Part shown: in pieces, positions 1 to 64,000 of the stretch
How the letters are laid out: each line of letters begins with the position of its first letter
Position numbering within the stretch: the stretch's first letter is position 1
Assembly (NCBI GenBank): GCA_905221605.1
Contig: CAJNDS010000416.1
Coordinates: 1-64,000 of the forward strand
Source: Symbiodinium natans
Taxonomy: Eukaryota; Sar; Dinophyceae; Suessiales; Symbiodiniaceae
DNA length: 64,000 nucleotides
Direction of reading: 5' to 3'
Notes under the pieces: generated by a model
The model's database searches: none
What the model was told of the DNA's origin: nothing
The model's input: the letters and a program-made list of their open reading frames with translations, nothing else
Translations under genes and position numbers: made by a program

Positions 1-600
1 ACACACACAACACACACAACACACACAACACCCACAACACGCACACAACACACACAACACACACAACACACACACAACACACACAACACACACAACACAC
101 ACACACACAACACACACAGCACACACAACACACACACACACACACACACCACACACACAACACACACACACACACCACACACACACACGCACCACGCACA
201 CACGCCCACACGCAACACGCACACACGCACACACGCACACACGCACACACGCACACACGCACACACGCACACACGCACACACGCACACACGCACACACGC
301 ACACGCACACACGCACACACGCACACACGCACACACGCACACACGCACACACGCACACACGCACACACGCACACACGCACACACGCACACACGCACACAC
401 GCACACACGCACACACGCACACACGCACACACGCACACACGCACACACGCACACACGCACACACGCACACACGCACACACGCACACACGCACACACGCAC
501 ACACGCGCACACGCACACGCACACGCACTCACGCGCACGCACACGCACACGCACACACTCGCGCACGCGCTCACGCGCACGCGCGCGCGCACACACGCAA
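1..600. repeat. CA-rich microsatellite
   Basis: The stretch begins as (AC)n with AACAC variants. From about 190 it becomes a very regular 8-bp array of CACACACG, then degrades into CG-rich variants near 520-595. No gene is visible in it. Confidence 0.97.
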
Positions 601-792
601 CCTGAAACCTCAGATGCCGCTCTCTCCGAAACCTGCCACGGACGTGTCCTCGGAGTGTCTGGCCTCCATGGAGCTGAGCCGAGCTTCCTGAGCGTACGCT
701 GGGTGCCGGAGCGCACGTAGATTTCTGAGCTCTTGGGGAAGTGTCACGCGGTGCACAATATTGCACAACATAATGGGATACAATGGGTTTCG

Positions 793-1135
793 CACCAGGC
801 GTGCATCAATTTTGTCCATGTGCTGCTCCAGCTCCTGCGAAAGCTGGTGAGACATCAGACATTGGTCACAAATCATCACAAAAGGTTCGTGCACGTCGCA
901 GGGGCGAAACACAGTATCCGCAGCTACCTCACCACATGCGCAATCAAGATCTTTCCTACAGCGTGGTTGCATGGCAGAAACGAGAAGACAAAGCGTGGCA
1001 CAAAGGCATGACAATGACAGCACACTCCTCCTTGTCTTCATCACAGCGTCGTTGCAACGAGGCCACGAGGACAGAAACACGTTCGGCCAGCTGTGCAATC
1101 TGCCGGCTGACAAAAGCTTGGGGGCTTCCGACGGA
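793..1135 (-). CDS. coding-like exons, unknown product
   Basis: Two adjacent minus-strand segments in different frames read like real protein. The first (about 975-1129) is helix-rich, with AQLAERVSVLVASLQRR followed by an acidic patch. The second (about 793-960) is cysteine-rich, with CDVHEPFVMICDQC and then a charged helix. A frame change between them suggests a splice junction near 960-975. They lie downstream of the channel-like exons on the same strand, so they could be its 3' end or a separate gene. No family was recognised. Confidence 0.3.
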
Positions 1136-2354
1136 GTTCCAAGGATCTGTTGGGAGAGGTGATGAGAGGTGTGCAAACTTGTGCAGAGGGCGTTCCCGTG
1201 AAGAGACATGAAAAAACGAACTCAAATGAAGCGTCAGCTTGGGCCGTCTTGGGCCTTCGCCTCGGCTGTGCCTGCCAAGGGAATCTGCACCAAAGCAGCA
1301 GCCTCGTGGAAACATGCTCCGCATTGCTCCGCAGAAACGTCTGGCAAAGAAAGCACGGCCTGGATGCTGACTGCAAGGTGCCCACAAAAAAAGAGCAGAT
1401 CGGCAACACAGGTCGTGCGAATTTTGCAATACAGCTCTCTCCGCGTCAAGCAGCAGCTTCAGCTGCGCTGAGCAACATGTGGTAAATGCTGACCTCGTGA
1501 TACCATCCACTTGCTGGATGCTACTGCGACTTAGCCGACGAACATCGCATGCGCTTCTGCATGCCCTTTCTTCCAAGGTGGTGCGGAGCACCACAGCACT
1601 TTGGCTTATGCAGACATTATCTGTGCCAAGCAAGGCACAAGAGAAACCCTGGCAGGCAACGCTCGGCCATTTCAGAACATGGAGTTCTCCAAGCACTCAC
1701 GAAGAATCCGTTGGAGCTACTCATGCCGTGGCCTTCAGTTCATGCACATTCAACCGATGCAAGCAAGCGTATCATCACCTCACTCACAACAACAGTCGGT
1801 GCGCTTGACTGCTCCCACACTCGGGCCCAAGCCATTCACTGATTTCACGGTCCTTCTTGTTGATCCCCAGCGTTTGACCTCTAGCTGCAGTCGTTGCCTC
1901 CAATCTTCTTGCCTGACAGCTTCACAAGCATTTGGCAAACTGAGCCCGTGACGGACTCGTGCAATCCACACCTCAACAGGAGACGCGGGTAAAATGTGGT
2001 AAAACATACCCTTTCAGGTCCGAATAGTGGTACGGCTAAGGGCTGCTTAGTCTTAGAACGAACTGATTCACTATTGGCTGGGATCGCTCTCGATGTCTCG
2101 AGGTCAGAGTACATGTCAGGTTACTCAGTCTGAACGGGCAACAGCGAGCGATGTGTGCAAGGCACCTGTCGGCCAATGGCTTGAATAATGCAAGAAATGA
2201 AGAGCTCTGCCGCAGTGTGTGCAGAAGTATGCGAGGCAGTCAGCAAAAAACCTATGGCAAGTCCTACGTAGTTCCTCCAAGTTCCAGACGGTCGAAAAGG
2301 CTTCGAGAGCTCTTGCTGGGAAAGACTGGGTCTGCCTGCCAAATGAGACTGCGA
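1136..2354. other. no gene resolved
   Basis: Apart from scattered short frames on both strands, nothing here could be tied to a conserved motif. It is probably intron or intergenic sequence. Confidence 0.4.
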
Positions 2355-2640
2355 GCCATCCCCTAAAGGCCCTCGCGTCAACCCCAAAGATGCAGCTATC
2401 GACATCAAGAACATTTCGCATGTTCCCTCTTCGTCTCTAGGCAACCCTCGCACGGTTCCTCTGAATATGTCATAGACACTACAGAGACAAGAACGCTGCT
2501 TCGGTACCATGCCTCAGCCCGAGCCCAGACAAATACAGCCGGACACAGCCCATAGACAAGCACAACAAAACTCGACTCCTGTGCAAGCTCAAAGTCGTCC
2601 ATCTGCTCCTCATGCACTCTGCACCACTTGCTCCGCATGG
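2355..2640 (-). CDS. coding-like exons, unknown product
   Basis: Two minus-strand pieces look coding. One near 2570-2638 is charged (KWCRVHEEQMDDFELAQES). The other near 2355-2421 begins MRNVLDVDSCIFGVDARAF. They follow the membrane-protein exons on the same strand and may be part of the same gene. No family is recognised and boundaries are not resolved. Confidence 0.3.
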
Positions 2641-2889
2641 TCGGCTTGAAAAACCAGGCGTAACTCCTCAGACTGCAGTTCTCTGCAGAGTCCCCTTAGG
2701 ACACATAAGAACCCGAAATTACCACAATAAACAGATCTGAAACACTTCTGCACCGCAATAACACCACTCACCGCTCCGCCATAGCACAAGCAGCCGGACT
2801 GCTGACAGCAATTTCCAGAAAGACCTCTTCTCAGACTACTCCTTCATACCTGTCTCCCTTTTCCGACCCAACTCGAAGACCCTGAGGTT

Positions 2890-4800
2890 GGGGTGTGCCA
2901 AGCAGCAGCAGGGAGCCCCAGCCGATTCCCAGAATGACGAGAAAGTAATTCTCCAACTCGTCAATCCAAGTCTTGACCAAAGTGTACCTTCAGGGGGCCC
3001 CGTGCTGCCTTGTACTGAGCTTAGTTTGTCCAATCCACGCAAGCCTGTAGACCACCAAGCACTCAAGAATGCAGAACGCAATGGTGATGATTTGGCCCAT
3101 GAGGAAGTCGTCCTTTGCAACCATCAGCAGCACCAGCTGTCAAAAGACTTCCCTAGTTCCGTGAAGTGGACATGAAACATGTCAAGCATTGGCGCCGAGA
3201 GCACCCTTGAAATTCTGCATGTAATATTATATCCCTCGCTTGTGGTCTGGTTGCCAAGCTGCGGTGAAGGTGGAGTAGGGAACGCTTGGCAAATGATCCA
3301 TGATGCCTGTCTCGGAATCTGACTCACCAGAAGCCAGAAGTGCATAGAACCCTCACCAGAAATTCAGAGCGAATATCCGTTCATGTCCCCACTTTCTTCG
3401 GTGCCAAGCACGGAATACCCGTGGTTGCAAGCGTGATTCTTGCGTTTCATGGCACAATTTGGATATCATCTTAAAGTGACAGTCCGACCAAAGCACAAAC
3501 AAACCATTGCCAAAATAAGCTTACATCATTCCTAGATTCTTACGCACGCGCTTTGCATGTTCAGGGGCCAAGGGTGCGCGCTGGTTCATCTTGCAGTTCG
3601 GTTTCAGGAAGTTTGGGGTCATTTCAGGAAATTGCAGAGCTCAGCATCCACTCTCCTTTCGGATTCTTGCGCTCAGACGGAGGCAAGCACACAGTCCCAC
3701 ACCTAAACAGAACATCCGCCTGTTCTGGAGGGGCTTCTGAACGCTTATGTTCAAATCCTGCATGAGCTTTGGCGTTGTTTACCAAGGAGATTCCAATCTG
3801 ACATATGGGGGGTATAATGGGCATGTTAAAGGGCGGGATCAGTTCTATCCTCAGGCACAAACGCATTCGCTACCAAATCAACAATGTCAGGCTGCGTGCA
3901 GCCCAAGGCACCGTACTTAAACGCCACCAGAGTCAACAGTCCTCTCTTTGCTGTCGATCCGGACATTCATCTGACTCTTCTCATGTCTAGGTGCTGCTGG
4001 CCGTATTGCGAAAAACCAGCCCTTCTCGCCGACTCCTCCACCATAGACGGAAAGACGGTCACCCATGTGGTCCTGCGCGCTTGAACTCAATCGACATGGA
4101 GACATGGATAAGCAAACGGTATTGATTCTGTTGCGATCTGCGTGTGGACCTCAGTCAGCTCCACTCACCGTTGTCCCCGAGGCCTAGCATACGATCTTGA
4201 AAAGCATCATGAAGTCTTGCGCTTCTGCCCTCTCCTCTGTTGGGGGCATTGCCAACGGCGAGCAAGAGCTCAACGTAATCCTTGCGTTCCCAAGTTTCTT
4301 TGTTAAGGGAAACAAAGGGAACTGTTTTAACAGGGCTTTGCACAAGAGCGACACCTGTGCATGCTGAACATGGAGGGTGCAAACGCAACGTGGACTCTTT
4401 GTTGGATTTGTCTCTTTGCGTTGCGATTGTGGTGTCTCACTCCCAACTCCGCTTAGAGCGTGTTCTCATGGAGCACTTAGCTTCACAACTCACATCCTGT
4501 CAGCGATGTTATTGTGTTGACAACAGCAAAACTCTGCCCGGTGGCAGAGTTGAGATCACAAGGATCTGCCGCACCTCGGACAGCTTGCAAAATGCTCCAC
4601 CCTTGTTCTGCGTCATTCGTCGCATGGACTCTGCATGACTCTGCAGCTTCTTGTTCTTCGGATTCTTCAAGATGCAAAAAAGGGGGAGGCAATGATGGCC
4701 TCACAACTTGCACAAAGTCACAAAGTGGTGCTGTGGTTCTAAAATGCGGCATTGGCACGTAAAACCCATGCTTGCGCTCAATCCGCAAGCGGATTTGAAA
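2890..4800 (-). CDS. membrane protein resembling a pentameric ligand-gated ion channel (partial, spliced)
   Basis: Several short exons, in order on the minus strand, resemble the end of the ligand-binding domain and the membrane domain of Cys-loop-type channels. Exon 4751-4800 reads FQIRLRIERKHGFYVP, like the segment just before M1, and ends at a GC donor. About 4036-4074 reads MGDRLSV and about 3885-3945 reads LLTLVAFKYG, together like M2. About 3259-3318 holds LPSVPYSTF, like the M2-M3 loop. Exon 3020-3136 contains DDFLMGQIITIAFCILECL, a clear hydrophobic helix fitting M3. About 2895-2985 holds another hydrophobic stretch (YFLVILGIGWGSLLLLG), a possible M4. A further exon near 4155-4330 looks coding (NKETWERKDYVELLLAVG) and ends at a GGTGAGT donor. 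The ligand-binding part would lie upstream, beyond the satellite, and was not found with certainty. The family call rests on motif order only; another multi-pass membrane protein is possible. Confidence 0.42.
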
Positions 4801-5056
4801 CTTGGTTGCAAACGGCAGGTTGGAACCTGTCAAAGGGCTGTTCGGAAACGCGGCCTTCTCGGCCCCCCCAACCCTGACAAATCGTTGCGATCCCTCATCG
4901 CTTCCCCCTCATAATCCCTAATACTAATACTAAACCCCACCCTAATTTTTTAACCATCATTTTTCGCGAACCCTCCCGGTACCCTGCCCAATACTAAACC
5001 TGTTTGAGAATTAGGGGGGGGGGGGGGTTGAGGGCCTCCGTCCAGGGGACTACGGC
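4801..5056. other. short non-coding stretch
   Basis: It contains a few TAATACTAA/CCCTAA-like words (about 4913-4950) and a G10 run near 5017-5028. No gene is seen. Confidence 0.4.
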
Positions 5057-5157
5057 GTCCGACATGCAAGGTTGGGTTTTCGAGATGCAAAGCGCGCGCC
5101 CGAGATGCATGGCACCAAGCCGTTTGCATCTCGAAAACCCAACCTTGCATGTCGGAC
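5057..5157. repeat. perfect 35-bp inverted repeat
   Basis: Bases 5057-5091 are the exact reverse complement of 5123-5157, with a 31-base spacer (5092-5122). The right arm is also the first copy of the satellite core that follows, so the left arm is an inverted copy of the satellite at its edge. Confidence 0.9.
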
Positions 5158-7140
5158 CAGGATTCTATTATCCAGAGAAAATTCCTCCCTGTCTCTTTAC
5201 TTTTAATAGGATTTCCTCCACGGGCTCAGCAGTTTGCATCTCGAAAACCCACCTGTGCCGGTCCGACCCAGATTTTACTATTTTACTATCTTACTATTTT
5301 ACTAATTTTACGGGAAATCGGGAGTTTGCATCTCGAAAACCCAACCTTGCATGTCGGACCAGGATTCTATTATCCAGAGAAAATTCCTCCCTGTGTCTTT
5401 ACTTTTAATCGGATTTCCTCCACGGGCTCAGCAGTTTGCATCTCGAAAACCCACCTGTGCCGGTCCGACCCAGATTTTAATATTTTACTATTTTACTATT
5501 TTACTATTTTACTATTTTACTATTTTACTATTTTACTATTTTACTATTTTACTATTTTACTATTTTACTATTTTACTAATTTTACGGAAATCGGGAGTTT
5601 GCATCTCGAAAACCCAACCTTGCATGTCGGACCAGGATTCTATTATCCAGAGAAAATTCCTCCCTGTCTCTTTACTTTTAATAGGATTTCCTCCACGGGC
5701 TCAGCAGTTTGCATCTCGAAAACCCACCTGTGCCGGTCCGACCCAGATTTTACTATTTTACTATTTTACTATTTTACTAATTTTACGGGAAATCGGGAGT
5801 TTGCATCTCGAAAACCCAACCTTGCATGTCGGACCAGGATTCTATTATCCAGAGAAAATTCCTCCCTGTGTCTTTACTTTTAATTGGATTTCCTCCACGG
5901 GCTCAGCAGTTTGCATCTCGAAAACCCACCTGTGCCGGTCCGACCCAGATTTTACTATTTTACTATTTTACTGTTTTACTATTTTACTATTTTACTATTT
6001 TACTATTTTACTATTTTACTGTTTTACTATTTTACTATTTTACTATTTTACTATTTTACTAATTTTACGGGAAATCGGGAGTTTGCATCTCGAAAACCCA
6101 ACCTTGCATGTCGGACCAGGATTCTATTATCCAGAGAAAATTCCTCCCTGTCTCTTTACTTTTAATCGGATTTCCTCCACGGGCTCAGCAGTTTGCATCT
6201 CGAAAACCCACCTGTGCCGGTCCGACCCAGATTTTACTATTTTACTATTTTACTATTTTACTATTTTACTATTTTACTATTTTACTCATTTTACGGGAAA
6301 TCGGGAGTTTGCATCTCGAAAACCCAACCTTGCATGTCGGACCAGGATTCTATTATCCAGAGAAAATTCCTCCCTGTCTCTTTACTTTTAATAGGATTTC
6401 CTCCACGGGCTCAGCAGTTTGCATCTCGAAAACCCACCTGTGCCGGTCCGACCCAGATTTTACTATTTTACTATTTTACTATTTTACTATTTTACTATTT
6501 TACTATTTTACTAATTTTACTAGGTTTACGGGAAATCGGGAGTTTGCATCTCGAAAACCCAACCTTGCATGTCGGACCAGGATTATATTATCCAGAAAAA
6601 TTCCTCCCTGTGTCTTTACTTTTAATTGGATTTCCTCCACGGGCTCAGCAGTTTGCATCTCGAAAACCCACCTGTGCCGGTCCGACCCAGATTTTACTAT
6701 TTTACTATTTTACTAATTTTACGGGAATCGGGAATTTGCATCTCGAAAACCCACCTGTGCCGGTTGGACCCAGAAATTGCCCTTTTCCTGATTTCGCGCG
6801 AAATCCAGAGAAAATTCCTCCCTCTCTCTTTACTGTTAATAGGATTTCCTCCACGGGCTCAACCGTTTGCATCTCGAAAACCCACCTGTGCCGGTCCGAC
6901 CCAGATTTTACTATTTTACTATTTTACTATTTTACTATTTTACTATTTTACTATTTTACTATTTTACTAATTTTACGGGAAATCGGGAGTTTGCATCTCG
7001 AAAACCCACCTGTGCCGGTTGGACCCAGAAATTACCGCTTTTGCATCTCGAAAACCTACCTTTGCATGTCGGACCCCAAGAAAGTTTGCATCTCGAAAAC
7101 CCAACCTTGCATGTCGGACCCCCAATTTGCATGTCGGACA
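5122..7140. repeat. complex satellite array with internal 8-bp microsatellite
   Basis: Seven well-formed units start at about 5122, 5324, 5597, 5799, 6081, 6307 and 6542, followed by degenerate units to 7140. Each unit carries two related cores. One starts TTTGCATCTCGAAAACCCAA and runs into GCATGTCGGACC. The other shares the start but runs into GTGCCGGTCCGACCC. They are separated by about 70 bp and followed by a run of ACTATTTT. Unit lengths of 202, 273, 202, 282, 226 and 235 differ almost exactly by multiples of 8, so length variation comes from the ACTATTTT run. Long open frames here are translations of the repeat and not genes. Confidence 0.95.
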
Positions 7141-7164
7141 GAGGGATCCCCCGTCCTTGAGTTG

Positions 7165-7260
7165 AGCCATTAGGGTTTCGGGGTTTAGGTGATTAGGGTT
7201 TAGGGCTCAAGGCCTAGAGGGTTTAAGTAACTAGGGTTTAGGGTTTAGGGCTTGCGACTC
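7165..7260 (+). repeat. TTTAGGG-type telomere-like tract
   Basis: There are several GGGTTTAGGG words with degenerate spacers at the edge of the satellite. TTTAGGG is the plant and dinoflagellate type of telomere repeat. Here it is internal and decayed. Confidence 0.6.
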
Positions 7261-7744
7261 TCTCGACTTCGGCTTTGGGGTCTAGGCTTCGGATTTCAGG
7301 TTTCCCCAAATTTTAAATATCTTTCCGGCCGAGGCGAATTTCAGATTTAGGGGGGGAGGGAGGGGTTTTAGTCTTAGGGGGAGGGGATTGTATCTGATGC
7401 CCATGTCGTGGCCTTTGACGTCTGAGTTCGCCAGCTTCTCCCCATCATCGCATGGGTGCACAGTTGCAGGAAGCGGAGACCACTCCTGAGGTTCATGCGA
7501 CCGAACAATGCGTTCTCCCGCATGTTTCCCCTAATGCCCGGTACGCTGTCCAAGGATCTGCCAGCACGGAGGACGTCTCAATATCTAGCCTGCAAGCTGC
7601 ATGCCGCAAGATTCCGCAGCTCTTACACGTCACTACACAAACAGCTATCAAAGGCTACAACATGCAAGAAGATGCAAGATGCCAAGAACGAGTGGGGCAC
7701 TGCAGCCAGGCAGCCAGGCAACCTTCCTTATCTGACCAAACATC
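7261..7744. other. no gene resolved
   Basis: G-rich sequence near 7350-7390, then ordinary sequence with only chance open frames. Confidence 0.4.
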
Positions 7745-8150
7745 TGACAATATCTGAGATGAAAGGCTTCGCATTGCTTCGAAAACCGAGCTGCATGGAA
7801 TCGTAGAAGGTGTCGTCATCACGGTGGACACGCCACACAAAGTCTATTTGTTGCCTTAGCCGCAGACTCGCATGATCACGCATGATCTCGCATGCGACAC
7901 CGAACTCGGCAAGCTGACATCTCGCCAGGCTCAGACGCGGGCAAGCAAATCACGTGCCTGTCGAAAGGAAATTCGCTGACTGGGTACTTCTTGAACCCGG
8001 TCCTAGGCTCCGTGGACTGCTGAATGACAAGATGACAAGGGTAGACAAGATCTCAATGGTTATCCGATTGTCCTTGGATATGTTATGGCGCCAAAGCACA
8101 TCCAGAAAATCGAGCTGCCGCGCCAGAAAATGGTTCTGTTCCTCGGGCCG
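7745..8150 (-). CDS. coding-like exons, unknown product
   Basis: Two minus-strand segments look coding. One is near 8050-8153 (MRPEEQNHFLARQLDFLDVL, then WRHNISKDNR). The other is near 7770-7848 (DFVWRVHRDDDTFYDSMQLG). Both lie upstream of the channel-like exons on the same strand and could belong to its extracellular part, but no diagnostic motif was seen. Confidence 0.3.
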
Positions 8151-9334
8151 CATGTTGCACTCGAGAAGTCAGTCAAAGCAAAAATACAAAGCGATTACAG
8201 TCCACTAAGTCTACAAAGTCACAAAAGCATTTATGCCATTTATGCTTTCCAGATTTTGGCGGTGACCGAAAGCACGCGAACTGCTAGACCTCCTACAGAC
8301 TGACTCACTGCTTGCAAGCACCCAGGACCACACACACAGTAGGATCTAATGATGGTCGAATCCGAGACTCTTTATGCTGCTCTCGGTATCATTTAAATCT
8401 TTCCACACACGGGACTCCTGAACCTCCATCTGGAGGCCTGACACAAGGCAGGCTGAAGTCACAAGCACTCCAGTCGCATCGAAGAAGCATTCCACTCTGC
8501 AGCTGTTCCCATTTTGCATGTGTCGCATGCCAGCCTGGGACTCTGACGCCCGGGACGCCTCGGCAGCTTATTTCTGTGTCCTTGGTGGAAGCTTTCCGTT
8601 GCTATGGGGAAAACACAACACAATCAAGGGCGAAAGAGACAAATGTCTGAATGCGCCAAGTCTCATTCTTTGCATTGGCTGTCCGCCATGCCCACTGACA
8701 AAGCATGCGAACCTTCAATGCAATGAATGGCCTAGTCTAGTGCAGCATGACGCTGCCGGACTCCCAGAATTGACCGAGTTGAAACTACAACGAAGTTGAA
8801 TTCGTTATAACACGACAGTGCAATGGGCCTGGAATTTTCCAGTCTTCACGTCCACATGCGTCACGCCTAAAACTGCAGGAAGGATGAGCAAGACGCAGCA
8901 TTTACATGCTGCTTCCGGCACATGATGTTGTATGACAATGAAAGAGAGTGGGGCAGTGCGCCACCATGTGCCACCCAATCACGCCAGCAAAACAAAAGGA
9001 CTGAGTAACATCTAAATGATCCCACGTGTGTGTGTGTGTGTGGTTTCAAAGCAGACGCCTTGCAACTGTGAGCATGGTGTGGAAGGAATGATTTGTGTCA
9101 GTGGGTGTAGATGAAGGTGCGAGGTAGGAGGTGCGGGTGCGGGGTGCACTGTGGGTTGGGTCCTTGGTGGGTTGGAATCAAGCATGCAGCTGGCGAAGAT
9201 GCTAATCACTCAGGACAAAGCGAGACAGCGTTCCGATTCTTGTGTCTGGAGGTTTGTTATGTAGTTTGTAAGCAGCTGAACTGACACTTCCTGGATCCCC
9301 GTCAAGAAGGAGCAAGTGCTACTGCAGTTCCGTG
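8151..9334. other. no gene resolved
   Basis: A GT dinucleotide run sits at about 9027-9042. Otherwise there are only short chance frames. Confidence 0.4.
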
Positions 9335-9430
9335 GACAACAAGCCCTTGCGCGCATCTTCCGATTCACTACCATGCTCTAGTACCTCGTCCAGTTTTTCC
9401 TTGCTTGCTTCTGTCCCCACTGCTTCAGTC
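9335..9430 (-). CDS. coding-like exon, unknown product
   Basis: The minus strand reads a charged segment (ASKEKLDEVLEHGSESEDAR, then KGLLSTELQ) with good coding character. It is isolated and its gene was not identified. Confidence 0.25.
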
Positions 9431-11397
9431 CTCGATATTAGACAGGTTGCTCACTCGCGCTTTGCAGAAAACTCTGTCGCGAGTTCGCGCAACCTTGGGT
9501 GTGGGCCAATGGGCTCAGATTTCCCCTATCAGCAAGCCACTGTAATCGATAATCATGAAAACATCACAAAGGGCAGAGATAAACAAATGAAGCCGTGTCG
9601 AAATGACCTTGTCTTGCGGTACCTCTCGAAGCAATCAAGGCACCTCCGGCTCCGGGCTGTTGGAGCCTCTTGCCCTCGGCTCATGGTCATCGCCGTCTGT
9701 TCGGTGCTGCGGATTTGTCTCGCAATGTGCAATTCAAGCCCTTTTTAGGCTGCAGGATTTCAATCGTTCTCAAAGCATTCCATACGGCAACGACTCAGCG
9801 GCACTGAGCCGGTGTTCAGCCCGGAAACCCATGCCAACAGCGTTGCTTCTCCATGCCTCACGAGAGGAGCATCAGAACATGCACTCGCAAACAACGGTTG
9901 AATGGTTTGACCATACCAAGTCGCAAAATCAAAAAAACCGCCGCCAATCCTTCAAAAAGTACTGGCCTTTATGCCAGCGGCTCTGCATGCCTAGCCGAGC
10001 CAAACCCGAACCAGTCTGAACCAAGGCACATCGGCAAGTGCTCCCTTCGCAGCCAGTCCTCTCCCCTAATTCACGCGAGTCTTGCAGGAGGGGGCATATG
10101 CTGCCCGATGCCTCCTGCTCCTCGGCTTGCAGAAAAGATTCCGGTCTGCCCAGAGTCATCAGAGGTACTTTGTTGAGATGCACTCAAGCAGATGTGGCAC
10201 GAGTTGTGAAATTTGTGGAAGACGAACCCTCTATCAAAAGCTTACTTCATGAGCGGCTTCCATTACATTGGGTTGAACCTCTGTTTCCTCTTTGTGAAAG
10301 GATAACCGCTTCTCCTTCAAACTGTGGAAGGACAACCTCTACCTGCGGCGTATTTCAACATGAAAACATCCAAAATCTCCCTGTTATCGAAGCGGGCGCA
10401 GCACCAGCACCCCCCCCACCCCGCCGCAATGATTGTGTTTTGCTTCGGGGTCCGGGGTTTCAGAGGGAAACCTCGTGCATCCATTGATTTCTTGGCTAAG
10501 GGGCCTCTATTCCCTCTGTAGGAGTTTGATGGAACGAACCGTCAGAGAAAGAAATCCGGCAAGGCTACCCTTACAAGTCTTCACTGAATGGTCAGCAAAA
10601 GCGGGCTCCACTTCGGCCACGTGGCGCCCTTTCTTGAAACGTACGTAGTTCCGAGATCAGGACACCTAACCCCCCCTCCCTCACTGGCCCGACCCAATCG
10701 TGGGGGAGCAGACCAAGGCTCAATGACCTCGGGCACCACATCCATGAGACGTAAGGCTGCTACGAGCCGACCGCCATTGCACACTCTGGGAAAAAGCGAT
10801 AGGTTGCTGCAACTTCAGTTTGCATGCGGCTGCGATATGTGCGATATTGATGTTTGACTGTAGCCTGTCATCTGACACCACATGCTGCTTGCCTGCTCTC
10901 GCATACTCCCTCCCGGCTTCTGCAAGGCATCTGCAAGGCTACGGTCTGTCATCTACAAAATGGTGTTGCTGCTACACGACTGCAAACGAACAATGTTTAG
11001 GTATGCGCGTTGCATCACAGCATGCGCAGGCCCTTGTGAATTAGAGATCCGGCCTGTCATGTCTGGTCTGAGACAGAAAATGGGCGATGCTGTTCGATGT
11101 ACATCTACATGTCGAAACTATCTCAGTCTGAGCTGTACCGCACCGTCAAATGGTACAGTCAGTCCCCGGCTGGAGGCACAGTGAGCCTTTGTGCGACCGG
11201 CGACTGCCTGGGCCGGTCTGGAGCCCAGGCATCTATGGCTCTTGTCGCTGTGCATCAAGAGCCAACTGCAGGCGCTAGTGCACAGGACAGGCGAGGGCCG
11301 AGGGCAGTCACAACAACTGTTCCCTGCCCTTGGTGTGGGGCTTGTTAAACTAAACTCCTCCCCTCGCCCAGTCTACTCCTCGCCCATCACCCGTATG
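9431..11397. other. no gene resolved
   Basis: Mixed sequence with short C-rich tracts near 10410 and 10670. A plus-strand frame near 10180-10290 (VKFVEDEPSIKSLLHERL) looks moderately coding but has no support from neighbours. Confidence 0.35.
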
Positions 11398-11795
11398 CCA
11401 CCCCAGCGTATCCCTGGAGTGCCCAACCCCAAAGTATCCCAAAGAAACCCTAGAGTGGCCAGCGGTGCCCACTGGCATGTCTCCAGACAATCCCTGGAGT
11501 GCCCGCAGTGCCCAACCCCATGGAGTGCCCAACTTCAAAGTATCCCCAGAAAAATTCGCCTCGGCTTCCTGCCGAGAAGCGTCTGGAACAAGCAGACCCG
11601 GATCGGGCCTCCTTCCCCCTAACCCAACCCTTCCCCCATCGCGATTTTCTGAGCCACCCGCCACCCCCCCCCCCCCCCCGCCCCCCCCCCCCCCCCCAAT
11701 CGCTTGGAGGAGCTGCAAACCGACGCCGTGGAGGGTCCTGCCTCTCGGTGCTCCTACAGGGAAATTCCTCAAAAACCGGGAAATTCCTCAAACCG

Positions 11796-11852
<57 letters not shown>

Positions 11853-12105
11853 TACCCCCCCCCCCCCTACCCCCCCCCCACCCCCCCCCCCCCCGACCCC
11901 CCCCACCTCCCCCCCCACCCCCCCTTTAACGAAACCCTCTTTCCTCCTTTCCTGTCCTGGGGCCGGCCCGGCTGCCGAGGCGGCGCGCGCAAGCGTTTAC
12001 AATACCTGGAGTGCCCAACCCCACTGTGTCCCCAGAGAACCCTTGGAGTGCTCAACCCCAAGGGTATTTTCAGAGAATCCCCGGGGTGCCCCCAACCGGT
12101 TTCAC
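11398..12105. repeat. degenerate CTGGAGTGCCCAACCCC repeat around a poly-C tract
   Basis: Degenerate copies of a ro ughly 45-55 bp unit starting CTGGAGTGCCCAACCCC occur at 11412-11560 and again at 12006-12100. Between them are C runs (11665-11698 and 11797-11930) broken by single T, A or G. The long proline, glycine or valine-rich frames over the C runs are not genes. Long C runs are prone to assembly error. Confidence 0.8.
11555..11640. repeat. dispersed repeat with hairpin (copy 1)
   Basis: It begins CCTCGGCTTCCTGCCGAGA and continues AGCGTCTGGAACAAGCAGAC. A second copy lies at 27519-27600. The start can fold as a short hairpin (CTCGGC paired with GCCGAG). Confidence 0.7.
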
Positions 12106-12261
12106 AGCTTGGGCGCACTTCCTTCGCTTCAAGCATTGACCAAACAAGTCCGACGATGTGAGCGTCTATGTTCTAATGCACCCGTGGCTTGGAAGCAATG
12201 CGGTGGACTTTTTTTTACATCGAGACAAAACAACTCACAGCATTCCCGCATCACACTTCAT

Positions 12262-13890
12262 TCAGAGGTCTGAGCCACTGATGTGCAGCAGCATTTGCTT
12301 CTCGTAGCACCAGGGAAAGCGCTTAACGGTGAGTTCTCCAACCTTGTAAGCCATTTGCATCTGTAGTTGAAAGAGCTTGTTCTGGTTCTGAGCATTTGCC
12401 AGGGCGAGAGAAATCACAGATGTGGAGGCATTCGAGCAGTAGCAGGCCGATCTCGGACTGGTGTGAACGCGTCTTTTATGAAGAGCTAACTGCTGAAGAT
12501 CTTCCATTAGCAGAGAACCCACAGCAGGAGACCGAGCAATCCGAGCAACAGGACGACAACGTGTTCGAGTTCAATTGCAAGCACTGACTAGACAAGTTCG
12601 GTGAAGTGAGCGTCTGCGCTCTGATGCACCCGTGTCTGGGAGGCAACCTTCTACCGTCAGGACCGGTTTGTCTTCTGTTTTACCTGTTTTGGCCTGAGTT
12701 GCTGGCAGTGAGGGGTCGACAAGTTGACGATGCTTCAGCACTAAGCTGTGAGCAAGATCCTGAGCAGACGATCACACGAACTTGCTGGGATCCGTAGAGC
12801 GCCACACCAAGGCAACGACTAAAGACGTCGGTGGTGCGACCCATGACTCCTTCTCAGGCGATGGCAGCGAATTGCAGTGAAAGAACATGAGTCTGGACAA
12901 GCGCTCTGGACACGGATTCCTCAGACCGCAGAATGCTTGCGATCCGCTGCGCGCTGGGAGCCTTAGGATTCCAGATTTCATAGATCGCACAGACATCATG
13001 GCACAGAATGGCACATCTTGGAACATCTTGGCACGTCTTGGCACATGAGAGCTCACGTCTCTGCACATGAGCTCCAGGCCTGCATGCACATTGTTGCCAC
13101 GCCGCCACGCTCCGGCTCAGGAGTGACAATCACTGAAAGCGCCCATATAGCCCTGGGGCCTTTGCGTGGTGCTAGCATCTTTTGCTAGGCTACAAGCCGG
13201 CTACCAGCTATGAAGTAGGACCTGTGGATGGAAGCATGGACCAAGCCAAAACGCCAGCCAGTTTGAAAGTCAGTCATGGCCAAGCACATACAGCAATGAT
13301 GTGGGTCCAAAACGTCCCTCTTTAGTAGCCTCACCCAATCTCTGACAGATCCTTTCAACGCTCTGCACTTTGCAATGAGTGGATTCACAATGATTCACAT
13401 CTGCCCATCAAGTCACAAGTTGCATTGCACCTCTGTGCCCACCTTCACCGAGCCCTCGCCCTTGATCTGGCACCTCCCACTGCAAGGGCTATCCTTTATT
13501 CATTGGACACCTCACGACTCACATCGACGCATGATGCTGAGCGTAGCACATGTGCTCCAGACCAAGTTTCCGCATCTTGCCACAAAGGTCCACCATGCGC
13601 TTCTTCTCCACATCCAACCTGCCACTGCCGAACTGAAGCCAATTCTGCAGCAGGCTGAGTCGTTACGTTCCTCTCAGAGAAGTTGCCCAGCCCATCATGC
13701 AGCATCATTGCAATTGCAAGCATTGCCACCTCTGGAATCAACATGACCATGTTAGATCGGCCCCTGCTGTTAGCAAGTGTTGATGTTTGTTTACCAAGCG
13801 CCTGGCCTGGCCCGGGGAGGACACAACACATCACAACACTTTTTGCAGCGCGGCATGTTTGGACAAGAAAGGACAAAATGCCTACCATCA
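12262..13890 (-). CDS. coding-like exons, possibly topoisomerase II C-terminus or a separate gene
   Basis: Several minus-strand segments look coding. They are about 13660-13765 (MVMLIPEVAMLAIAMMLHDG), 13530-13650 (RLDVEKKRMVDLCGKMRKLG), 13300-13385 (CRALKGSVRDWVRLLKRDV) and 12270-12400 (NKLFQLQMQMAYKVGELTVK). They lie just downstream of firm topoisomerase II exons on the same strand. The type II enzyme has a poorly conserved C-terminal region, so they could belong to it, but none carries a diagnostic motif. Confidence 0.3.
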
Positions 13891-14318
13891 CAGCATCGCG
13901 GACAGTTATGCAAACATGCTTCCTATGCAGTTCTTCTTCGATGCTGAGACGATAAGTGCGGGGACCAAACCCTGAGTTCCAACGCCCAGTGAGAAAATGA
14001 GAGAACTGCGGACTCTAAGCCATACGAATCTTTTTTGTTAACGAGACCTCGAGAACCTGTGGCACTGAGGAGGTTGACCAACAGGTATTGCCGTGGTCGC
14101 ACATTGTCTCTCCGAGTCCTAGTCCTAGACAATGTCTAGATGAGGACACTGTAGAGCATGTGGGGGAAAGTAAATCGCGTCACTCGAGCTGAGGCGGACA
14201 TGTGCGCTTTGCTTGCATAGACACGACAACACTGTCAAAACTAGCTCTACAGTACTTGAAAGATCCTGTTTCTGAAGCACTTTGAAACGTTGAACAACAA
14301 GGACAGTGGGCCTGTCAC

Positions 14319-15248
14319 CGACGACGAGCTCCACAAAGCGAAGCCTTGGTAGGTCGTAGATCACTGCAAGAGGTCCCCCCTCCCTTTACGGCGGGATCGT
14401 GCTCCATGTTGATCTTTCCCTGGTGTGCGACATTGCTTGCAGAAAAGCCTGACATGGCTATCCATCAATGTGAACAACGTGCTGGCACTGTATCTACGCC
14501 TTCCGAAATGGCACAGCTCCAATTCAAGCTGGGTCGGCTGGGGTCCACTGAAATCAGATCAAAGCACTTGTTGGAGAGCACTGCAAGCTCTCGCTCCATT
14601 TTGTCCACGAGGTAAGCCTAAACATCAGAGTGAGCGGCGGCGGAAGACTCGTAAAGCCGAGCACAGCATGCTGCCAAGCCTTCTTCCGGGTAAGGGTCGG
14701 GACAAAATGAGAAAAACGAGTCGAAAACGGGAAGGACAGTGGAAGGACCAAGTCGGAAAACCAAAAAGATGGAGTCAGAAAACAGGAAGGCATGAGTCCG
14801 AAAGTGGCGGGGGCCACAAGACCATAAGCCCTCAACAAGCCCTGAAACGTCAGACCCCAGGTCAACCTGAAAAACCCTTCAAGTCGCGGGTCCCAGGGTG
14901 CTTTCTGTGGGGGGCGTCCGGAGCGTTTTCGACTCAGCGGTCCGAGGTGTTGGGCGTTGTCGACTCAGGGGCTTGTCTGTTTTCGACTCAGGCGTCTCGA
15001 CTCAAAAGCACTTTTTCGGACTTGACCCTCACTCGGCCTTCCTCCGCTCGTAGACATGGTAGCGGACAGGGAAGAAGGCTTGGATGATTTCCTTCAGAGC
15101 GAAGAACTGCACTTTGAAAACTCTCAACTCATTCACTCGGACATCGGATCCGGCGAACACAACGCAGCGGAGCAGCCCACCTCGGGACTGTCATATCTCT
15201 GGATCTTGCCGTCAGCGTCAAAGAGCCACATGTTGGTGGTGCTGATAT
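14319..15248 (-). CDS. TOP2: DNA topoisomerase II, exons of the C-terminal part of the breakage-reunion core
   Basis: Four exons continue the topoisomerase II reading that stops at 45082. Exon 15181-15248 reads ISTTNMWLFDADGKIQRYDS, the conserved TTNM/LFD segment, and ends at a GT donor. Exon 15038-15091 reads EIIQAFFPVRYHVYERRK, the conserved FFxVR-YExRK helix, and ends at a GC donor. Exon 14568-14617 reads AYLVDKMERELAVLSNK. Exon 14319-14344 begins LRFVELVV. Codon phases agree across these joins. The upstream partner exon (45082-45128, ending RSSLP) is 29.8 kb away on the same strand, with a GH92 gene and a mobile element between them. The end of the coding sequence was not located. The family call is firm; that both blocks belong to one transcript is inference. 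Confidence 0.85.
14690..15030. repeat. imperfect inverted GAGTCGAAAAC / GTTTTCGACTC repeat
   Basis: The left half (14690-14810) repeats GAGTC(G/A/C)GAAAA-type words among purines. The right half (14920-15010) repeats TTTTCGACTCAG, the reverse complement. It lies within the topoisomerase II intron between the exons ending 15038 and starting 14617. Confidence 0.55.
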
Positions 15249-17026
15249 CTGCCACAATCACGACATCATGCAGCGGTGGTAAGCAGGAAGGAATGTAGTG
15301 GAACGTGGAGAACAAAAGCGGCTGCTAGGCTCGAGAATCAACAAAGAAGACATGTGGCTGTGGTAGAGCGCAAATTTTGATTGCATTGCGCCATGTCTTG
15401 CTTGGCATCGACACATGCCCGAGAGGCAGAGGTGTGTTAACAGAAGTGCTGACTCGAATGTGGGACTCTAATGATTTCTCTGCTAGTGTCTTTCGGATGT
15501 GGCTGTCGAATTTAGACTAATCTGCGCTGTTGCAACACGTATCGATCTCTTGAGCTCATTCATTCCTTATGCTTCACGTCGCGGCAGCGCTGCCGCAGGC
15601 ACTGGTAAACCAGCGCAACAAGCCCCATTGATGCCAGCAGCACAGGTAGCTTCGAGCCAGGTATGTCTTCCTGCGGGGCCAACACACACAGAGCACACGG
15701 ATTGTGGCGCATGTCTTCTGTTTTGATGCCCCCCCAGTGCTCCTCCCCCCCTGGCGGTGGAGTTGCTGCCTGCCGTGCTCGGCAACAGCGTTAGAGATGC
15801 GTGCCAACTAAGGCTTCGGTTGCCTTCTCCAAGGCTTCTTCCATGATCACCTCGCCCACGATGCTGGGGGCCCGCAACTTTGGCGACGCCACCGCACGTT
15901 CGGCAGATTCACGAACCTTGTGCTATCTTATGCTCTTGGCATCTCTTGAATCCTAGGTGATCTTGGCAAACTTGGCCCAAGTAGCCTGTCGAGCGGCCTG
16001 GTGGATGGCACCACGAACATTGGAAACCTTGTCTGTCACGCTACTCAACGCAGACTTTCGACGGGGACTGTCAAAGTGCAAGCCCCAAGCCCGAACATGG
16101 CCCGACGGCAAACTGCCGAAATGCGAAGCAACAAACCATCAAGAATCCGTTCTGTGAAATCAAAGGTGCGATCTTGCCTAGACTGGCATCACCGGGGGAA
16201 ACGAAGCGCAGCACGCCACCTGAACCTCATCACATCAACCAAATGATGCTTCCGGACCGTCTCTTTGGGCATGGGAACAACTGCCCGTTGATCTCGCTGG
16301 CACAATTGCAGTCATGCAAATCACATTCAACGACTGGACTCTTGCTAAGCATCGCACGCGGCGAATTAGTTTGTTTCCGTATCTGCGTTTCTTGACTTCA
16401 AGAGGCGGAGCTCAGAGTAGGCAATGGTTCCAGGCAGAAGTCGGGAATGCCACACGACTTCCTCGCGACAGATTCTCACTTTGCAGCTAGACTCAGCAAC
16501 ACTATACGTCTCCAGCATTTGCGAGCCGAATCATGTTTCTTCAACAGTCTCTGCAACGCAAGCTACGGCCCAATCACAGTTCAACTATGAATCTTCGGAT
16601 TCTAGCTGTACGGGTCTTGCTTCAGGGCTTGGTGATGTTCAGCGCTCCTTGATGGCTGGCGAGGCCTCGATAGCGCTGGGCGCCTCAATGGTGATGTCCA
16701 GTTCATGGAGCCTGGTGGAATCGCTCTGAGATGGGGCCCTGGGAATCCAAGTTCTTTGCAAGCACTTAGTGACTTAGTTCACTCCGTGTTGATTCATGGA
16801 ATGTAAGCGTGGGGTTGCTCCTTCGTTTGCGGGGGAGGGCGCTTGTTGCGTAACTGTGAACAACTCTATACTCCATACTTCACTCTATACTTCCTTTCAT
16901 GTTAACTAATCTCTGAGCATCTCTGAGCATCTCTGAGCTGAAGGAAATCAGGACTGAAGATCAGGGTGAGAGTCGCATGCACAGCAGCACTTGCAAGAAC
17001 ATCTGCGAAGTCAACGAGCCCCGGAC
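15249..17026. other. mostly no gene resolved
   Basis: It lies between the GH92 exons and the late topoisomerase II exons. Minus-strand pieces near 16650-16735 (LHELDITIEAPSAIEASPA) and 16930-17010 (ADVLASAAVHATLTLIFS) look coding and may be the 3' end of the GH92 gene. The rest shows only chance frames. Confidence 0.35.
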
Positions 17027-20000
17027 CTCACTCGCTTGAAGAGCGGCACTGCACCCAGCACGTAGTTTTCAGATACACCGGGGGCCTCAACATTCAAAGT
17101 GATAAGAAGCGCAATCCGACACACAATTAAGCTGAAGCACATCCCCTGCAAGTATCCTGGCAGCAGCCTTCAACTCAGAGTTCACAACGAACAAGACGCA
17201 TATAGCATTGCATAGCATTGAAAACTAAGCACACTCCTTTCTCGTAGGTTTCTGGGCCTTGGCTGCTGGTGACTAGTGACCAAAACCTAAAAGCGCGGCC
17301 GAGCATCCGGATGGTACAGTCCCAGCGCACTCAGCACATACCAGGATCCCATCTCTCCATTGTCCTCATCCCCAGCGTAGCCTTCTGGAGAATACGCGCG
17401 AGTAAGAATCTGTCGAACCTTTGATCTGCTTGTCCCAGGCATCAGAGCATTAGCTACTCGACCGTCGTTGGCCTAAATTGCAGCTCAGCAAACCAGCTTC
17501 GCCGTGGTGTTCTGGTCGCCAAGCATGGCAAAAAGATACCTTGGTCGCACCGGGTTACATGGTTTACATCGACGTTTAGCCGCTGGATTCCGCTCTGCTT
17601 GTCACTGCCTACCACTGCTTGACACTGCCGGTCACCGAGCCCGAAAGCAGGATCGCACACAAGATTCAAGAAACCTCCTCCAGGAAGCCAAGGCACGGCA
17701 GGTGATGAGCAGGCTGGTTGTTGTGGGCATATTGGCCTCGGTATACTGGCACACGGCGATCACCAAATCATCCTGCAGCAATCTGCAGCATATTGCAGCA
17801 TGAACGATCGTGCAGCGCCCCCTAGTTCCACCAAGCGACCCATGCCGAGCATTCGCATCTCCCGCATTTCATGGATTTCGTTCTCGCAGGCTTGCAGTCG
17901 ACAGTCACCCCGAGTTTTTGCGCTTGATGCCCTACCATGGTGTGATGTCGGTGCTGCTGACATCTGCTCACATCTGCTCATGCTTCCAACCCTGCGGTCG
18001 GCAGCCCGGAATATCAAATGTATCAACTACGAGACTCACGGATTGCGGATGTCTATGGCTTTTGTGGATGCATCATTATACGCAGCCCTGTCCTTGTAGG
18101 AACCAGTCTTGAAATTGGCAGGGACAGTAAAAAGCTCATCTAGCTTCTGGGTGAGCTTGTCTCGGCCGCCATGCAACTCCTCGGTCATCAGAGGAGACAA
18201 GCCGCAACCGCAACACGCAGCGTGCCGATCATGATACATCTGCGTGATGCGACCAGCTTGTCAAGATGCCATGAGGGTGTCTAGGTCGAATGGTGGAAAC
18301 GAGTGGTGCCAAGCCGAACCCTGACGGCAGGGCTTACCCGCACAGACACTCCAGGACATGAAGCATCATGGAGACATGGAGACCGCACAGTCACTGCGCC
18401 ACATGTCATTCGCTTCGGTGGCTTCTCAAACCCATCGAGGATTCTATACAATCCGCCGAGGCCTCGGGCCGAAGGTGTGTAGGTTGTCAGAACAGGCACC
18501 CCTCCCCCGAACCCAAACCTTTTGTCGGACCCTTTTTTTACCTGGAAAGGGTACCCCCCATGGGCGACCAGGATCTGAAAGCGGACGGTTCGCCAGGACC
18601 AGCGGCAGGTCTGGCAGGGCCCCCCCCTTTTTCCCCCCCCCCCCCCCCCCCCCCCCCCCCAACCCCCCCCCCCCCCCCCGCCTGCCCCCCCCCTCTCCCT
18701 GCTCCCCTCTTGCCCCCCTACGCTGCCACGCCCCCCTTGCTTGAAGGGCTTGGCTCAACTTTACGATCAATCCAAGCCAAGCCAAACCGTCTCGAGTCTC
18801 AACCCTCAACCTTGAACCTTGAACCTTGAACCTTCAACCCTAAACCCCAAACCATGAACCTTGAGCCCTAAGCCCTCAACCCTAAACTAACCCTCAACCC
18901 TAAACCCCAAACCATAAACCATAAACCCGGAACCCTAAACCCTAAACCCAACCCTTATTGCTTGGGGTCCAGCGACTTGGGCGCTGCGGAATCACCATGC
19001 TCACGCGGATGCGCTGGGCCGGGCCGAGGCGGGTCGCGTAGCGTTAAAATTAAGGTGTCTACTTGATTAGTGTGGCCAGCTGTAGAAGCCAAGGCCGCGA
19101 AGCTCTAACCTGATGGAGTACGCCAGAATGCTTCTAAGTCAGATTGCATGCTTTTTTCTGCGCCAGTGCCCGCTCCACACCTCCAATCAGTGCTACAACG
19201 TGTCCACTGTGCCGACCCAAGTGCCTCCGTGTAGCAGTCACCCCAAGTTTCGGGAGCCTCCTGCACGAAGTCCTGAGGCGCTTCCGACGGACATCTTTAG
19301 CACATCTCATTGATCTCATTGCATGTTCACCGATTCGTCGATGGCCCGGCCTGGTTCTTCTTCCTATGGCCCATGAGCCCACTTTGGGGCCTCAGTTTGC
19401 AATGCTGCAACATCCACCTCATGAGCAACGGCAACAAAATCACAGTATGTCTTCTGAACTTGAAGTTGGGCCTGCCATAGCTTGCGTGATGTTTCATAGG
19501 TTGTGTGAAGTCATGGATTGGCGAAGGAGCGAGGGCTAAAGAACAACAAACTCAAGATGACTGGTGTAAATAAAGACAGAATATTCTTGGACAACCGCAC
19601 CCCTTGCGGAGGAACTCTGCAACGTGTGTGACCTGGCCGAAACGACAAGAAGCCTGGTTAGTCCACCTACGTTGCTCATGTGGGGAGGCATGCTCGAAAA
19701 TTCTCCACCTGCTCCTTACACTGTCACTCCTTGCCCGCTAGACTCCTTCACTTATCAAGTGCCGGTCTTGCACGGTGCGTCACGGTGCCATGATGACAGT
19801 TTTGCTCTGAGCTTGGGGCTCGTAAAGCTCGCGCAAAGCCTGCTGCTGCACGTCAAGGTCCAGCACCAAGTGGCACAACAAAACGAGACAAGACAAAGTA
19901 ACAACACCAACTGTCGCGCGTTCCCCCACCCACGCCACCTTCGGCATGCAACTGTATGCCCTCCTCAAAAATCAAGGTTTTCCGCATCTCTCAACTCACG

Positions 20001-22768
20001 CCTCTCCTCCCTCTCACCCTCAGTGGCTCGTACGGAGCGTGGGGAGTGTAAGGGCGCGATGGCCGAGCGGAGCATGGGGTGTCCAGATTCTCTGCGAAAG
20101 GACTCATGATTTGCGGGGAGCTGGGGAGCGGGAATCTTGCAGGGGCCACCTGGTTTGCTTTCAGCCTGGCGGGGGTGGACTCACCACCTTGGAAACACCC
20201 GGCAAATGGGTTCTTGAAGGCTGGCTGGGATGGCACACGGGTGGTCGGGGCCTGCACGGCGACGGCAAGGTAGACAAGGAAAAAAGGGTCCGACAGTTCC
20301 AATCCCGCAAAGATGGAGAGGACCAAACTTTCTAGGATCGTCAACAGGGCCCGGGTAGGATCGTCAACAGGGCCCGGGGACTTTGCCCAGATTGGCACAC
20401 AAAGCCCCCGCACAGTGCATCTTTCACCGTCGAGGTTGCAGCTCCTCCCTGACCGGCAGAAACCCGACATCCAGTGGTAACGGCCCGCAGCTTAACTGCA
20501 GACCCGATGTCTGGAGCCGGTGCGGCAGAAGGACATGCAAAGCATGCACGGTCGGGACATGTCGGGACCACCGCCGCCAACACAATCGGGCCCCGGCAAG
20601 GAAAAACGTTGTGTCTCGCCTTTTTCGGGCGGACCTCACCGAGGGGGTAAACCTCAAGTATGGCCGCACAGTGGTTATAATGGTCATTCAAAACACAGAG
20701 CCAAGTACAGTACAGCGGGAAAGGAAGCGCCAGGAAGCTACTGGTGATATCGCTCAGCAGCCAGTATCCCAAATGCAGACCACACCTTCGAAAGCAGCCC
20801 TGCTCGCGGCCTGTTGGCTGCGCTTCTTCAAGTCCTTTGCCTCACAACCACTAGGAAGATGGAGGACGCACAATTGCGACATGGCGCTACTATGTGCGAC
20901 GCAAGGAGTTGCTCCACAGCATTCGGCCTCTTGAGTTTTTCCCAGCCGACTCGCCGCTGCCGCGCAGGCAGCATCTGCGAAGGCGAAGTCCAGGGTCCGC
21001 GAACAGGCCTGGAGCCGGAACAACAGATAGCAAATGCACATCATGCGATGGCCTGTTGGACGGATGGATCTCCCTTCAGACGTGTCGGTAAGCTTGCCAA
21101 GGATTACGTCGTAACACAACCCGAGCTTCGCCTCCGAGACACCGACATCGATGGGAACAAAGCCTTTCTCCTGCAACCACCAGATGGATGCGCAGCAACA
21201 TGCAAACTTCAACATTGCATCGTGATGCATGGTGTTTCTTGCATGGTATGCCTGCCGAGACATAAGCAAACCGTAGACATCCCTGGACTAGGCCGAAGGC
21301 ATCCTTGTAGTGCTTCAAGCCCGTTTTGCCACGAGAGGAATCAGCTGTGAACGCCTGGACAGCATCACCGGCAATGCTGAAAGTTGCTAGATGACGCCGC
21401 GCCAGACTGAAACTTGAGGACTCGTGAGGATATCGACGATATGATGATGGCATTTCACTCATGAAGAGTGTGTACTCCTGCTGCTGACCTTGCTCATCGA
21501 TGCTCCAGGGCCTCGTAAGAATCTTTGTACAAAGCTTTCCAAGCCAACTCCTGGTCGAAGCCTCGCAAAGGCAAATTCATGCAACAACAAAAATGCCCCC
21601 ACGGTCTGGTTGTAAGGACCTGTTGGGAGCATAGCAAAGCCCTGCAGGTCAAAGGACCCTGGCTCAGCCTGAGATGTTCTTGATGATCGCATCTGCCAAC
21701 ACTACGTCGGCGAATGTGCCGACCTGCAATTGCATTGCCAGTGGTTCAGGAGTGCCTAGCTTCAGGCATCCATGTTGCGCCGGGCCGGAGGATGCACTTT
21801 TTGGGTACTGACACGATCAGGACGCACATTTTGCAGGGCTCCTTTCGGGCTTGCTTGGGATTGTCCAGCAGCTTGCAGCGCGAATAAGTTTGCATAAATC
21901 AGGGCGTCCAGCATAAAAGCTGGCTGCAAAACTTGCCGGGTGCTGACAAGCCACCATCATGTCTCGGTAGCCCGGCGATGCCCATTTCGGCAACCAACCG
22001 CCGGCCTTTGGAATGACCAAATCAGATTTGAACTCAGTTCCCCTCGGCCTGGCCTTGAAGGCATTCAACCACCCGGTCAAGATGGTCGACAACATCTTCG
22101 GGTATGCGATGGACAGAAAAGGATACACCTCAAACAAGGTGTAATGACTTTCCTCCTCTGCGGTATAGGCAGGCGCCATGACACAGCCATGGCACTGTTC
22201 GGAACGTGTCCCAGAAGCCATTGTCGCTCACGCCAACCCCACTGACGACTTGCCCACTGTAGGGGCTCCAGTGCTGTAGGCCTCAGATTCCGAACAAACT
22301 TGAGAGCAGGGAAAGCGAAAGCTAGTGCCTAGCTTTTGTATCGGACACATGAACGCAGCACGCTAAAAGAGCACATGTGCGAGAACAACCATTGTCAACA
22401 TCACACAAAATACTGGCAAAGAACGGCGCATAGGGCAGGGGGCCAGGGGGGGGGCCCCCCCCCACACTGAGGTCGCGCTACATGCAAAGATTCCTTTTGT
22501 GATGCACCCCAAAGCGGAGGGACGGGACCCCGCGCCCCCCTCGACCCGAAGGAGCTAACTTTCGTGAAAACCAAGCATTGCACAGTACTGTACATTGTTA
22601 CATATGACTCACATGACTTGCACGCGTGCACAAAATCTTGTAGAATTACGCTGCTTACAATGATATCACAAGAAACTTCGGGCCTGCTGGAGTCTCCTCA
22701 TCCAGGCGCCGTGGAAACAGCAAGGCGCGGTAGAGGGAGGTGTAGAAAATCTCCAGCCGCCTGACTCT
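17027..22768 (-). CDS. glycoside hydrolase family 92 (alpha-1,2-mannosidase-like), spliced, partial
   Basis: GH92 enzymes are calcium-dependent exo-acting alpha-mannosidases that trim mannose from glycans. Exons read in family order on the minus strand: 22689-22768 (FYTSLYRALLFPR); about 22090-22165 (YPFLSIAYPKM); about 21951-22005 (GGWLPKWASPGYRD); 21669-21723 (VGTFADVVLADAIIKN); 21497-21561 (FDQELAWKALYKDSYEAL); about 21301-21350 (GKTGLKHYKD); about 21087-21170 (GFVPIDVGVSEAKLGLCYD); about 20934-21002 (TLDFAFADAACAAAASRLGK); 18093-18196 (LHGGRDKLTQKLDELF); 17832-17883 (IHEMREMRMLGMG, which holds the conserved glutamate assigned as general acid in the family); 17494-17539 (YLFAMLGDQNTTAK); 17305-17456 (GYAGDEDNGEMGSWYVLSAL, with the conserved acidic pair); and about 17027-17075 (ENYVLGAVPLF). 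The N-terminal beta-sandwich exons and exons between 18.2 and 20.9 kb were not found. No signal peptide was seen. The whole gene lies between two exon blocks of topoisomerase II. Confidence 0.85.
18600..18715. repeat. C-rich homopolymer tract
   Basis: Runs of C with a few A and G, inside the long gap between GH92 exons at 18.2 and 20.9 kb. Proline-rich frames here are artefacts. Confidence 0.85.
18795..18957 (-). repeat. CCCTAAA-type telomere-like tract
   Basis: Degenerate 7-bp repeats pass from CCTTGAA/CCTCAAC into CCCTAAACCCTAAACCC. This is the complement of TTTAGGG and lies internally within the GH92 region. Confidence 0.75.
18968..19053 (+). repeat. 86-bp dispersed repeat (copy 1)
   Basis: From GTCCAGCGACTTGGGCGCTG to GCGTAGCGTTAAAATTAA it matches 44139-44224 in the same orientation, with a single C/T difference noted. 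It directly follows the telomere-like tract. It is GC-rich with an A/T-rich end, like a short retroposed or structural unit, but its class is unknown. Confidence 0.85.
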
Positions 22769-25700
22769 GACAAGCCCGTGCTGCCGTGCACTGCGCATCT
22801 CTGGTGCCGTGTGCCATCGAGAGCGTACAACATGTGTGCACCGTACAGAGGTGTAAACAGGCATATCCCTCTCGCCTAAAAGTGGCCGCGGTGGGAGGTC
22901 CCGCCTCGAGCACCTGTCTTGACCACAGACTCGAACAAGCTCGAACAAAAATGAAATCCAAACGAATCTTAGGAACAGCATCTCACACCGCGCAGGCCGT
23001 GACAAGCGGACCCCAGGTGGGTCCGTAGTGCCCCCGGATGCCCCCGCATCTCCCACATCCACCGTACACCCCTCATGCAACACTGTCTTTAGATCGCATT
23101 AGTACGACACGTCTGACATTAGCATCTGTGACACCATCAATACAACAAACTCGGCCGATCTCGGACCTCAACCTTCCGCAGCTCCGCGCGCCAGGCGTTG
23201 CGCGCAGCCGTCGCAAGGAAGTCGAAGGAACGGCCGCTGACCTGCACGGAGTTTACAGGCAAAGATGCAGAGAAGCTCCACTTTTGCGGTTTCACGAGTT
23301 TCTTCTTCTTCTTTCTCTGAAGGTTTGGTTCTTTCTCTCAAGGTTTGGGGAGCGGGCACCAATGCGCACCGTGCACCCTTGTGCTTCATCTCTCCACTTT
23401 TGGGCTCAAAGGCTCTCAATCTACTTGTCCTTCTCTTTGAAGGACTTCCCGCGCCTCGGCGTCCAACGCCCGGAGCGCCTGGGCCGCCGATATGAAGCCT
23501 CTGCACGCTGTGCATCTGCATCTCCACGCTCTCTTTCTCCGACATATGCTTTACTATGCTTTCCTTACACTTTCAGAGTGCTCCTCTTCTCTTCTCTTGA
23601 GTTCCTTGCTTTGACCTTTTGTCCTCTCTCGGCACTTCGGGGAAGGCGTAAGACGACGCTCTGAGCCCAGCGGCTGGTGCCAATCTTGACTTCCACCACC
23701 TGCAAGGGGCAACATTCAAAAGTGGCCGTCGCCTCGTCGCATCCTCATACGCCGGTGCTGTAGCCGAATTGACTGCGTGCAGAAAACTGTGCACAAGCGA
23801 CTAGGGCATCTGACTACTGCATCTGACGCCGCACCTGCTGGGTCTGGCTGACGAAGCAACACTCGCGCTGAGTCGACTCGGCACACTGGGGTGGCCCACT
23901 CTGCACGCTGCCTTGCCGCTTCTTCTTGGCCGCGGCATCCTGCAAGCAAAGACACTGCAAGGGCAAGTTGATGAGTCAAGCACAGTGCGTTCTGCACATC
24001 CCTGCTGTATTGTGTTCTGATCAAACTCATGGCGCCCTTTCGTGACTTCTCTTGGGCTTTTGGCCCCTTTGTCCTGCAGATGGCAGCCGCCATCATCGTA
24101 GAAAGTGAAATGCCTTGACTTTACACGTACCATCCTGTACCACCAACCCTTCGTCATGTCAGGCATTTGTCAGGCGCATCTATTTCTCATGGTTTCTTCA
24201 GTGGACCTGACAGGACCCCTTCACAAAGTGGCACAGCCCTCCGCGTTGAATAAAATTATCCTCTGATGGCCCCAAGTCTCCCGAAGAGAATCCAGATGCT
24301 CCCACGGCACGCACATCTCGCGGTGCTTTTGCAGCGCATCTGGCATTGCGATGCCGAGTCTAGTGCAGTTCGCTCTTGGCCTCCACAAGGTGCTGGAAAC
24401 TCTGAAGACTGCAGGCTACTGCACGTCAGCACATATCTTAGCATTTACGTAGCGCTCACAGAGAGGATACTGTGGCACCGAGCAAAATTGAAGTTCAGAG
24501 CAGTATATATTCTGTGCATACAAAGCTACTGTAGCAGGCCTGGCATGTTCAGAGGCTCCCACTGCTGGTCCTGGCCAACAGGCTCGACAGCATCATGGCG
24601 CGAGTTACGGTTCGATGGTCCGATATGACCTGGAGCTAAAGTCATAAATATTCATGAACCTTTCTTGTTGGGGTCTGTCTCCTTCTCGAAACAGTCTGCA
24701 ATGGGACCAGTCTCTACGCGAAGGCCTGGCAGGAAGCTTGGAGTTCAAGCTTGGACAAAAAGGCTGGCAGCATCTCTCTTGGCGGTCTCATCTGATCTCT
24801 CCTGCCGTAGGACTCCTGCCTGGTGACTCCAAGCGTCCGAAGAAGGTGAAGCTTCCTTCGGGCACCCCGTCCGCAAAGCGCCGGGACTCCACGTTGATGC
24901 CACCCCCGCTCTCGAGGCCTTCGAAGTTGACGGAGGCTCCACAATGGGACATCCATGCCCTAAGGTTACAACAACACAGTCACTATGTGTAGACGACATT
25001 CCTTCAAAAAGCCGCAGCTATTTGAACGCGCAGCATCTAAAAGATGCAAGGTTGTCAAGGCTGAGGGGCACAGACCCGAAGGCACTTTTCGGGCGGCGCT
25101 GCGCTTCTCGTCCTTGTCCTCAAACGATGAAAAATGACGCCATCACATGCCATATGGTGCCATATGCAATCATCAGTCGAAAGCAGAGATGCGCTTTGTT
25201 CTGTTTGTTTTGCTGCCACTCCGCTGTCCTTGAGATCACCCTTCGGCACCATCACACAAAGCCTGGCACATCTGACATCTGCATCATCTGCATATGACAA
25301 GCCGAGAGCCGATGATGTCCTTCGATGCTGCGGCTGTGCAGACTCCGGAAAGGTGACCTGAGCGGACTGCGAGCTCTTCAGACAGTGGGCTGAGCTGCCG
25401 CGTGTTTCCACGCTCAACCATGGACAACGCAGATGTGGGCAGATGATTATGTCAGTCTTGCTGTTTGCAAGGCTGGCAGCTCGCAGCAAGGCGCCATGGT
25501 TTGTTGGCGTCAGCTGCACCCTGTGCCTTTTGGAAAGGGGAGCATTGCTGGAACATGCTGCAAAGCTGTACAGGTACATGTAACCAGTAAGGAAAGGCCG
25601 GAAGTAGCCAAGGCACCCAAAAGGCCCCAGCGTCAGGTCGATCAGGTGTGATCTGGAAAGCAAGAGGGCAGGGCAAGGCGGCAAGGCGGCAAGGCATAAA

Positions 25701-27518
25701 CCCTTCGCTCTTCAAGTTACGTCCAATTTTGCGAACGTGCCCTGCCTAAGGGCTCCTTCGGCATGGTACGAGGTGAACCCCATCTTGGAGTTCCCTGCGT
25801 AGCCAGTGTGCAGAACGAGCAAGAACCACCTTTGATCGACATGCCACCAAGAAAACATTTAAGAAAAAAACATCACTAAGTCGGCGAAAGCGCATGTTCT
25901 TAATTCTGACGTGAAGCCCATAGTCCCCCATCCATGGGGATGGTTGGTGAGTACAGCGCACACCATAAAATGTGTCGGCATTGGCATCAAACCTGCAAAG
26001 CTTTAGTCGCTTCTAATGGTGTTGTGAATCAGGATTCTGAAAGCCACGCACGGAATCTTGAAGAATGGCGTGCATAAGGTCAAGGTGCCACCAGCTGGTC
26101 TTCCGAGCCGCCGGGTCAGCCGTTTGGGGTGCCCAGTGATTGAAGCCCCACGGCACCGCACTAAGCGGCAGAGTGTTACCTTGGCGTGCGCGTAATCATA
26201 CAAGCATTGACTTCATCCTCAATCTATTGGTGACTCGGCCCACATGCCACATGCAAAAATGTGCACCGTGGCCATTGCAGGGCATAAACAGAGAACTCGA
26301 TGGAGAAAGATACTAGTAGATGCAAGTAGTAATTGGCCGATTGCAAAAATGCTCCAACTGGCTGCGGTCAAGTTCGGCATCTGACATCGGATTGTGGAAG
26401 ACGTGTGTTTTCTGCATGATGATTTGGAAGCTTTTGTTAAACAACATGAAGTGGCAAACATTGACAAACCTAAATTCAGCACAGTTGCCGGTACTGTGGT
26501 GCATGCCAGCCTTCTCACCTCCGACAGTGCCTGCGATAACATTGACGAAGTCCTCACGCAAGGCTCATTCATGGCCCATCAAGACTCAAGCTCAAAGAAC
26601 CCAACTGGGCACGTACATGAAGTCTGGAAGAAGCCCAATGGCCCAATCTCCTCTGGATCCGGCACCTTGACATTCTCTGAAGCCCATCCACTGCATCCAC
26701 CATGAAGCAGCAGCAAGGAGCGGCTTAGCATCGTGGGGGGTCAAGAGCTGAGCCTCTGAGCTGAGGTAGCTGTCTGTGTGTGTAGAACATTTAAGCGGTG
26801 CGTGTCCAGAACGACTGGTTGCTGAAAAGTCTACGAAAAGGGCTGGGTGCTAGATGCTCGGCGACATGCAAGGTCAGGCTGCACAATGTTGTTCATGAAT
26901 GTGCAAGGCAACAAGCTGGAAGCTTGAGCAAGCGCAAAGCACAGGACATGCACAGGACCACTAGCAGATGCGAGCAGCCACCAAAAACTTTCCAAGCCAC
27001 TGGAAGGTTCTAGCATGTGGCAAAAACAATGGCAGAATGCTGTGAAAATCGGGCTGCTGGCGTCACTCCATGTGCCCCCGCCCTTTGCTGCGACATGGGT
27101 CTTGGAAGGACAGCCTTGCTTGGCTCTGCCAGGCAAGGCTCGATCTATCCACGCGCTCTGCTTTCGCAGATGACGCAGCACGTGCCACACGGCAAGCTGC
27201 TTCGGTGCGCTTCAGACTGATGATTCTCTTTGAGAACCCACAGGGACCTACAGGGACCCGCCCCATTGGAATGGGCGTGTGGGTATCCCCTGCATTTTTA
27301 CGAGCCCGTGACTTGTGTCATGCTTTTGTATTAATAACAAGGCGTGAACTTTGAGCAAAGCTGTCATAATCACGAACATTACTGAGGGTGACATTGTGCG
27401 AAATTGCGCCAGAAGCTATCCTTCACTACTTGCGTACTTATCTAGGATATGTTATTCGTGTGATCTATGATTTCCCGTATGTAACCATGACGGTACATTA
27501 CACAACTATTGTAATTCC
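22769..27518. other. mostly no gene resolved, scattered coding-like pieces
   Basis: Homopolymer G/C tracts occur near 22445-22463. Minus-strand pieces near 24060-24150 (GWWYRMVRVKSRHFTFYDDG), 25560-25650 (FGCLGYFRPFLTGYMYLYSF, hydrophobic) and 25850-25945 (HVRIKNMRFRRLSDVFFLN) look coding. A plus-strand piece near 26430-26580 (VEDVCFLHDDLEAFVKQHEV) also does. None could be linked to a family. Missing 5' exons of the GH92 gene may be in this stretch. Confidence 0.3.
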
Positions 27519-27660
27519 CCTCGGCTTCCGGCCGAGAGGCGTCTGGAACAAGCAAACCAGGATCTGGTCTCTTTTCCCATTCCCAACCCTTCCCTTTCTG
27601 GAGGACCCACTTGCAACCCTTTCTGGGACCAACCTCCAGAAACCGCTAAATCCCGCCTCC
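27519..27660. repeat. dispersed repeat with hairpin (copy 2)
   Basis: It starts CCTCGGCTTCCGGCCGAGA and continues GGCGTCTGGAACAAGCAAAC, matching copy 1 at 11555-11640 with several substitutions. Downstream C/T-rich sequence is also similar. Confidence 0.7.
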
Positions 27661-28154
27661 TGAACTCATGCCGTGCGTGGTGCTGCACCAAGTGACACAG
27701 GACTTGGTTTTCCTTCGTTTGTGGTGAAAATACATGTTTCGCGCATGTGGCTGTCCCTCATTCTCTTCCAATATCCCCGGCTGTGAAACAACAGCACTTG
27801 GCCTCCAATTTTGTGAACCAAGTCAGCCGAATGAGTAACAGTTCAAAGTTGTGATGGGGACCTGAAGTGATAAAGAGTGATTTCCGTAAGTTATAAACCC
27901 AACATGTCATGTATGCATGCAAGGCAGCACGTAGCACTGGCAAGCACAGATGGCCTCCAACGGCGAATAGCATTTTCAGAAGTTCCATGCATAGAGCTTA
28001 CAGAAAAGAGCACTTAAACGTGCTAGTTGACTAGTTCCCTACCAAGTTAAAATGGTGAACGGCTTTAACCAAGTTTCGTTAGCATGAATACGAATTAGAA
28101 ATAATCGGCTCAATCCAAGACGCACTTAGCCGATACGAGTGGCTGCTACGAAGA

Positions 28155-28585
28155 CAAGTGACTATATGTAGTTAACCCCACTAACATCCATGAGCCAATA
28201 GCCGATTAACATTCATTAACCCATGAAACGCTTACCCATTGACCCATTCGCTTTAAGCCATATGAATAACCCATTATCCCATGAGCCCATTAACGCCTTG
28301 ACCCATGAGTTAATGGGTTAATGGTCTAGTGGGTCAACGGGTTCATGGGTTCATGCATTAATGGTTATGATTCAATGATAATGGGTTAATGGGGCTAACC
28401 CTTTCATACTGGCCTAAATAATTGGCTAATGGGTCAATTTTAGTGGGTTGAGGGCCCAACCCATTCATAGGGCGACTAGGTTCATGGGGTCATGGGTTAA
28501 CGGAAGCCCTGGCGGAAACCTGCTGTGCGTCACATGCTTGATAAGTGACTAATGGACGCTAATGGGTGAATGGGCTATGGGTTAC
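28155..28585. repeat. degenerate ACCCAT / ATGGGT repeat with strand switch
   Basis: The left part (about 28155-28308) repeats ACCCAT and CCCATTAA words. From about 28309 the same words appear as the reverse complement, ATGGGTTAATGG. The switch point sits at CCCATGAGTTAATGGG. There is no open frame of note. Confidence 0.75.
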
Positions 28586-28849
28586 AGTTTGGGGGGTTGA
28601 AAACACCAAACAGTGAATGGGATACCCGGTGACCCATCCGAATTTTCTCTTCGGCCCAACGCTCCGTTCTTCGGAGCTTCAGCCGGCAGCCACCAATCGC
28701 TGAGCCTTGGCAATTGATAACCAGCGAATGGCCGGGAGTTGTAGACATTACAAATGAGCACAACCAGCAACACCCGCCTCACGGCACGATACGCCGAAAG
28801 CAGGACCAGCAACCTCTTGGCACGACTCGCTTCCCTCCGAGTCTCACTC

Positions 28850-30080
28850 TATGTTTCCGTTCCCTTTCGTCTCCATCTCACTCTCTCCCGTCGCATCCGT
28901 CACCTCCACGTCGAGGTCCAATGCAAAGGCATTGTAGACCTGGGATTTGCACACCCCAGGCACTGTGCCACGTAGCTGTGGAAAACGGTTGTCAAGGAAA
29001 AGGCTCTTAAAGTGGATAGCTGAGTGCCAGGCATCCTCTGGAACTGCGTAGTCACGCAGTCGTCTTGCGAGGGCCCTCCTGTAAACATCGCTGTAGTGGA
29101 ACCTGGGCCATATGCATCGACAATCCAAAGATTCGGCGGCTGTCTGATGCCACGTGTCTGCCAAGTAGCAGTCGCCCGCTACTCGAAAAGGCTGGGGAAA
29201 GCACATGCCTTGATGTCAACTCAAAATATTCACAATATTCATCGGCAGGCCACAGGGATGTTGCATTTTTCACATGGAACCTCCTCAAAAGCCAAGGTTC
29301 ATGAAAAACACCCAGTCGACCTGCCAAAGACTCATCGTTCATTTTGGCACACACACACACACACACATTTTCACTGGCTCACTGACGGGGGTGACTACCT
29401 GATTGCACATGCATTCACAGGTTATGTCACTCTCGACCGCATGCCACTGCAGCCCAAACCATTCCAAAGTGTCATCACGATGCATCCTCCTCAAAATGCC
29501 CCGAAGATGCCTAGCGGCCTATGGCAGACCTCACATAGCTGACATAGCGCGGACACACGTCAGCGCCTCCTCGTCGTCTTGGAGCATCAAGTCGGGCAGA
29601 CCCGCTCCGCCCAAGGGTGCCAGATAGACATCCAGGAGCTCCTGCAGCAAACTTGGGCAAACGACGGCTTTCGCCTCTGCACGTCGTTCTCATCCCAAGC
29701 GCCCCGACTGCATCACATGTTCAATGAAACTTCTCTCGTCTTGGAAAGCACGGGCTCCCTGCTGATTAGTTGCTCCGACTGGTGGAAAGAATGGAAAGAA
29801 AGCTTTGTGACGTCGTCTGCAACTGGCAGATTTGGGCCATCATCAGACGCGCTGTCTGCTGCAAAACTTTGATTTAGTTTTCAGGCTTCGCGACTATTAG
29901 GACTATTAGGATCTTGCCTATGACTGTAACCTGCCTTGCAAACCCTCCCAACTTCCAAATTGGGCAGCGTAGAATCAGATCTGAACATGCTGCGCACCCT
30001 CCCCTTTTCTGGTCCTGAGCGTTGCCATCTTTTGCCTCGCACGAGAAACCTTTCAAGGCAGTGTTCGAACTGTCAGCGAA
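28850..30080 (-). CDS. multi-exon coding-like region, unknown product
   Basis: Six minus-strand pieces have coding character, in order: about 29950-30080 (FEHCLERFLVRGKRWQRS); 29700-29765 (FQDERSFIEHVMQSGRLG); 29525-29665 (SLLQELLDVYLAPLGGAGLP, then an acidic LQDDEEALTCVRAMS); 29410-29500 (RRMHRDDTLEWFGLQWHAVE); 29270-29345 (NDESLAGRLGVFHEPWLLRR); and 28850-29095 (YSDVYRRALARRLRDYAVPE and on to an acidic end). I do not recognise the family. The last piece is the longest (about 80 residues) and would be the best query. Confidence 0.4.
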
Positions 30081-30667
30081 GCTGTACGCGAGTAGTGGAA
30101 CGCTGGAACAGACATGAACAGATGGAATGCTAACGAGTGCTACCGAACCGTTTCTCAATCCTTTGTTGAGACCATCCTTGGAATCCTTGCTTTTGGCTGG
30201 GCGGCAGTGCCGCGGCTCGCCCACGGCTTGCGGGTCCAATCCAAGCTGCTCCGTCAAACTGCGCTCCGCCGTCTGGGTGGATACCTCAGAAGGCAGCAGC
30301 TACGCGGCAGTGTGTGACCAGAATCTGGGCACGTGCACTTGCATGAAACACTTGCTGTAATCTAGTGTCCTTTGGAGCGGGGGTTGTTGCCATGGACTTG
30401 AGAGCAGAGCGAACGAAAGCTAGTTCCCTAGCAGAAGACCGGCCCTATGTGAGCTGGTGTTGTACGCGTCAAGACATTACATGGGCATCGAACAAAGTAC
30501 TTATATCTTATGTGAGCTTGCGTTGCACGCATCAAGACAGCGCATGTGAGCAGCAAACAAAGTACATCCTAGGTGAGCTTGCGTTGTACGATTCAAAACA
30601 GCACATGTCCGAGAATAACCGTGTGTCAACATCAAACAAAGTTCTGGTTCAGGAAGAGGCCAAAGGG
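30081..30667. other. no gene resolved
   Basis: A loose repeat of GTGAGCTTGCGTTG(T/C)ACG-type words occurs about every 60-70 bases (30440-30620). Confidence 0.4.
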
Positions 30668-30738
30668 GGGGGGGGGAGGTGGCCGGGGGGGGGGGGGGTT
30701 CCTGACGAGAAACACGCCCCCCCCCCCCCCCCCCCCCC
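30668..30738. repeat. G-run then C-run
   Basis: G-rich (30668-30698) and C-rich (30718-30738) runs are separated by about 20 bases. They could pair with each other as a hairpin. Confidence 0.85.
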
Positions 30739-30979
30739 GACACCTTAAATCTCCGATATATCGGAGAGGCCTGTTTGACGGGGCTTGATCAAAGCCCAGC
30801 ATGTTTGTTTGATTGCAAGGAAAGCAACAATAAAAGCACAACAACGAACCATGATCAATACTGGAAGCATGTACAGTGCACGCCTCAACCATGTCCATTC
30901 CAGGCAAAACTCCTTACGCAATAGACTAGAGGAGACCGCCAGGGTGACTTGCTTTTGTGCTTGTTGTTGTTTTGTCGGT

Positions 30980-31195
30980 GCCTTTGTGCTTGTTGTCGTT
31001 GTCGTTGTCGTTGTCGTTGTGGTTGTGGTTGTGGTTGTGGTTGTGGTTGTGGTTGTGGATGTCGTTGTGGTTGTGGTTGTGGATGTCGTTGTGGTTGTGG
31101 CTGTGGCTGTGGCTGTGGTTGTGGCTGTGGCTGTGGCTGTGGCTGTGGCTGTGGCTGTGGCTGTGGCTGTGGTTGTGGTTGTGTTTGAGGTTGTG
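30980..31195 (+). repeat. 6-bp GTTGTG/GTCGTT/GCTGTG minisatellite
   Basis: A hexamer array changes in blocks from GTTGTC to GTTGTG to GCTGTG. A short satellite of the same type recurs at 31326-31380. Poly-V, poly-C or HN/HS-repeat frames here are not genes. Confidence 0.95.
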
Positions 31196-31842
31196 GTCCC
31201 AATGCTCCCTCCGACCCAGCCTCACCTCTGTTAGATGAATGCTCCTCATCTCACCAAACCAAGTGCTCTTGCGGTGAATTGTCGCCTGCAATGGGCAGAG
31301 CTCGCTCAGCAATTTGCAAAACTCATTGTGGTTGTGGTTGTTGTCGTTGTTGTTTAAGTCTTGGTTCTTGTTGTTTTTGTCGGGGGGTACGGACGCGGTT
31401 GAGGCCATCTGGGGCTTTGCATGGCCTAAGACCCCCATCCGAACAACCCAGCTTTGGAGGTCCGCAAGCCTTCCAGACCTTTCCAAGATCATCCACGAGC
31501 TCAAGAACTTGCTTTCTATACGCTGAGGCTTTTAGGCCAAGCCGTTTAGGGGCAACAAAGTCGACCCCACGCTAATCCCTCCCGGTCACTCGGGCCCCAC
31601 CAAGATGCCTTTGGTCCGGGCATGCGGGACTAAAGGCCCCCTCTGGCTGGTTTTGATGCGCATCAGTGTTTAACGAGTGAAACGTCAATTTTTCTTTCTA
31701 GGCCTGAGAGAGGCCAACTCGGGCCGCGTACCAAGCAAAGTCATGAACGGCAAAGCATCGTTCACACCCTGAAAGTTGGAAACTGATGGAACCGAAAGGG
31801 CCTGGACACAACTGAAAGGTGGTGAAAGACAACTAAGACAAC
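31196..31842. other. no gene resolved
   Basis: Ordinary sequence with a small GTTGTGG/GTTGTT patch at its start. Confidence 0.4.
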
Positions 31843-31909
31843 ATCACATAACATCACATAACATCACATAACATCACATAACATCACATAACATCACATA
31901 ACATCACAA
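31843..31909 (+). repeat. 10-bp tandem repeat ACATCACATA
   Basis: About six and a half consecutive copies, nearly perfect. Confidence 0.95.
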
Positions 31910-32001
31910 CACCACCGCTCCGAAGGTTCTGGCCTCGCTGGCATGGCCATCCCGGCCACCGTAGCAGCGAACTTCTGAATGACAGCTAGGGCCCCAACGT
32001 C

Positions 32002-32673
32002 CTAGCACGTTGCGCTTGCATCAGTCTTCCGATTCTCTCTAATTGGATGCACTACACGAGGATTTGGTAGGCCAGATGAATGCTCTATTGCGGCTGGCGA
32101 AACGCTTCGGGATTCGCTGGCAACCAGCGCACCTCTAGCCGGCCTCACTGCGACTCGCAGGGCTATCGTGGGTGGAACTGTTGAAACTCCAGAGTCTCTC
32201 ACACTCTCACAACCTGAACCCCGAAAACCTCTACGACGCTCCAGCAACTGACCTGTTGCTCCATCGCGGCCAGCTTCCAGCAAAAAGGTGAGAGAGGTCG
32301 CTTGAGACGTGGTTTGAGGTCGCAAAAACACAAACGGAGGTAGTGGTTGCGGAGAAGTTGCCAACATTTTTGCGTGCTTGAGTCCGTACAAGTCAGCCAG
32401 CAGCAGTTGTCTCGATTGGAAAGCCCCACCTAATGCCTTAATCCTCGTTTCTCTGGCTCGCGCAAATCCGTCCTGGATGCTTTGGTGCAGTCTGGGACCA
32501 GCGGCGAAGGAGCAGAGCTCCTGCCAGCAAAAGGCCACGAATCCGAGCTCTGACCCTCGTTTTTGGCATGAGAGAACATTGGAGAACCCGCGGAGGAAGA
32601 AGCCACAAAAAACCACAAGAAGCCAGAGCATGGAACCCAAAGGTGCCCCGGCTGTCCTGTGCGGGGCACACAA
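32002..32673 (-). CDS. hypothetical protein, uncertain
   Basis: This is a 223-codon intronless frame. A hydrophobic stretch (MLWLLVVFCGFFLRGF) after about 14 residues could act as a signal or membrane anchor. Two other frames over the same DNA are also open for 80-140 codons, which weakens the case. No family was recognised. Confidence 0.22.
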   Translation of the reverse strand: MCAPHRTAGAPLGSMLWLLVVFCGFFLRGFSNVLSCQKRGSELGFVAFCWQELCSFAAGPRLHQSIQDGFARARETRIKALGGAFQSRQLLLADLYGLKHAKMLATSPQPLPPFVFLRPQTTSQATSLTFLLEAGRDGATGQLLERRRGFRGSGCESVRDSGVSTVPPTIALRVAVRPARGALVASESRSVSPAAIEHSSGLPNPRVVHPIRENRKTDASATC

Positions 32674-32861
32674 ATCCAGACATGGACAGCTCGGTGGAGC
32701 CTCAGGTCAAAAAAGCGCATGCCAGAGTCCAAGAGTTCAAGCGAACAATCTAGCCCTGCCAACCTGCGCTTGCGAAACAGGACAAAAGCCTCCTTGCCGG
32801 AACGGTTGAAAACTTGGGGGCAACAATTCAAGGCAAGATCGAGACAAAAATGCATGCATGT

Positions 32862-32917
32862 GTGTGTATATATATAATAATATTCATATTTATGTTCATG
32901 TTTACATTTGTATATTC

Positions 32918-32984
<67 letters not shown>

Positions 32985-33312
32985 CATATTATTTATATAA
33001 TTATGTATTTATATATTTATATATTTATATATTTATATATGTATATATTTTTATTTATTTATATATTTATATATTTATATATTTATATATTTATATATAT
33101 TATATATTTATATATTTATATATTTATATATATATTTATATTATATATTTATATATTTATATATTTATATATTTATATATTTATATATTATATATATATA
33201 TATTTATATATTTATATATTTATATATTTATATATTTATATGTTTATATATTTATATATTTATATATTTATATATTTATATATTTATATATTTATATATT
33301 TATATATTTATA
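32862..33312. repeat. AT-rich microsatellite
   Basis: TATATATTTA-type 10-bp units, with a GT run at 32941-32964. Poly-Y/I frames here are artefacts. It borders the helicase-polymerase element on its 3' side. Confidence 0.97.
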
Positions 33313-33836
33313 GAGAGTGCGTCGGAATACAGGCCTGTATTTTTCGTGTCCAAAACACGTATTTTACGTGATTTTACCTTATTTTTAGTATATGTGGACA
33401 AACAACATACACAGGATGTTATAAGAACACAAGCCTGCCCAACTAAGCGCGGCAATATCATAACATCTGACGTCGCCACTCGCAGAAGCTGAGGCTTGAA
33501 CCTCAGTCATCAAAGCATATCCGTGCATATCTATATACCATATTAGACCCACGCATGATGCTGCACTGAATCTCGAGGAATCACGTTTTTTTTTTTCTCC
33601 TGTATGCCCCCGCGTGTGCTTTCAGACTTATAGTGAGAAGACACTTTGGATGTCCTCTGTGTATCCCGTGTGACATGCTAGCGCAACCGTGTGATCTCGT
33701 ACTTCCATCTCATAAGCATATGTGTACCATGTATATCCCGGAATACCATTTGATGAGCATCGTATGATATGTAAGCCTATATGACAAGGTACGAAAACCC
33801 TCACGGCACGCATGTCGCACAGTACCTATGTACGTC
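33313..33836. other. 3' flank of the element, no gene
   Basis: AT-rich sequence unlike the GC-richer regions further out, so it probably belongs to the element. No terminal repeat was recognised. Confidence 0.4.
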
Positions 33837-36023
33837 TCACTTCTTCTTCTTCTTCATGTGATGCTTGATGACTTTCTTCGACGGCTTCCTCAAGACTCTG
33901 TGGGACGACGAAGATGCAGACGGACGCCGACAGATGTACTTCTTCGAAGCTGGACGGATGAGCACCCGAGCATTCTTGGCAGCCTTGGCACGAGCACTGA
34001 AAGGGTTCAAGTGTCGAAGGTAGTCTTTGCGGATCAAGAGGTTACGCTTCTTGACGTACAGTAGGACATAGAAGACATGCGTCAATGGATTCTTCACATT
34101 GAAGGTAGATGCGTAGCCGCGAAACCAGGAGAAGGTCTGCTCGGCAATGGACGAGTTGACATTGCGTAGGCGAAGGTCCAGGCGCCGATGGACGAGAGGA
34201 GAGCATGTACATGTGTCACCATGGGCCCTGGCATGGAAGCGGTCAATGCACCAGTACTTCACCTGGCGAAATTTCGCGTCGGACAGGAATGCCTTTTGAC
34301 ATACGCACATCTTGTCATAGATGACGCAGTCCAGGTTGGGAGCACGTTCCACAATGTTCTGTAGGACTTGTTTAGCGATGTCATTCTTCTCTGGTGAAGC
34401 CATGTTGGTTGCCGACATCACAAGCCCTGTGGCGGGATCGATAGCCATGAACCATCCGTTTTCATGTTGTCTGATGCGGCCATCCTTGCGGGGACGACCG
34501 ACGCGGGCAGGCGTGTTGCCTGGGCACTTTGCTGCGACCTTCTCGCGCCCGTCCATAACGACCTCCTTGACACGGCGCCATTCCGCTGGAGAGAATTGTT
34601 GACGCTGCCACCCATCCTTGTACTCAGAAAGGAAGGCCTCGGAGAGAGGCTGAGTTACCTCTAGGTTGAAGAGTCTGGCTGATTGGTTGCTTCTGGGATC
34701 ACACCACATCTCACGCGCTTCCTGAACCACAGCATAGTACAGCTGCGCAGTCGAGTATTCACGGCGCCAACGGTAGTGTTGCTCCGGGTCATTCCAGAGA
34801 GTATGTGACTGAGCGAACCCAATGGCATTGTGGCTGATACCTCCTCGGAACTGCAAGGCCTCGTGATAGTCCAGGAATGTGCGGTCAAAGCCGACTTTAC
34901 TATTCACAAAGACGTACTTCATGTCCCCAAGAGATAGGCTGTGGTACATCTGCCCGTCTACCTTCCTGTAGTTGTAATGGTGATGTGTTCGACATGTTTT
35001 GCGAGAGCAACGCTTGGTCGTGACCGTGACCTTCTTCACGCCATTCAATGTGTATAGTCGGCCTTGGACGTCGTGCGCAGGATACAGCGGTGAAGCACAT
35101 TCTAAGCAAGTGTCACGAGGAGTCACGATGGATACGAGATCATCCGGGTCGTCTGGGCCGGCTCCACGCAAGTCATACACCGACGACTCTGGCATGCGCA
35201 GAGTTTCTACTGTGTGAGCACGGGTGAGTATGAAAGCAGTCGCAGTCTGGGTCTCACGAAGAACGTCTTCCAAAACGGTGAAGGCAACACCTAGGAGACA
35301 CTCTGGCGCTTGGGAGTCGAAGATAGCGACCTCTGTGTCACCACATATCTTGGCCGCCCACCAATGTCCCGAAGTACCAGATGAATTGGGCTCATGGAAG
35401 GCCAGCAATGCTCCATTCGGAAGTTCCTCTCGAATGAACCCGTGTGGAAGCCATTCCAGCAGATAAGCTTGGCCGTCATCGCCTTGCGACATGCCCAGTG
35501 TCATGTAGTTGAAATCCCGAGCGGACATACCGTGACGCAGATCGCTCTGACTGAGGCTCTCCAGTTCGAGGTCATCTTCCATGTAGTACAAGGACGTCAG
35601 CAAACAGTTTCCTAGGTCTGCGACATCTTCAGTCCGAAAGAACTGCACTTCACCTCGGCGGACCAAAAGACGAGGAACGGACTTGCAAGCCAAGGGAGCC
35701 CACCGACGGATCTGCAACCCCACCCTGGAGTCGTGTGTCTCCATCCCATGACATAGAGCAATGTCATCATGTAGATGACGGCACTGCACGTAGGCACCAT
35801 CAAACAGCAGTACACACATAGCCTGTCCCATCAAACTTGACACTGACTCAAGCATTTTGGCTTCTTCCATTGACAGAATGCCAGAGAGACGTGAGAACTC
35901 TGGATTCCTTCGATCCGAGTAAAGATCCCGCCACATTCTTGAGCTTGGATGATGAACAATGGAGAGAGCAGCAGTCTGGACCTCTGCACAGAGCTTCATG
36001 AGGAAGGGAATTTTGCAGGAGGC
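33837..36023 (-). CDS. polymerase motif C, cysteine-protease-like domain, CxC cluster and KDZ-type C-terminus
   Basis: The frame is open upstream to 36458, but only the part after 36023 fits the protein; the first 145 codons are a shadow of the previous frame. CVLLFDGAYVQC (about 35795) could be polymerase motif C. DLGNCLLTSLYY (Cys near 35606), GHWWAAK (His near 35366) and AIFDSQAP (Asp near 35318) have the order and look of OTU or Josephin-type cysteine proteases. CLEC and CSRKTC (about 34990-35110) form a four-cysteine cluster like those linked to KDZ transposases. Near the end, SSIAEQTFSWFRGYASTFN followed by a hydrophobic HVFYVLLYVKKRN matches the conserved tail of such proteins. The C-terminus is basic and ends in five lysines, suggesting DNA binding or nuclear entry. 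Confidence 0.65.
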   Translation of the reverse strand, partial: ASCKIPFLMKLCAEVQTAALSIVHHPSSRMWRDLYSDRRNPEFSRLSGILSMEEAKMLESVSSLMGQAMCVLLFDGAYVQCRHLHDDIALCHGMETHDSRVGLQIRRWAPLACKSVPRLLVRRGEVQFFRTEDVADLGNCLLTSLYYMEDDLELESLSQSDLRHGMSARDFNYMTLGMSQGDDGQAYLLEWLPHGFIREELPNGALLAFHEPNSSGTSGHWWAAKICGDTEVAIFDSQAPECLLGVAFTVLEDVLRETQTATAFILTRAHTVETLRMPESSVYDLRGAGPDDPDDLVSIVTPRDTCLECASPLYPAHDVQGRLYTLNGVKKVTVTTKRCSRKTCRTHHHYNYRKVDGQMYHSLSLGDMKYVFVNSKVGFDRTFLDYHEALQFRGGISHNAIGFAQSHTLWNDPEQHYRWRREYSTAQLYYAVVQEAREMWCDPRSNQSARLFNLEVTQPLSEAFLSEYKDGWQRQQFSPAEWRRVKEVVMDGREKVAAKCPGNTPARVGRPRKDGRIRQHENGWFMAIDPATGLVMSATNMASPEKNDIAKQVLQNIVERAPNLDCVIYDKMCVCQKAFLSDAKFRQVKYWCIDRFHARAHGDTCTCSPLVHRRLDLRLRNVNSSIAEQTFSWFRGYASTFNVKNPLTHVFYVLLYVKKRNLLIRKDYLRHLNPFSARAKAAKNARVLIRPASKKYICRRPSASSSSHRVLRKPSKKVIKHHMKKKKK

Positions 36024-36027
36024 AAAA

Positions 36028-37554
36028 GGGTTTGCCTCCGTAGAAAATGCGAATGAGCTCCGTTTTGGCCTGATCCACAGAGACATCCATGTAGTCGGCC
36101 ACACAGTAGCGCCACGCTTGGTAATGCTTGATGAAGAGTGGTAGGATGGTGTATTTGCCATCGGACCAGACATCGAGGTCGAAAAGTTTTTGTTGCAGTA
36201 GCCGTGGATGGCAACAAGCAGCGTCAACTTCAGAGCAGTGGAAGAAAGCTTCGGCTCTAGCCTCTCTTGTGAGTTTCTGACCTGCTGCACCTCTAGCAAG
36301 TAGACGACCGTACCCTGGTTGGGTATAGTACTCCACCGTAACGGTGGACATGCCGTCACTGGACGTGAGTCCTGCAGTCTCGTGTCGCGCAATGTACCTT
36401 TCAAGCATCTCTTGACGACGATCCACTCCTTGAAGTGCATATGCTTTGAGTCGCTCAATGTCTACAGTCTCGTCCAGGCTAGTGACAGCCGATCGCAATA
36501 CCGCATCACCAACTCCTCTGACTGTGCAGTGCTGGAGGAGGAAAGTACTATGGTCCTGAAATGCATTCCCGTCCCATGTTTGGATGATGTGCTTCAAGTC
36601 AAATGGGCATGTCCAGTGAGTCCAATCCCCGAAGATGTTAACCCCGCCATGTCGAGCCATCGACTCCTTTAGCCTCGCCCAGTTGATCTGCAGCTTCTCG
36701 GATGTACTATGATCCACTTGTCTGAAGAGCTTGAGGGAGGAATGGTCAATTGCAGACACGAACCGCTGAAGCTTCGTGGTACGACCGCGAGTTGATGTAA
36801 TACAGCCTGGGAGCTCATCAATCTTGTGTAACAAGTACTCCTTGAGAATGGGTCTGGTCGGCGTCGAGGGAACCAACTCAACTATTTCGTCATTGCCATC
36901 GACCAGCATGCGATCATCCCCAGGAGGAACTAGATCACGACCGGACAACTTTGCAGCAAGCCACTGAGTGTCCATCTCCAGCTTGTCACTGATGGACTTC
37001 AGATCATGCAACATTGTCAGACACTCCCCAACCGGGTTCTCTCTGAAGAAGGGCAGACACCAATCACGGAGGTACAACGACGCAGTGACCGGATGACGTA
37101 AATCCGACGCTAATTCCTCTTGTGGAATCAGAAGGTAAATGCCACGATCATGGTCAACTTCGTTTGGGTTCAACGTGTAGGTCGATGTGCCCATGCGAAT
37201 GCAGACCACACGTCTCCGAAGTTGCTCGCACGCCTTGTTGATGTCCTTGCTTTCCTCAATCACCGGTACATTCTCATAGTTCAGTTCCTGGATCTTCATG
37301 GACGTACCAAAGCGTCTCTTGGTAGTGAAACCATAGTTTACCCTGCAGTCGATCTCCTCGTCGACCACAAACCGTTTCCATATATCGGATATGAAGCGAA
37401 CCTTGGAGTCCATTTCCTGGATCCTGACATTCGATTTGTTCCAAACAAGTTCGGCACTTTTTCTGAACTCCGCTCGGTCCAAGAATACACCACAGTCCAG
37501 ACTAGCCGAAGACTTCGAACCAAAGAGAGCTGCATCTAGGATAGCCTCCATGCC
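36028..37554 (-). CDS. helicase C-terminal part and family-A-like polymerase palm
   Basis: Continuing after the first shift, the frame has a Walker B-like NVRIQEMD (about 37410-37435) and a motif C-like MKIQELNYENVPV (about 37260-37300), completing a superfamily-3 helicase. A long linker with no clear domain follows. Then come GYGRLLARG and EVDAACCHPRL (about 36205-36320), like motif A with its catalytic aspartate, and QAKTELIRIFYGG (about 36033-36072), like motif B (K and YG) of family A polymerases. The frame breaks at a run of four A on the plus strand (36024-36027). A start codon inside the frame at 37653 overlaps the previous segment and is unlikely to be used. Confidence 0.65.
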
Positions 37555-37558
37555 TTTT

Positions 37559-38548
37559 ACCATCCCCTCCACGACCAACCTGGAACAGCATCTTTCCCGT
37601 ACAGACGCCTTGGAAGGCAGCACAAAGAAAGCATAGCTTGGCTTGAAAAGCATGCTCGTTCTTGTAGTAGAGAGAGGTCAGGAAGAGTCTCAGCCTTTCT
37701 TTGAGCATAGGGAGATTGATGGACGGGTCTCCTGCAAGGGTATTCTCGTAGAAGTAAGGGTAGTCGAACCGTACGTAACAGTCCTGCGCCTCATGCTTGG
37801 AGCGAATCTCCCAGTTGGAAGTCAAGTAGATGTCACTGAAGCATATACCTTGGGATTTTGGCATGGGCATGTCGCAGTCTTGCAAGAAAAGACGAGAGAG
37901 AACCACGGAGTGTGTCTGAGTCTCCCACGCCTTCCTGTAAGAAGCAAGCATATCAGCGACTCTTCGAGCCCATGTCGCCTTCCATGTTTTGTTGCTAGTA
38001 ACAACTCGGACGTGATCACTATGTTCCTTCGCTATACGAGCACAGACGTCAACGAGCTCCCCACGGCGTTTGCACCCTTCGATGGCTTTGTAAACATAGC
38101 TTCTGGCGTCTGCCCACGACCAGAGTATGTTCTTTTCATCGTTCTCGATGCTTGTGGCAATGGAAACAAAGATGCCCTCGACGGCTGACAAGAAGTCCCA
38201 AGCTTCCAAGCTCAATTTTTCTTCCATGTCCCACGCCCCATCACGAAGGTGGAATAGTTGTCTCTTATGTGCACGCCAGTTGTCTCCGTCAATCAAGAGG
38301 AACAGTACCAGTTTCTGAACATTGGACATCATGTAGTTGGTGGCATTCATGTCGCACAGAAACTTGGTGACGGCCAGGACGAGGCAAGTGTGACGACAGG
38401 CGTTAGGATGCGTGGCAACACTCCAGGACTTATACTCTGACACAATGTCGAGAATCGTCTTGGGCGGCGGAACAGGATCAACAGCAGGAAGATGGGGAAT
38501 CTCACCACCGGGGGGATCTTGTTCGTGAAGGTCTGAGAAGGCACGGAA
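37559..38548 (-). CDS. helicase part, N-terminal segment (D5-like region up to Walker A)
   Basis: The open frame runs from the acceptor near 38549; the first ATG inside it is 38443. It carries a region like the D5/primase-associated N-terminal domain of superfamily-3 helicases, then FLTSLYYKNEHAFQAKLCFL and the phosphate-binding loop GRGGDGK near 37560-37580. The frame is lost inside this loop, at a run of four T on the plus strand (37555-37558). The next frame continues with GMEAILDAALFGS, which is what a helicase needs after GDGK, so one extra base explains the break. It acts in DNA unwinding during element replication (family inference). Confidence 0.7.
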
Positions 38549-38896
38549 CCTGGAAATGAAAAGTATGTGTGTATGATAGTGCAGTACACCATAGCGGCAT
38601 GTGTACAGCTAATGGATATGAAGCACATGATACGATCCAACAATGGTAGTTATGCACCGGATATATAATGTATAAAAGCCATGGCAGGACAGTGGGAGGT
38701 CTATGGAGGAACACGCAGTGGACACATAAGACGATATCAGAAATATTGTGTATAGCAGTCTAACAAGACAAGAGAAAACGAATGCTGTGACATGGAAAGG
38801 TTTATACAGACATTGCATTATACATGCAACCCCACGATGCAAAGAGATTATATGACAGTTCAAGATAATACTACACGACATATATACAAAATCTAC

Positions 38897-39133
38897 GCGA
38901 TATTGCGGCTGTAGTAGCAGCTGGGCACCACGAAGACGCTTTGCTGGAGGTGGATGTGCTGCATCTTGAGGCAATCCAGACGCAGCTAGCTCTAGAGCTA
39001 AAGAAGCCATGTGTGGTGAGCCCATGTTTCGTCTCTCTGATTCCTCGTTCATGAGAGACTCCAAGTCCTTCTCTAAGTCATCGGGAGACGGTCTACCGCC
39101 GACACGCGACGCCGCATCAGGCGGCTCGCTCAT
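38897..39133 (-). CDS. probable 5' exon of the element protein
   Basis: The frame starts at an ATG at 39133 and gives about 79 residues: acidic and serine-rich, beginning MSEPPDAASRVGGRPSPDDL and ending LLLQPQYR. It then runs into GTAGAT (donor candidate, 38896), after which the frame continues only into AT-rich non-coding sequence. A matching acceptor, TTTCATTTCCAG, ends at 38550, and the open frame of the helicase part starts just after it. A simple GT-AG join of these two sites is out of phase by one, so the real boundaries differ or a further shift exists. Confidence 0.5.
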
Positions 39134-39920
39134 AATCGACGAGTAAACAAGTACCAGGATATCACAGCACCAGTGATGTCCCTACCGAACTATTCTTGAG
39201 GAGAATGATGACGGTATGAAAGTTGATGCGAAAGTTCAGCAAGTTCTACTTGGCGGTCATATATAGCAACACATGAGTAGTCTGATGAGACAGGCAAGAC
39301 CCTGAAGACTGGGACAGCCACGATGCTCAGGCACGAGGACCACGACGAACATGGGCCTGTTTACATGTTTTGATCACTATAGAGTGTGAAAAGTTGCTAC
39401 ATGCGATCAGGGATGGCGTGTGTATAAACGTGTGTGCGTAATAGACAGTATCACATATGTATCTTTATTTATCTCGATTTCGTTTCACGATAAACAGATC
39501 TTCTCTCAGCAACATATGTCGTTTATCCGGAAAAGATGTTGGGTTTGACACAAGCATGAGTCTGTGCTGGGTGTGTCACAGTCGCTGCAACTCACTAGAC
39601 TATCGTTAAATAATGGAAGAAATCTTGTCTTTTGTGCTTATCTACCAAAAGAACATGCACGTCGTTAAGTCGTAGTTCTCAAAGTACATTGTAATTATAT
39701 GTAAAACTATTAATTTATATGTACATATATGTATCTAGATAATATTTATCTGTCTCAGTATATCTGTATATACTGACGCTCCCTGCGCATGGAGCTGGAT
39801 GAGTTGGGGACCGTACCTTGCGACGGATGTGCGGATGAAAGTAAAAGCAAAGATACAGATACAAAAAAAAAGGTTACAGCATATAGTAGGATTCTCTGTA
39901 TACATATTGTAAACATACAT
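39134..39920. other. 5' flank of the element, no gene
   Basis: AT-rich sequence with short TATA-like words (39700-39740). No open frame of note and no terminal repeat recognised. Confidence 0.4.
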
Positions 39921-40095
39921 ATTTTATAAGGGGAAGAAGAAGGAGGGGGGCGGGGAGAGGGGGGGGGGGGGAGGGGAGAAAAAAAAAAAAAAAAAAAAGG
40001 GGGGGGGAGGGGGGGGGGAGGGGGGGGGGGGAGGGGGGGGGGGGAGGGGGGGGGGGGAGGGGGGGGGGGAGGGGGGGGGGGGGGGGGGGGGGGGT
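39921..40095. repeat. G-rich homopolymer tract
   Basis: Runs of G broken by single A, with an A18-type run near 39980-39998. Poly-P/S frames on the minus strand are artefacts. Confidence 0.95.
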
Positions 40096-40199
40096 GGGTG
40101 GCTTAAATAGGGTCTATTTGGAAGCTGGGACTCGGGTTTTCTTATAGCCATACACGTTTCCACGAGGGTACGCTGCTGTCACGTCAGTCGTACTATGGA

Positions 40200-42609
40200 G
40201 GCCTCAGGAACAAGAACCAGGTAGTTCCTCTTTTCTCTTCTCTTTTTCTCCTCAATCCTAAAGTCGAAGGCTCTCGTGAGGAGAAGAGAAGGGAGAGAAG
40301 GAGGGAAAGATAAGAGGAACACGATTTTCATGGGAAGAGCCAAGAAAAGAATAGAAGAGAGATAAAACAAGGCGCAAAGAAGATGGTACTCTTCTTTATC
40401 TATCCTCTCTCCCTTATCTCTCCGTTCCCTCTGTCTTTTCGAAATGAGAAAAACAAAAAGAAAGATGAAAAGAAGAAGGGTTAGGAAAAGAGCCGAAGAG
40501 ATAGGCCGAAAAGAGGGGTATGGTGAAGTACGGCAAAGGTCCACGCACAAGGAGTCACCTTCTGCTTACCCTTCCACTGCTTGATTTTACAAGCTCCTTT
40601 CTTGTGTTTTATCAGTTAAAATTAAAAGGAAACAGAAGGAGAGAAGGGAAAGGGAAGTGAGAGAGGAGAGACAACAAGGAGGCCATTTTAATTTCCTGTG
40701 AGTTATCAAAAGGAATGCAATATTATGGGAAGAGCAATGGAAAAAAAGAGTGGAAGAGAAATTAAGACAGGAGAGGGAGGTGCAAAAATAAGGCAAAGAG
40801 AAGATGGTGCCGTTTTCATCTCACCTCTCGTTCTTATCTTCCTCTTCTCTGGTTCTTTTCCCTGTGAAATAAAAAACAAAAGGAAGGACAATGAACATAT
40901 AAAGGAACCCGTTTTCGTTTTCCGTTTGGGCACAAGGAAAAAAAACAGAGGCGATAGGGCGAGAGGAGGGGTTTGCTGAAGCATGGGGAGGGTGTACGGG
41001 CAAGGGGCCAACTCCGCCCACTTCCCCCATCCATTGAAAGAGGAAAAGGAAGGGCCTCCATTCCCCTCTTATTCTTCCTTTCTTGCGTTTTTGTCGTTTA
41101 GAAGGGAACAGGAGAAGAGGAGGGAGAGAGAAGGAGAGAGGAGACATAAAAAGGGTTGCATTTTTAATGGGAAGAGCAAAGAAAAGACCAGAAGAGAGAT
41201 GATGGGAGAAGAGGGGGAGACAAAACAAGGCGCACAGAAAATGGGCAGATAAGAAGAGAGGAAAGGGAATGACCAAGTACAATGAGGAGTTCTTCAATTT
41301 CCCTCCCTATCTCTTATGTTACTTTTCCTTCTTGTGGGGTGTCCCTTTTTCTCTTGATTTTTCTCTTGAAGATGCAGAAAACGATTGAAAAGGACACCCG
41401 TTCCATCGCCCATATGTAGGGAAAGAGAGAGAATCATGAGCATCAGCTGGGCTTGCTGCCAATCCAACATGGGCGTCCCTTTTAATCGCATTCTGTGTCC
41501 TTTTTTCTCTCTTGAAGATGCAGAAAACGATCCAAAAGCACATCTGTTGGAGGAAGAGAGAAGGAGAGAGGAGAGATACCAAGGATTGCATATTTAATGG
41601 GAAGAGAAAGGAAGAGAATAGAAGACAGATGAATAGAGAAGATGGCGCTCTTCTTTATCTATTCTCTCTCCCTTGTTTCTCCCTTCCCTCTTTCTTTTCG
41701 AAATGAGAAAAACAAAAAGGAAGAACTATGAGAAGGAGAAGAGGAAGGAAAGGAACAGAAGAGATAGGCCGAGAGGATGAATATGATGGAGTATTATGGA
41801 AAGGCTCACGCGCAAGGAGTCACCCTCTGCTTACCTTTTCACTGCTTTATCATATGAGTTCCTTTCTCGTGTTTTATCAGTTAAAAGGAAGCGGAAGAAG
41901 AGAAGGGAAAGGGAAGTGAGAGAGGAAAGATAACAAGGATGCTATGTTTCCCGAAGCGTGCTGCAAGGAATAGAAGAGACAGGAAGCAAGGAGACGTAAT
42001 CACAAAATAAGGCGCAAAGCTGTACATATCATCTCTCCCTTGTCTCTCCCTATTCCCTTTCGAACTAGAAAAAACCATTCTTGCTTTTCACAGATAGGTT
42101 CCCTCTCTCCTCTTCAGGAAATCCCCTTTCCCTTATGTTGCTTTTTGAAGCGAATAAGAAAAATAGCAGATAAGAAGAGAGGAAAGGGTCAATTTCCCTC
42201 CCTATCTCTTATGTTGCTTTTCCTTCTTGTGGGGTGTCCCTGTTTCTCTTGAAGACGCAGAAAACGATTGAAAAGGACACCCGTTCCATCGCCCATGTGT
42301 AGGGAAAGAGAGAGAATCATGAGCATCAGCTGGGCTTGCTGCCAATCCAACATGGGCGTCCCTTTTAATCGCAGTCTGTGTCCTTTTTTCTCGCTTGAAG
42401 ATGCAGAAAACGATCCAAAAGCACATCTGTTGGAGGAAGAGAGAAGGAGAGAGGAGAGATACCAAGGATTGCATATTTAATGGGAAGAGCAAGGAAGAGA
42501 ATAGAAGACAGATGAATAGAGAAGAGGGAGAGACAAAACAAGGCGCAGAGAAGACGGCACTCTTCTTTATCTATTCTCTCTCCCTTGTTTCTCCCTTCCC
42601 TCTTTCTTT
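40200..42609. repeat. purine-rich long-period repeat, broken by the assembly gap
   Basis: AGGAGAGAAGGGAAAGGG-type sequence. A segment of about 330 bp at 41292-41620 recurs almost unchanged at 42189-42513. A shorter block (TCTTCTTTATCTATTCTCTC and onward) occurs near 40390, 41649 and 42561. The last copy runs into the N gap, so a long array with units near 0.9-1.3 kb probably stopped the assembly here. Short frames over it are not genes. Confidence 0.85.
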
Positions 42610-42709
42610 TNNNNNNNNNNNNNNNNNNNNNNNNNNNNNNNNNNNNNNNNNNNNNNNNNNNNNNNNNNNNNNNNNNNNNNNNNNNNNNNNNNNNNNNNNN
42701 NNNNNNNNN
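42610..42709. other. assembly gap of 100 N
   Basis: Exactly 100 N, the usual size for a gap of unknown length, joining two contigs. Order, orientation and distance across it are not proven by sequence. Confidence 0.99.
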
Positions 42710-45081
42710 NCACTTGCCAAAGCAATAGGATGCCAGTTCAACGTGGCTGCCTAAGTTTCAGGCTGTCTCTGCGTCGAGCGCAAGCCCCACCAAGGTTTGG
42801 AAGGCTTCGTGTACTCCTAGATGGCATGACATGCCCAAGCATGCTCAATAACACAAGCACACGCAACAAAGCATCGCCCCACACGCTGGAGCATCTGGAG
42901 AATGTGCTTTCAGCAACTGACATGGTTTGTGTGAGGAAGGTCCTTTGCCGGAGAGAGCAGAAGTTTGCACCAGAGTCAGTCCGTTCGCGTCTGCGAATGA
43001 CTTCGCCTCCTCCTTATAGGACAAAGGCAAAAGAGCTGTTTGCAACCAGTTGGGACACGCCCAGCCTTCGTCACCGCAGGCTCACCAGCATCGATCTTCG
43101 TCGCCTGGGTATTGTTTACTTTATGCTTGACAATAACTTTTGTCGGAAGGCGAATCCAACCAAGTGGACCGTAATTGGAGGCCCAGCAACGCACAGGACG
43201 CAGGCAAGTGGTGCCTTGGAAGACACGTCTGCGCCGGAGATCCTCGGGCACAGTGCAGATGTTCGAAGCATGTTTCTATCACAAGTTCGGCTCTTGGGAG
43301 AACATGTGCCACTGAAGGCTGACGGCCATGATGGCCGGGAGTATCCCAGGCGTGCACGCATTCAAACCGTGCAGCATGTCAAAACATGTTAGCTGCAAGC
43401 TGCTCCATGTGGCGATCCATACGATGACGGCAAAGAACATGCCAACTCCGCAGGAATGTTGTTCGATCCCTTGCAGAGAGTCGCAACCCCCAACTCGACG
43501 CATGCGTACTTCAGCGTACTTCAGTAGCCGAATCAAAACATGCGACCATATGTGACTACCAAATGGCTTCAGCTCACATGGTGCTCACATACGCTGATCT
43601 TATTATGGGCTCGGCAGTGGCTCGGCTTTGTTTTACAATCTGCCACGCCTGGAGTCATAGCAAAGTAGAAGTCCACAGACATGCCTCCCGCGAGGCATCT
43701 CACCTCTGATCACACTTCCCACAGGGCAAACTGAAAAAGGGTTGCGTGAACCGCATCAGGATCGCATATGATCGCATCAGGCACACTACGCTCACCACAC
43801 ACATCAACGCATCCATTCTCGCAACTCAGCGAAGCGGCGATGTACCGGCTCGCGGCCTGGCGATTGCAAAAATTGAAAAGGGCTGCAGCGAAATTGTGGA
43901 GCAAATTGTGTAGAGCACTGGAGAGAGCACCTCCTATTTCCATCAACTCGAACTGGAGCCCATGTGCAGGCAGCAGTTCCCGAAGGCCTCAGTAACTTTA
44001 GCACTGAACATGAAATGCTGTCACAGATTGCACCCGGTGCAGGCGAGACACTTCGCCTTAGAGCATCTGCCGGCTCCAGTCGGTACACGCCTGTGAGGCT
44101 CTGTCAGCTCTCGCAGGCTCACAAAGGGGGAAGGCATGTCCAGCGACTTGGGCGCTGTGGAATCACCATGCTCACGCGGATGCGCTGGGCCGGGCCGAGG
44201 CGGGTCGCGTAGCGTTAAAATTAAATCTTTAGGACATTGTGAACATGGAAGTGACGACGCTAAGTCCAGATCAGATGATTATGGATGCCCCCGCCTGACT
44301 CTGCGCCTATCGTTGGAGAAGGTGCAAGATCACCTCTGTGGGCCACTGTTTGAAACAGTCTCGCCAGATCATGCGTTTCACTGCATGGCCTGAAGCTGTA
44401 CGACTGTACGGTCAAAGTAAGGCATAAGGTTTCCTTCTGGATCGCATGTTCGGGTCTTGTCTTCTGAAGAACGTCTATGCGTAGCGTAACTCAGTGTAAC
44501 CTTTTAATCCATGCAATCGTGCGGTCTTTGCCCTCAAGATTGGGCCCGCACAAGTGTTTTCAAGCAGTCGCTGGACGAGACATGTCCTGAGAGAGGAGCT
44601 TGACAATCTTGCATGTCCGGGGTCGCTGCCACGGTTCCAAAACTCCTAGTACTTGGCCTGTGCATGCTGAGCAGCTTTCCGACCCCAGCTGACCCCACGA
44701 CCAGCAGCACAGGCGGTTGGGCATCAGCCATGCCAGAGAAGTGGTCGCCTTATTCCTTTTCTTATGGTGTTGCTTCATGGCGTTGATGGTTTGATTTCTG
44801 GCGTACCCTACGCATGCTGCCACCCCTGCATTCTTGTATTTTGAGATGTGTGCCCATGATCGAATCAGAACCCGGAACAAGCTGGAGCCAATGGCCCTGT
44901 TAACATTCACAGTAGAGTCTAGAGCACATCCGTGGAGTACTCAACTGAAAAGGCTAGCCGGCTAGCTGCGACGCCTGGCGCACGGTCGCTGATCTAAACT
45001 AGTAAAAACTGCTCTTATACAGAAATTTACAGAATAAAGAACCCCTTAGGAAACCATTCATCCTCGTCAATTCAGTCAGGC
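42710..45081. other. no firm gene
   Basis: A plus-strand frame at 42730-43392 (220 codons) and a minus-strand piece near 43830-43940 have some coding character but no recognisable motif. The next topoisomerase II exon after 45082 was searched for here (a TNM/LFD motif) and not found. Confidence 0.4.
44139..44224 (+). repeat. 86-bp dispersed repeat (copy 2)
   Basis: Matches 18968-19053 in the same orientation with one substitution noted. The two copies are 25 kb apart, one on each side of the assembly gap. Confidence 0.85.
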
Positions 45082-48000
45082 AGGCTCGAGCGAAGATGAA
45101 AAACTTTCTCGAAGCCACGGCGTTCCGCCTGCACCGAATTTCCACTCAAATAGCATGTCCGAGCGACCTTGGTGTCTTGATACCACTATGAAATCCACGA
45201 GCCTAAGCTGCGATAAGTTCGGACGTAGTTCCTAAACCTGACCACCAGGCGACCACCATCTGTCTCTCTCTGCTTCTGCAAATTCCAAAATGGTTTTGCA
45301 TCAGACAGCCGCCCGTCCACCGGACCCGACCACTAGATCTTACCGCAACCTCCGGAATTGCGTGTTGGGTACCCGAAGTTGGCAGGAGTTTCACGATGGT
45401 GACTGCTATCTACGGTCGCACCACTGGAAGGGCCTCATCGCTCGACGAAACAACTAACACGAACAGATCAGCCCACCTCGGAGAGCTTGTCCGGGGTCAT
45501 CGACAACACAAAGTGCACGGAGTTCTGCGAGCGGGGTGATAAGGCGTCAACGACTTCCAACAATACATCTAGCAAGAAGACAAGACGGCTAAACCGGCTA
45601 AACACGACTAAGACACTCTAGAAGGTCAAGGCACCGCCAACATTACAACTCGTAGCGCCGGTGCCCGAAGCCTCGGAGTGGTATTCCCGCAGCTCTGTAA
45701 TGGAAGCCCGCCTCAGAACATGTTCAGCGAATGCTCTCGAAACTGGAACAATATGGAACAATACTGCACAGTCTCGAAAGATGTCGAATGTGCCTCTCAT
45801 CTCCGGGCTTCGGAAGCTGCTCAACCAGCCAGTCCTTGTAGTCCTCCGACGAGCATCTCGTTACGTGCCACGACCACGAAACCGAACCTACGAAGTACTA
45901 CCAAGACACAACTGACAGCGCCCACTTCGAATCTATGGCTCGGACTCAATTTTACGCACACTGCAAAGTCAGTAGCTTAAGGATCAAGAGGGCCCTCTGT
46001 GGGCCGAAAAGAAAGACCGCGGGTGATATGGCCAGGGAGGAAGCCTCCACTGATTTCAGGACCGCGGGTGATATGGCCAGGGAGGAAGCCTCCACTGATT
46101 TCACAGCTCCCAAAACTCTTTCTGGCCATTCACCGATGTTTCACGGTCCCGGCATCTCGGCGCTCAGCCCGCTCTTCAAGCCTTTCGGTTTCGGCAACTA
46201 ACTGGTATGTCCCTTTTTCTAAGAGCTTCTTTAGGGCCTCAGCGTTGCCTTGAATCTTTGTGAGGGCATCTACAATCATGGCTTGATGCTCAACCCAGCG
46301 AACTTCGGCGCCTACGCCATCCATTCTCTCACGAGCTATCGCCAAGTCCAGCGCGGTGTACTTGTCTTGGGCCAGCGAACCCTCCTTTCGGAGGTTGTCG
46401 TAGAGCGACTTCGCATCCACAACTGTCAGCGAATCTTTGAGCGTGTGATCTGCCTTGGCACTCTGCAGCACCAAATCGGCCTGGGCTCTGACGTTCTCTT
46501 TGAAAACTTCGAGGCTGAACTTCTCCTGGATCAAGTCATTCCAGATTGCTTTCGCCCACAGAAGATCTCCTAGACCTTTGTTGAGCGATTGAGTCTCGGC
46601 GGCCAAGGTTGAGTTCACTTTTCTTCTCAGCTTTCCGCTCTTCCACCAGACCAGCGAGCAGGTAGCTTCGTGCCCCTGCAACATGTCCTTGTGGAATGCT
46701 ATGACTCCCAAGGCCCCCTGGGTGGAGCCGTCGCTGTAGTTGGTGAAGCTTGCATCCGTGACCACGCCCCATCTCAGGTCCTCGCACTCTATTGGGAAGT
46801 AGCGCAAGGTGAGGTCTGGCCAAGCGCGCACCTTATTGATGCACTGGTTCAGCTCGAGAATGTCCTTGATCTTGAGCGTGCTCAACTTGGATGCCATTAT
46901 GCTGGCTCCAGCGGCGGCATCTGGACGACACTCCTTGGCGGCCCACGCTAAAGATCCTACGGCGCCTCTGAATTTGTTCTTCTCTTCCTCCGTCGCGTCC
47001 GCCTCGGGGTGAGCTCTGCGTCCCTTTTCCAGACTCACTGGCGCCATTCTTTCGGACACGAACTTGCCCATGTCTATGCAGACGGTGTAGTCGCTCAGTT
47101 GTCTGATGCGTCGCCCGTTGAATGTCGTGCCATCCAAGAGCTGCATCAACTGCTTGAATTTTCCGAATTTAAAGCGCTCGCGCAGTTTTGCCAGCTGAAC
47201 TTCATGATCTCGGTTGCCAAAGCACAGCAAGTCGTCGATCTCGATCACTATGATCCCTTCAACGGTGCCCTCTAAGTATTTAACGAAGATGGTTGGGTCT
47301 AGCCTGCTTTGCTTGTAGTTCAAGTCCTTCACGATGTAGCTCTTCAGCGTCTGGCGCCAATGTATGGGACCATCCATGAGCCCGTAAACGCCGGCCACCA
47401 CTTCGATGATCTGTTCTGGGTCCATGTTCGGTAGACCCCCTTTTGGCTGCCTCACGTAGAGCTTGCCGCCTGGTCTCAAGAGAGGGTCCGACTGGGTGAA
47501 GGCTGCTTTCAGGTCCCCGCAGGACCCCTTCAGCTTCATACTTGCGGCCAGCTGCAAAACCACTTGCAAGTTCTGCGTCGTGACCGTCGGGCTGTATCTT
47601 TCCAAGTCCAGAGCATCGGGATCCATGTCACCTCGCACGCAAAAGCGAGACTTCTTTGACGGTGTCTCGCCAATCTGTTCCCCGGGCTTCAGCCTTCGGA
47701 CCATTCTTGACCCGATCACCCGGTTCAGCTTGCCCTGCGACTCCAGCTCCTTGAGGACTCTTCTCGACTCCTCCACCGACAGCACCTTCGTCGCGCCGGA
47801 ACTTTCTATTTTGCTCCACTCTTCAGCGTCTTGTAGTCGCCAGGCTGGCCACTCCTCTTCGGGAATGTCGGCCTCGCTTACCTCATCCGTCGCCACCTTT
47901 TTCATGACGAAGGTCTCGGCATTGAGGACCATGAACGTATACGCTTCGGTCGTCTCCACGTCAAAGTTGGGGATCTCTTTCGACGTTACATGCTTCAGGT

Positions 48001-51000
48001 TCCTTAAGGCCTTCTTGGTGACATAGAAGTCGGTGAAGCCTTTCCATTTGGCCTTCAGATCTCGCTGTGGTTTCAAACTCTTCCAATCGTCCTCCATTTC
48101 TTGCACGCTTCCATCTTTCATCTTCGCCATCGTCTTCCTCTCTCCTGTGAGATCTTCCAGCTTGACTGGCAGCCTCGTCGTCTCCCAGGGTGTGCACATC
48201 GCGCTGCGCCAGCGAACGTGATGCCTTCTCAGGACGCCCAGGGCCGGCTTTAGCTCCCAGGTGTCACGCTGCACTTCGCTTTGTCGCCGAGGTGGAACTG
48301 GCGTCGGTCCTTCTTCGAACTCATCCTGGCCAAAGAACGAGTATGGGTTGCCCGGCTCCTGCTGCCTTCTCAGGGAAGATCGCACCGGCTCATACCCGGC
48401 GCTGCTCTCCGCCTCTGCTAGCCTGCTTGGCGCTCTTGGGGGAACACCGTCCAATCTCTGGCTCTGCACCGCGGAGTCCACAGCTGCGCGTAGTCGTTCT
48501 TCTCGACCGGGAGCTTCAGGAACGGGGAGTTCGGGAACCTCTATCTCTGCCTCGGGCTCCGGCGCTGATGCTTGCCTTGCTGGCTCTGCTGGGACTTCTG
48601 GCACTGGAGTTTCTGGCAGTTGCGCTGGATCGGGAAGTTCTTCTGGCGGAATAGGTATAGGCACCACGGGCGTCTCCGGCTCGTCAATCCTCACTCGGGG
48701 TAGCCCTCGATGTAGGCCTTCTGCGCTCACTTCATCTTCGCCAGCTTCGCGAACTATGGCTCCTCGGGAAACTCCTGGTGGAAGTGGGTCGCCCGTGTGG
48801 TCCTCGATTAAACGACTGCTCGACTTCTTGAAGCGCTCCTTTAGGTCCTGGAACACTTCGCGCACAGCTTCCACTCCGCGAACCTCCTCCGACGTGGCCT
48901 CCCGCACGTGCTCGTTGCAGACCTTCCAAAGTCTGCCCAACACATTGACGTAGCAGTTCGCTCCCTCAGGCATCAAAACGACGCCTGGCCCGACCCAGTT
49001 AGGCTTAAGCACACCTTTATCCTTCCACGACCGCCAAATGTAGACGATCTCTCCCGGCTGAAAGGTTCGGTGCACGCGATTCCTGGCTCGGAGAGCGTGC
49101 TTAGCCGCCTCGGACAGGTTTGTCTCCACGAACGCCTTCTGGGCAGCCCTGCGCGCTGCCAACACTCTTCCACCTCCTCACCGTGGTTCACCAGCGCGGG
49201 GTCAATGGCATCGTCCGACATGAGCTCCCCATTGGTCCGCGCTGTCTGCCCCAGCATCCTTTGAGCTGGAGAAAAGCCGGAGCGATTGAAGAGGCGATTT
49301 TTGGCTGCTTCCACCTCACGTGTCAGCAACCTGAGGTCATCCTCTGAGCACGGAGGATTCTGCCACTTCGCCTTTTCCATCATCTGCTTGAAGAGGCCGC
49401 CATGCCTTTCACAGCGCCCGTTCTGGTGCGGCGCCCTGGCCCCAATAACGTGCAGAAGCACGCCTAGTTCCGCGCATCGGTCTCGAAATTCGCCCAAGAA
49501 CTCTCGCCCTTGGTCCAGAAGGAGGATCTGTGGCATTCCTAAGAAGCGCCCCCACGTTCTGGTAAAGGCCGCCCACACACTCACGGGCTCTTTGCTTCGT
49601 AGCTTTTCCACCATCTGGAAGGAGGTGCCCAGGCAAATCATGTTCAAGTACCAGTTCTGTCCGGAAGCATCCCAATTCGGCATCTGCAAGAGGTCGATCG
49701 CGACCACGGTGTTGGGCGCGTACGACCTGGGCACCATCGCCGGCCTATGCGCCTTCGGAGTTCTACTGGCAGCGCAGGTAGGACATCTGAAGCTGTCCTT
49801 CGCCCAACGCCATATCCTGTCTGGTGTTCGGCTCACCTTCAGAGTTCACCAGATCCGCCAAGCTGGGGTGTCCCAAGTTTCGATGCAGCTTCATCACTGC
49901 CTCCTTTTCTTGTCTTGTAGGCTCACCCACCGGGACGACCGAGTCTTCAGGACGTTCGTCCACTGTGTCCATCGGGCGAAGGTCGAGCTCGTCGAAGATG
50001 TCCTGCTCTGCGACCTCTCCGGGGAAGCACTCGAGGTTATAGTCCATGATTGCCCCCTCCGCTCGGGGCGGCTTGCCCTTCGCCATGGCATACTTGACTG
50101 CGTCCTTGAAGTTTGTGATCTGGTACTTCTTGCGGTATAGCAGGTAGGACGCGGTGCCTTCTGAAGTGGCCTCCTTCAGGTTCTTCAAGCCTGATGACAG
50201 CGGCCCCAAGGCACTGATTACGAAGCCACGGCCCTTCCTCCACTGATGTCTCGCGATGCGACAAGCCAGCGACGACTGCTCCGACGCCACCTTGTTCAGG
50301 TATATTACTTTGGGACCTTGGCTCTCGATGTCCTTCCACACCGCATTCTGGTTGACGCCCTTTAGGTCTATGGTCATGGCGTCAACCCCGGCACTAGCCC
50401 CCACGAGGTAGTCCAGGATCTGATCAGACTTCGCCTTGTCGATCTTGGTCTCGTCGCTCTGGTGCTCCAAGTACAGCTCGGGCTCTTTGACCACCACATA
50501 GACCTCCTCGTCTTCCAGGCTGCGCAGGCCCTCCACGTCCTGCCGGTCCATTCGCTGCAGGACACCGTTCTTGGAGACCACCACAAAGTCGTCCAAGAAG
50601 GGAAGAGGCTTGGCCATCCAACGACGCACCATGTTAGGCGTAGCACTTTGCAACACTCGCGTTCCATCCCACGATCTGACGTTCTGGCCTACGTTCACAT
50701 TCCTGCCAGTTGCTTCGCCACTTGGGTTCTTTGGGTCATCATGCGCGCGTAGAACTGGTTCACCATGTCCACCGCTTGCTTCATCGTGGCCACGGCTTGC
50801 TCCCAGTCGCTCTTGGTTTCTCGCAAGGGCAGCGTGTTCGCTCGATGTCGGGTCTCCTGCTCGTAGCGCTGAACTCTCTTGAACTCGGAGACCATTGCCT
50901 GCACCTGGTTCGCGGTAGTCGGGTCCATCTCGGACAGGTGAGCCTCCATTGCGGTCACGTTCTCCACCGCCCTCTCGAACTCCAGGTACTCGCCCTCGCG

Positions 51001-54000
51001 CAAGTCCAGCGTAGTCTGCAGCTCGTCGCTCCTGGCGCGCTCGTCCGCCAGCTGCTGCATCAGGTTTCCCATCTCCACCTGGTGCTTCTGGGCCATTCGC
51101 TTCTCTTGTTGTTTCAGAGCGTTCTCCGCCAGGTTGAGGGTCTTCTCCTTCGACTGGTTCACGGTCTCCACTGGTCGGCCGGTCAAAGCTCCGGCTGTTC
51201 TCGGGCTGAGTTTCCATCGAGCCTTGCACAGGTTGCAGTGGAACCAGTTCATGTGTCCATTGCCTCCTTTTTTGAGCTGCTGAGCTGGGTGAGCACAGCG
51301 GCCAATCTCTTGAGTCGGCACGCCTTTCACCGAAGCCAGCTGTTCGGGCCTCTCGCCTTCCAGGTAGTTCTTGTAGATCTGGCCCCTGCTGGTAGCCGAA
51401 CTCGTAGTCAAGGTCGCTGGCGAAGTGGTATCCGTAGGGCTGGGCTGCTGCTGCGACTCTGGCCCGGGAAGAGAGAGCCACGGTGACACCACGGTTTGCC
51501 AGTATCCCCAGGCCAGCAGCGAGCAGAGTTTGTCCAACAAAACCCGCCAGTTTCGGACGGCGAGCCTTGGCCGGCTGACGGGATTCCGCACTAGCTGCCA
51601 TGGATTCCGCTGCCGCCCCTGCTGCTGCTGCTGCAGGGCACGAGAAGCTAGCATAGGCCTCGGACTTAAGAGTCTTGGGCGATCTTGTAGTCTTTGGTCT
51701 CGAGCCAAAAACCTGCCCAGTGCGAAAGTCGGACTCCATACGACGCCCTGCACACGCGGAAGGCATCACCCAACCTTCAGGACCAAAGTCAAGCACATCC
51801 ACAGCTGCGTGCCCTGAGGGAAGAGTCGTCATGTTGCACTCTCCATTCACTTTGCTGAAGGTGATCTTGTCTTTGCTTAGGTCAATGACTGAACCCAAGG
51901 CCCTCAAGAGACTAACCGGCAACAGCAATGGCACGTCTTCGGCTACGACTGTCAGCTCAAGCACTCCTGGAACTCCACCGAGGCCGATGGGAACTTCGCA
52001 CACGCCGACTGTTTTTGCTGCGCCTCCAATGCCGCGTGCCTGGGTGGCCTTGTCCGTCCAGCAGCCTTTTAGGCCTAGGGGCCTCAAAAGGTCCAGCAAA
52101 CGAAGAAGGGCCGGACGACCCACCAGGCCTTCCTGAGCCGCAGTGTCCGCCAGGCCGTGGCATCCCTGCGTAGTCACTCCCACGAAGAGCTCGCCCGCCA
52201 TCGACTCGCCCGGCCTGTCGTTGAGGAACTGGCCGAAGGACAAGAAGGTGTTCGCTCCACCAGACCCGGCATCCATTCGGCCGGCCCAGTAGAAGGACCC
52301 TCGGCTTGCTCCCGGGCCCGACGATGACGAAGAGGTAGTCAGCGATGGCCCCGCTCGGTGCCTACACTCCTTGCTCCAATGCCCGACTTCTCCGCAAGCC
52401 CGGCATCGAGTCCTAAGCTTGAGCTGCTCTATGTGCACTCTTCGTGACGTAGGCGACCCCTTCCATGCCGAGCCGCCTTTGCCGAAGGACTTGCTGCTCG
52501 GCTTGCCGGTGTTCTTGCCGTCCTTGTTGAAGAGCTTCTTGCCCCCTTTCTTGCCAAGGTTCGGCTGGTAGTACTGCCGGCCCTTTTGCTGTTCTTTGAG
52601 CTGCTGCCGAACATGTTGGTACGACGCCAAAGCTTCCATGACATCGCCTTCCTCGTACACCGCGTCCAGCTCGCCATCTTCTAGGTACACGTAGTTCTCG
52701 TCTTCTTCGTCTTCCGCCTCCAGGTAGAACTCGGGCTCGCCATAGTGCTCGTGGTTCTCGTAGTACACCTCCTGGCCTTCGCCCTCTTCAGTCTCCGTCC
52801 AGAGCATCGCCTTGGACCCGGAGCTGCTCGAGTTGATGCGGTCAAGTCGCCTTAGGTTGGCGATCACCACATCCTTGGTGTAGTCGCCAGCCAACCACGT
52901 GACCACACGGGACTCCAGCTCTTTGTCCAAGTTCGCCTGCCGAAACAGCAAGTATCCGGCAGCCTTCGCCGGAAGGTCCACGCCCTCGGCTTTGAGCTCC
53001 GCCAAGGCATGCGACGCGCGCACCAGGTAATCCGGGATGGACTCCTTGGCACCTCTAGCCTGGCCATAGAACACGCCCTCCATGGCCCTCGGCAACGCTG
53101 TCTCCACATACGGCTTAAAGTTGTCGTTGAGCACTTTCATCACCGTCTTGTAGCCGTCCGCATGCTGGAGCTCGGCCAGCGTCAAAGACGACACCGCCTC
53201 CCTTGCTGGCCCTGTGAGAGCTTGAACCAGCTTGATCGCCCTCTTCTCCTTGGGAATATCCGTCGTGGCCTCCCACAGCTCAAGATCTCGAAGCCAGGTC
53301 TTGAAAGAGACCTCTGGAGTGGAACCGTTCCAAGAAGGTGGGGGATCTCTATCTCGGTAGACATATCCTCCAGGATCGCCTGAGGACTGTCCTTCCGAAG
53401 TAGATGGCATCTTCACTCACTCGCTCTTGTAGATGTCGACGTGGCTGGGCTCGATCAGATACGTCACCACCTTCCCGCGGCTGATCGGTTAGAAGGCGAG
53501 GAGGGAAACAGCAGGCCCCTGGGACCGCCGGCTGCGACGCCACACACGCCGCCAAGAGCCACGCAGGCTCCGCTGCCAACTGACAGCGCCCACTTCGAAT
53601 CTATGGCTCGGACTCAATTTTACGCACACTGCAAAGTCAGTAGCTTAAGGATCAAGAGGGCCCTCTGTGGGCCGAAAAGAAAGACCGCGGGTGATATGGC
53701 CAGGGAGGAAGCCTCCACTGATTTCAGGACCGCGGGTGATATGGCCAGGGAGGAAGCCTCCACTGATTTCACACAACGGTCTTGACAATCATTGCTCTCT
53801 TCTGTCTGGCTGCCTGGCTCGAAGCCCTCCAAAGGAGTGCCGAATTGAGCTAGGCAAGCGGCAGGATATGGCAAGCCACTCGAGTGAACTCTGTCACTAG
53901 TAACAGCTAACATCCCACCCGCCGTCGTTTACGAAGGTCTGGTCTTGTTTGGAGCCTGCACCTTCACCCTCTTGGAAAGCTGCTTGGCTAACTGTCTTTC

Positions 54001-57000
54001 AGGAGCACGCAGTCACACCACCATCCACCGCGAAGGTCTCAGAAATAGAAAAGCATCGTTTCGTATCGTTTCTCTGGATGTAAAGCTCAACTGCCCAACC
54101 AATCGGTTCGTGCCGGTCCTGCGTCCAGCGTCTCGGCGGAAGTTCCGTGATCTCCAGGCGCACGCGACCTCTCCTGGTACGATGCGTCGGTGGTTTCACT
54201 CGCGAGGACCTGAGGCTGAGCTCGCGGCTGCGAGGCCACACCAAAAGCCTCAAACCTGAAAAAGTTGCAGCTGCCCATGGCTTCATATGGCTCGGCCGAA
54301 GATGTTCCTGCATAAGTCCAGCACTTGCCGGTTGCGCCTTCAATCGCCTTCACCTTGCAAAGGTGCAACATCTGTGGACACCACCACTGCAAGGCCCCTT
54401 TGCCGAATGATGCTCCACAAATATCCGAGTTCCGAGCAGTCCCCTTGAAGCCCCGAAACCACGGCACCATGGGGTGCATCGCTTCCCTCAGAAGCCCAGG
54501 AAGGCATTAATTAGCATTCCGTCGCATTCCATTCTCGATCAGCAAATGGATAGCTAGTGGTGTGATGTGAGTCCTCAGTCCTCACTGGTTCTTGCTGTTC
54601 TGACATGTCGTGACTCAGGGCGGCGCTTTCGCAGCAGACGCCGGATGTTGGCAATCACATCACGCCTCAGCTTGGGAAGTGTCTGCAAACTCGGTCGACT
54701 CTTCATGATGTAGCCATGGCCTGGAATGATGGCCGTGAATGCTCCTCTCCTTTGACTGGGGCGATGACGGATTGTGATTGGGAATGCTGGTGCTCCATCC
54801 CGTCCCAATACCTTTCAAGCACAAGGTGGACAGAACTGGCTCACAAGAACTGCAAAAAGGCTCCGAAGAAGGCTGCGTCATTCTGACCGAACTCAATTCC
54901 TTCACAAAAAAAGCATGGAAGGGCAGAACACCATCCACGCCATTGACGAGTGCCATGGGAATGACGGGACAGTAGTATCCTGGCACAAAAAGTCCAGCTT
55001 TGGCATGTCGAATCTGCCGAGTTGATCTCTAAAAACCGTCTCCACTGAGGCTTGAGCTGGGCTCAATTTGATGGCCTTCTTCGCTAAGATGCCTTGGGAC
55101 ATTCAAGCTATTGCTGCCACAAGCTGCATCAAAACTTGCTCAGTGTGCTCGCTTTAGGCACAAGCTCCAACACGGCATCATCTTCAGCGGGGAACAGACA
55201 GCGGGTCACCTGTTCAAGCGATTTCAAACGGCACCTTTGAAACTGCGAAATAGTCGGATGGAGAATTATGGCCAATTTCCGGGCCTTGGATAGGCATGTG
55301 AAGATATATCGAGCTGCGGCGTGATCCTGACCATTGCAGCAAACAAAACAGGGATACACCGAGCCAGCAACATCACTAAAGTGAACGCAAAAACACTCCA
55401 CCAGTCTCACACGCCCCTTGCCCTGGCGGATGTCATCGAGAAACAAAACAATCCAGAATGCCAGACGCTTCTACTTCTTCTGGCAGCCTACTTGTGCCCG
55501 ACAAGCGTGCGAACGCAGTGCCAGTGGCACCGGCTACCAAGTAGCTGTGTGGGCCAAAAGAAGACAATGTGTGCTACACCATTTAAGCATCGCCTTTGAA
55601 GAATGCCACGATGGAGCAGAGTTCTGCCAGGTCGCCGGCTATTTACCCTTGGGCAACTCGACGGCGCTTCAGGCCCTATTGCACGTGGAGTGATGGGACG
55701 GGTGAGCTTGAGGTTCCGTGGGGCCAACAGCACCATCAGCACCTCTTCGGCGACTTTTTTTCAAGGCACTTTTTTTCATTCTTTTTATGGCCTCGCCACC
55801 ATCCTCCAGGTGTCGTGCTCTCGGGTGCTCTCGGGTGCTTTGGGCGGACAGGCTCAGGGTCGGGGCCAACTGCTTCCCAATTCCACAGAACAGAAACGGA
55901 CGAGACGAGACGGCCGCTGACAGAAACGGCGGTGGTTTGGCTCCACGGCCAACACAGAAGGCTCCCCTTTTCGGCTGTTCTTGGCCGTCGGAATCGGGGC
56001 CCACTAGCCTCGACCAGCCTTTTCTTAGTTGATCGCAGCAAGACTCGTTTCACGGCCAAGACTTTGTTTTCCAGGCGTACCGACTGCAAAGTAGCTCAAG
56101 GGCCATGAGGCCAAAAAAAAGTCAGTAGGGGGGGGGGGGGGGGGGCCAATCTCTACGGCGACAAAAGCACCGAAGCATGTTTTGCTAGCTGTCATGGCTC
56201 GAAGCCCAATGTCAACTAAGAAAGCCTGAACATTTCTCCACTAAAGAGGAATGCCTTGGGTCCGCGGTCCATGCTACAGAAAAAAAAAAAAAAAGGTCTC
56301 GCGCCTTTCCGCCCTGCAGCCTGGATCCAAATTGGCCCCGAGGCTCGAAGAGGTTGATCTTGGTTGATTTCAGGATGCAGAGCAACCACAATGACCCAGA
56401 GAATCCGGAGCAAAGTTCAAGCATGTTCAAGGCTCGAGGCAGCAATGAAATCGAGCGCCCTGTTGCACCCCTCTGCTGGGACTCAGGGCATTGTTGCTGC
56501 CAACAAATGTCTGGGCCATGGAGATGATGGTGCCCTGCCAAGCTCACATGCTACATGCAAAAAACATGAGAGCTGTGCAAAGTGCCGCAGCGGGGGCTTT
56601 TAACATGTAACTTGTACTCTGGCCCTGTAATTTCAGCAGCTGCCTGCAAGGAAGCCTCACCATGGTGGTAAGCGGAGGTCTCGGCCACATAGCCTCGGCA
56701 ACGAGTGCACATGCAGCGGTTCGAAGCGACGGATGCTTGAGGCAGACATGGCTGACTTAAGAGATGCCTATCGTGGTCCCACACGCTTCTTGTAAAGCCC
56801 ATTTCGTGTGAATCAACTTGCAGAAAGGGACCCACACACGACATCTTGGAGCTCACTTGTTTGAAACCATCTTTGCTTGGACACAAATAAGAAATTGTCA
56901 TCTTGCTGCAAAGAACTGCAACATGCAACAAGAACGCCAGGCGAGGGGTCGAGAAACTCTGCAACTGCCGCATGCCCAAGCGCGAAGGCAGAATTTGAAG

Positions 57001-60000
57001 AGAATTTCTGGCTCCGCGCCTGAGAGCTGCGCGACCTTGATCTCGTTCGTAAGCTTCTTCTTGAAGGAACCATACAGCACCTCTGTATTCTGCATGGACC
57101 GCTTATGGTCGCTTGGCACATCTGCATTCATGCAGAAACTGCCTGGGTATCAGACAGAAGGCTCGAGCATTTCATTACTCTCGGGAACACAAGAAAGTAT
57201 CAAAAGGCCAGTTTGTCTGGGAGAAGTCACACTTCACACGAGAGGTGGCCTTGCGCTGACCCGGCTTCAAGCCATCGACAAGGGAAGGCCTTACAGTACA
57301 GATGTGAAATCACACGAAGGCACAGGCAGAGAAGAGAACACAAATGCTCACCACAACAGCCTTAAGATTTTGCACAGGTCGAGGGCCCAGCACGGCCCGC
57401 TCGACATCATACTTCGCGAACAAGACGAGCTCCTGCGGCAGAAGCTCTGAGCAGCTTGCATCGGACGGGTTCCGTGAAGAACAAACATCGTCCTTTTCAA
57501 CGAAATCCGAGTAGCTCAGTGTGGTCTGCGAGTGATCAACGTAGGTGCCTTCCTGCACCAAGGCATGGCCAGTGAAAACGGCATAGACGGGAAAGCGAAA
57601 AAAGCGAAGTGCACAGCCGCACGTCCATTGTACACGACACACACTATGCGATTCGACAAAGAACGATAACACGGATGCCTCCACACTTGAGATCCAAACC
57701 TTGCGATCGTCAGACCTCATCAACCGTAGGATTGATTGCAATAACATTGCCAACAATAAAGATCGACAAAGATCCTGGGAAAACGTAATTAGAGCCGCAC
57801 CGTTTAGCCGCAAAAGCCATATCGATGAGATCGTCGTCGCGGCTTCCTGGAGCACCCGGGGATCAAGATTTGAGCCTTGTGAGGCAAGCAACTCCGCCTG
57901 AGTACGTAAACTCGATGGCATGGTCTTGGAGATCAGCAAAGTACCTGGTTTCCATTGGCATCTCGTAGGTCTACTGGTATCACCAAAGCTTCCAGAAGAA
58001 TGAAGACGATAGCATCAACTTCCAGCATTGGCTGGAGCGGCTAAAGGCTGGAGCCACAGCACAGCCAAGGATCTTGAACGTTGTAACATTGTGTCATGTT
58101 GTGTGGGTCATCCGTGCTCAGACTCTGCTCCCAAGGTCCCACTCTGGCGTTAACAGACCCAAACAGGGCTCACAACTGCGTCTCTGTTTGACCATGCCGT
58201 TCAGAAGCTTCAAAATCTTGGGAGGAGACAAGCTGGCTTAAGCAATGGCTAGAAGCTTGAGACCAGGGATGACCAGGGCACTCTTTGGCCTCGGAGCTTG
58301 TAGATGTTCCAAGACCTGCCATGGGTAAAGGGACGGAGAAAGCGGGTTCAGTTGGCATCAAGCCGGCATCAAGCCGGCATCAATGCTACTTGATGCTACT
58401 TGCAGCATCTTGCAGATGCCGCAGGCTGTGCTCTGCTTGAAAACTGTTCCTTCAACGTGGCCTTTGTAGTACTTGCATTTCCAGCCGCGACCATCATCGT
58501 GAGCCTCCACCAGGGCTACATATGGCAGCTGCTCCGGCGGTACAGTCCCTGACTTGGAGCCCATGCCTTCTTCCAAGATTCGTACTCAGGCAAGGTGAAG
58601 AAAGTCTTTGTTTCATCGCCTCTGGACACCTGGACACATGTCCAGGTGCATTTTGTACCGTGTCATCGTGCACATTCCGCCATGTTCCAAGCCTCCAAGC
58701 TTGCCACGATTGTCCATACACTTCTGTTTTGCAGCTATGCAGCTATGCTGCTATGCTGCTAAGCAGCAAAAGAAATCTAGTGACCCGCTGAGAACCGAGC
58801 CTTCACGATCGGCGTTACGAACTCCTTCAGGAAGCCTGGCAACCTTTCAGAGGAGCAGTCTGCACAAAATGCTTCAGAAAATGTACCTTGCAGCAGACAC
58901 TCTCCTGAAGCATCCAGAGGGTGGTTGACGAAAACGGCTGCCTACACTACACTGGCATGAACGCGAAGCCGGGCCTGAGAAGTGAAGGAAACCAGTGCTG
59001 AATGAAGTTGATGATGAGGCCCTCAAAAGGAGGGAGACTGGCGGAGCCCCCAAAGGATGGCCCGGTGAGCGAAATCCCCAGCCTTAATGTGAGACCCGTC
59101 ATGGTCCTGGTCAGTCATGATCATGATGGAACCTGGGCACGATGGTGCACGGTGGCATGTTGAAGACCCCTGGAATCTGTGTCCACGGGCCGTAGCGGAG
59201 ACCCTTGGCATCACGATATTCCTGAAGCCGGTGTGACTGCAGAGGACGTTCTTTGAAGTTCGAGTTACGGCAAAGGACACAGGAAGTGCAAGAAGCGGAA
59301 CAGACCAGCTAGTGTCCTTCGTTGCATCCAAAGCCATGATTTTCAGAACCTGGGCCCGAGGGAGGGACGGCCTTACACCACCTGCTACACCGTCAGGTTG
59401 CCACGTCTGTTGCTGTTAGATGCTACATATTGCTACATGTTGTTGCGTTAGAGCCGCCCTCTCTTTATGAAGATTCCTTGGGGCTGGAGTAACGTTGTGA
59501 CTGCGATGCCTGGTCGATCTCTTTGTTCTCCAGCATCTGCTTCACCGTGAGTTCACGGACCTCTTGCGGCTCCATCGGTTCAAGCACATTCAAGCATGCC
59601 AAGTCAGCACACAACTTGCTGTATCGGTTCTCTTGGCATCACGGCGTTCCGAAGCTTTCCCCGCAGAGGAAAGACACCGAAGCGGTCGCGGCCCACAATG
59701 CCAAGACCAGCGACAGCCAGGGTCTGTCAAACTCTCGGTTGAGACTCGTGCCCCACACTTGTTCAAATTCTCGCGAGCCTTGGCTGAGTCGCCCTCCGTG
59801 AGAATAAGCGTGCAGGAGTCGCCCTTCGATGACAAAAGCGGCACTCGCTCCACGGCTTTTTCACTTCCTCCTCTTTAAAAAGACTCAACCATCAAACCGG
59901 GCCTCTTTCGTTCCAGCCATGTTAGCATCTTCCAGCTTCGGGACACCAAACAAGCGCTTCTGTAGACCTTCGAAACATCGCGTAACTGCAACGTGCGGAA

Positions 60001-62475
60001 AAGCTTCGTCCAAGGCCGCTGAAGCGACTAGCACCAAGAAATCATTCGAAGATATCCGAAGACCGCACGCGTTGCCTAGATCGCTTTTGTTCAGATGCTG
60101 GGCAAGCTCGTTCTTCCCCATGGCTTTGGACCACTCCTGCGAGCAACGCGGAGATTGAAAGCTGCATCAGCGCTTGACTACAGAGGGAGGCATCTCAATT
60201 TTTTTCGAGCGGCGCGAACATGGTCGGTCGAGCCACCTCCCGAATTGCAACGGACAGTCCTGCATGCCAACGTGCACGCAAAGCCCAAGCTTGGGATGCT
60301 ATGTGCTTTCTGGATGTTTGGCGTGTCACCCTGTGGCCATGCCACGTGTTGAGCGTTGCCAGATTGGACTTTCCCAAGACTGCATGAGCTGGGCTCCAGC
60401 TTTCTGCCTTCCAGTAAAGCCACCACATAAGGCTTTGCCCATGGAGCTTGTGGCGTCACCTGCATTGAAGCTACAGCCTACCACCAGCGTGGCTCGAGCT
60501 GGCACCCTGGCCATGGCCTTGCCAAGACCCTCAAGGACTTGTGACGTCTCATGATCTGAATGGTAGAGTGGCCTGTTGGAAGCCACCAAATTGGGGGAAG
60601 CTCTGCCGACTTTCCGACAGCTCGCGGCCACGCTTGAAGAACAACAACAAAAGATGGCTAGCAAATCCCGAAACCGTCCCGTAATTCACAGGCTATAGGC
60701 CCGGCATAGCCCGAAGGGTAGAACTACGGACGGCTACACTTTCTACAGCAACCACAACAAACAAGAACCAGAACCAGAATAAAACACAAGGACAGGAACA
60801 AGAAGACCTGACCCAGGAAGGCTCTGGAAGCTATAACCTCATTGGAGAGCCAACTGCACCGGTCTGGCCTGAGGAAGGGACAAGATCGGAGAGGCTCTTG
60901 CGCAACCGGCCCGCGAAAGGTGCTCGGAATGCGACATGACCCATGTCAATTGTCCGTTGTCCGGTCCCTCTGCAAAGACTCGCACACCGCCCACAGAGAC
61001 CTGGGTAGAGACCTGCGGCTCAGTACATGGCAGCTGCCTACGGCATAACAAAACCGAGCCCTCCAGGGCAACACTTTCTCCAGCCAGGAGAAACTGACCG
61101 ACAAAGTTGCCAGCAGCTCACTGGGACTGGCTTGTGCAGCACTTCGAGCGGTGAACTGCATTGAACTGCACCGGGCTGTTGCACGGGTTCCCAAGCAGTT
61201 GACTTCTGACATCCGATTGCGATCCACTTGAGCCGCGCGTGGTCTTCAGATGTCTTCAGAGTGCCCACTTGGCTTGAAGGTAACAGCCTGCAGCTGGCCC
61301 TTCAGTCGAAAGCAAAAACGTGCAAAAAACGCACACAACACAAGAACGAGGCAGTGCTCCTGAAGAGCATCGATGATGCCGCTTTCCACAACTTCGTCCA
61401 ACAGCTCCTGCGGTGCAGAAGATGACAGGAAAGTAGCAAACCATAGTAAACTACTAGTAAACTGGATGGCGGGAAAGCTAGCCCATGGGTTGGATGGAAT
61501 GGCTTTTTCCGCGCTTCAAATCACGCTAACAGGCTGGGCATTTTTTGAGACATTGGGCAGCTCCATCTGATAATGTCTGCTACTATCTGAGTCTCCATCT
61601 GATAGCCCCAAGAAGGAAGCACTTAAGTTGCAGCGGCAACAAAAGGGGCAAACGGTCAACCTGGTTCAACCCTTAAAGAGATCCAAAGAGGAGCGATGGG
61701 CCCTAAATTCTGTAGATCCTTGAAACTGCGCTGTAAACCAGCACAAATCCGCCCAACAGATTGAGCCCACCGTTTGCACTTGTACCCAGCGCGCCTCAGG
61801 CAGGCGACAAGTTGATCCAAACCTGACAGGTTTAGACATGTTTCGAACATGATGCTCAAAATTGCTCCCGACACCTCGACATCTACTGCCAGCTTGTGAC
61901 AAGTTCGGGCTTATTGCACGTAATCCTGTGCCTCTCTCGTTTGCTTGTCAGGGTCTCCTGTGGTCAGCTGCTCAACCCGCTCACAGAGACGTGCAAGGCA
62001 GCAAGACCACAACCAGGAACCATAAGGGCCCGATGAATCATGGTGACGCCACATGTGCCTGTAGTTTCGTGGGATGCACGGGTCTACTTGGTTTTTTTGT
62101 GTCCTTGGTCTGCGAGTCGAAGGCCGGGTTCTCGATCTGGCAAACACATCTCTAGACGAGAGCACGACTGACAGGCACAAGGCATATCAGGCCAGCTCCA
62201 CCAAACAGTTCACGAAAATCCACAAGTAGCTTTTGACGTGCTGACTCTTCACGGCCAATGGACCTGCAGTGATCTGTAGAAAACCAATTCTGAAGTGGCT
62301 CTTGCTCTACTTCTGGTAAGTGCCTCCGTTTTTTTGCTTCCCAATCTTCTCGAGGATGGCACTGACGACCTGCAGGACCCCACATTCCAGGATCTGCTCG
62401 GAATCTGATCCGTTGTTACTGCGTAGCAGGCACTTGCTTCATGCTTAACTTCTAAGCGAGCTGTATTTTCTGACG

Positions 62476-62520
<45 letters not shown>

Positions 62521-63388
62521 CAACCTGGTCAGCAATGTAGGTCACATGCGTGCCGCCGCGGGAGGTGTTGATAGAATTCACGAAGCTCACCTTCGCACAG
62601 TCGCACGTTGAAGGCTGCATAAGACAATCACCACTCCGCCGACCCCGGCAAGCTGGGGGGGAGCGCTAGTGAAGGGAATTGTCCGCAAACCCAACCACTT
62701 CTCGCCTACCCAAACCCCACACCCCCCTTCCCAGCCCCGGCCCCCACCCCCCACCCCCGACCCTCAAAAACACTCCAGAATTCTTCGTTCGTTTTTGGCG
62801 ACCCTCTTTCACCCGCCCGCCCAAACCCTTGTCCCCCTGCAGACCCGACCAGCCCTTCTCGCCTCCGGCTGCCTGTCTGCTTGCACTGCTGCTCTGTGCC
62901 TGGAGCCAGGCGGCTCTTACGGGTCGGCGGAAGCGGCATTAGCCCTGAGATGATATTCACCAATCGCCTGATGCATCAAACTTCATGCTTTGCAGCGCAA
63001 GTTTACTCTGGTGGAGCCTGCTGGAAGCCTGAGCCATCCGTCAGGCCAATTGCAACTTCCCAGCGCTCATTCACCACCTGCCACCCACGCATCTGTCAGA
63101 AATCCAGGCAGTCAAACAGCAGGACATCTTTGTTGCTAATCTGAATGCACACTGCCGAGCAGTGAGCACTACATCATGGCACCTTGCAGGTGCGGAAGGT
63201 CTCAGGCTTCACGTGAAGATCAACGTAGTCCTGTCGATACTATTACAGACAAGAATGTAGCATGCCAGTGTCGCTGCGGCTGCTAGTCTGGGAAGGATCT
63301 CCGGTGCCTGAAAGCTGGAGACCCCCAGACAGCGTCCGTCCAGGAAGACTTGGCACCGACCCTGTGTTGAGGCAGCGAGGTCAAAAGC
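45082..63388 (-). CDS. TOP2: DNA topoisomerase II (type IIA), about 43 exons, 5' partial
   Basis: ATP-dependent nuclear enzyme that passes one duplex through a break in another. Minus-strand exons follow family order. ATPase and transducer: 63308-63388 (DLAASTQGRCQVFLDG), 63183-63230, 63018-63077 (NERWEVAIGLTDGSGFQQ), 62525-62590 (VSFVNSINTSRGGTHVTYIA), 62324-62369, 62202-62263 (LWIFVNCL), 62101-62136 (FDSQTK, the QTK loop), about 61955-61970, 61795-61822 (FGSTCRLPE), 61360-61407, 59903-59959 (GVPKLEDANMAGTKE). TOPRIM: 59779-59847 (LTEGDSAK), 59646-59723 (TLAVAGL to PLRGK), 59510-59560, about 59305-59349, 59191-59221, 59083-59132 (MTDQDHDGSHIK). Core: 58975-59021, 58801-58835, 58462-58515, 58282-58315, 57898-57944, 57801-57846, 57679-57715, 57493-57552, 57392-57432, 57250-57289, 57020-57080, 56644-56693, 56490-56534, 56305-56358, 55285-55326 (ARYIFT, active-site Tyr), 55162-55209, 54932-54979, 54769-54811, 54622-54665, 54438-54481, 54308-54353, 54119-54168, about 45796-45843, 45672-45694, 45477-45524, 45082-45128. 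Most donors are GC. Earlier 5' exons lie beyond 63388 or outside the window. A few small linker exons near 60-61.3 kb are missing. Confidence 0.95.
45913..46105 (-). repeat. 3' LTR of the copia element
   Basis: Identical to the 5' LTR. The 45-bp internal repeats lie at about 46016-46060 and 46061-46103. The sequence just before it on the element strand (TTTTGGGAGC) is a weak polypurine tract. Confidence 0.95.
46130..49165 (-). CDS. copia integrase tail, reverse transcriptase and RNase H
   Basis: A 1,011-codon intact frame. It starts within the integrase tail (RTFQPGEIVYIWRSWKDKG), then has a proline and glutamate-rich linker. Reverse transcriptase follows, with RVIGSRMVRRLKPG, GDLKAAFTQSD (catalytic D) and IEIDDLLCFG (DD pair). 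RNase H has VVTDASFTN (D), STLAAETQSL (E), VVDAKSLYDNL (D) and WVEHQAMIVDALTK. It stops 25 bp before the 3' LTR. The first codon is a GTG in mid-protein and not a true start. Confidence 0.95.
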   Translation of the reverse strand: MLAARRAAQKAFVETNLSEAAKHALRARNRVHRTFQPGEIVYIWRSWKDKGVLKPNWVGPGVVLMPEGANCYVNVLGRLWKVCNEHVREATSEEVRGVEAVREVFQDLKERFKKSSSRLIEDHTGDPLPPGVSRGAIVREAGEDEVSAEGLHRGLPRVRIDEPETPVVPIPIPPEELPDPAQLPETPVPEVPAEPARQASAPEPEAEIEVPELPVPEAPGREERLRAAVDSAVQSQRLDGVPPRAPSRLAEAESSAGYEPVRSSLRRQQEPGNPYSFFGQDEFEEGPTPVPPRRQSEVQRDTWELKPALGVLRRHHVRWRSAMCTPWETTRLPVKLEDLTGERKTMAKMKDGSVQEMEDDWKSLKPQRDLKAKWKGFTDFYVTKKALRNLKHVTSKEIPNFDVETTEAYTFMVLNAETFVMKKVATDEVSEADIPEEEWPAWRLQDAEEWSKIESSGATKVLSVEESRRVLKELESQGKLNRVIGSRMVRRLKPGEQIGETPSKKSRFCVRGDMDPDALDLERYSPTVTTQNLQVVLQLAASMKLKGSCGDLKAAFTQSDPLLRPGGKLYVRQPKGGLPNMDPEQIIEVVAGVYGLMDGPIHWRQTLKSYIVKDLNYKQSRLDPTIFVKYLEGTVEGIIVIEIDDLLCFGNRDHEVQLAKLRERFKFGKFKQLMQLLDGTTFNGRRIRQLSDYTVCIDMGKFVSERMAPVSLEKGRRAHPEADATEEEKNKFRGAVGSLAWAAKECRPDAAAGASIMASKLSTLKIKDILELNQCINKVRAWPDLTLRYFPIECEDLRWGVVTDASFTNYSDGSTQGALGVIAFHKDMLQGHEATCSLVWWKSGKLRRKVNSTLAAETQSLNKGLGDLLWAKAIWNDLIQEKFSLEVFKENVRAQADLVLQSAKADHTLKDSLTVVDAKSLYDNLRKEGSLAQDKYTALDLAIARERMDGVGAEVRWVEHQAMIVDALTKIQGNAEALKKLLEKGTYQLVAETERLEERAERRDAGTVKHR
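49166..49836 (-). CDS. copia integrase core
   Basis: Reads FRCPTCAAS (end of the zinc domain). The catalytic triad is VVAIDLLQMP (D), ILLLDQGREF (D) and HQNGRCERHGG (E), with normal spacing. The frame changes again near 49166-49180 (ECW into LAARRAAQKAF), so integrase and reverse transcriptase were one protein before the shifts. Confidence 0.92.
49840..50694 (-). CDS. copia segment before integrase, with start of the zinc-binding domain
   Basis: Back in the first frame: NVRSWDGTRVLQSATPNMVR, then a region of unknown function and MKLHRNLGHPSLADLV, the first histidine of the HHCC gag-pre-integrase domain. The frame shifts once more near 49838-49845, and the CPTC of the same domain is in the next frame. 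Confidence 0.8.
50695..51382 (-). CDS. copia internal segment: zinc cluster and coiled coil (shifted frame)
   Basis: In the next frame the protein goes on with QIYKNYLEGE, then C-A-H-P and FHCNLCKARW (cysteine/histidine cluster), then a long coiled-coil-like stretch (EKTLNLAENALKQQEKRMAQ to MKQAVDMVNQFYARMMTQR). The frame stops at 50695, after which the first frame resumes. The out-of-phase translation in the original frame is also open (rich in G, R, E), giving a falsely continuous 1,217-codon frame. This segment lies between protease and integrase; its role is unknown. Confidence 0.7.
51387..53410 (-). CDS. copia Gag and protease region
   Basis: The ATG at 53410 (MPSTSEGQ) is preferred; the frame opens two codons earlier at a GTG. 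The Gag part has SWNGSTPEVSFKTWLRDLEL and LVQALTGPAREAV, typical of copia Gag, then an acidic region and a zinc knuckle CRACGEVGHWSKEC (CX2CX4HX4C). The protease follows with GLADTAAQEGLVGRP. Copia-like proteases usually have DTG or DSG; here it is DTA. After FGYQQG the frame is lost at a run of four C on the plus strand (51383-51386). Confidence 0.88.
53566..53580 (-). promoter_or_regulatory. candidate primer-binding site
   Basis: Directly inside the 5' LTR the element strand reads GTTGGCAGCGGAGCC. This resembles the initiator-tRNA complement used by many copia elements (TGGTATCAGAGC-like), with several differences. Confidence 0.45.
53581..53773 (-). repeat. 5' LTR of the copia element
   Basis: 193 bp, identical by eye to the 3' LTR. 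On the element strand it begins TGTGAAATCAG and ends CGCTGTCA. It contains two direct copies of a 45-bp unit with a short palindrome, GGAGGAAGCCTCC. Confidence 0.95.
53774..54118. other. TOP2 intron sequence upstream of the copia insertion
   Basis: Residual host intron between exon end 54119 and the 5' LTR. No gene in it. Confidence 0.7.
55285..55326 (-). CDS. TOP2: TOP2 exon with the active-site tyrosine
   Basis: Fourteen codons ending AARYIFTCLSK. The tyrosine after arginine is the residue that forms the covalent link to DNA in type IIA enzymes. The exon is bounded by an upstream CAG and a downstream GC donor and is intact. Confidence 0.92.
56127..56146. repeat. G-run in a TOP2 intron
   Basis: About 18 G in a row. 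An A14 run lies at 56281-56294, just below exon 56305-56358. Both are within TOP2 introns. Confidence 0.9.
59083..59132 (-). CDS. TOP2: TOP2 exon with the TOPRIM DxDxD metal site
   Basis: Reads SIMIMTDQDHDGSHIK and supplies the three aspartates of the DxDxD magnesium site. It joins in phase to exon 59191-59221 (KGLRYG) and ends at a GC donor. Confidence 0.93.
59646..59847 (-). CDS. TOP2: TOP2 TOPRIM exons separated by a 55-bp GC-AG intron
   Basis: Exon 59779-59847 ends CTLILTEGDSAK and exon 59646-59723 begins TLAVAGLGIVGRDRF and runs to PLRGK. Joining them restores the family's uninterrupted SAKTLAVAGL. The intron 59724-59778 is 55 bp, starts GCTCGCG and ends TTTGACAG. This pair fixes the splice rule used for the rest of the gene. 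Confidence 0.95.
62477..62520. repeat. (CAG)14 repeat in a TOP2 intron
   Basis: Fourteen and a half CAG units on the plus strand, so (CTG)n on the sense strand of the gene. It begins a few bases after the 5' splice site of the exon ending at 62525. The poly-leucine frame over it is not coding. Confidence 0.95.
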
Positions 63389-64000
63389 CTCAAACAAGCC
63401 AATCCAGATGAAGCGTGGCACTTGCGAAGCTGCAACCGGGCCACACATGTCACCACGCACTCAGGAGGCAGCGCTCGCCGAAGGGCGGATTCAATTCTTA
63501 CTCTAGTCTCTTCACGAAAACGTCTGGAGGGCTTCTCCCCGTTGGTCTGCAGCGCTGGGTGGCTTCCCGCTGCAACGCCTGTATTGTCAGTTGAGTGCGG
63601 GATGGGCGGACCCGCTGTGCTGTGTCAACCCGCCGGTGCTCATGTTGTTTGGATCCATCTGGCTCGAAAACGCAAGAGGAGGGAGGCAACCACTACCTGT
63701 TTGGAAAGTGTTTTGGAAGTGACTACCATCTTTGCACCGGGGGTGCTCACAATCGAGAGATGACAACAAGCATCTCGGGGCAGGAAACGAACCTGGAGAC
63801 GCATACGCCATACGCCTTCACGCGTACACAGATCTCGTGCGAGGCCGAATGGTCCACATGTTCAAACCACTTCAAAAATCATCAGGTACGCAATCCAGAT
63901 GCTTGGATGCAATCTGTTTTCGCTGGTGTGATTTTGTTTGTGGTCAGGCCTGCCACAAGTACAACCGGCCACCATGCCAAAGTTATGTTACCAGTTCGCA
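63389..64000. other. upstream part of TOP2, not resolved
   Basis: The N-terminal ATPase exons must lie here or beyond the window. No segment with the N-box or G-loop motifs could be recognised. Confidence 0.4.

Follow-up and report, generated by a model that had tools for sequence, protein, structure and literature searches.

Related transposons and replicons

Polintons (Mavericks) are eukaryotic self-synthesizing transposons that bring their own polymerase, protease and DDE-type integrase; their polymerase is a protein-primed family B enzyme, their integrase is of the retroviral type (rve), and they carry many genes, capsid genes among them. In 2008, TV-Pol elements, exemplified by Sputnik V13 and the Microcystis phage Ma-LMM01, were put forward as replicative transposons; they pair their polymerase with a D5-like helicase that is C-terminal or encoded by a separate gene, as is their recombinase (PMC2579912, as far as its available text goes). 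Zisupton, a member of the Kyakuja-Dileera-Zisupton (KDZ, PF18758) class, is a terminal-inverted-repeat (TIR) transposon with 8-bp duplications, and the available part of the same source mentions no helicase or polymerase of KDZ transposons (PMC12730594).

Here, we describe an element in a 64,000-nucleotide stretch of Symbiodinium natans DNA (the window; contig CAJNDS010000416.1, positions 1 to 64,000). With KDZ transposons this element shares a conserved D-D-E and, as it appears, an adjacent Cys cluster and TIR-type ends, its C-terminal domain matching about the last two thirds of the KDZ model; it differs from them in its target, a TA microsatellite, and in an 8-bp duplication that is clear in one copy only. 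With Sputnik V13 and Ma-LMM01 it shares the order and spacing of the motifs D-x3-C-H, K-x7-[NY]-G and D-G as well as the pairing with a D5-like helicase, whereas here the helicase lies N-terminal to the putative polymerase, the transposase lies within the same protein, and profile similarity of the polymerase segment to TV-Pol is not significant (comparison with the available text of PMC2579912). Like Polintons, it is a eukaryotic transposon that appears to encode a polymerase, a protease and a DDE-type enzyme; unlike them, it has one recognised gene, a polymerase of another type and a KDZ enzyme, and Pfam gave no match to a family B polymerase, an rve integrase or a capsid gene in the element.

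Among titles and the beginnings of abstracts, from which subscription journals were largely absent, we found no account of a KDZ transposase fused with a helicase or polymerase, and none of KDZ in dinoflagellates; the preliminary description, drawn from the letters of the window, had likewise known of no such combination. Literature retrieved with the words kdz and Symbiodinium concerns coral photosynthesis, depth and biodiversity, judging from the same titles and abstract openings. KDZ names reportedly also occur in literature on other organisms and subjects, for example Chlamydomonas and F-box genes.

The window copy, its sisters and their polyprotein

The window holds a damaged, 5′-truncated member of a ~7.1-kb DNA transposon family (Table 1). 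Its right end is complete (GACGCACTCTC at 33,313-33,323), its left ~400 bp are absent, and homology reaches about 40,035, so that the span first given for it, 33837..39133, was too short. The search for further copies suggested at that stage yielded four sisters in the same genome (C1201, C2445, C1801 and C213), making five genomic places, window copy included, at 99-100% DNA identity (1 kb searched). An open frame of 1,586 codons runs through every segment in C1201, C2445 and C1801, the C213 copy has one stop and one frame break, and the motifs of the window copy are spread over three overlapping frames, which implies two frame changes, one falling within the region of the main exon start and helicase and the other within the polymerase region. 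Pairwise dN/dS values for the intact copies were 0.29, 0.57 and 0.39. A host gene was ruled out by the multiple copies, their common ends and their differing flanks.

All motifs named in the preliminary description were recovered, collinear on the minus strand from 39,133 to 33,840, and its central proposal, a single polyprotein in which a replication-type module and a transposase module are joined, held: three of the five copies keep a single open frame across all segments, which argues for one polyprotein and not for separate genes, and fused homologues with PF18758 matches, P0003 and P0014 among them, are present in Symbiodinium and Polarella. The same single frames answer the doubt, raised at the outset, that other copies might show the segments to be separate genes; together with the fused relatives in other genera they also exclude an assembly artefact. 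The gene product is most likely a polyprotein some 1,600 residues long, encoded by a gene that probably has a small 5′ exon. Its modules, from N to C terminus, read as an SF3/D5-type helicase, a putative TV-Pol/family-A-like polymerase, a C-H-D cysteine protease-like domain, a Cys cluster and a KDZ transposase domain. An MSEPP start lies at 39,133 (minus strand) and, by comparison with homologue P0003, the region preceding position 38,350 probably comprises a distinct 5′ exon and an intron, the latter predicted between ~38,900 and ~38,551.

We found 33 homologues (weakest E 6e-177), 15 of which cover 85% or more of its length; the 16 that bear an organism name are all dinoflagellates. Catalytic residues are near-invariant in every module (32 of the 33 homologues, P0025 left out), those of the polymerase and helicase being conserved to the same degree as those of the transposase. 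With five places at 99-100% identity, 33 homologues and such near-invariance, the pattern exceeds chance.

Table 1 Features of the element in the window; residue counts refer to those rows, among 32 of 33 homologues (P0025 omitted), that have a residue at the position
Feature	Position	Strand	Basis
Element as present in window	33313..40035	-	Homology to four other genomic copies ends about there
Putative first exon (MSEPP..., acidic stretch, then PPPAKRLRG basic motif)	38927..39133	-	Resembles N-terminus of homologue P0003
Main exon start, N-terminal region, SF3/D5-type helicase	37020..38551	-	Motifs; D5 profile match
Walker A	37,579-37,556	-	26/27 rows
Walker B NVRIQEMD	37,431-37,408	-	27/27 rows
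Helicase motif C (Asn)	37,290-37,270	-	27/28 rows
Helicase Arg finger	37,221-37,204	-	27/28 rows
Putative TV-Pol/family-A-like polymerase domain	35750..36470	-	Collinear motifs; profile scores not significant
Arg hairpin	36,312-36,289	-	R683 in 29/31 rows
Polymerase motif A EVDAACCHP	36,231-36,205	-	D710 in 31/31 rows
Polymerase motif B RIFYGG	36,051-36,034	-	Motif
Polymerase motif C LLFDGAYV	35,810-35,787	-	D849 in 32/32 rows
Papain-type cysteine protease-like domain	35200..35640	-	Cys, His, Asp in order
Protease Cys	35,612-35,592	-	30/30 rows
Protease His	35,372-35,355	-	30/30 rows
Protease Asp	35,324-35,307	-	31/31 rows
CxxC...CxxxxC cluster (CxC-like)	34989..35114	-	Four Cys in 27/27, 24/25, 25/26, 26/27 rows
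KDZ transposase domain and basic C-terminus	33840..34640	-	Pfam PF18758 in relatives
KDZ D1	34,562-34,539	-	23/24 rows
KDZ D2	34,325-34,305	-	19/20 rows
KDZ His pair	34,244-34,221	-	Motif
KDZ E (SSIAEQTF)	34,154-34,131	-	14/18 rows
Right terminal ~72 bp	33313..33384	-	Common, whole or in part, to at least 19 other genomic places
AT microsatellite joined to right end	32918..33312	.	Adjoins right end at 33,313

Modules of the polyprotein

Walker A, Walker B, the motif C Asn and the Arg finger follow one another in the order expected of SF3/D5 helicases. Against a profile of nine phage D5 helicases the helicase segment scored 40.2 (E 1.1e-4 for one comparison), above six other segments used as controls, none over 18.7, and 100 column shuffles, none over 24.3, which bears out the SF3 helicase first noticed in the window. 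We also considered whether the ATPase adjoining other KDZ modules of the same genome is the same helicase; it scored 15.6 against the helicase segment and 20.9 (E 0.072) against the D5 profile, neither score being enough to show this. Helicase, polymerase and protease had no match in Pfam, NCBIfam (four proteins covered) or PDB: a single-protein PDB search gave six weak matches, four of them Enterotoxin H chains (E 0.023-0.024), which were treated as chance, two PDB profile searches gave one weak match apiece, and PHROGs gave weak matches only (best E 0.049).

The family-A-like polymerase proposed earlier stood as regards its motifs, which are collinear and near-invariant, and drew no support from scores against shallow TV-Pol and PolA profiles, which rose above neither controls nor shuffles. 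Two active-site Asp, the hairpin Arg and the fingers Lys (K763, 31/31 rows) occur in TV-Pol order and in register with A4; neither this element nor the Ma-LMM01 protein used (MAP_030, which we took as the likely TV-Pol from its size, neighbouring transposases and motifs, not from an accession) has at -4 the Arg of the published RxxxK. The pattern D-x3-C-H ... K-x7-[YN]-G ... D-G, composed after both families had been viewed, occurs in 6/6 Ma-LMM01-type proteins, in 33/48 family proteins (fragments included) and in 4 of 96,000 shuffles. In profile comparisons the cut-out polymerase domain reached 15.6-17.6, a score attained by 34 of 100 shuffles, and whole-alignment comparisons gave 19.0 and 26.2 (E 0.46 and 0.072); against the TV-Pol profile, the N-terminal segment (22.7) and the helicase (20.3), both controls, exceeded the polymerase segment (15.8). 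A positive control, known TV-Pol against PolA, was also low (14.8) at the same shallow profile depth, and a search for more TV-Pols that used the Ma-LMM01 protein and related sequences as queries returned close relatives only. On its motifs, the segment is probably a TV-Pol/family-A-like polymerase, an assignment we hold with good confidence, lowered because control segments outscored it against TV-Pol.

The Cys-His-Asp motifs proposed for a protease form a triad that is invariant among relatives, and make the segment papain-type cysteine protease-like. The adjoining Cys cluster is likewise present as described, its four Cys conserved in relatives; Pfam CxC5 matched 1 of 32 members (E 0.0011), and CxC4 reached 12.8 bits against a cut-off of 26.9. 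As for the C-terminal tail, its KDZ type was confirmed, but it is not merely transposase-associated, being itself the transposase domain with a conserved D-D-E. The first D was picked by alignment position, the PF18758 match taking in the second and third residues only. P0002 (32.0 bits), P0003 (29.5), P0027 (33.8) and P0033 (30.0) pass the curated PF18758 cut-off of 26.6 bits; the window's own family (18.4), P0014 (26.3), P0008 (23.9) and P0005 (17.8) fall below it, P0004 has no match, and 13 of 32 family members match at E<=0.1. A genome-wide scan with PF18758 gave no match in this genome and none in control genomes either, so that its blank carries no weight. KDZ is the sole recombinase that Pfam recognised, tyrosine, serine and HUH recombinases not being among its matches. 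KDZ modules also occur at loci of the same genome where TV-Pol was not seen, so a KDZ element need not own a polymerase.

Ends, junctions and possible modes of transposition

Comparison of the copies revealed terminal ends of ~48 bp on the left and ~72 bp on the right, the left one occurring at no fewer than 18 other places in the genome and the right one at no fewer than 19 (lower bounds). The same ends flank copies of 0.1-2.3 kb, and copies sit in TA microsatellites; nine loci have both ends, the longest frame being 137 aa in the four examined. The left junction is precise at TA, the left flank ending ATA at 17 of 19 left junctions treated as distinct. At the right, the first 6-8 left-end nucleotides are repeated at 7 of 22 distinct junctions. 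These seven are perhaps not independent, for four belong to related small copies and two were detected at the right end only; they end CAGAAA or CAGAAAAC, which reproduce the start of the left end, and it is possible that a longer right end inherited from a common ancestor accounts for them. Expanded TC units occur at 9/22 right junctions, and a palindromic sequence lies near the right end. The terminal repeats anticipated in the preliminary description are present as an imperfect inverted repeat, scoring 28 in the small-copy family (0 of 2,000 shuffles) and 16 in the 7-kb family (47 of 2,000 shuffles). Of the target duplications it also anticipated, one was seen, an 8/8 duplication-like TAAATATA flanking copy C213 only; TA repeats make others unreadable, and seven right junctions do not fit an 8-bp target duplication.

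We consider it fairly likely that the element is a replicative DDE transposon bringing its own helicase and polymerase; we infer both the nature of the polymerase and a replicative step. In such a transposon, the KDZ domain would bind the left and right ends and join them to TA microsatellites, and the element's own helicase and polymerase would make or complete the inserted DNA copy, possibly in circular or head-to-tail form, or would repair gaps. The protease may cleave the polyprotein into working parts or remove a host mark, and the same proteins may mobilise in trans the end-only small copies, whose common ends are observed. Tentatively, the helicase and a primase-polymerase might copy the element to an abutted-end form (circle or concatemer) that KDZ then joins to TA repeats, in which case the right junctions with left-end nucleotides or extra TC units would reflect copying past the right end.

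A plain cut-and-paste KDZ transposon with an acquired helicase-polymerase module, one that repairs donor gaps or regulates and is dispensable for insertion, appears rather unlikely. The 8-bp duplications of the TIR transposon Zisupton (available part of PMC12730594), the C213 duplication, the inverted repeat of the small-copy family, KDZ as the only recombinase recognised and the KDZ modules where TV-Pol was not seen all agree with it, but polymerase and helicase show the same degree of residue conservation as the transposase, and left-end nucleotides at right junctions are unexpected under it. Those same junctions, with the precise left junction at TA and the palindrome close to the right end, would suit integration via a circular form, site-specific or rolling-circle-like, with the KDZ domain not the active enzyme; we judge this highly unlikely, given that Pfam recognised no tyrosine, serine or HUH recombinase, that the KDZ D-D-E is conserved and that the ends form an imperfect inverted repeat. 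An origin as the remnant of a virus-like or plasmid-like replicon (a virophage or transpoviron relative) using a KDZ enzyme as integrase would recall the TV-Pol found beside a D5 helicase in Sputnik and phage-borne elements (available text of PMC2579912). It seems most improbable for copies that are bounded by two ends, have one recognised gene and no capsid gene in sight, and share these ends with small copies; furthermore, the helicase-then-polymerase order reverses that of Sputnik V13, and among IMG/VR viral contigs two peptide patterns matched 30 stretches, 0 of which were confirmed as relatives.

If the replicative reading is true, the family would be a DNA transposon that copies itself and relies on a single polyprotein, in a KDZ class that is not known to travel with a polymerase in the literature searched (titles and abstract openings). 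It would link two previously separate ideas, the TV-Pol replicative transposons of 2008 and the KDZ transposons. Intact recent copies, mapped ends and end-only partners make a DDE transposon's use of its own polymerase directly testable, and the family points to one origin of mobile DNA in the genomes of coral symbionts.

Copies, reading frame and family

We searched the genome (759 Mb, 2,543 contigs, the window being contig C416) with 1 kb of DNA from the reported block, and recovered at least five places, the window included, at 99–100% identity (all place counts from DNA searches are lower bounds); protein searches with the window's three frames led back to these five, all near-identical to one another. 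The block lies on the minus strand and is spread across three overlapping open frames, so the window copy carries two frame changes. Sister copies on contigs C1201, C2445 and C1801 each hold a single uninterrupted frame of 1,586 codons (1,500 counted from the first ATG), and the copy on C213 has one stop and a broken frame. Because three sister copies carry one uninterrupted frame, the preliminary description's proposal of one polyprotein rather than separate genes holds. dN/dS between intact copies (0.29, 0.57 and 0.39, resting on just 11–17 synonymous and 11–24 non-synonymous changes) is consistent with selection on the protein. Not every copy is an independent insertion, since C1201 and C1801 have >3 kb of left flank in common at 99% and differ at the right end. 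At the level of loci, L058/L062 (C1201) and L060/L064 (C1801) have near-identical left flanks over 3 kb and right flanks that part at the element's right end, a pattern that we read as segmental duplication with rearrangement at the element end.

Among 5.8 billion proteins searched, 33 homologues were found, 15 of which cover ≥85% of the query; the 16 that carry an organism name all belong to Symbiodinium, Cladocopium or Polarella. Searching with an alignment returned 42 proteins (15 new) and extended the family to Prorocentrum cordatum (P0046, at 33% identity across 88% of the N-terminal query, and P0052); all four genera are dinoflagellates. Both Prorocentrum gene models stop before the KDZ part, so the evidence for the helicase-to-KDZ fusion comes from Symbiodinium and Polarella (P0003, P0014). 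Three relatives (P0015, P0016, P0020) already bear the UniRef title “SF3 helicase domain-containing protein”. Two further gene models, P0028 and P0032, combine parts of the element with a glycosyltransferase domain (PF05637) or a helicase-associated one (PF03457) and are either model chimaeras or captured genes.

Modules of the polyprotein

Conservation was assessed in an alignment of every homologue but P0025 (32 of 33), with counts referring to rows that have a residue. The helicase motifs are near-invariant (GKGGDGKG 26/27, RIQEMD 27/27, ELNYEN 27/28, LRRR 27/28). Seven family segments were compared with a profile of nine varied D5-type primase-helicases from phages. The helicase segment alone rose above the rest, scoring 40.2 (E 1.1e-4 for a single comparison) where the other six gave ≤18.7, and none of 100 column shuffles reached its score (maximum 24.3). 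Both Walker motifs (A and B), “LK...G.D.I”, the Asn of motif C and the two Arg residues were aligned roughly in register. The module is very likely an SF3 helicase, as first described.

The family-A-like polymerase of that description fared less evenly. Its segment carries a near-invariant Arg hairpin, D710-x3-C-H, K763-x7-Y-G and D849-G, with spacings equal to those of N-x-D-x3-C-H, K-x7-N-G-A and H-D-G in Ma-LMM01-type phage proteins, and the motifs fell in register in profile alignments to Ma-LMM01-type and phage PolA proteins. By profile comparison, however, the likeness is statistically insufficient: the cut-out domain scored 15.6–17.6, within the shuffle range (34 of 100 shuffles reach the score), and whole-alignment comparisons scored 19.0 (E 0.46) and 26.2 (E 0.072). 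Against TV-Pol the segment (15.8) was exceeded by the N-terminal (22.7) and helicase (20.3) controls; against PolA it reached 17.3, with controls up to 15.7. Such comparison lacks power, because the published TV-Pol–PolA relationship (PMC2579912) scored just 14.8 as positive control in the same set-up. A joint motif pattern, composed once both families had been seen, occurs in all six Ma-LMM01-type proteins, 33 of 48 family proteins and 4 of 96,000 shuffled family proteins; the 15 family proteins lacking it include fragments, and also P0024 and P0031, which span the region. Among 483 open frames of ≥200 aa in the DNA analysed it was present in 56, all in loci of the element or of Ma-LMM01-type proteins. 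Judged by motif, the segment is probably TV-Pol-like. In the TV-Pol fusion proteins described in 2008 (PMC2579912), the helicase follows the polymerase, whereas in the element it precedes it.

Downstream lies a likely protease module, in which C914 (30/30), H994 (30/30) and D1010 (31/31) are invariant; no Pfam family matched the segment. The C-H-D order with “NCLL” and “GHWW” recalls OTU or Josephin-type papain-fold proteases. Four cysteines (CxxC...CxxxxC) follow, with a Pfam CxC5 match in 1 of 32 members (E 0.0011) and a weak CxC4 match.

The KDZ domain is firm. PF18758 matched 13 of the 32 members in the alignment at E≤0.1, from profile positions 50–83 to 210–217 of 217; P0002, P0003, P0027 and P0033 exceed the cut-off, the window's own family stays under it (18.4 against 26.6) and P0004 gave no match. 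The catalytic residues are kept (D1265 23/24, D1344 19/20, E1402 14/18 rows). What had been called a KDZ-type tail is of that type, but more than a tail, as SSIAEQTF contains the domain's third catalytic residue.

Other diverged CxC-KDZ modules of this genome (417–494 aa frames, 25–32% identical) stand behind a P-loop ATPase frame at L032, L033, L040 and L041, and at L043 the same ATPase frame precedes a 428-aa frame; the motifs include GRAGIGKT or GWPGVGKT plus LDDP. The stretches searched at these loci gave no polymerase match (1.8 kb further upstream at C735 was covered by a listing of open frames), and comparison did not link their ATPase to D5. They are possibly a second KDZ element type with its own ATPase. 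On C421 (L048/L049), a decayed and strongly diverged relative retains parts of the helicase, polymerase and KDZ modules, arranged as in the element, at 26–44% identity.

Positions of features of the element and related loci
Feature	Sequence	Position	Remark
Right end of window copy	Window	33,313	Kept; ~400 bp missing on left
Alternating poly-G/poly-A/poly-T/poly-C tracts	Window	~39,940–40,098	Left subterminal region of 7-kb copies, just inside left end; ≤27 bases; also in small copy C1998
CT/GA-rich stretch	Window	~40,100–42,750	Look-alike stretches upstream of truncated left end
N run	Window	around 42,600	
Telomere-like TTTAGGG-type repeats	L058 (C1201)	7319–7389	Close to insertion
Polymerase segment	Polyprotein	630–885	
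Other diverged CxC-KDZ modules	C1963, C1413, C735, C2197, C3, C2198, C990, C1762		L030–L033, L039–L043

Ends, small copies and junctions

Comparison of copies placed the left end at 5'-CAGAAAACGTC... and the right end at ...GACGCACTCTC-3', for an element of 6.8–7.1 kb. The right-terminal ~72 bp recur, whole or in part, at no fewer than 19 further places, and the first 35–48 bp of the left end at 16 or more, beyond the four 7-kb and two contig-edge copies. Nine loci carry both ends, namely seven of 1.7–2.3 kb (longest frame 137 aa across the four examined for frames) and two of 105 bp that represent one insertion within duplicated surroundings. The small copy C1998 has little in common with the 7-kb element except ends and simple repeats; such end-only copies are expected if an enzyme recognises the ends. 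The small-copy family shows a clear, if imperfect, terminal inverted repeat (0/2,000 shuffles), which is weak in the 7-kb family (47/2,000).

Of 22 left-end places, 21 were covered, giving 19 junctions treated as distinct; ATA precedes the element in 17, and the 20 bp ahead average 92% A+T. C259 and C1502 may be one insertion, because these 20 bp are identical. The 24 right-end places, all of them covered, gave 22 distinct junctions: six pass directly into AT-rich DNA, nine carry extra TC units, and seven read CTCTC and then CAGAAA, CAGAAAAC or TAGAAAAC, matching the first nucleotides at the left, mostly before passing into AT-rich DNA. A plain 8-bp target duplication fits C213 (8/8) but not this left-start-bearing class. 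Ends abutted in a circle or concatemer, and copied slightly beyond the end, would give both the left-start and extra-TC classes. The seven left-start junctions may instead partly reflect one inherited longer end, because four belong to related small copies, two (C261, C2223) were read at the right end alone and one is a 7-kb copy (C2445). The element may replicate during movement. No earlier description of its module combination was found in the literature searched. The mobility-type ends and the single polyprotein are firm, and the element is a real, bounded mobile element.
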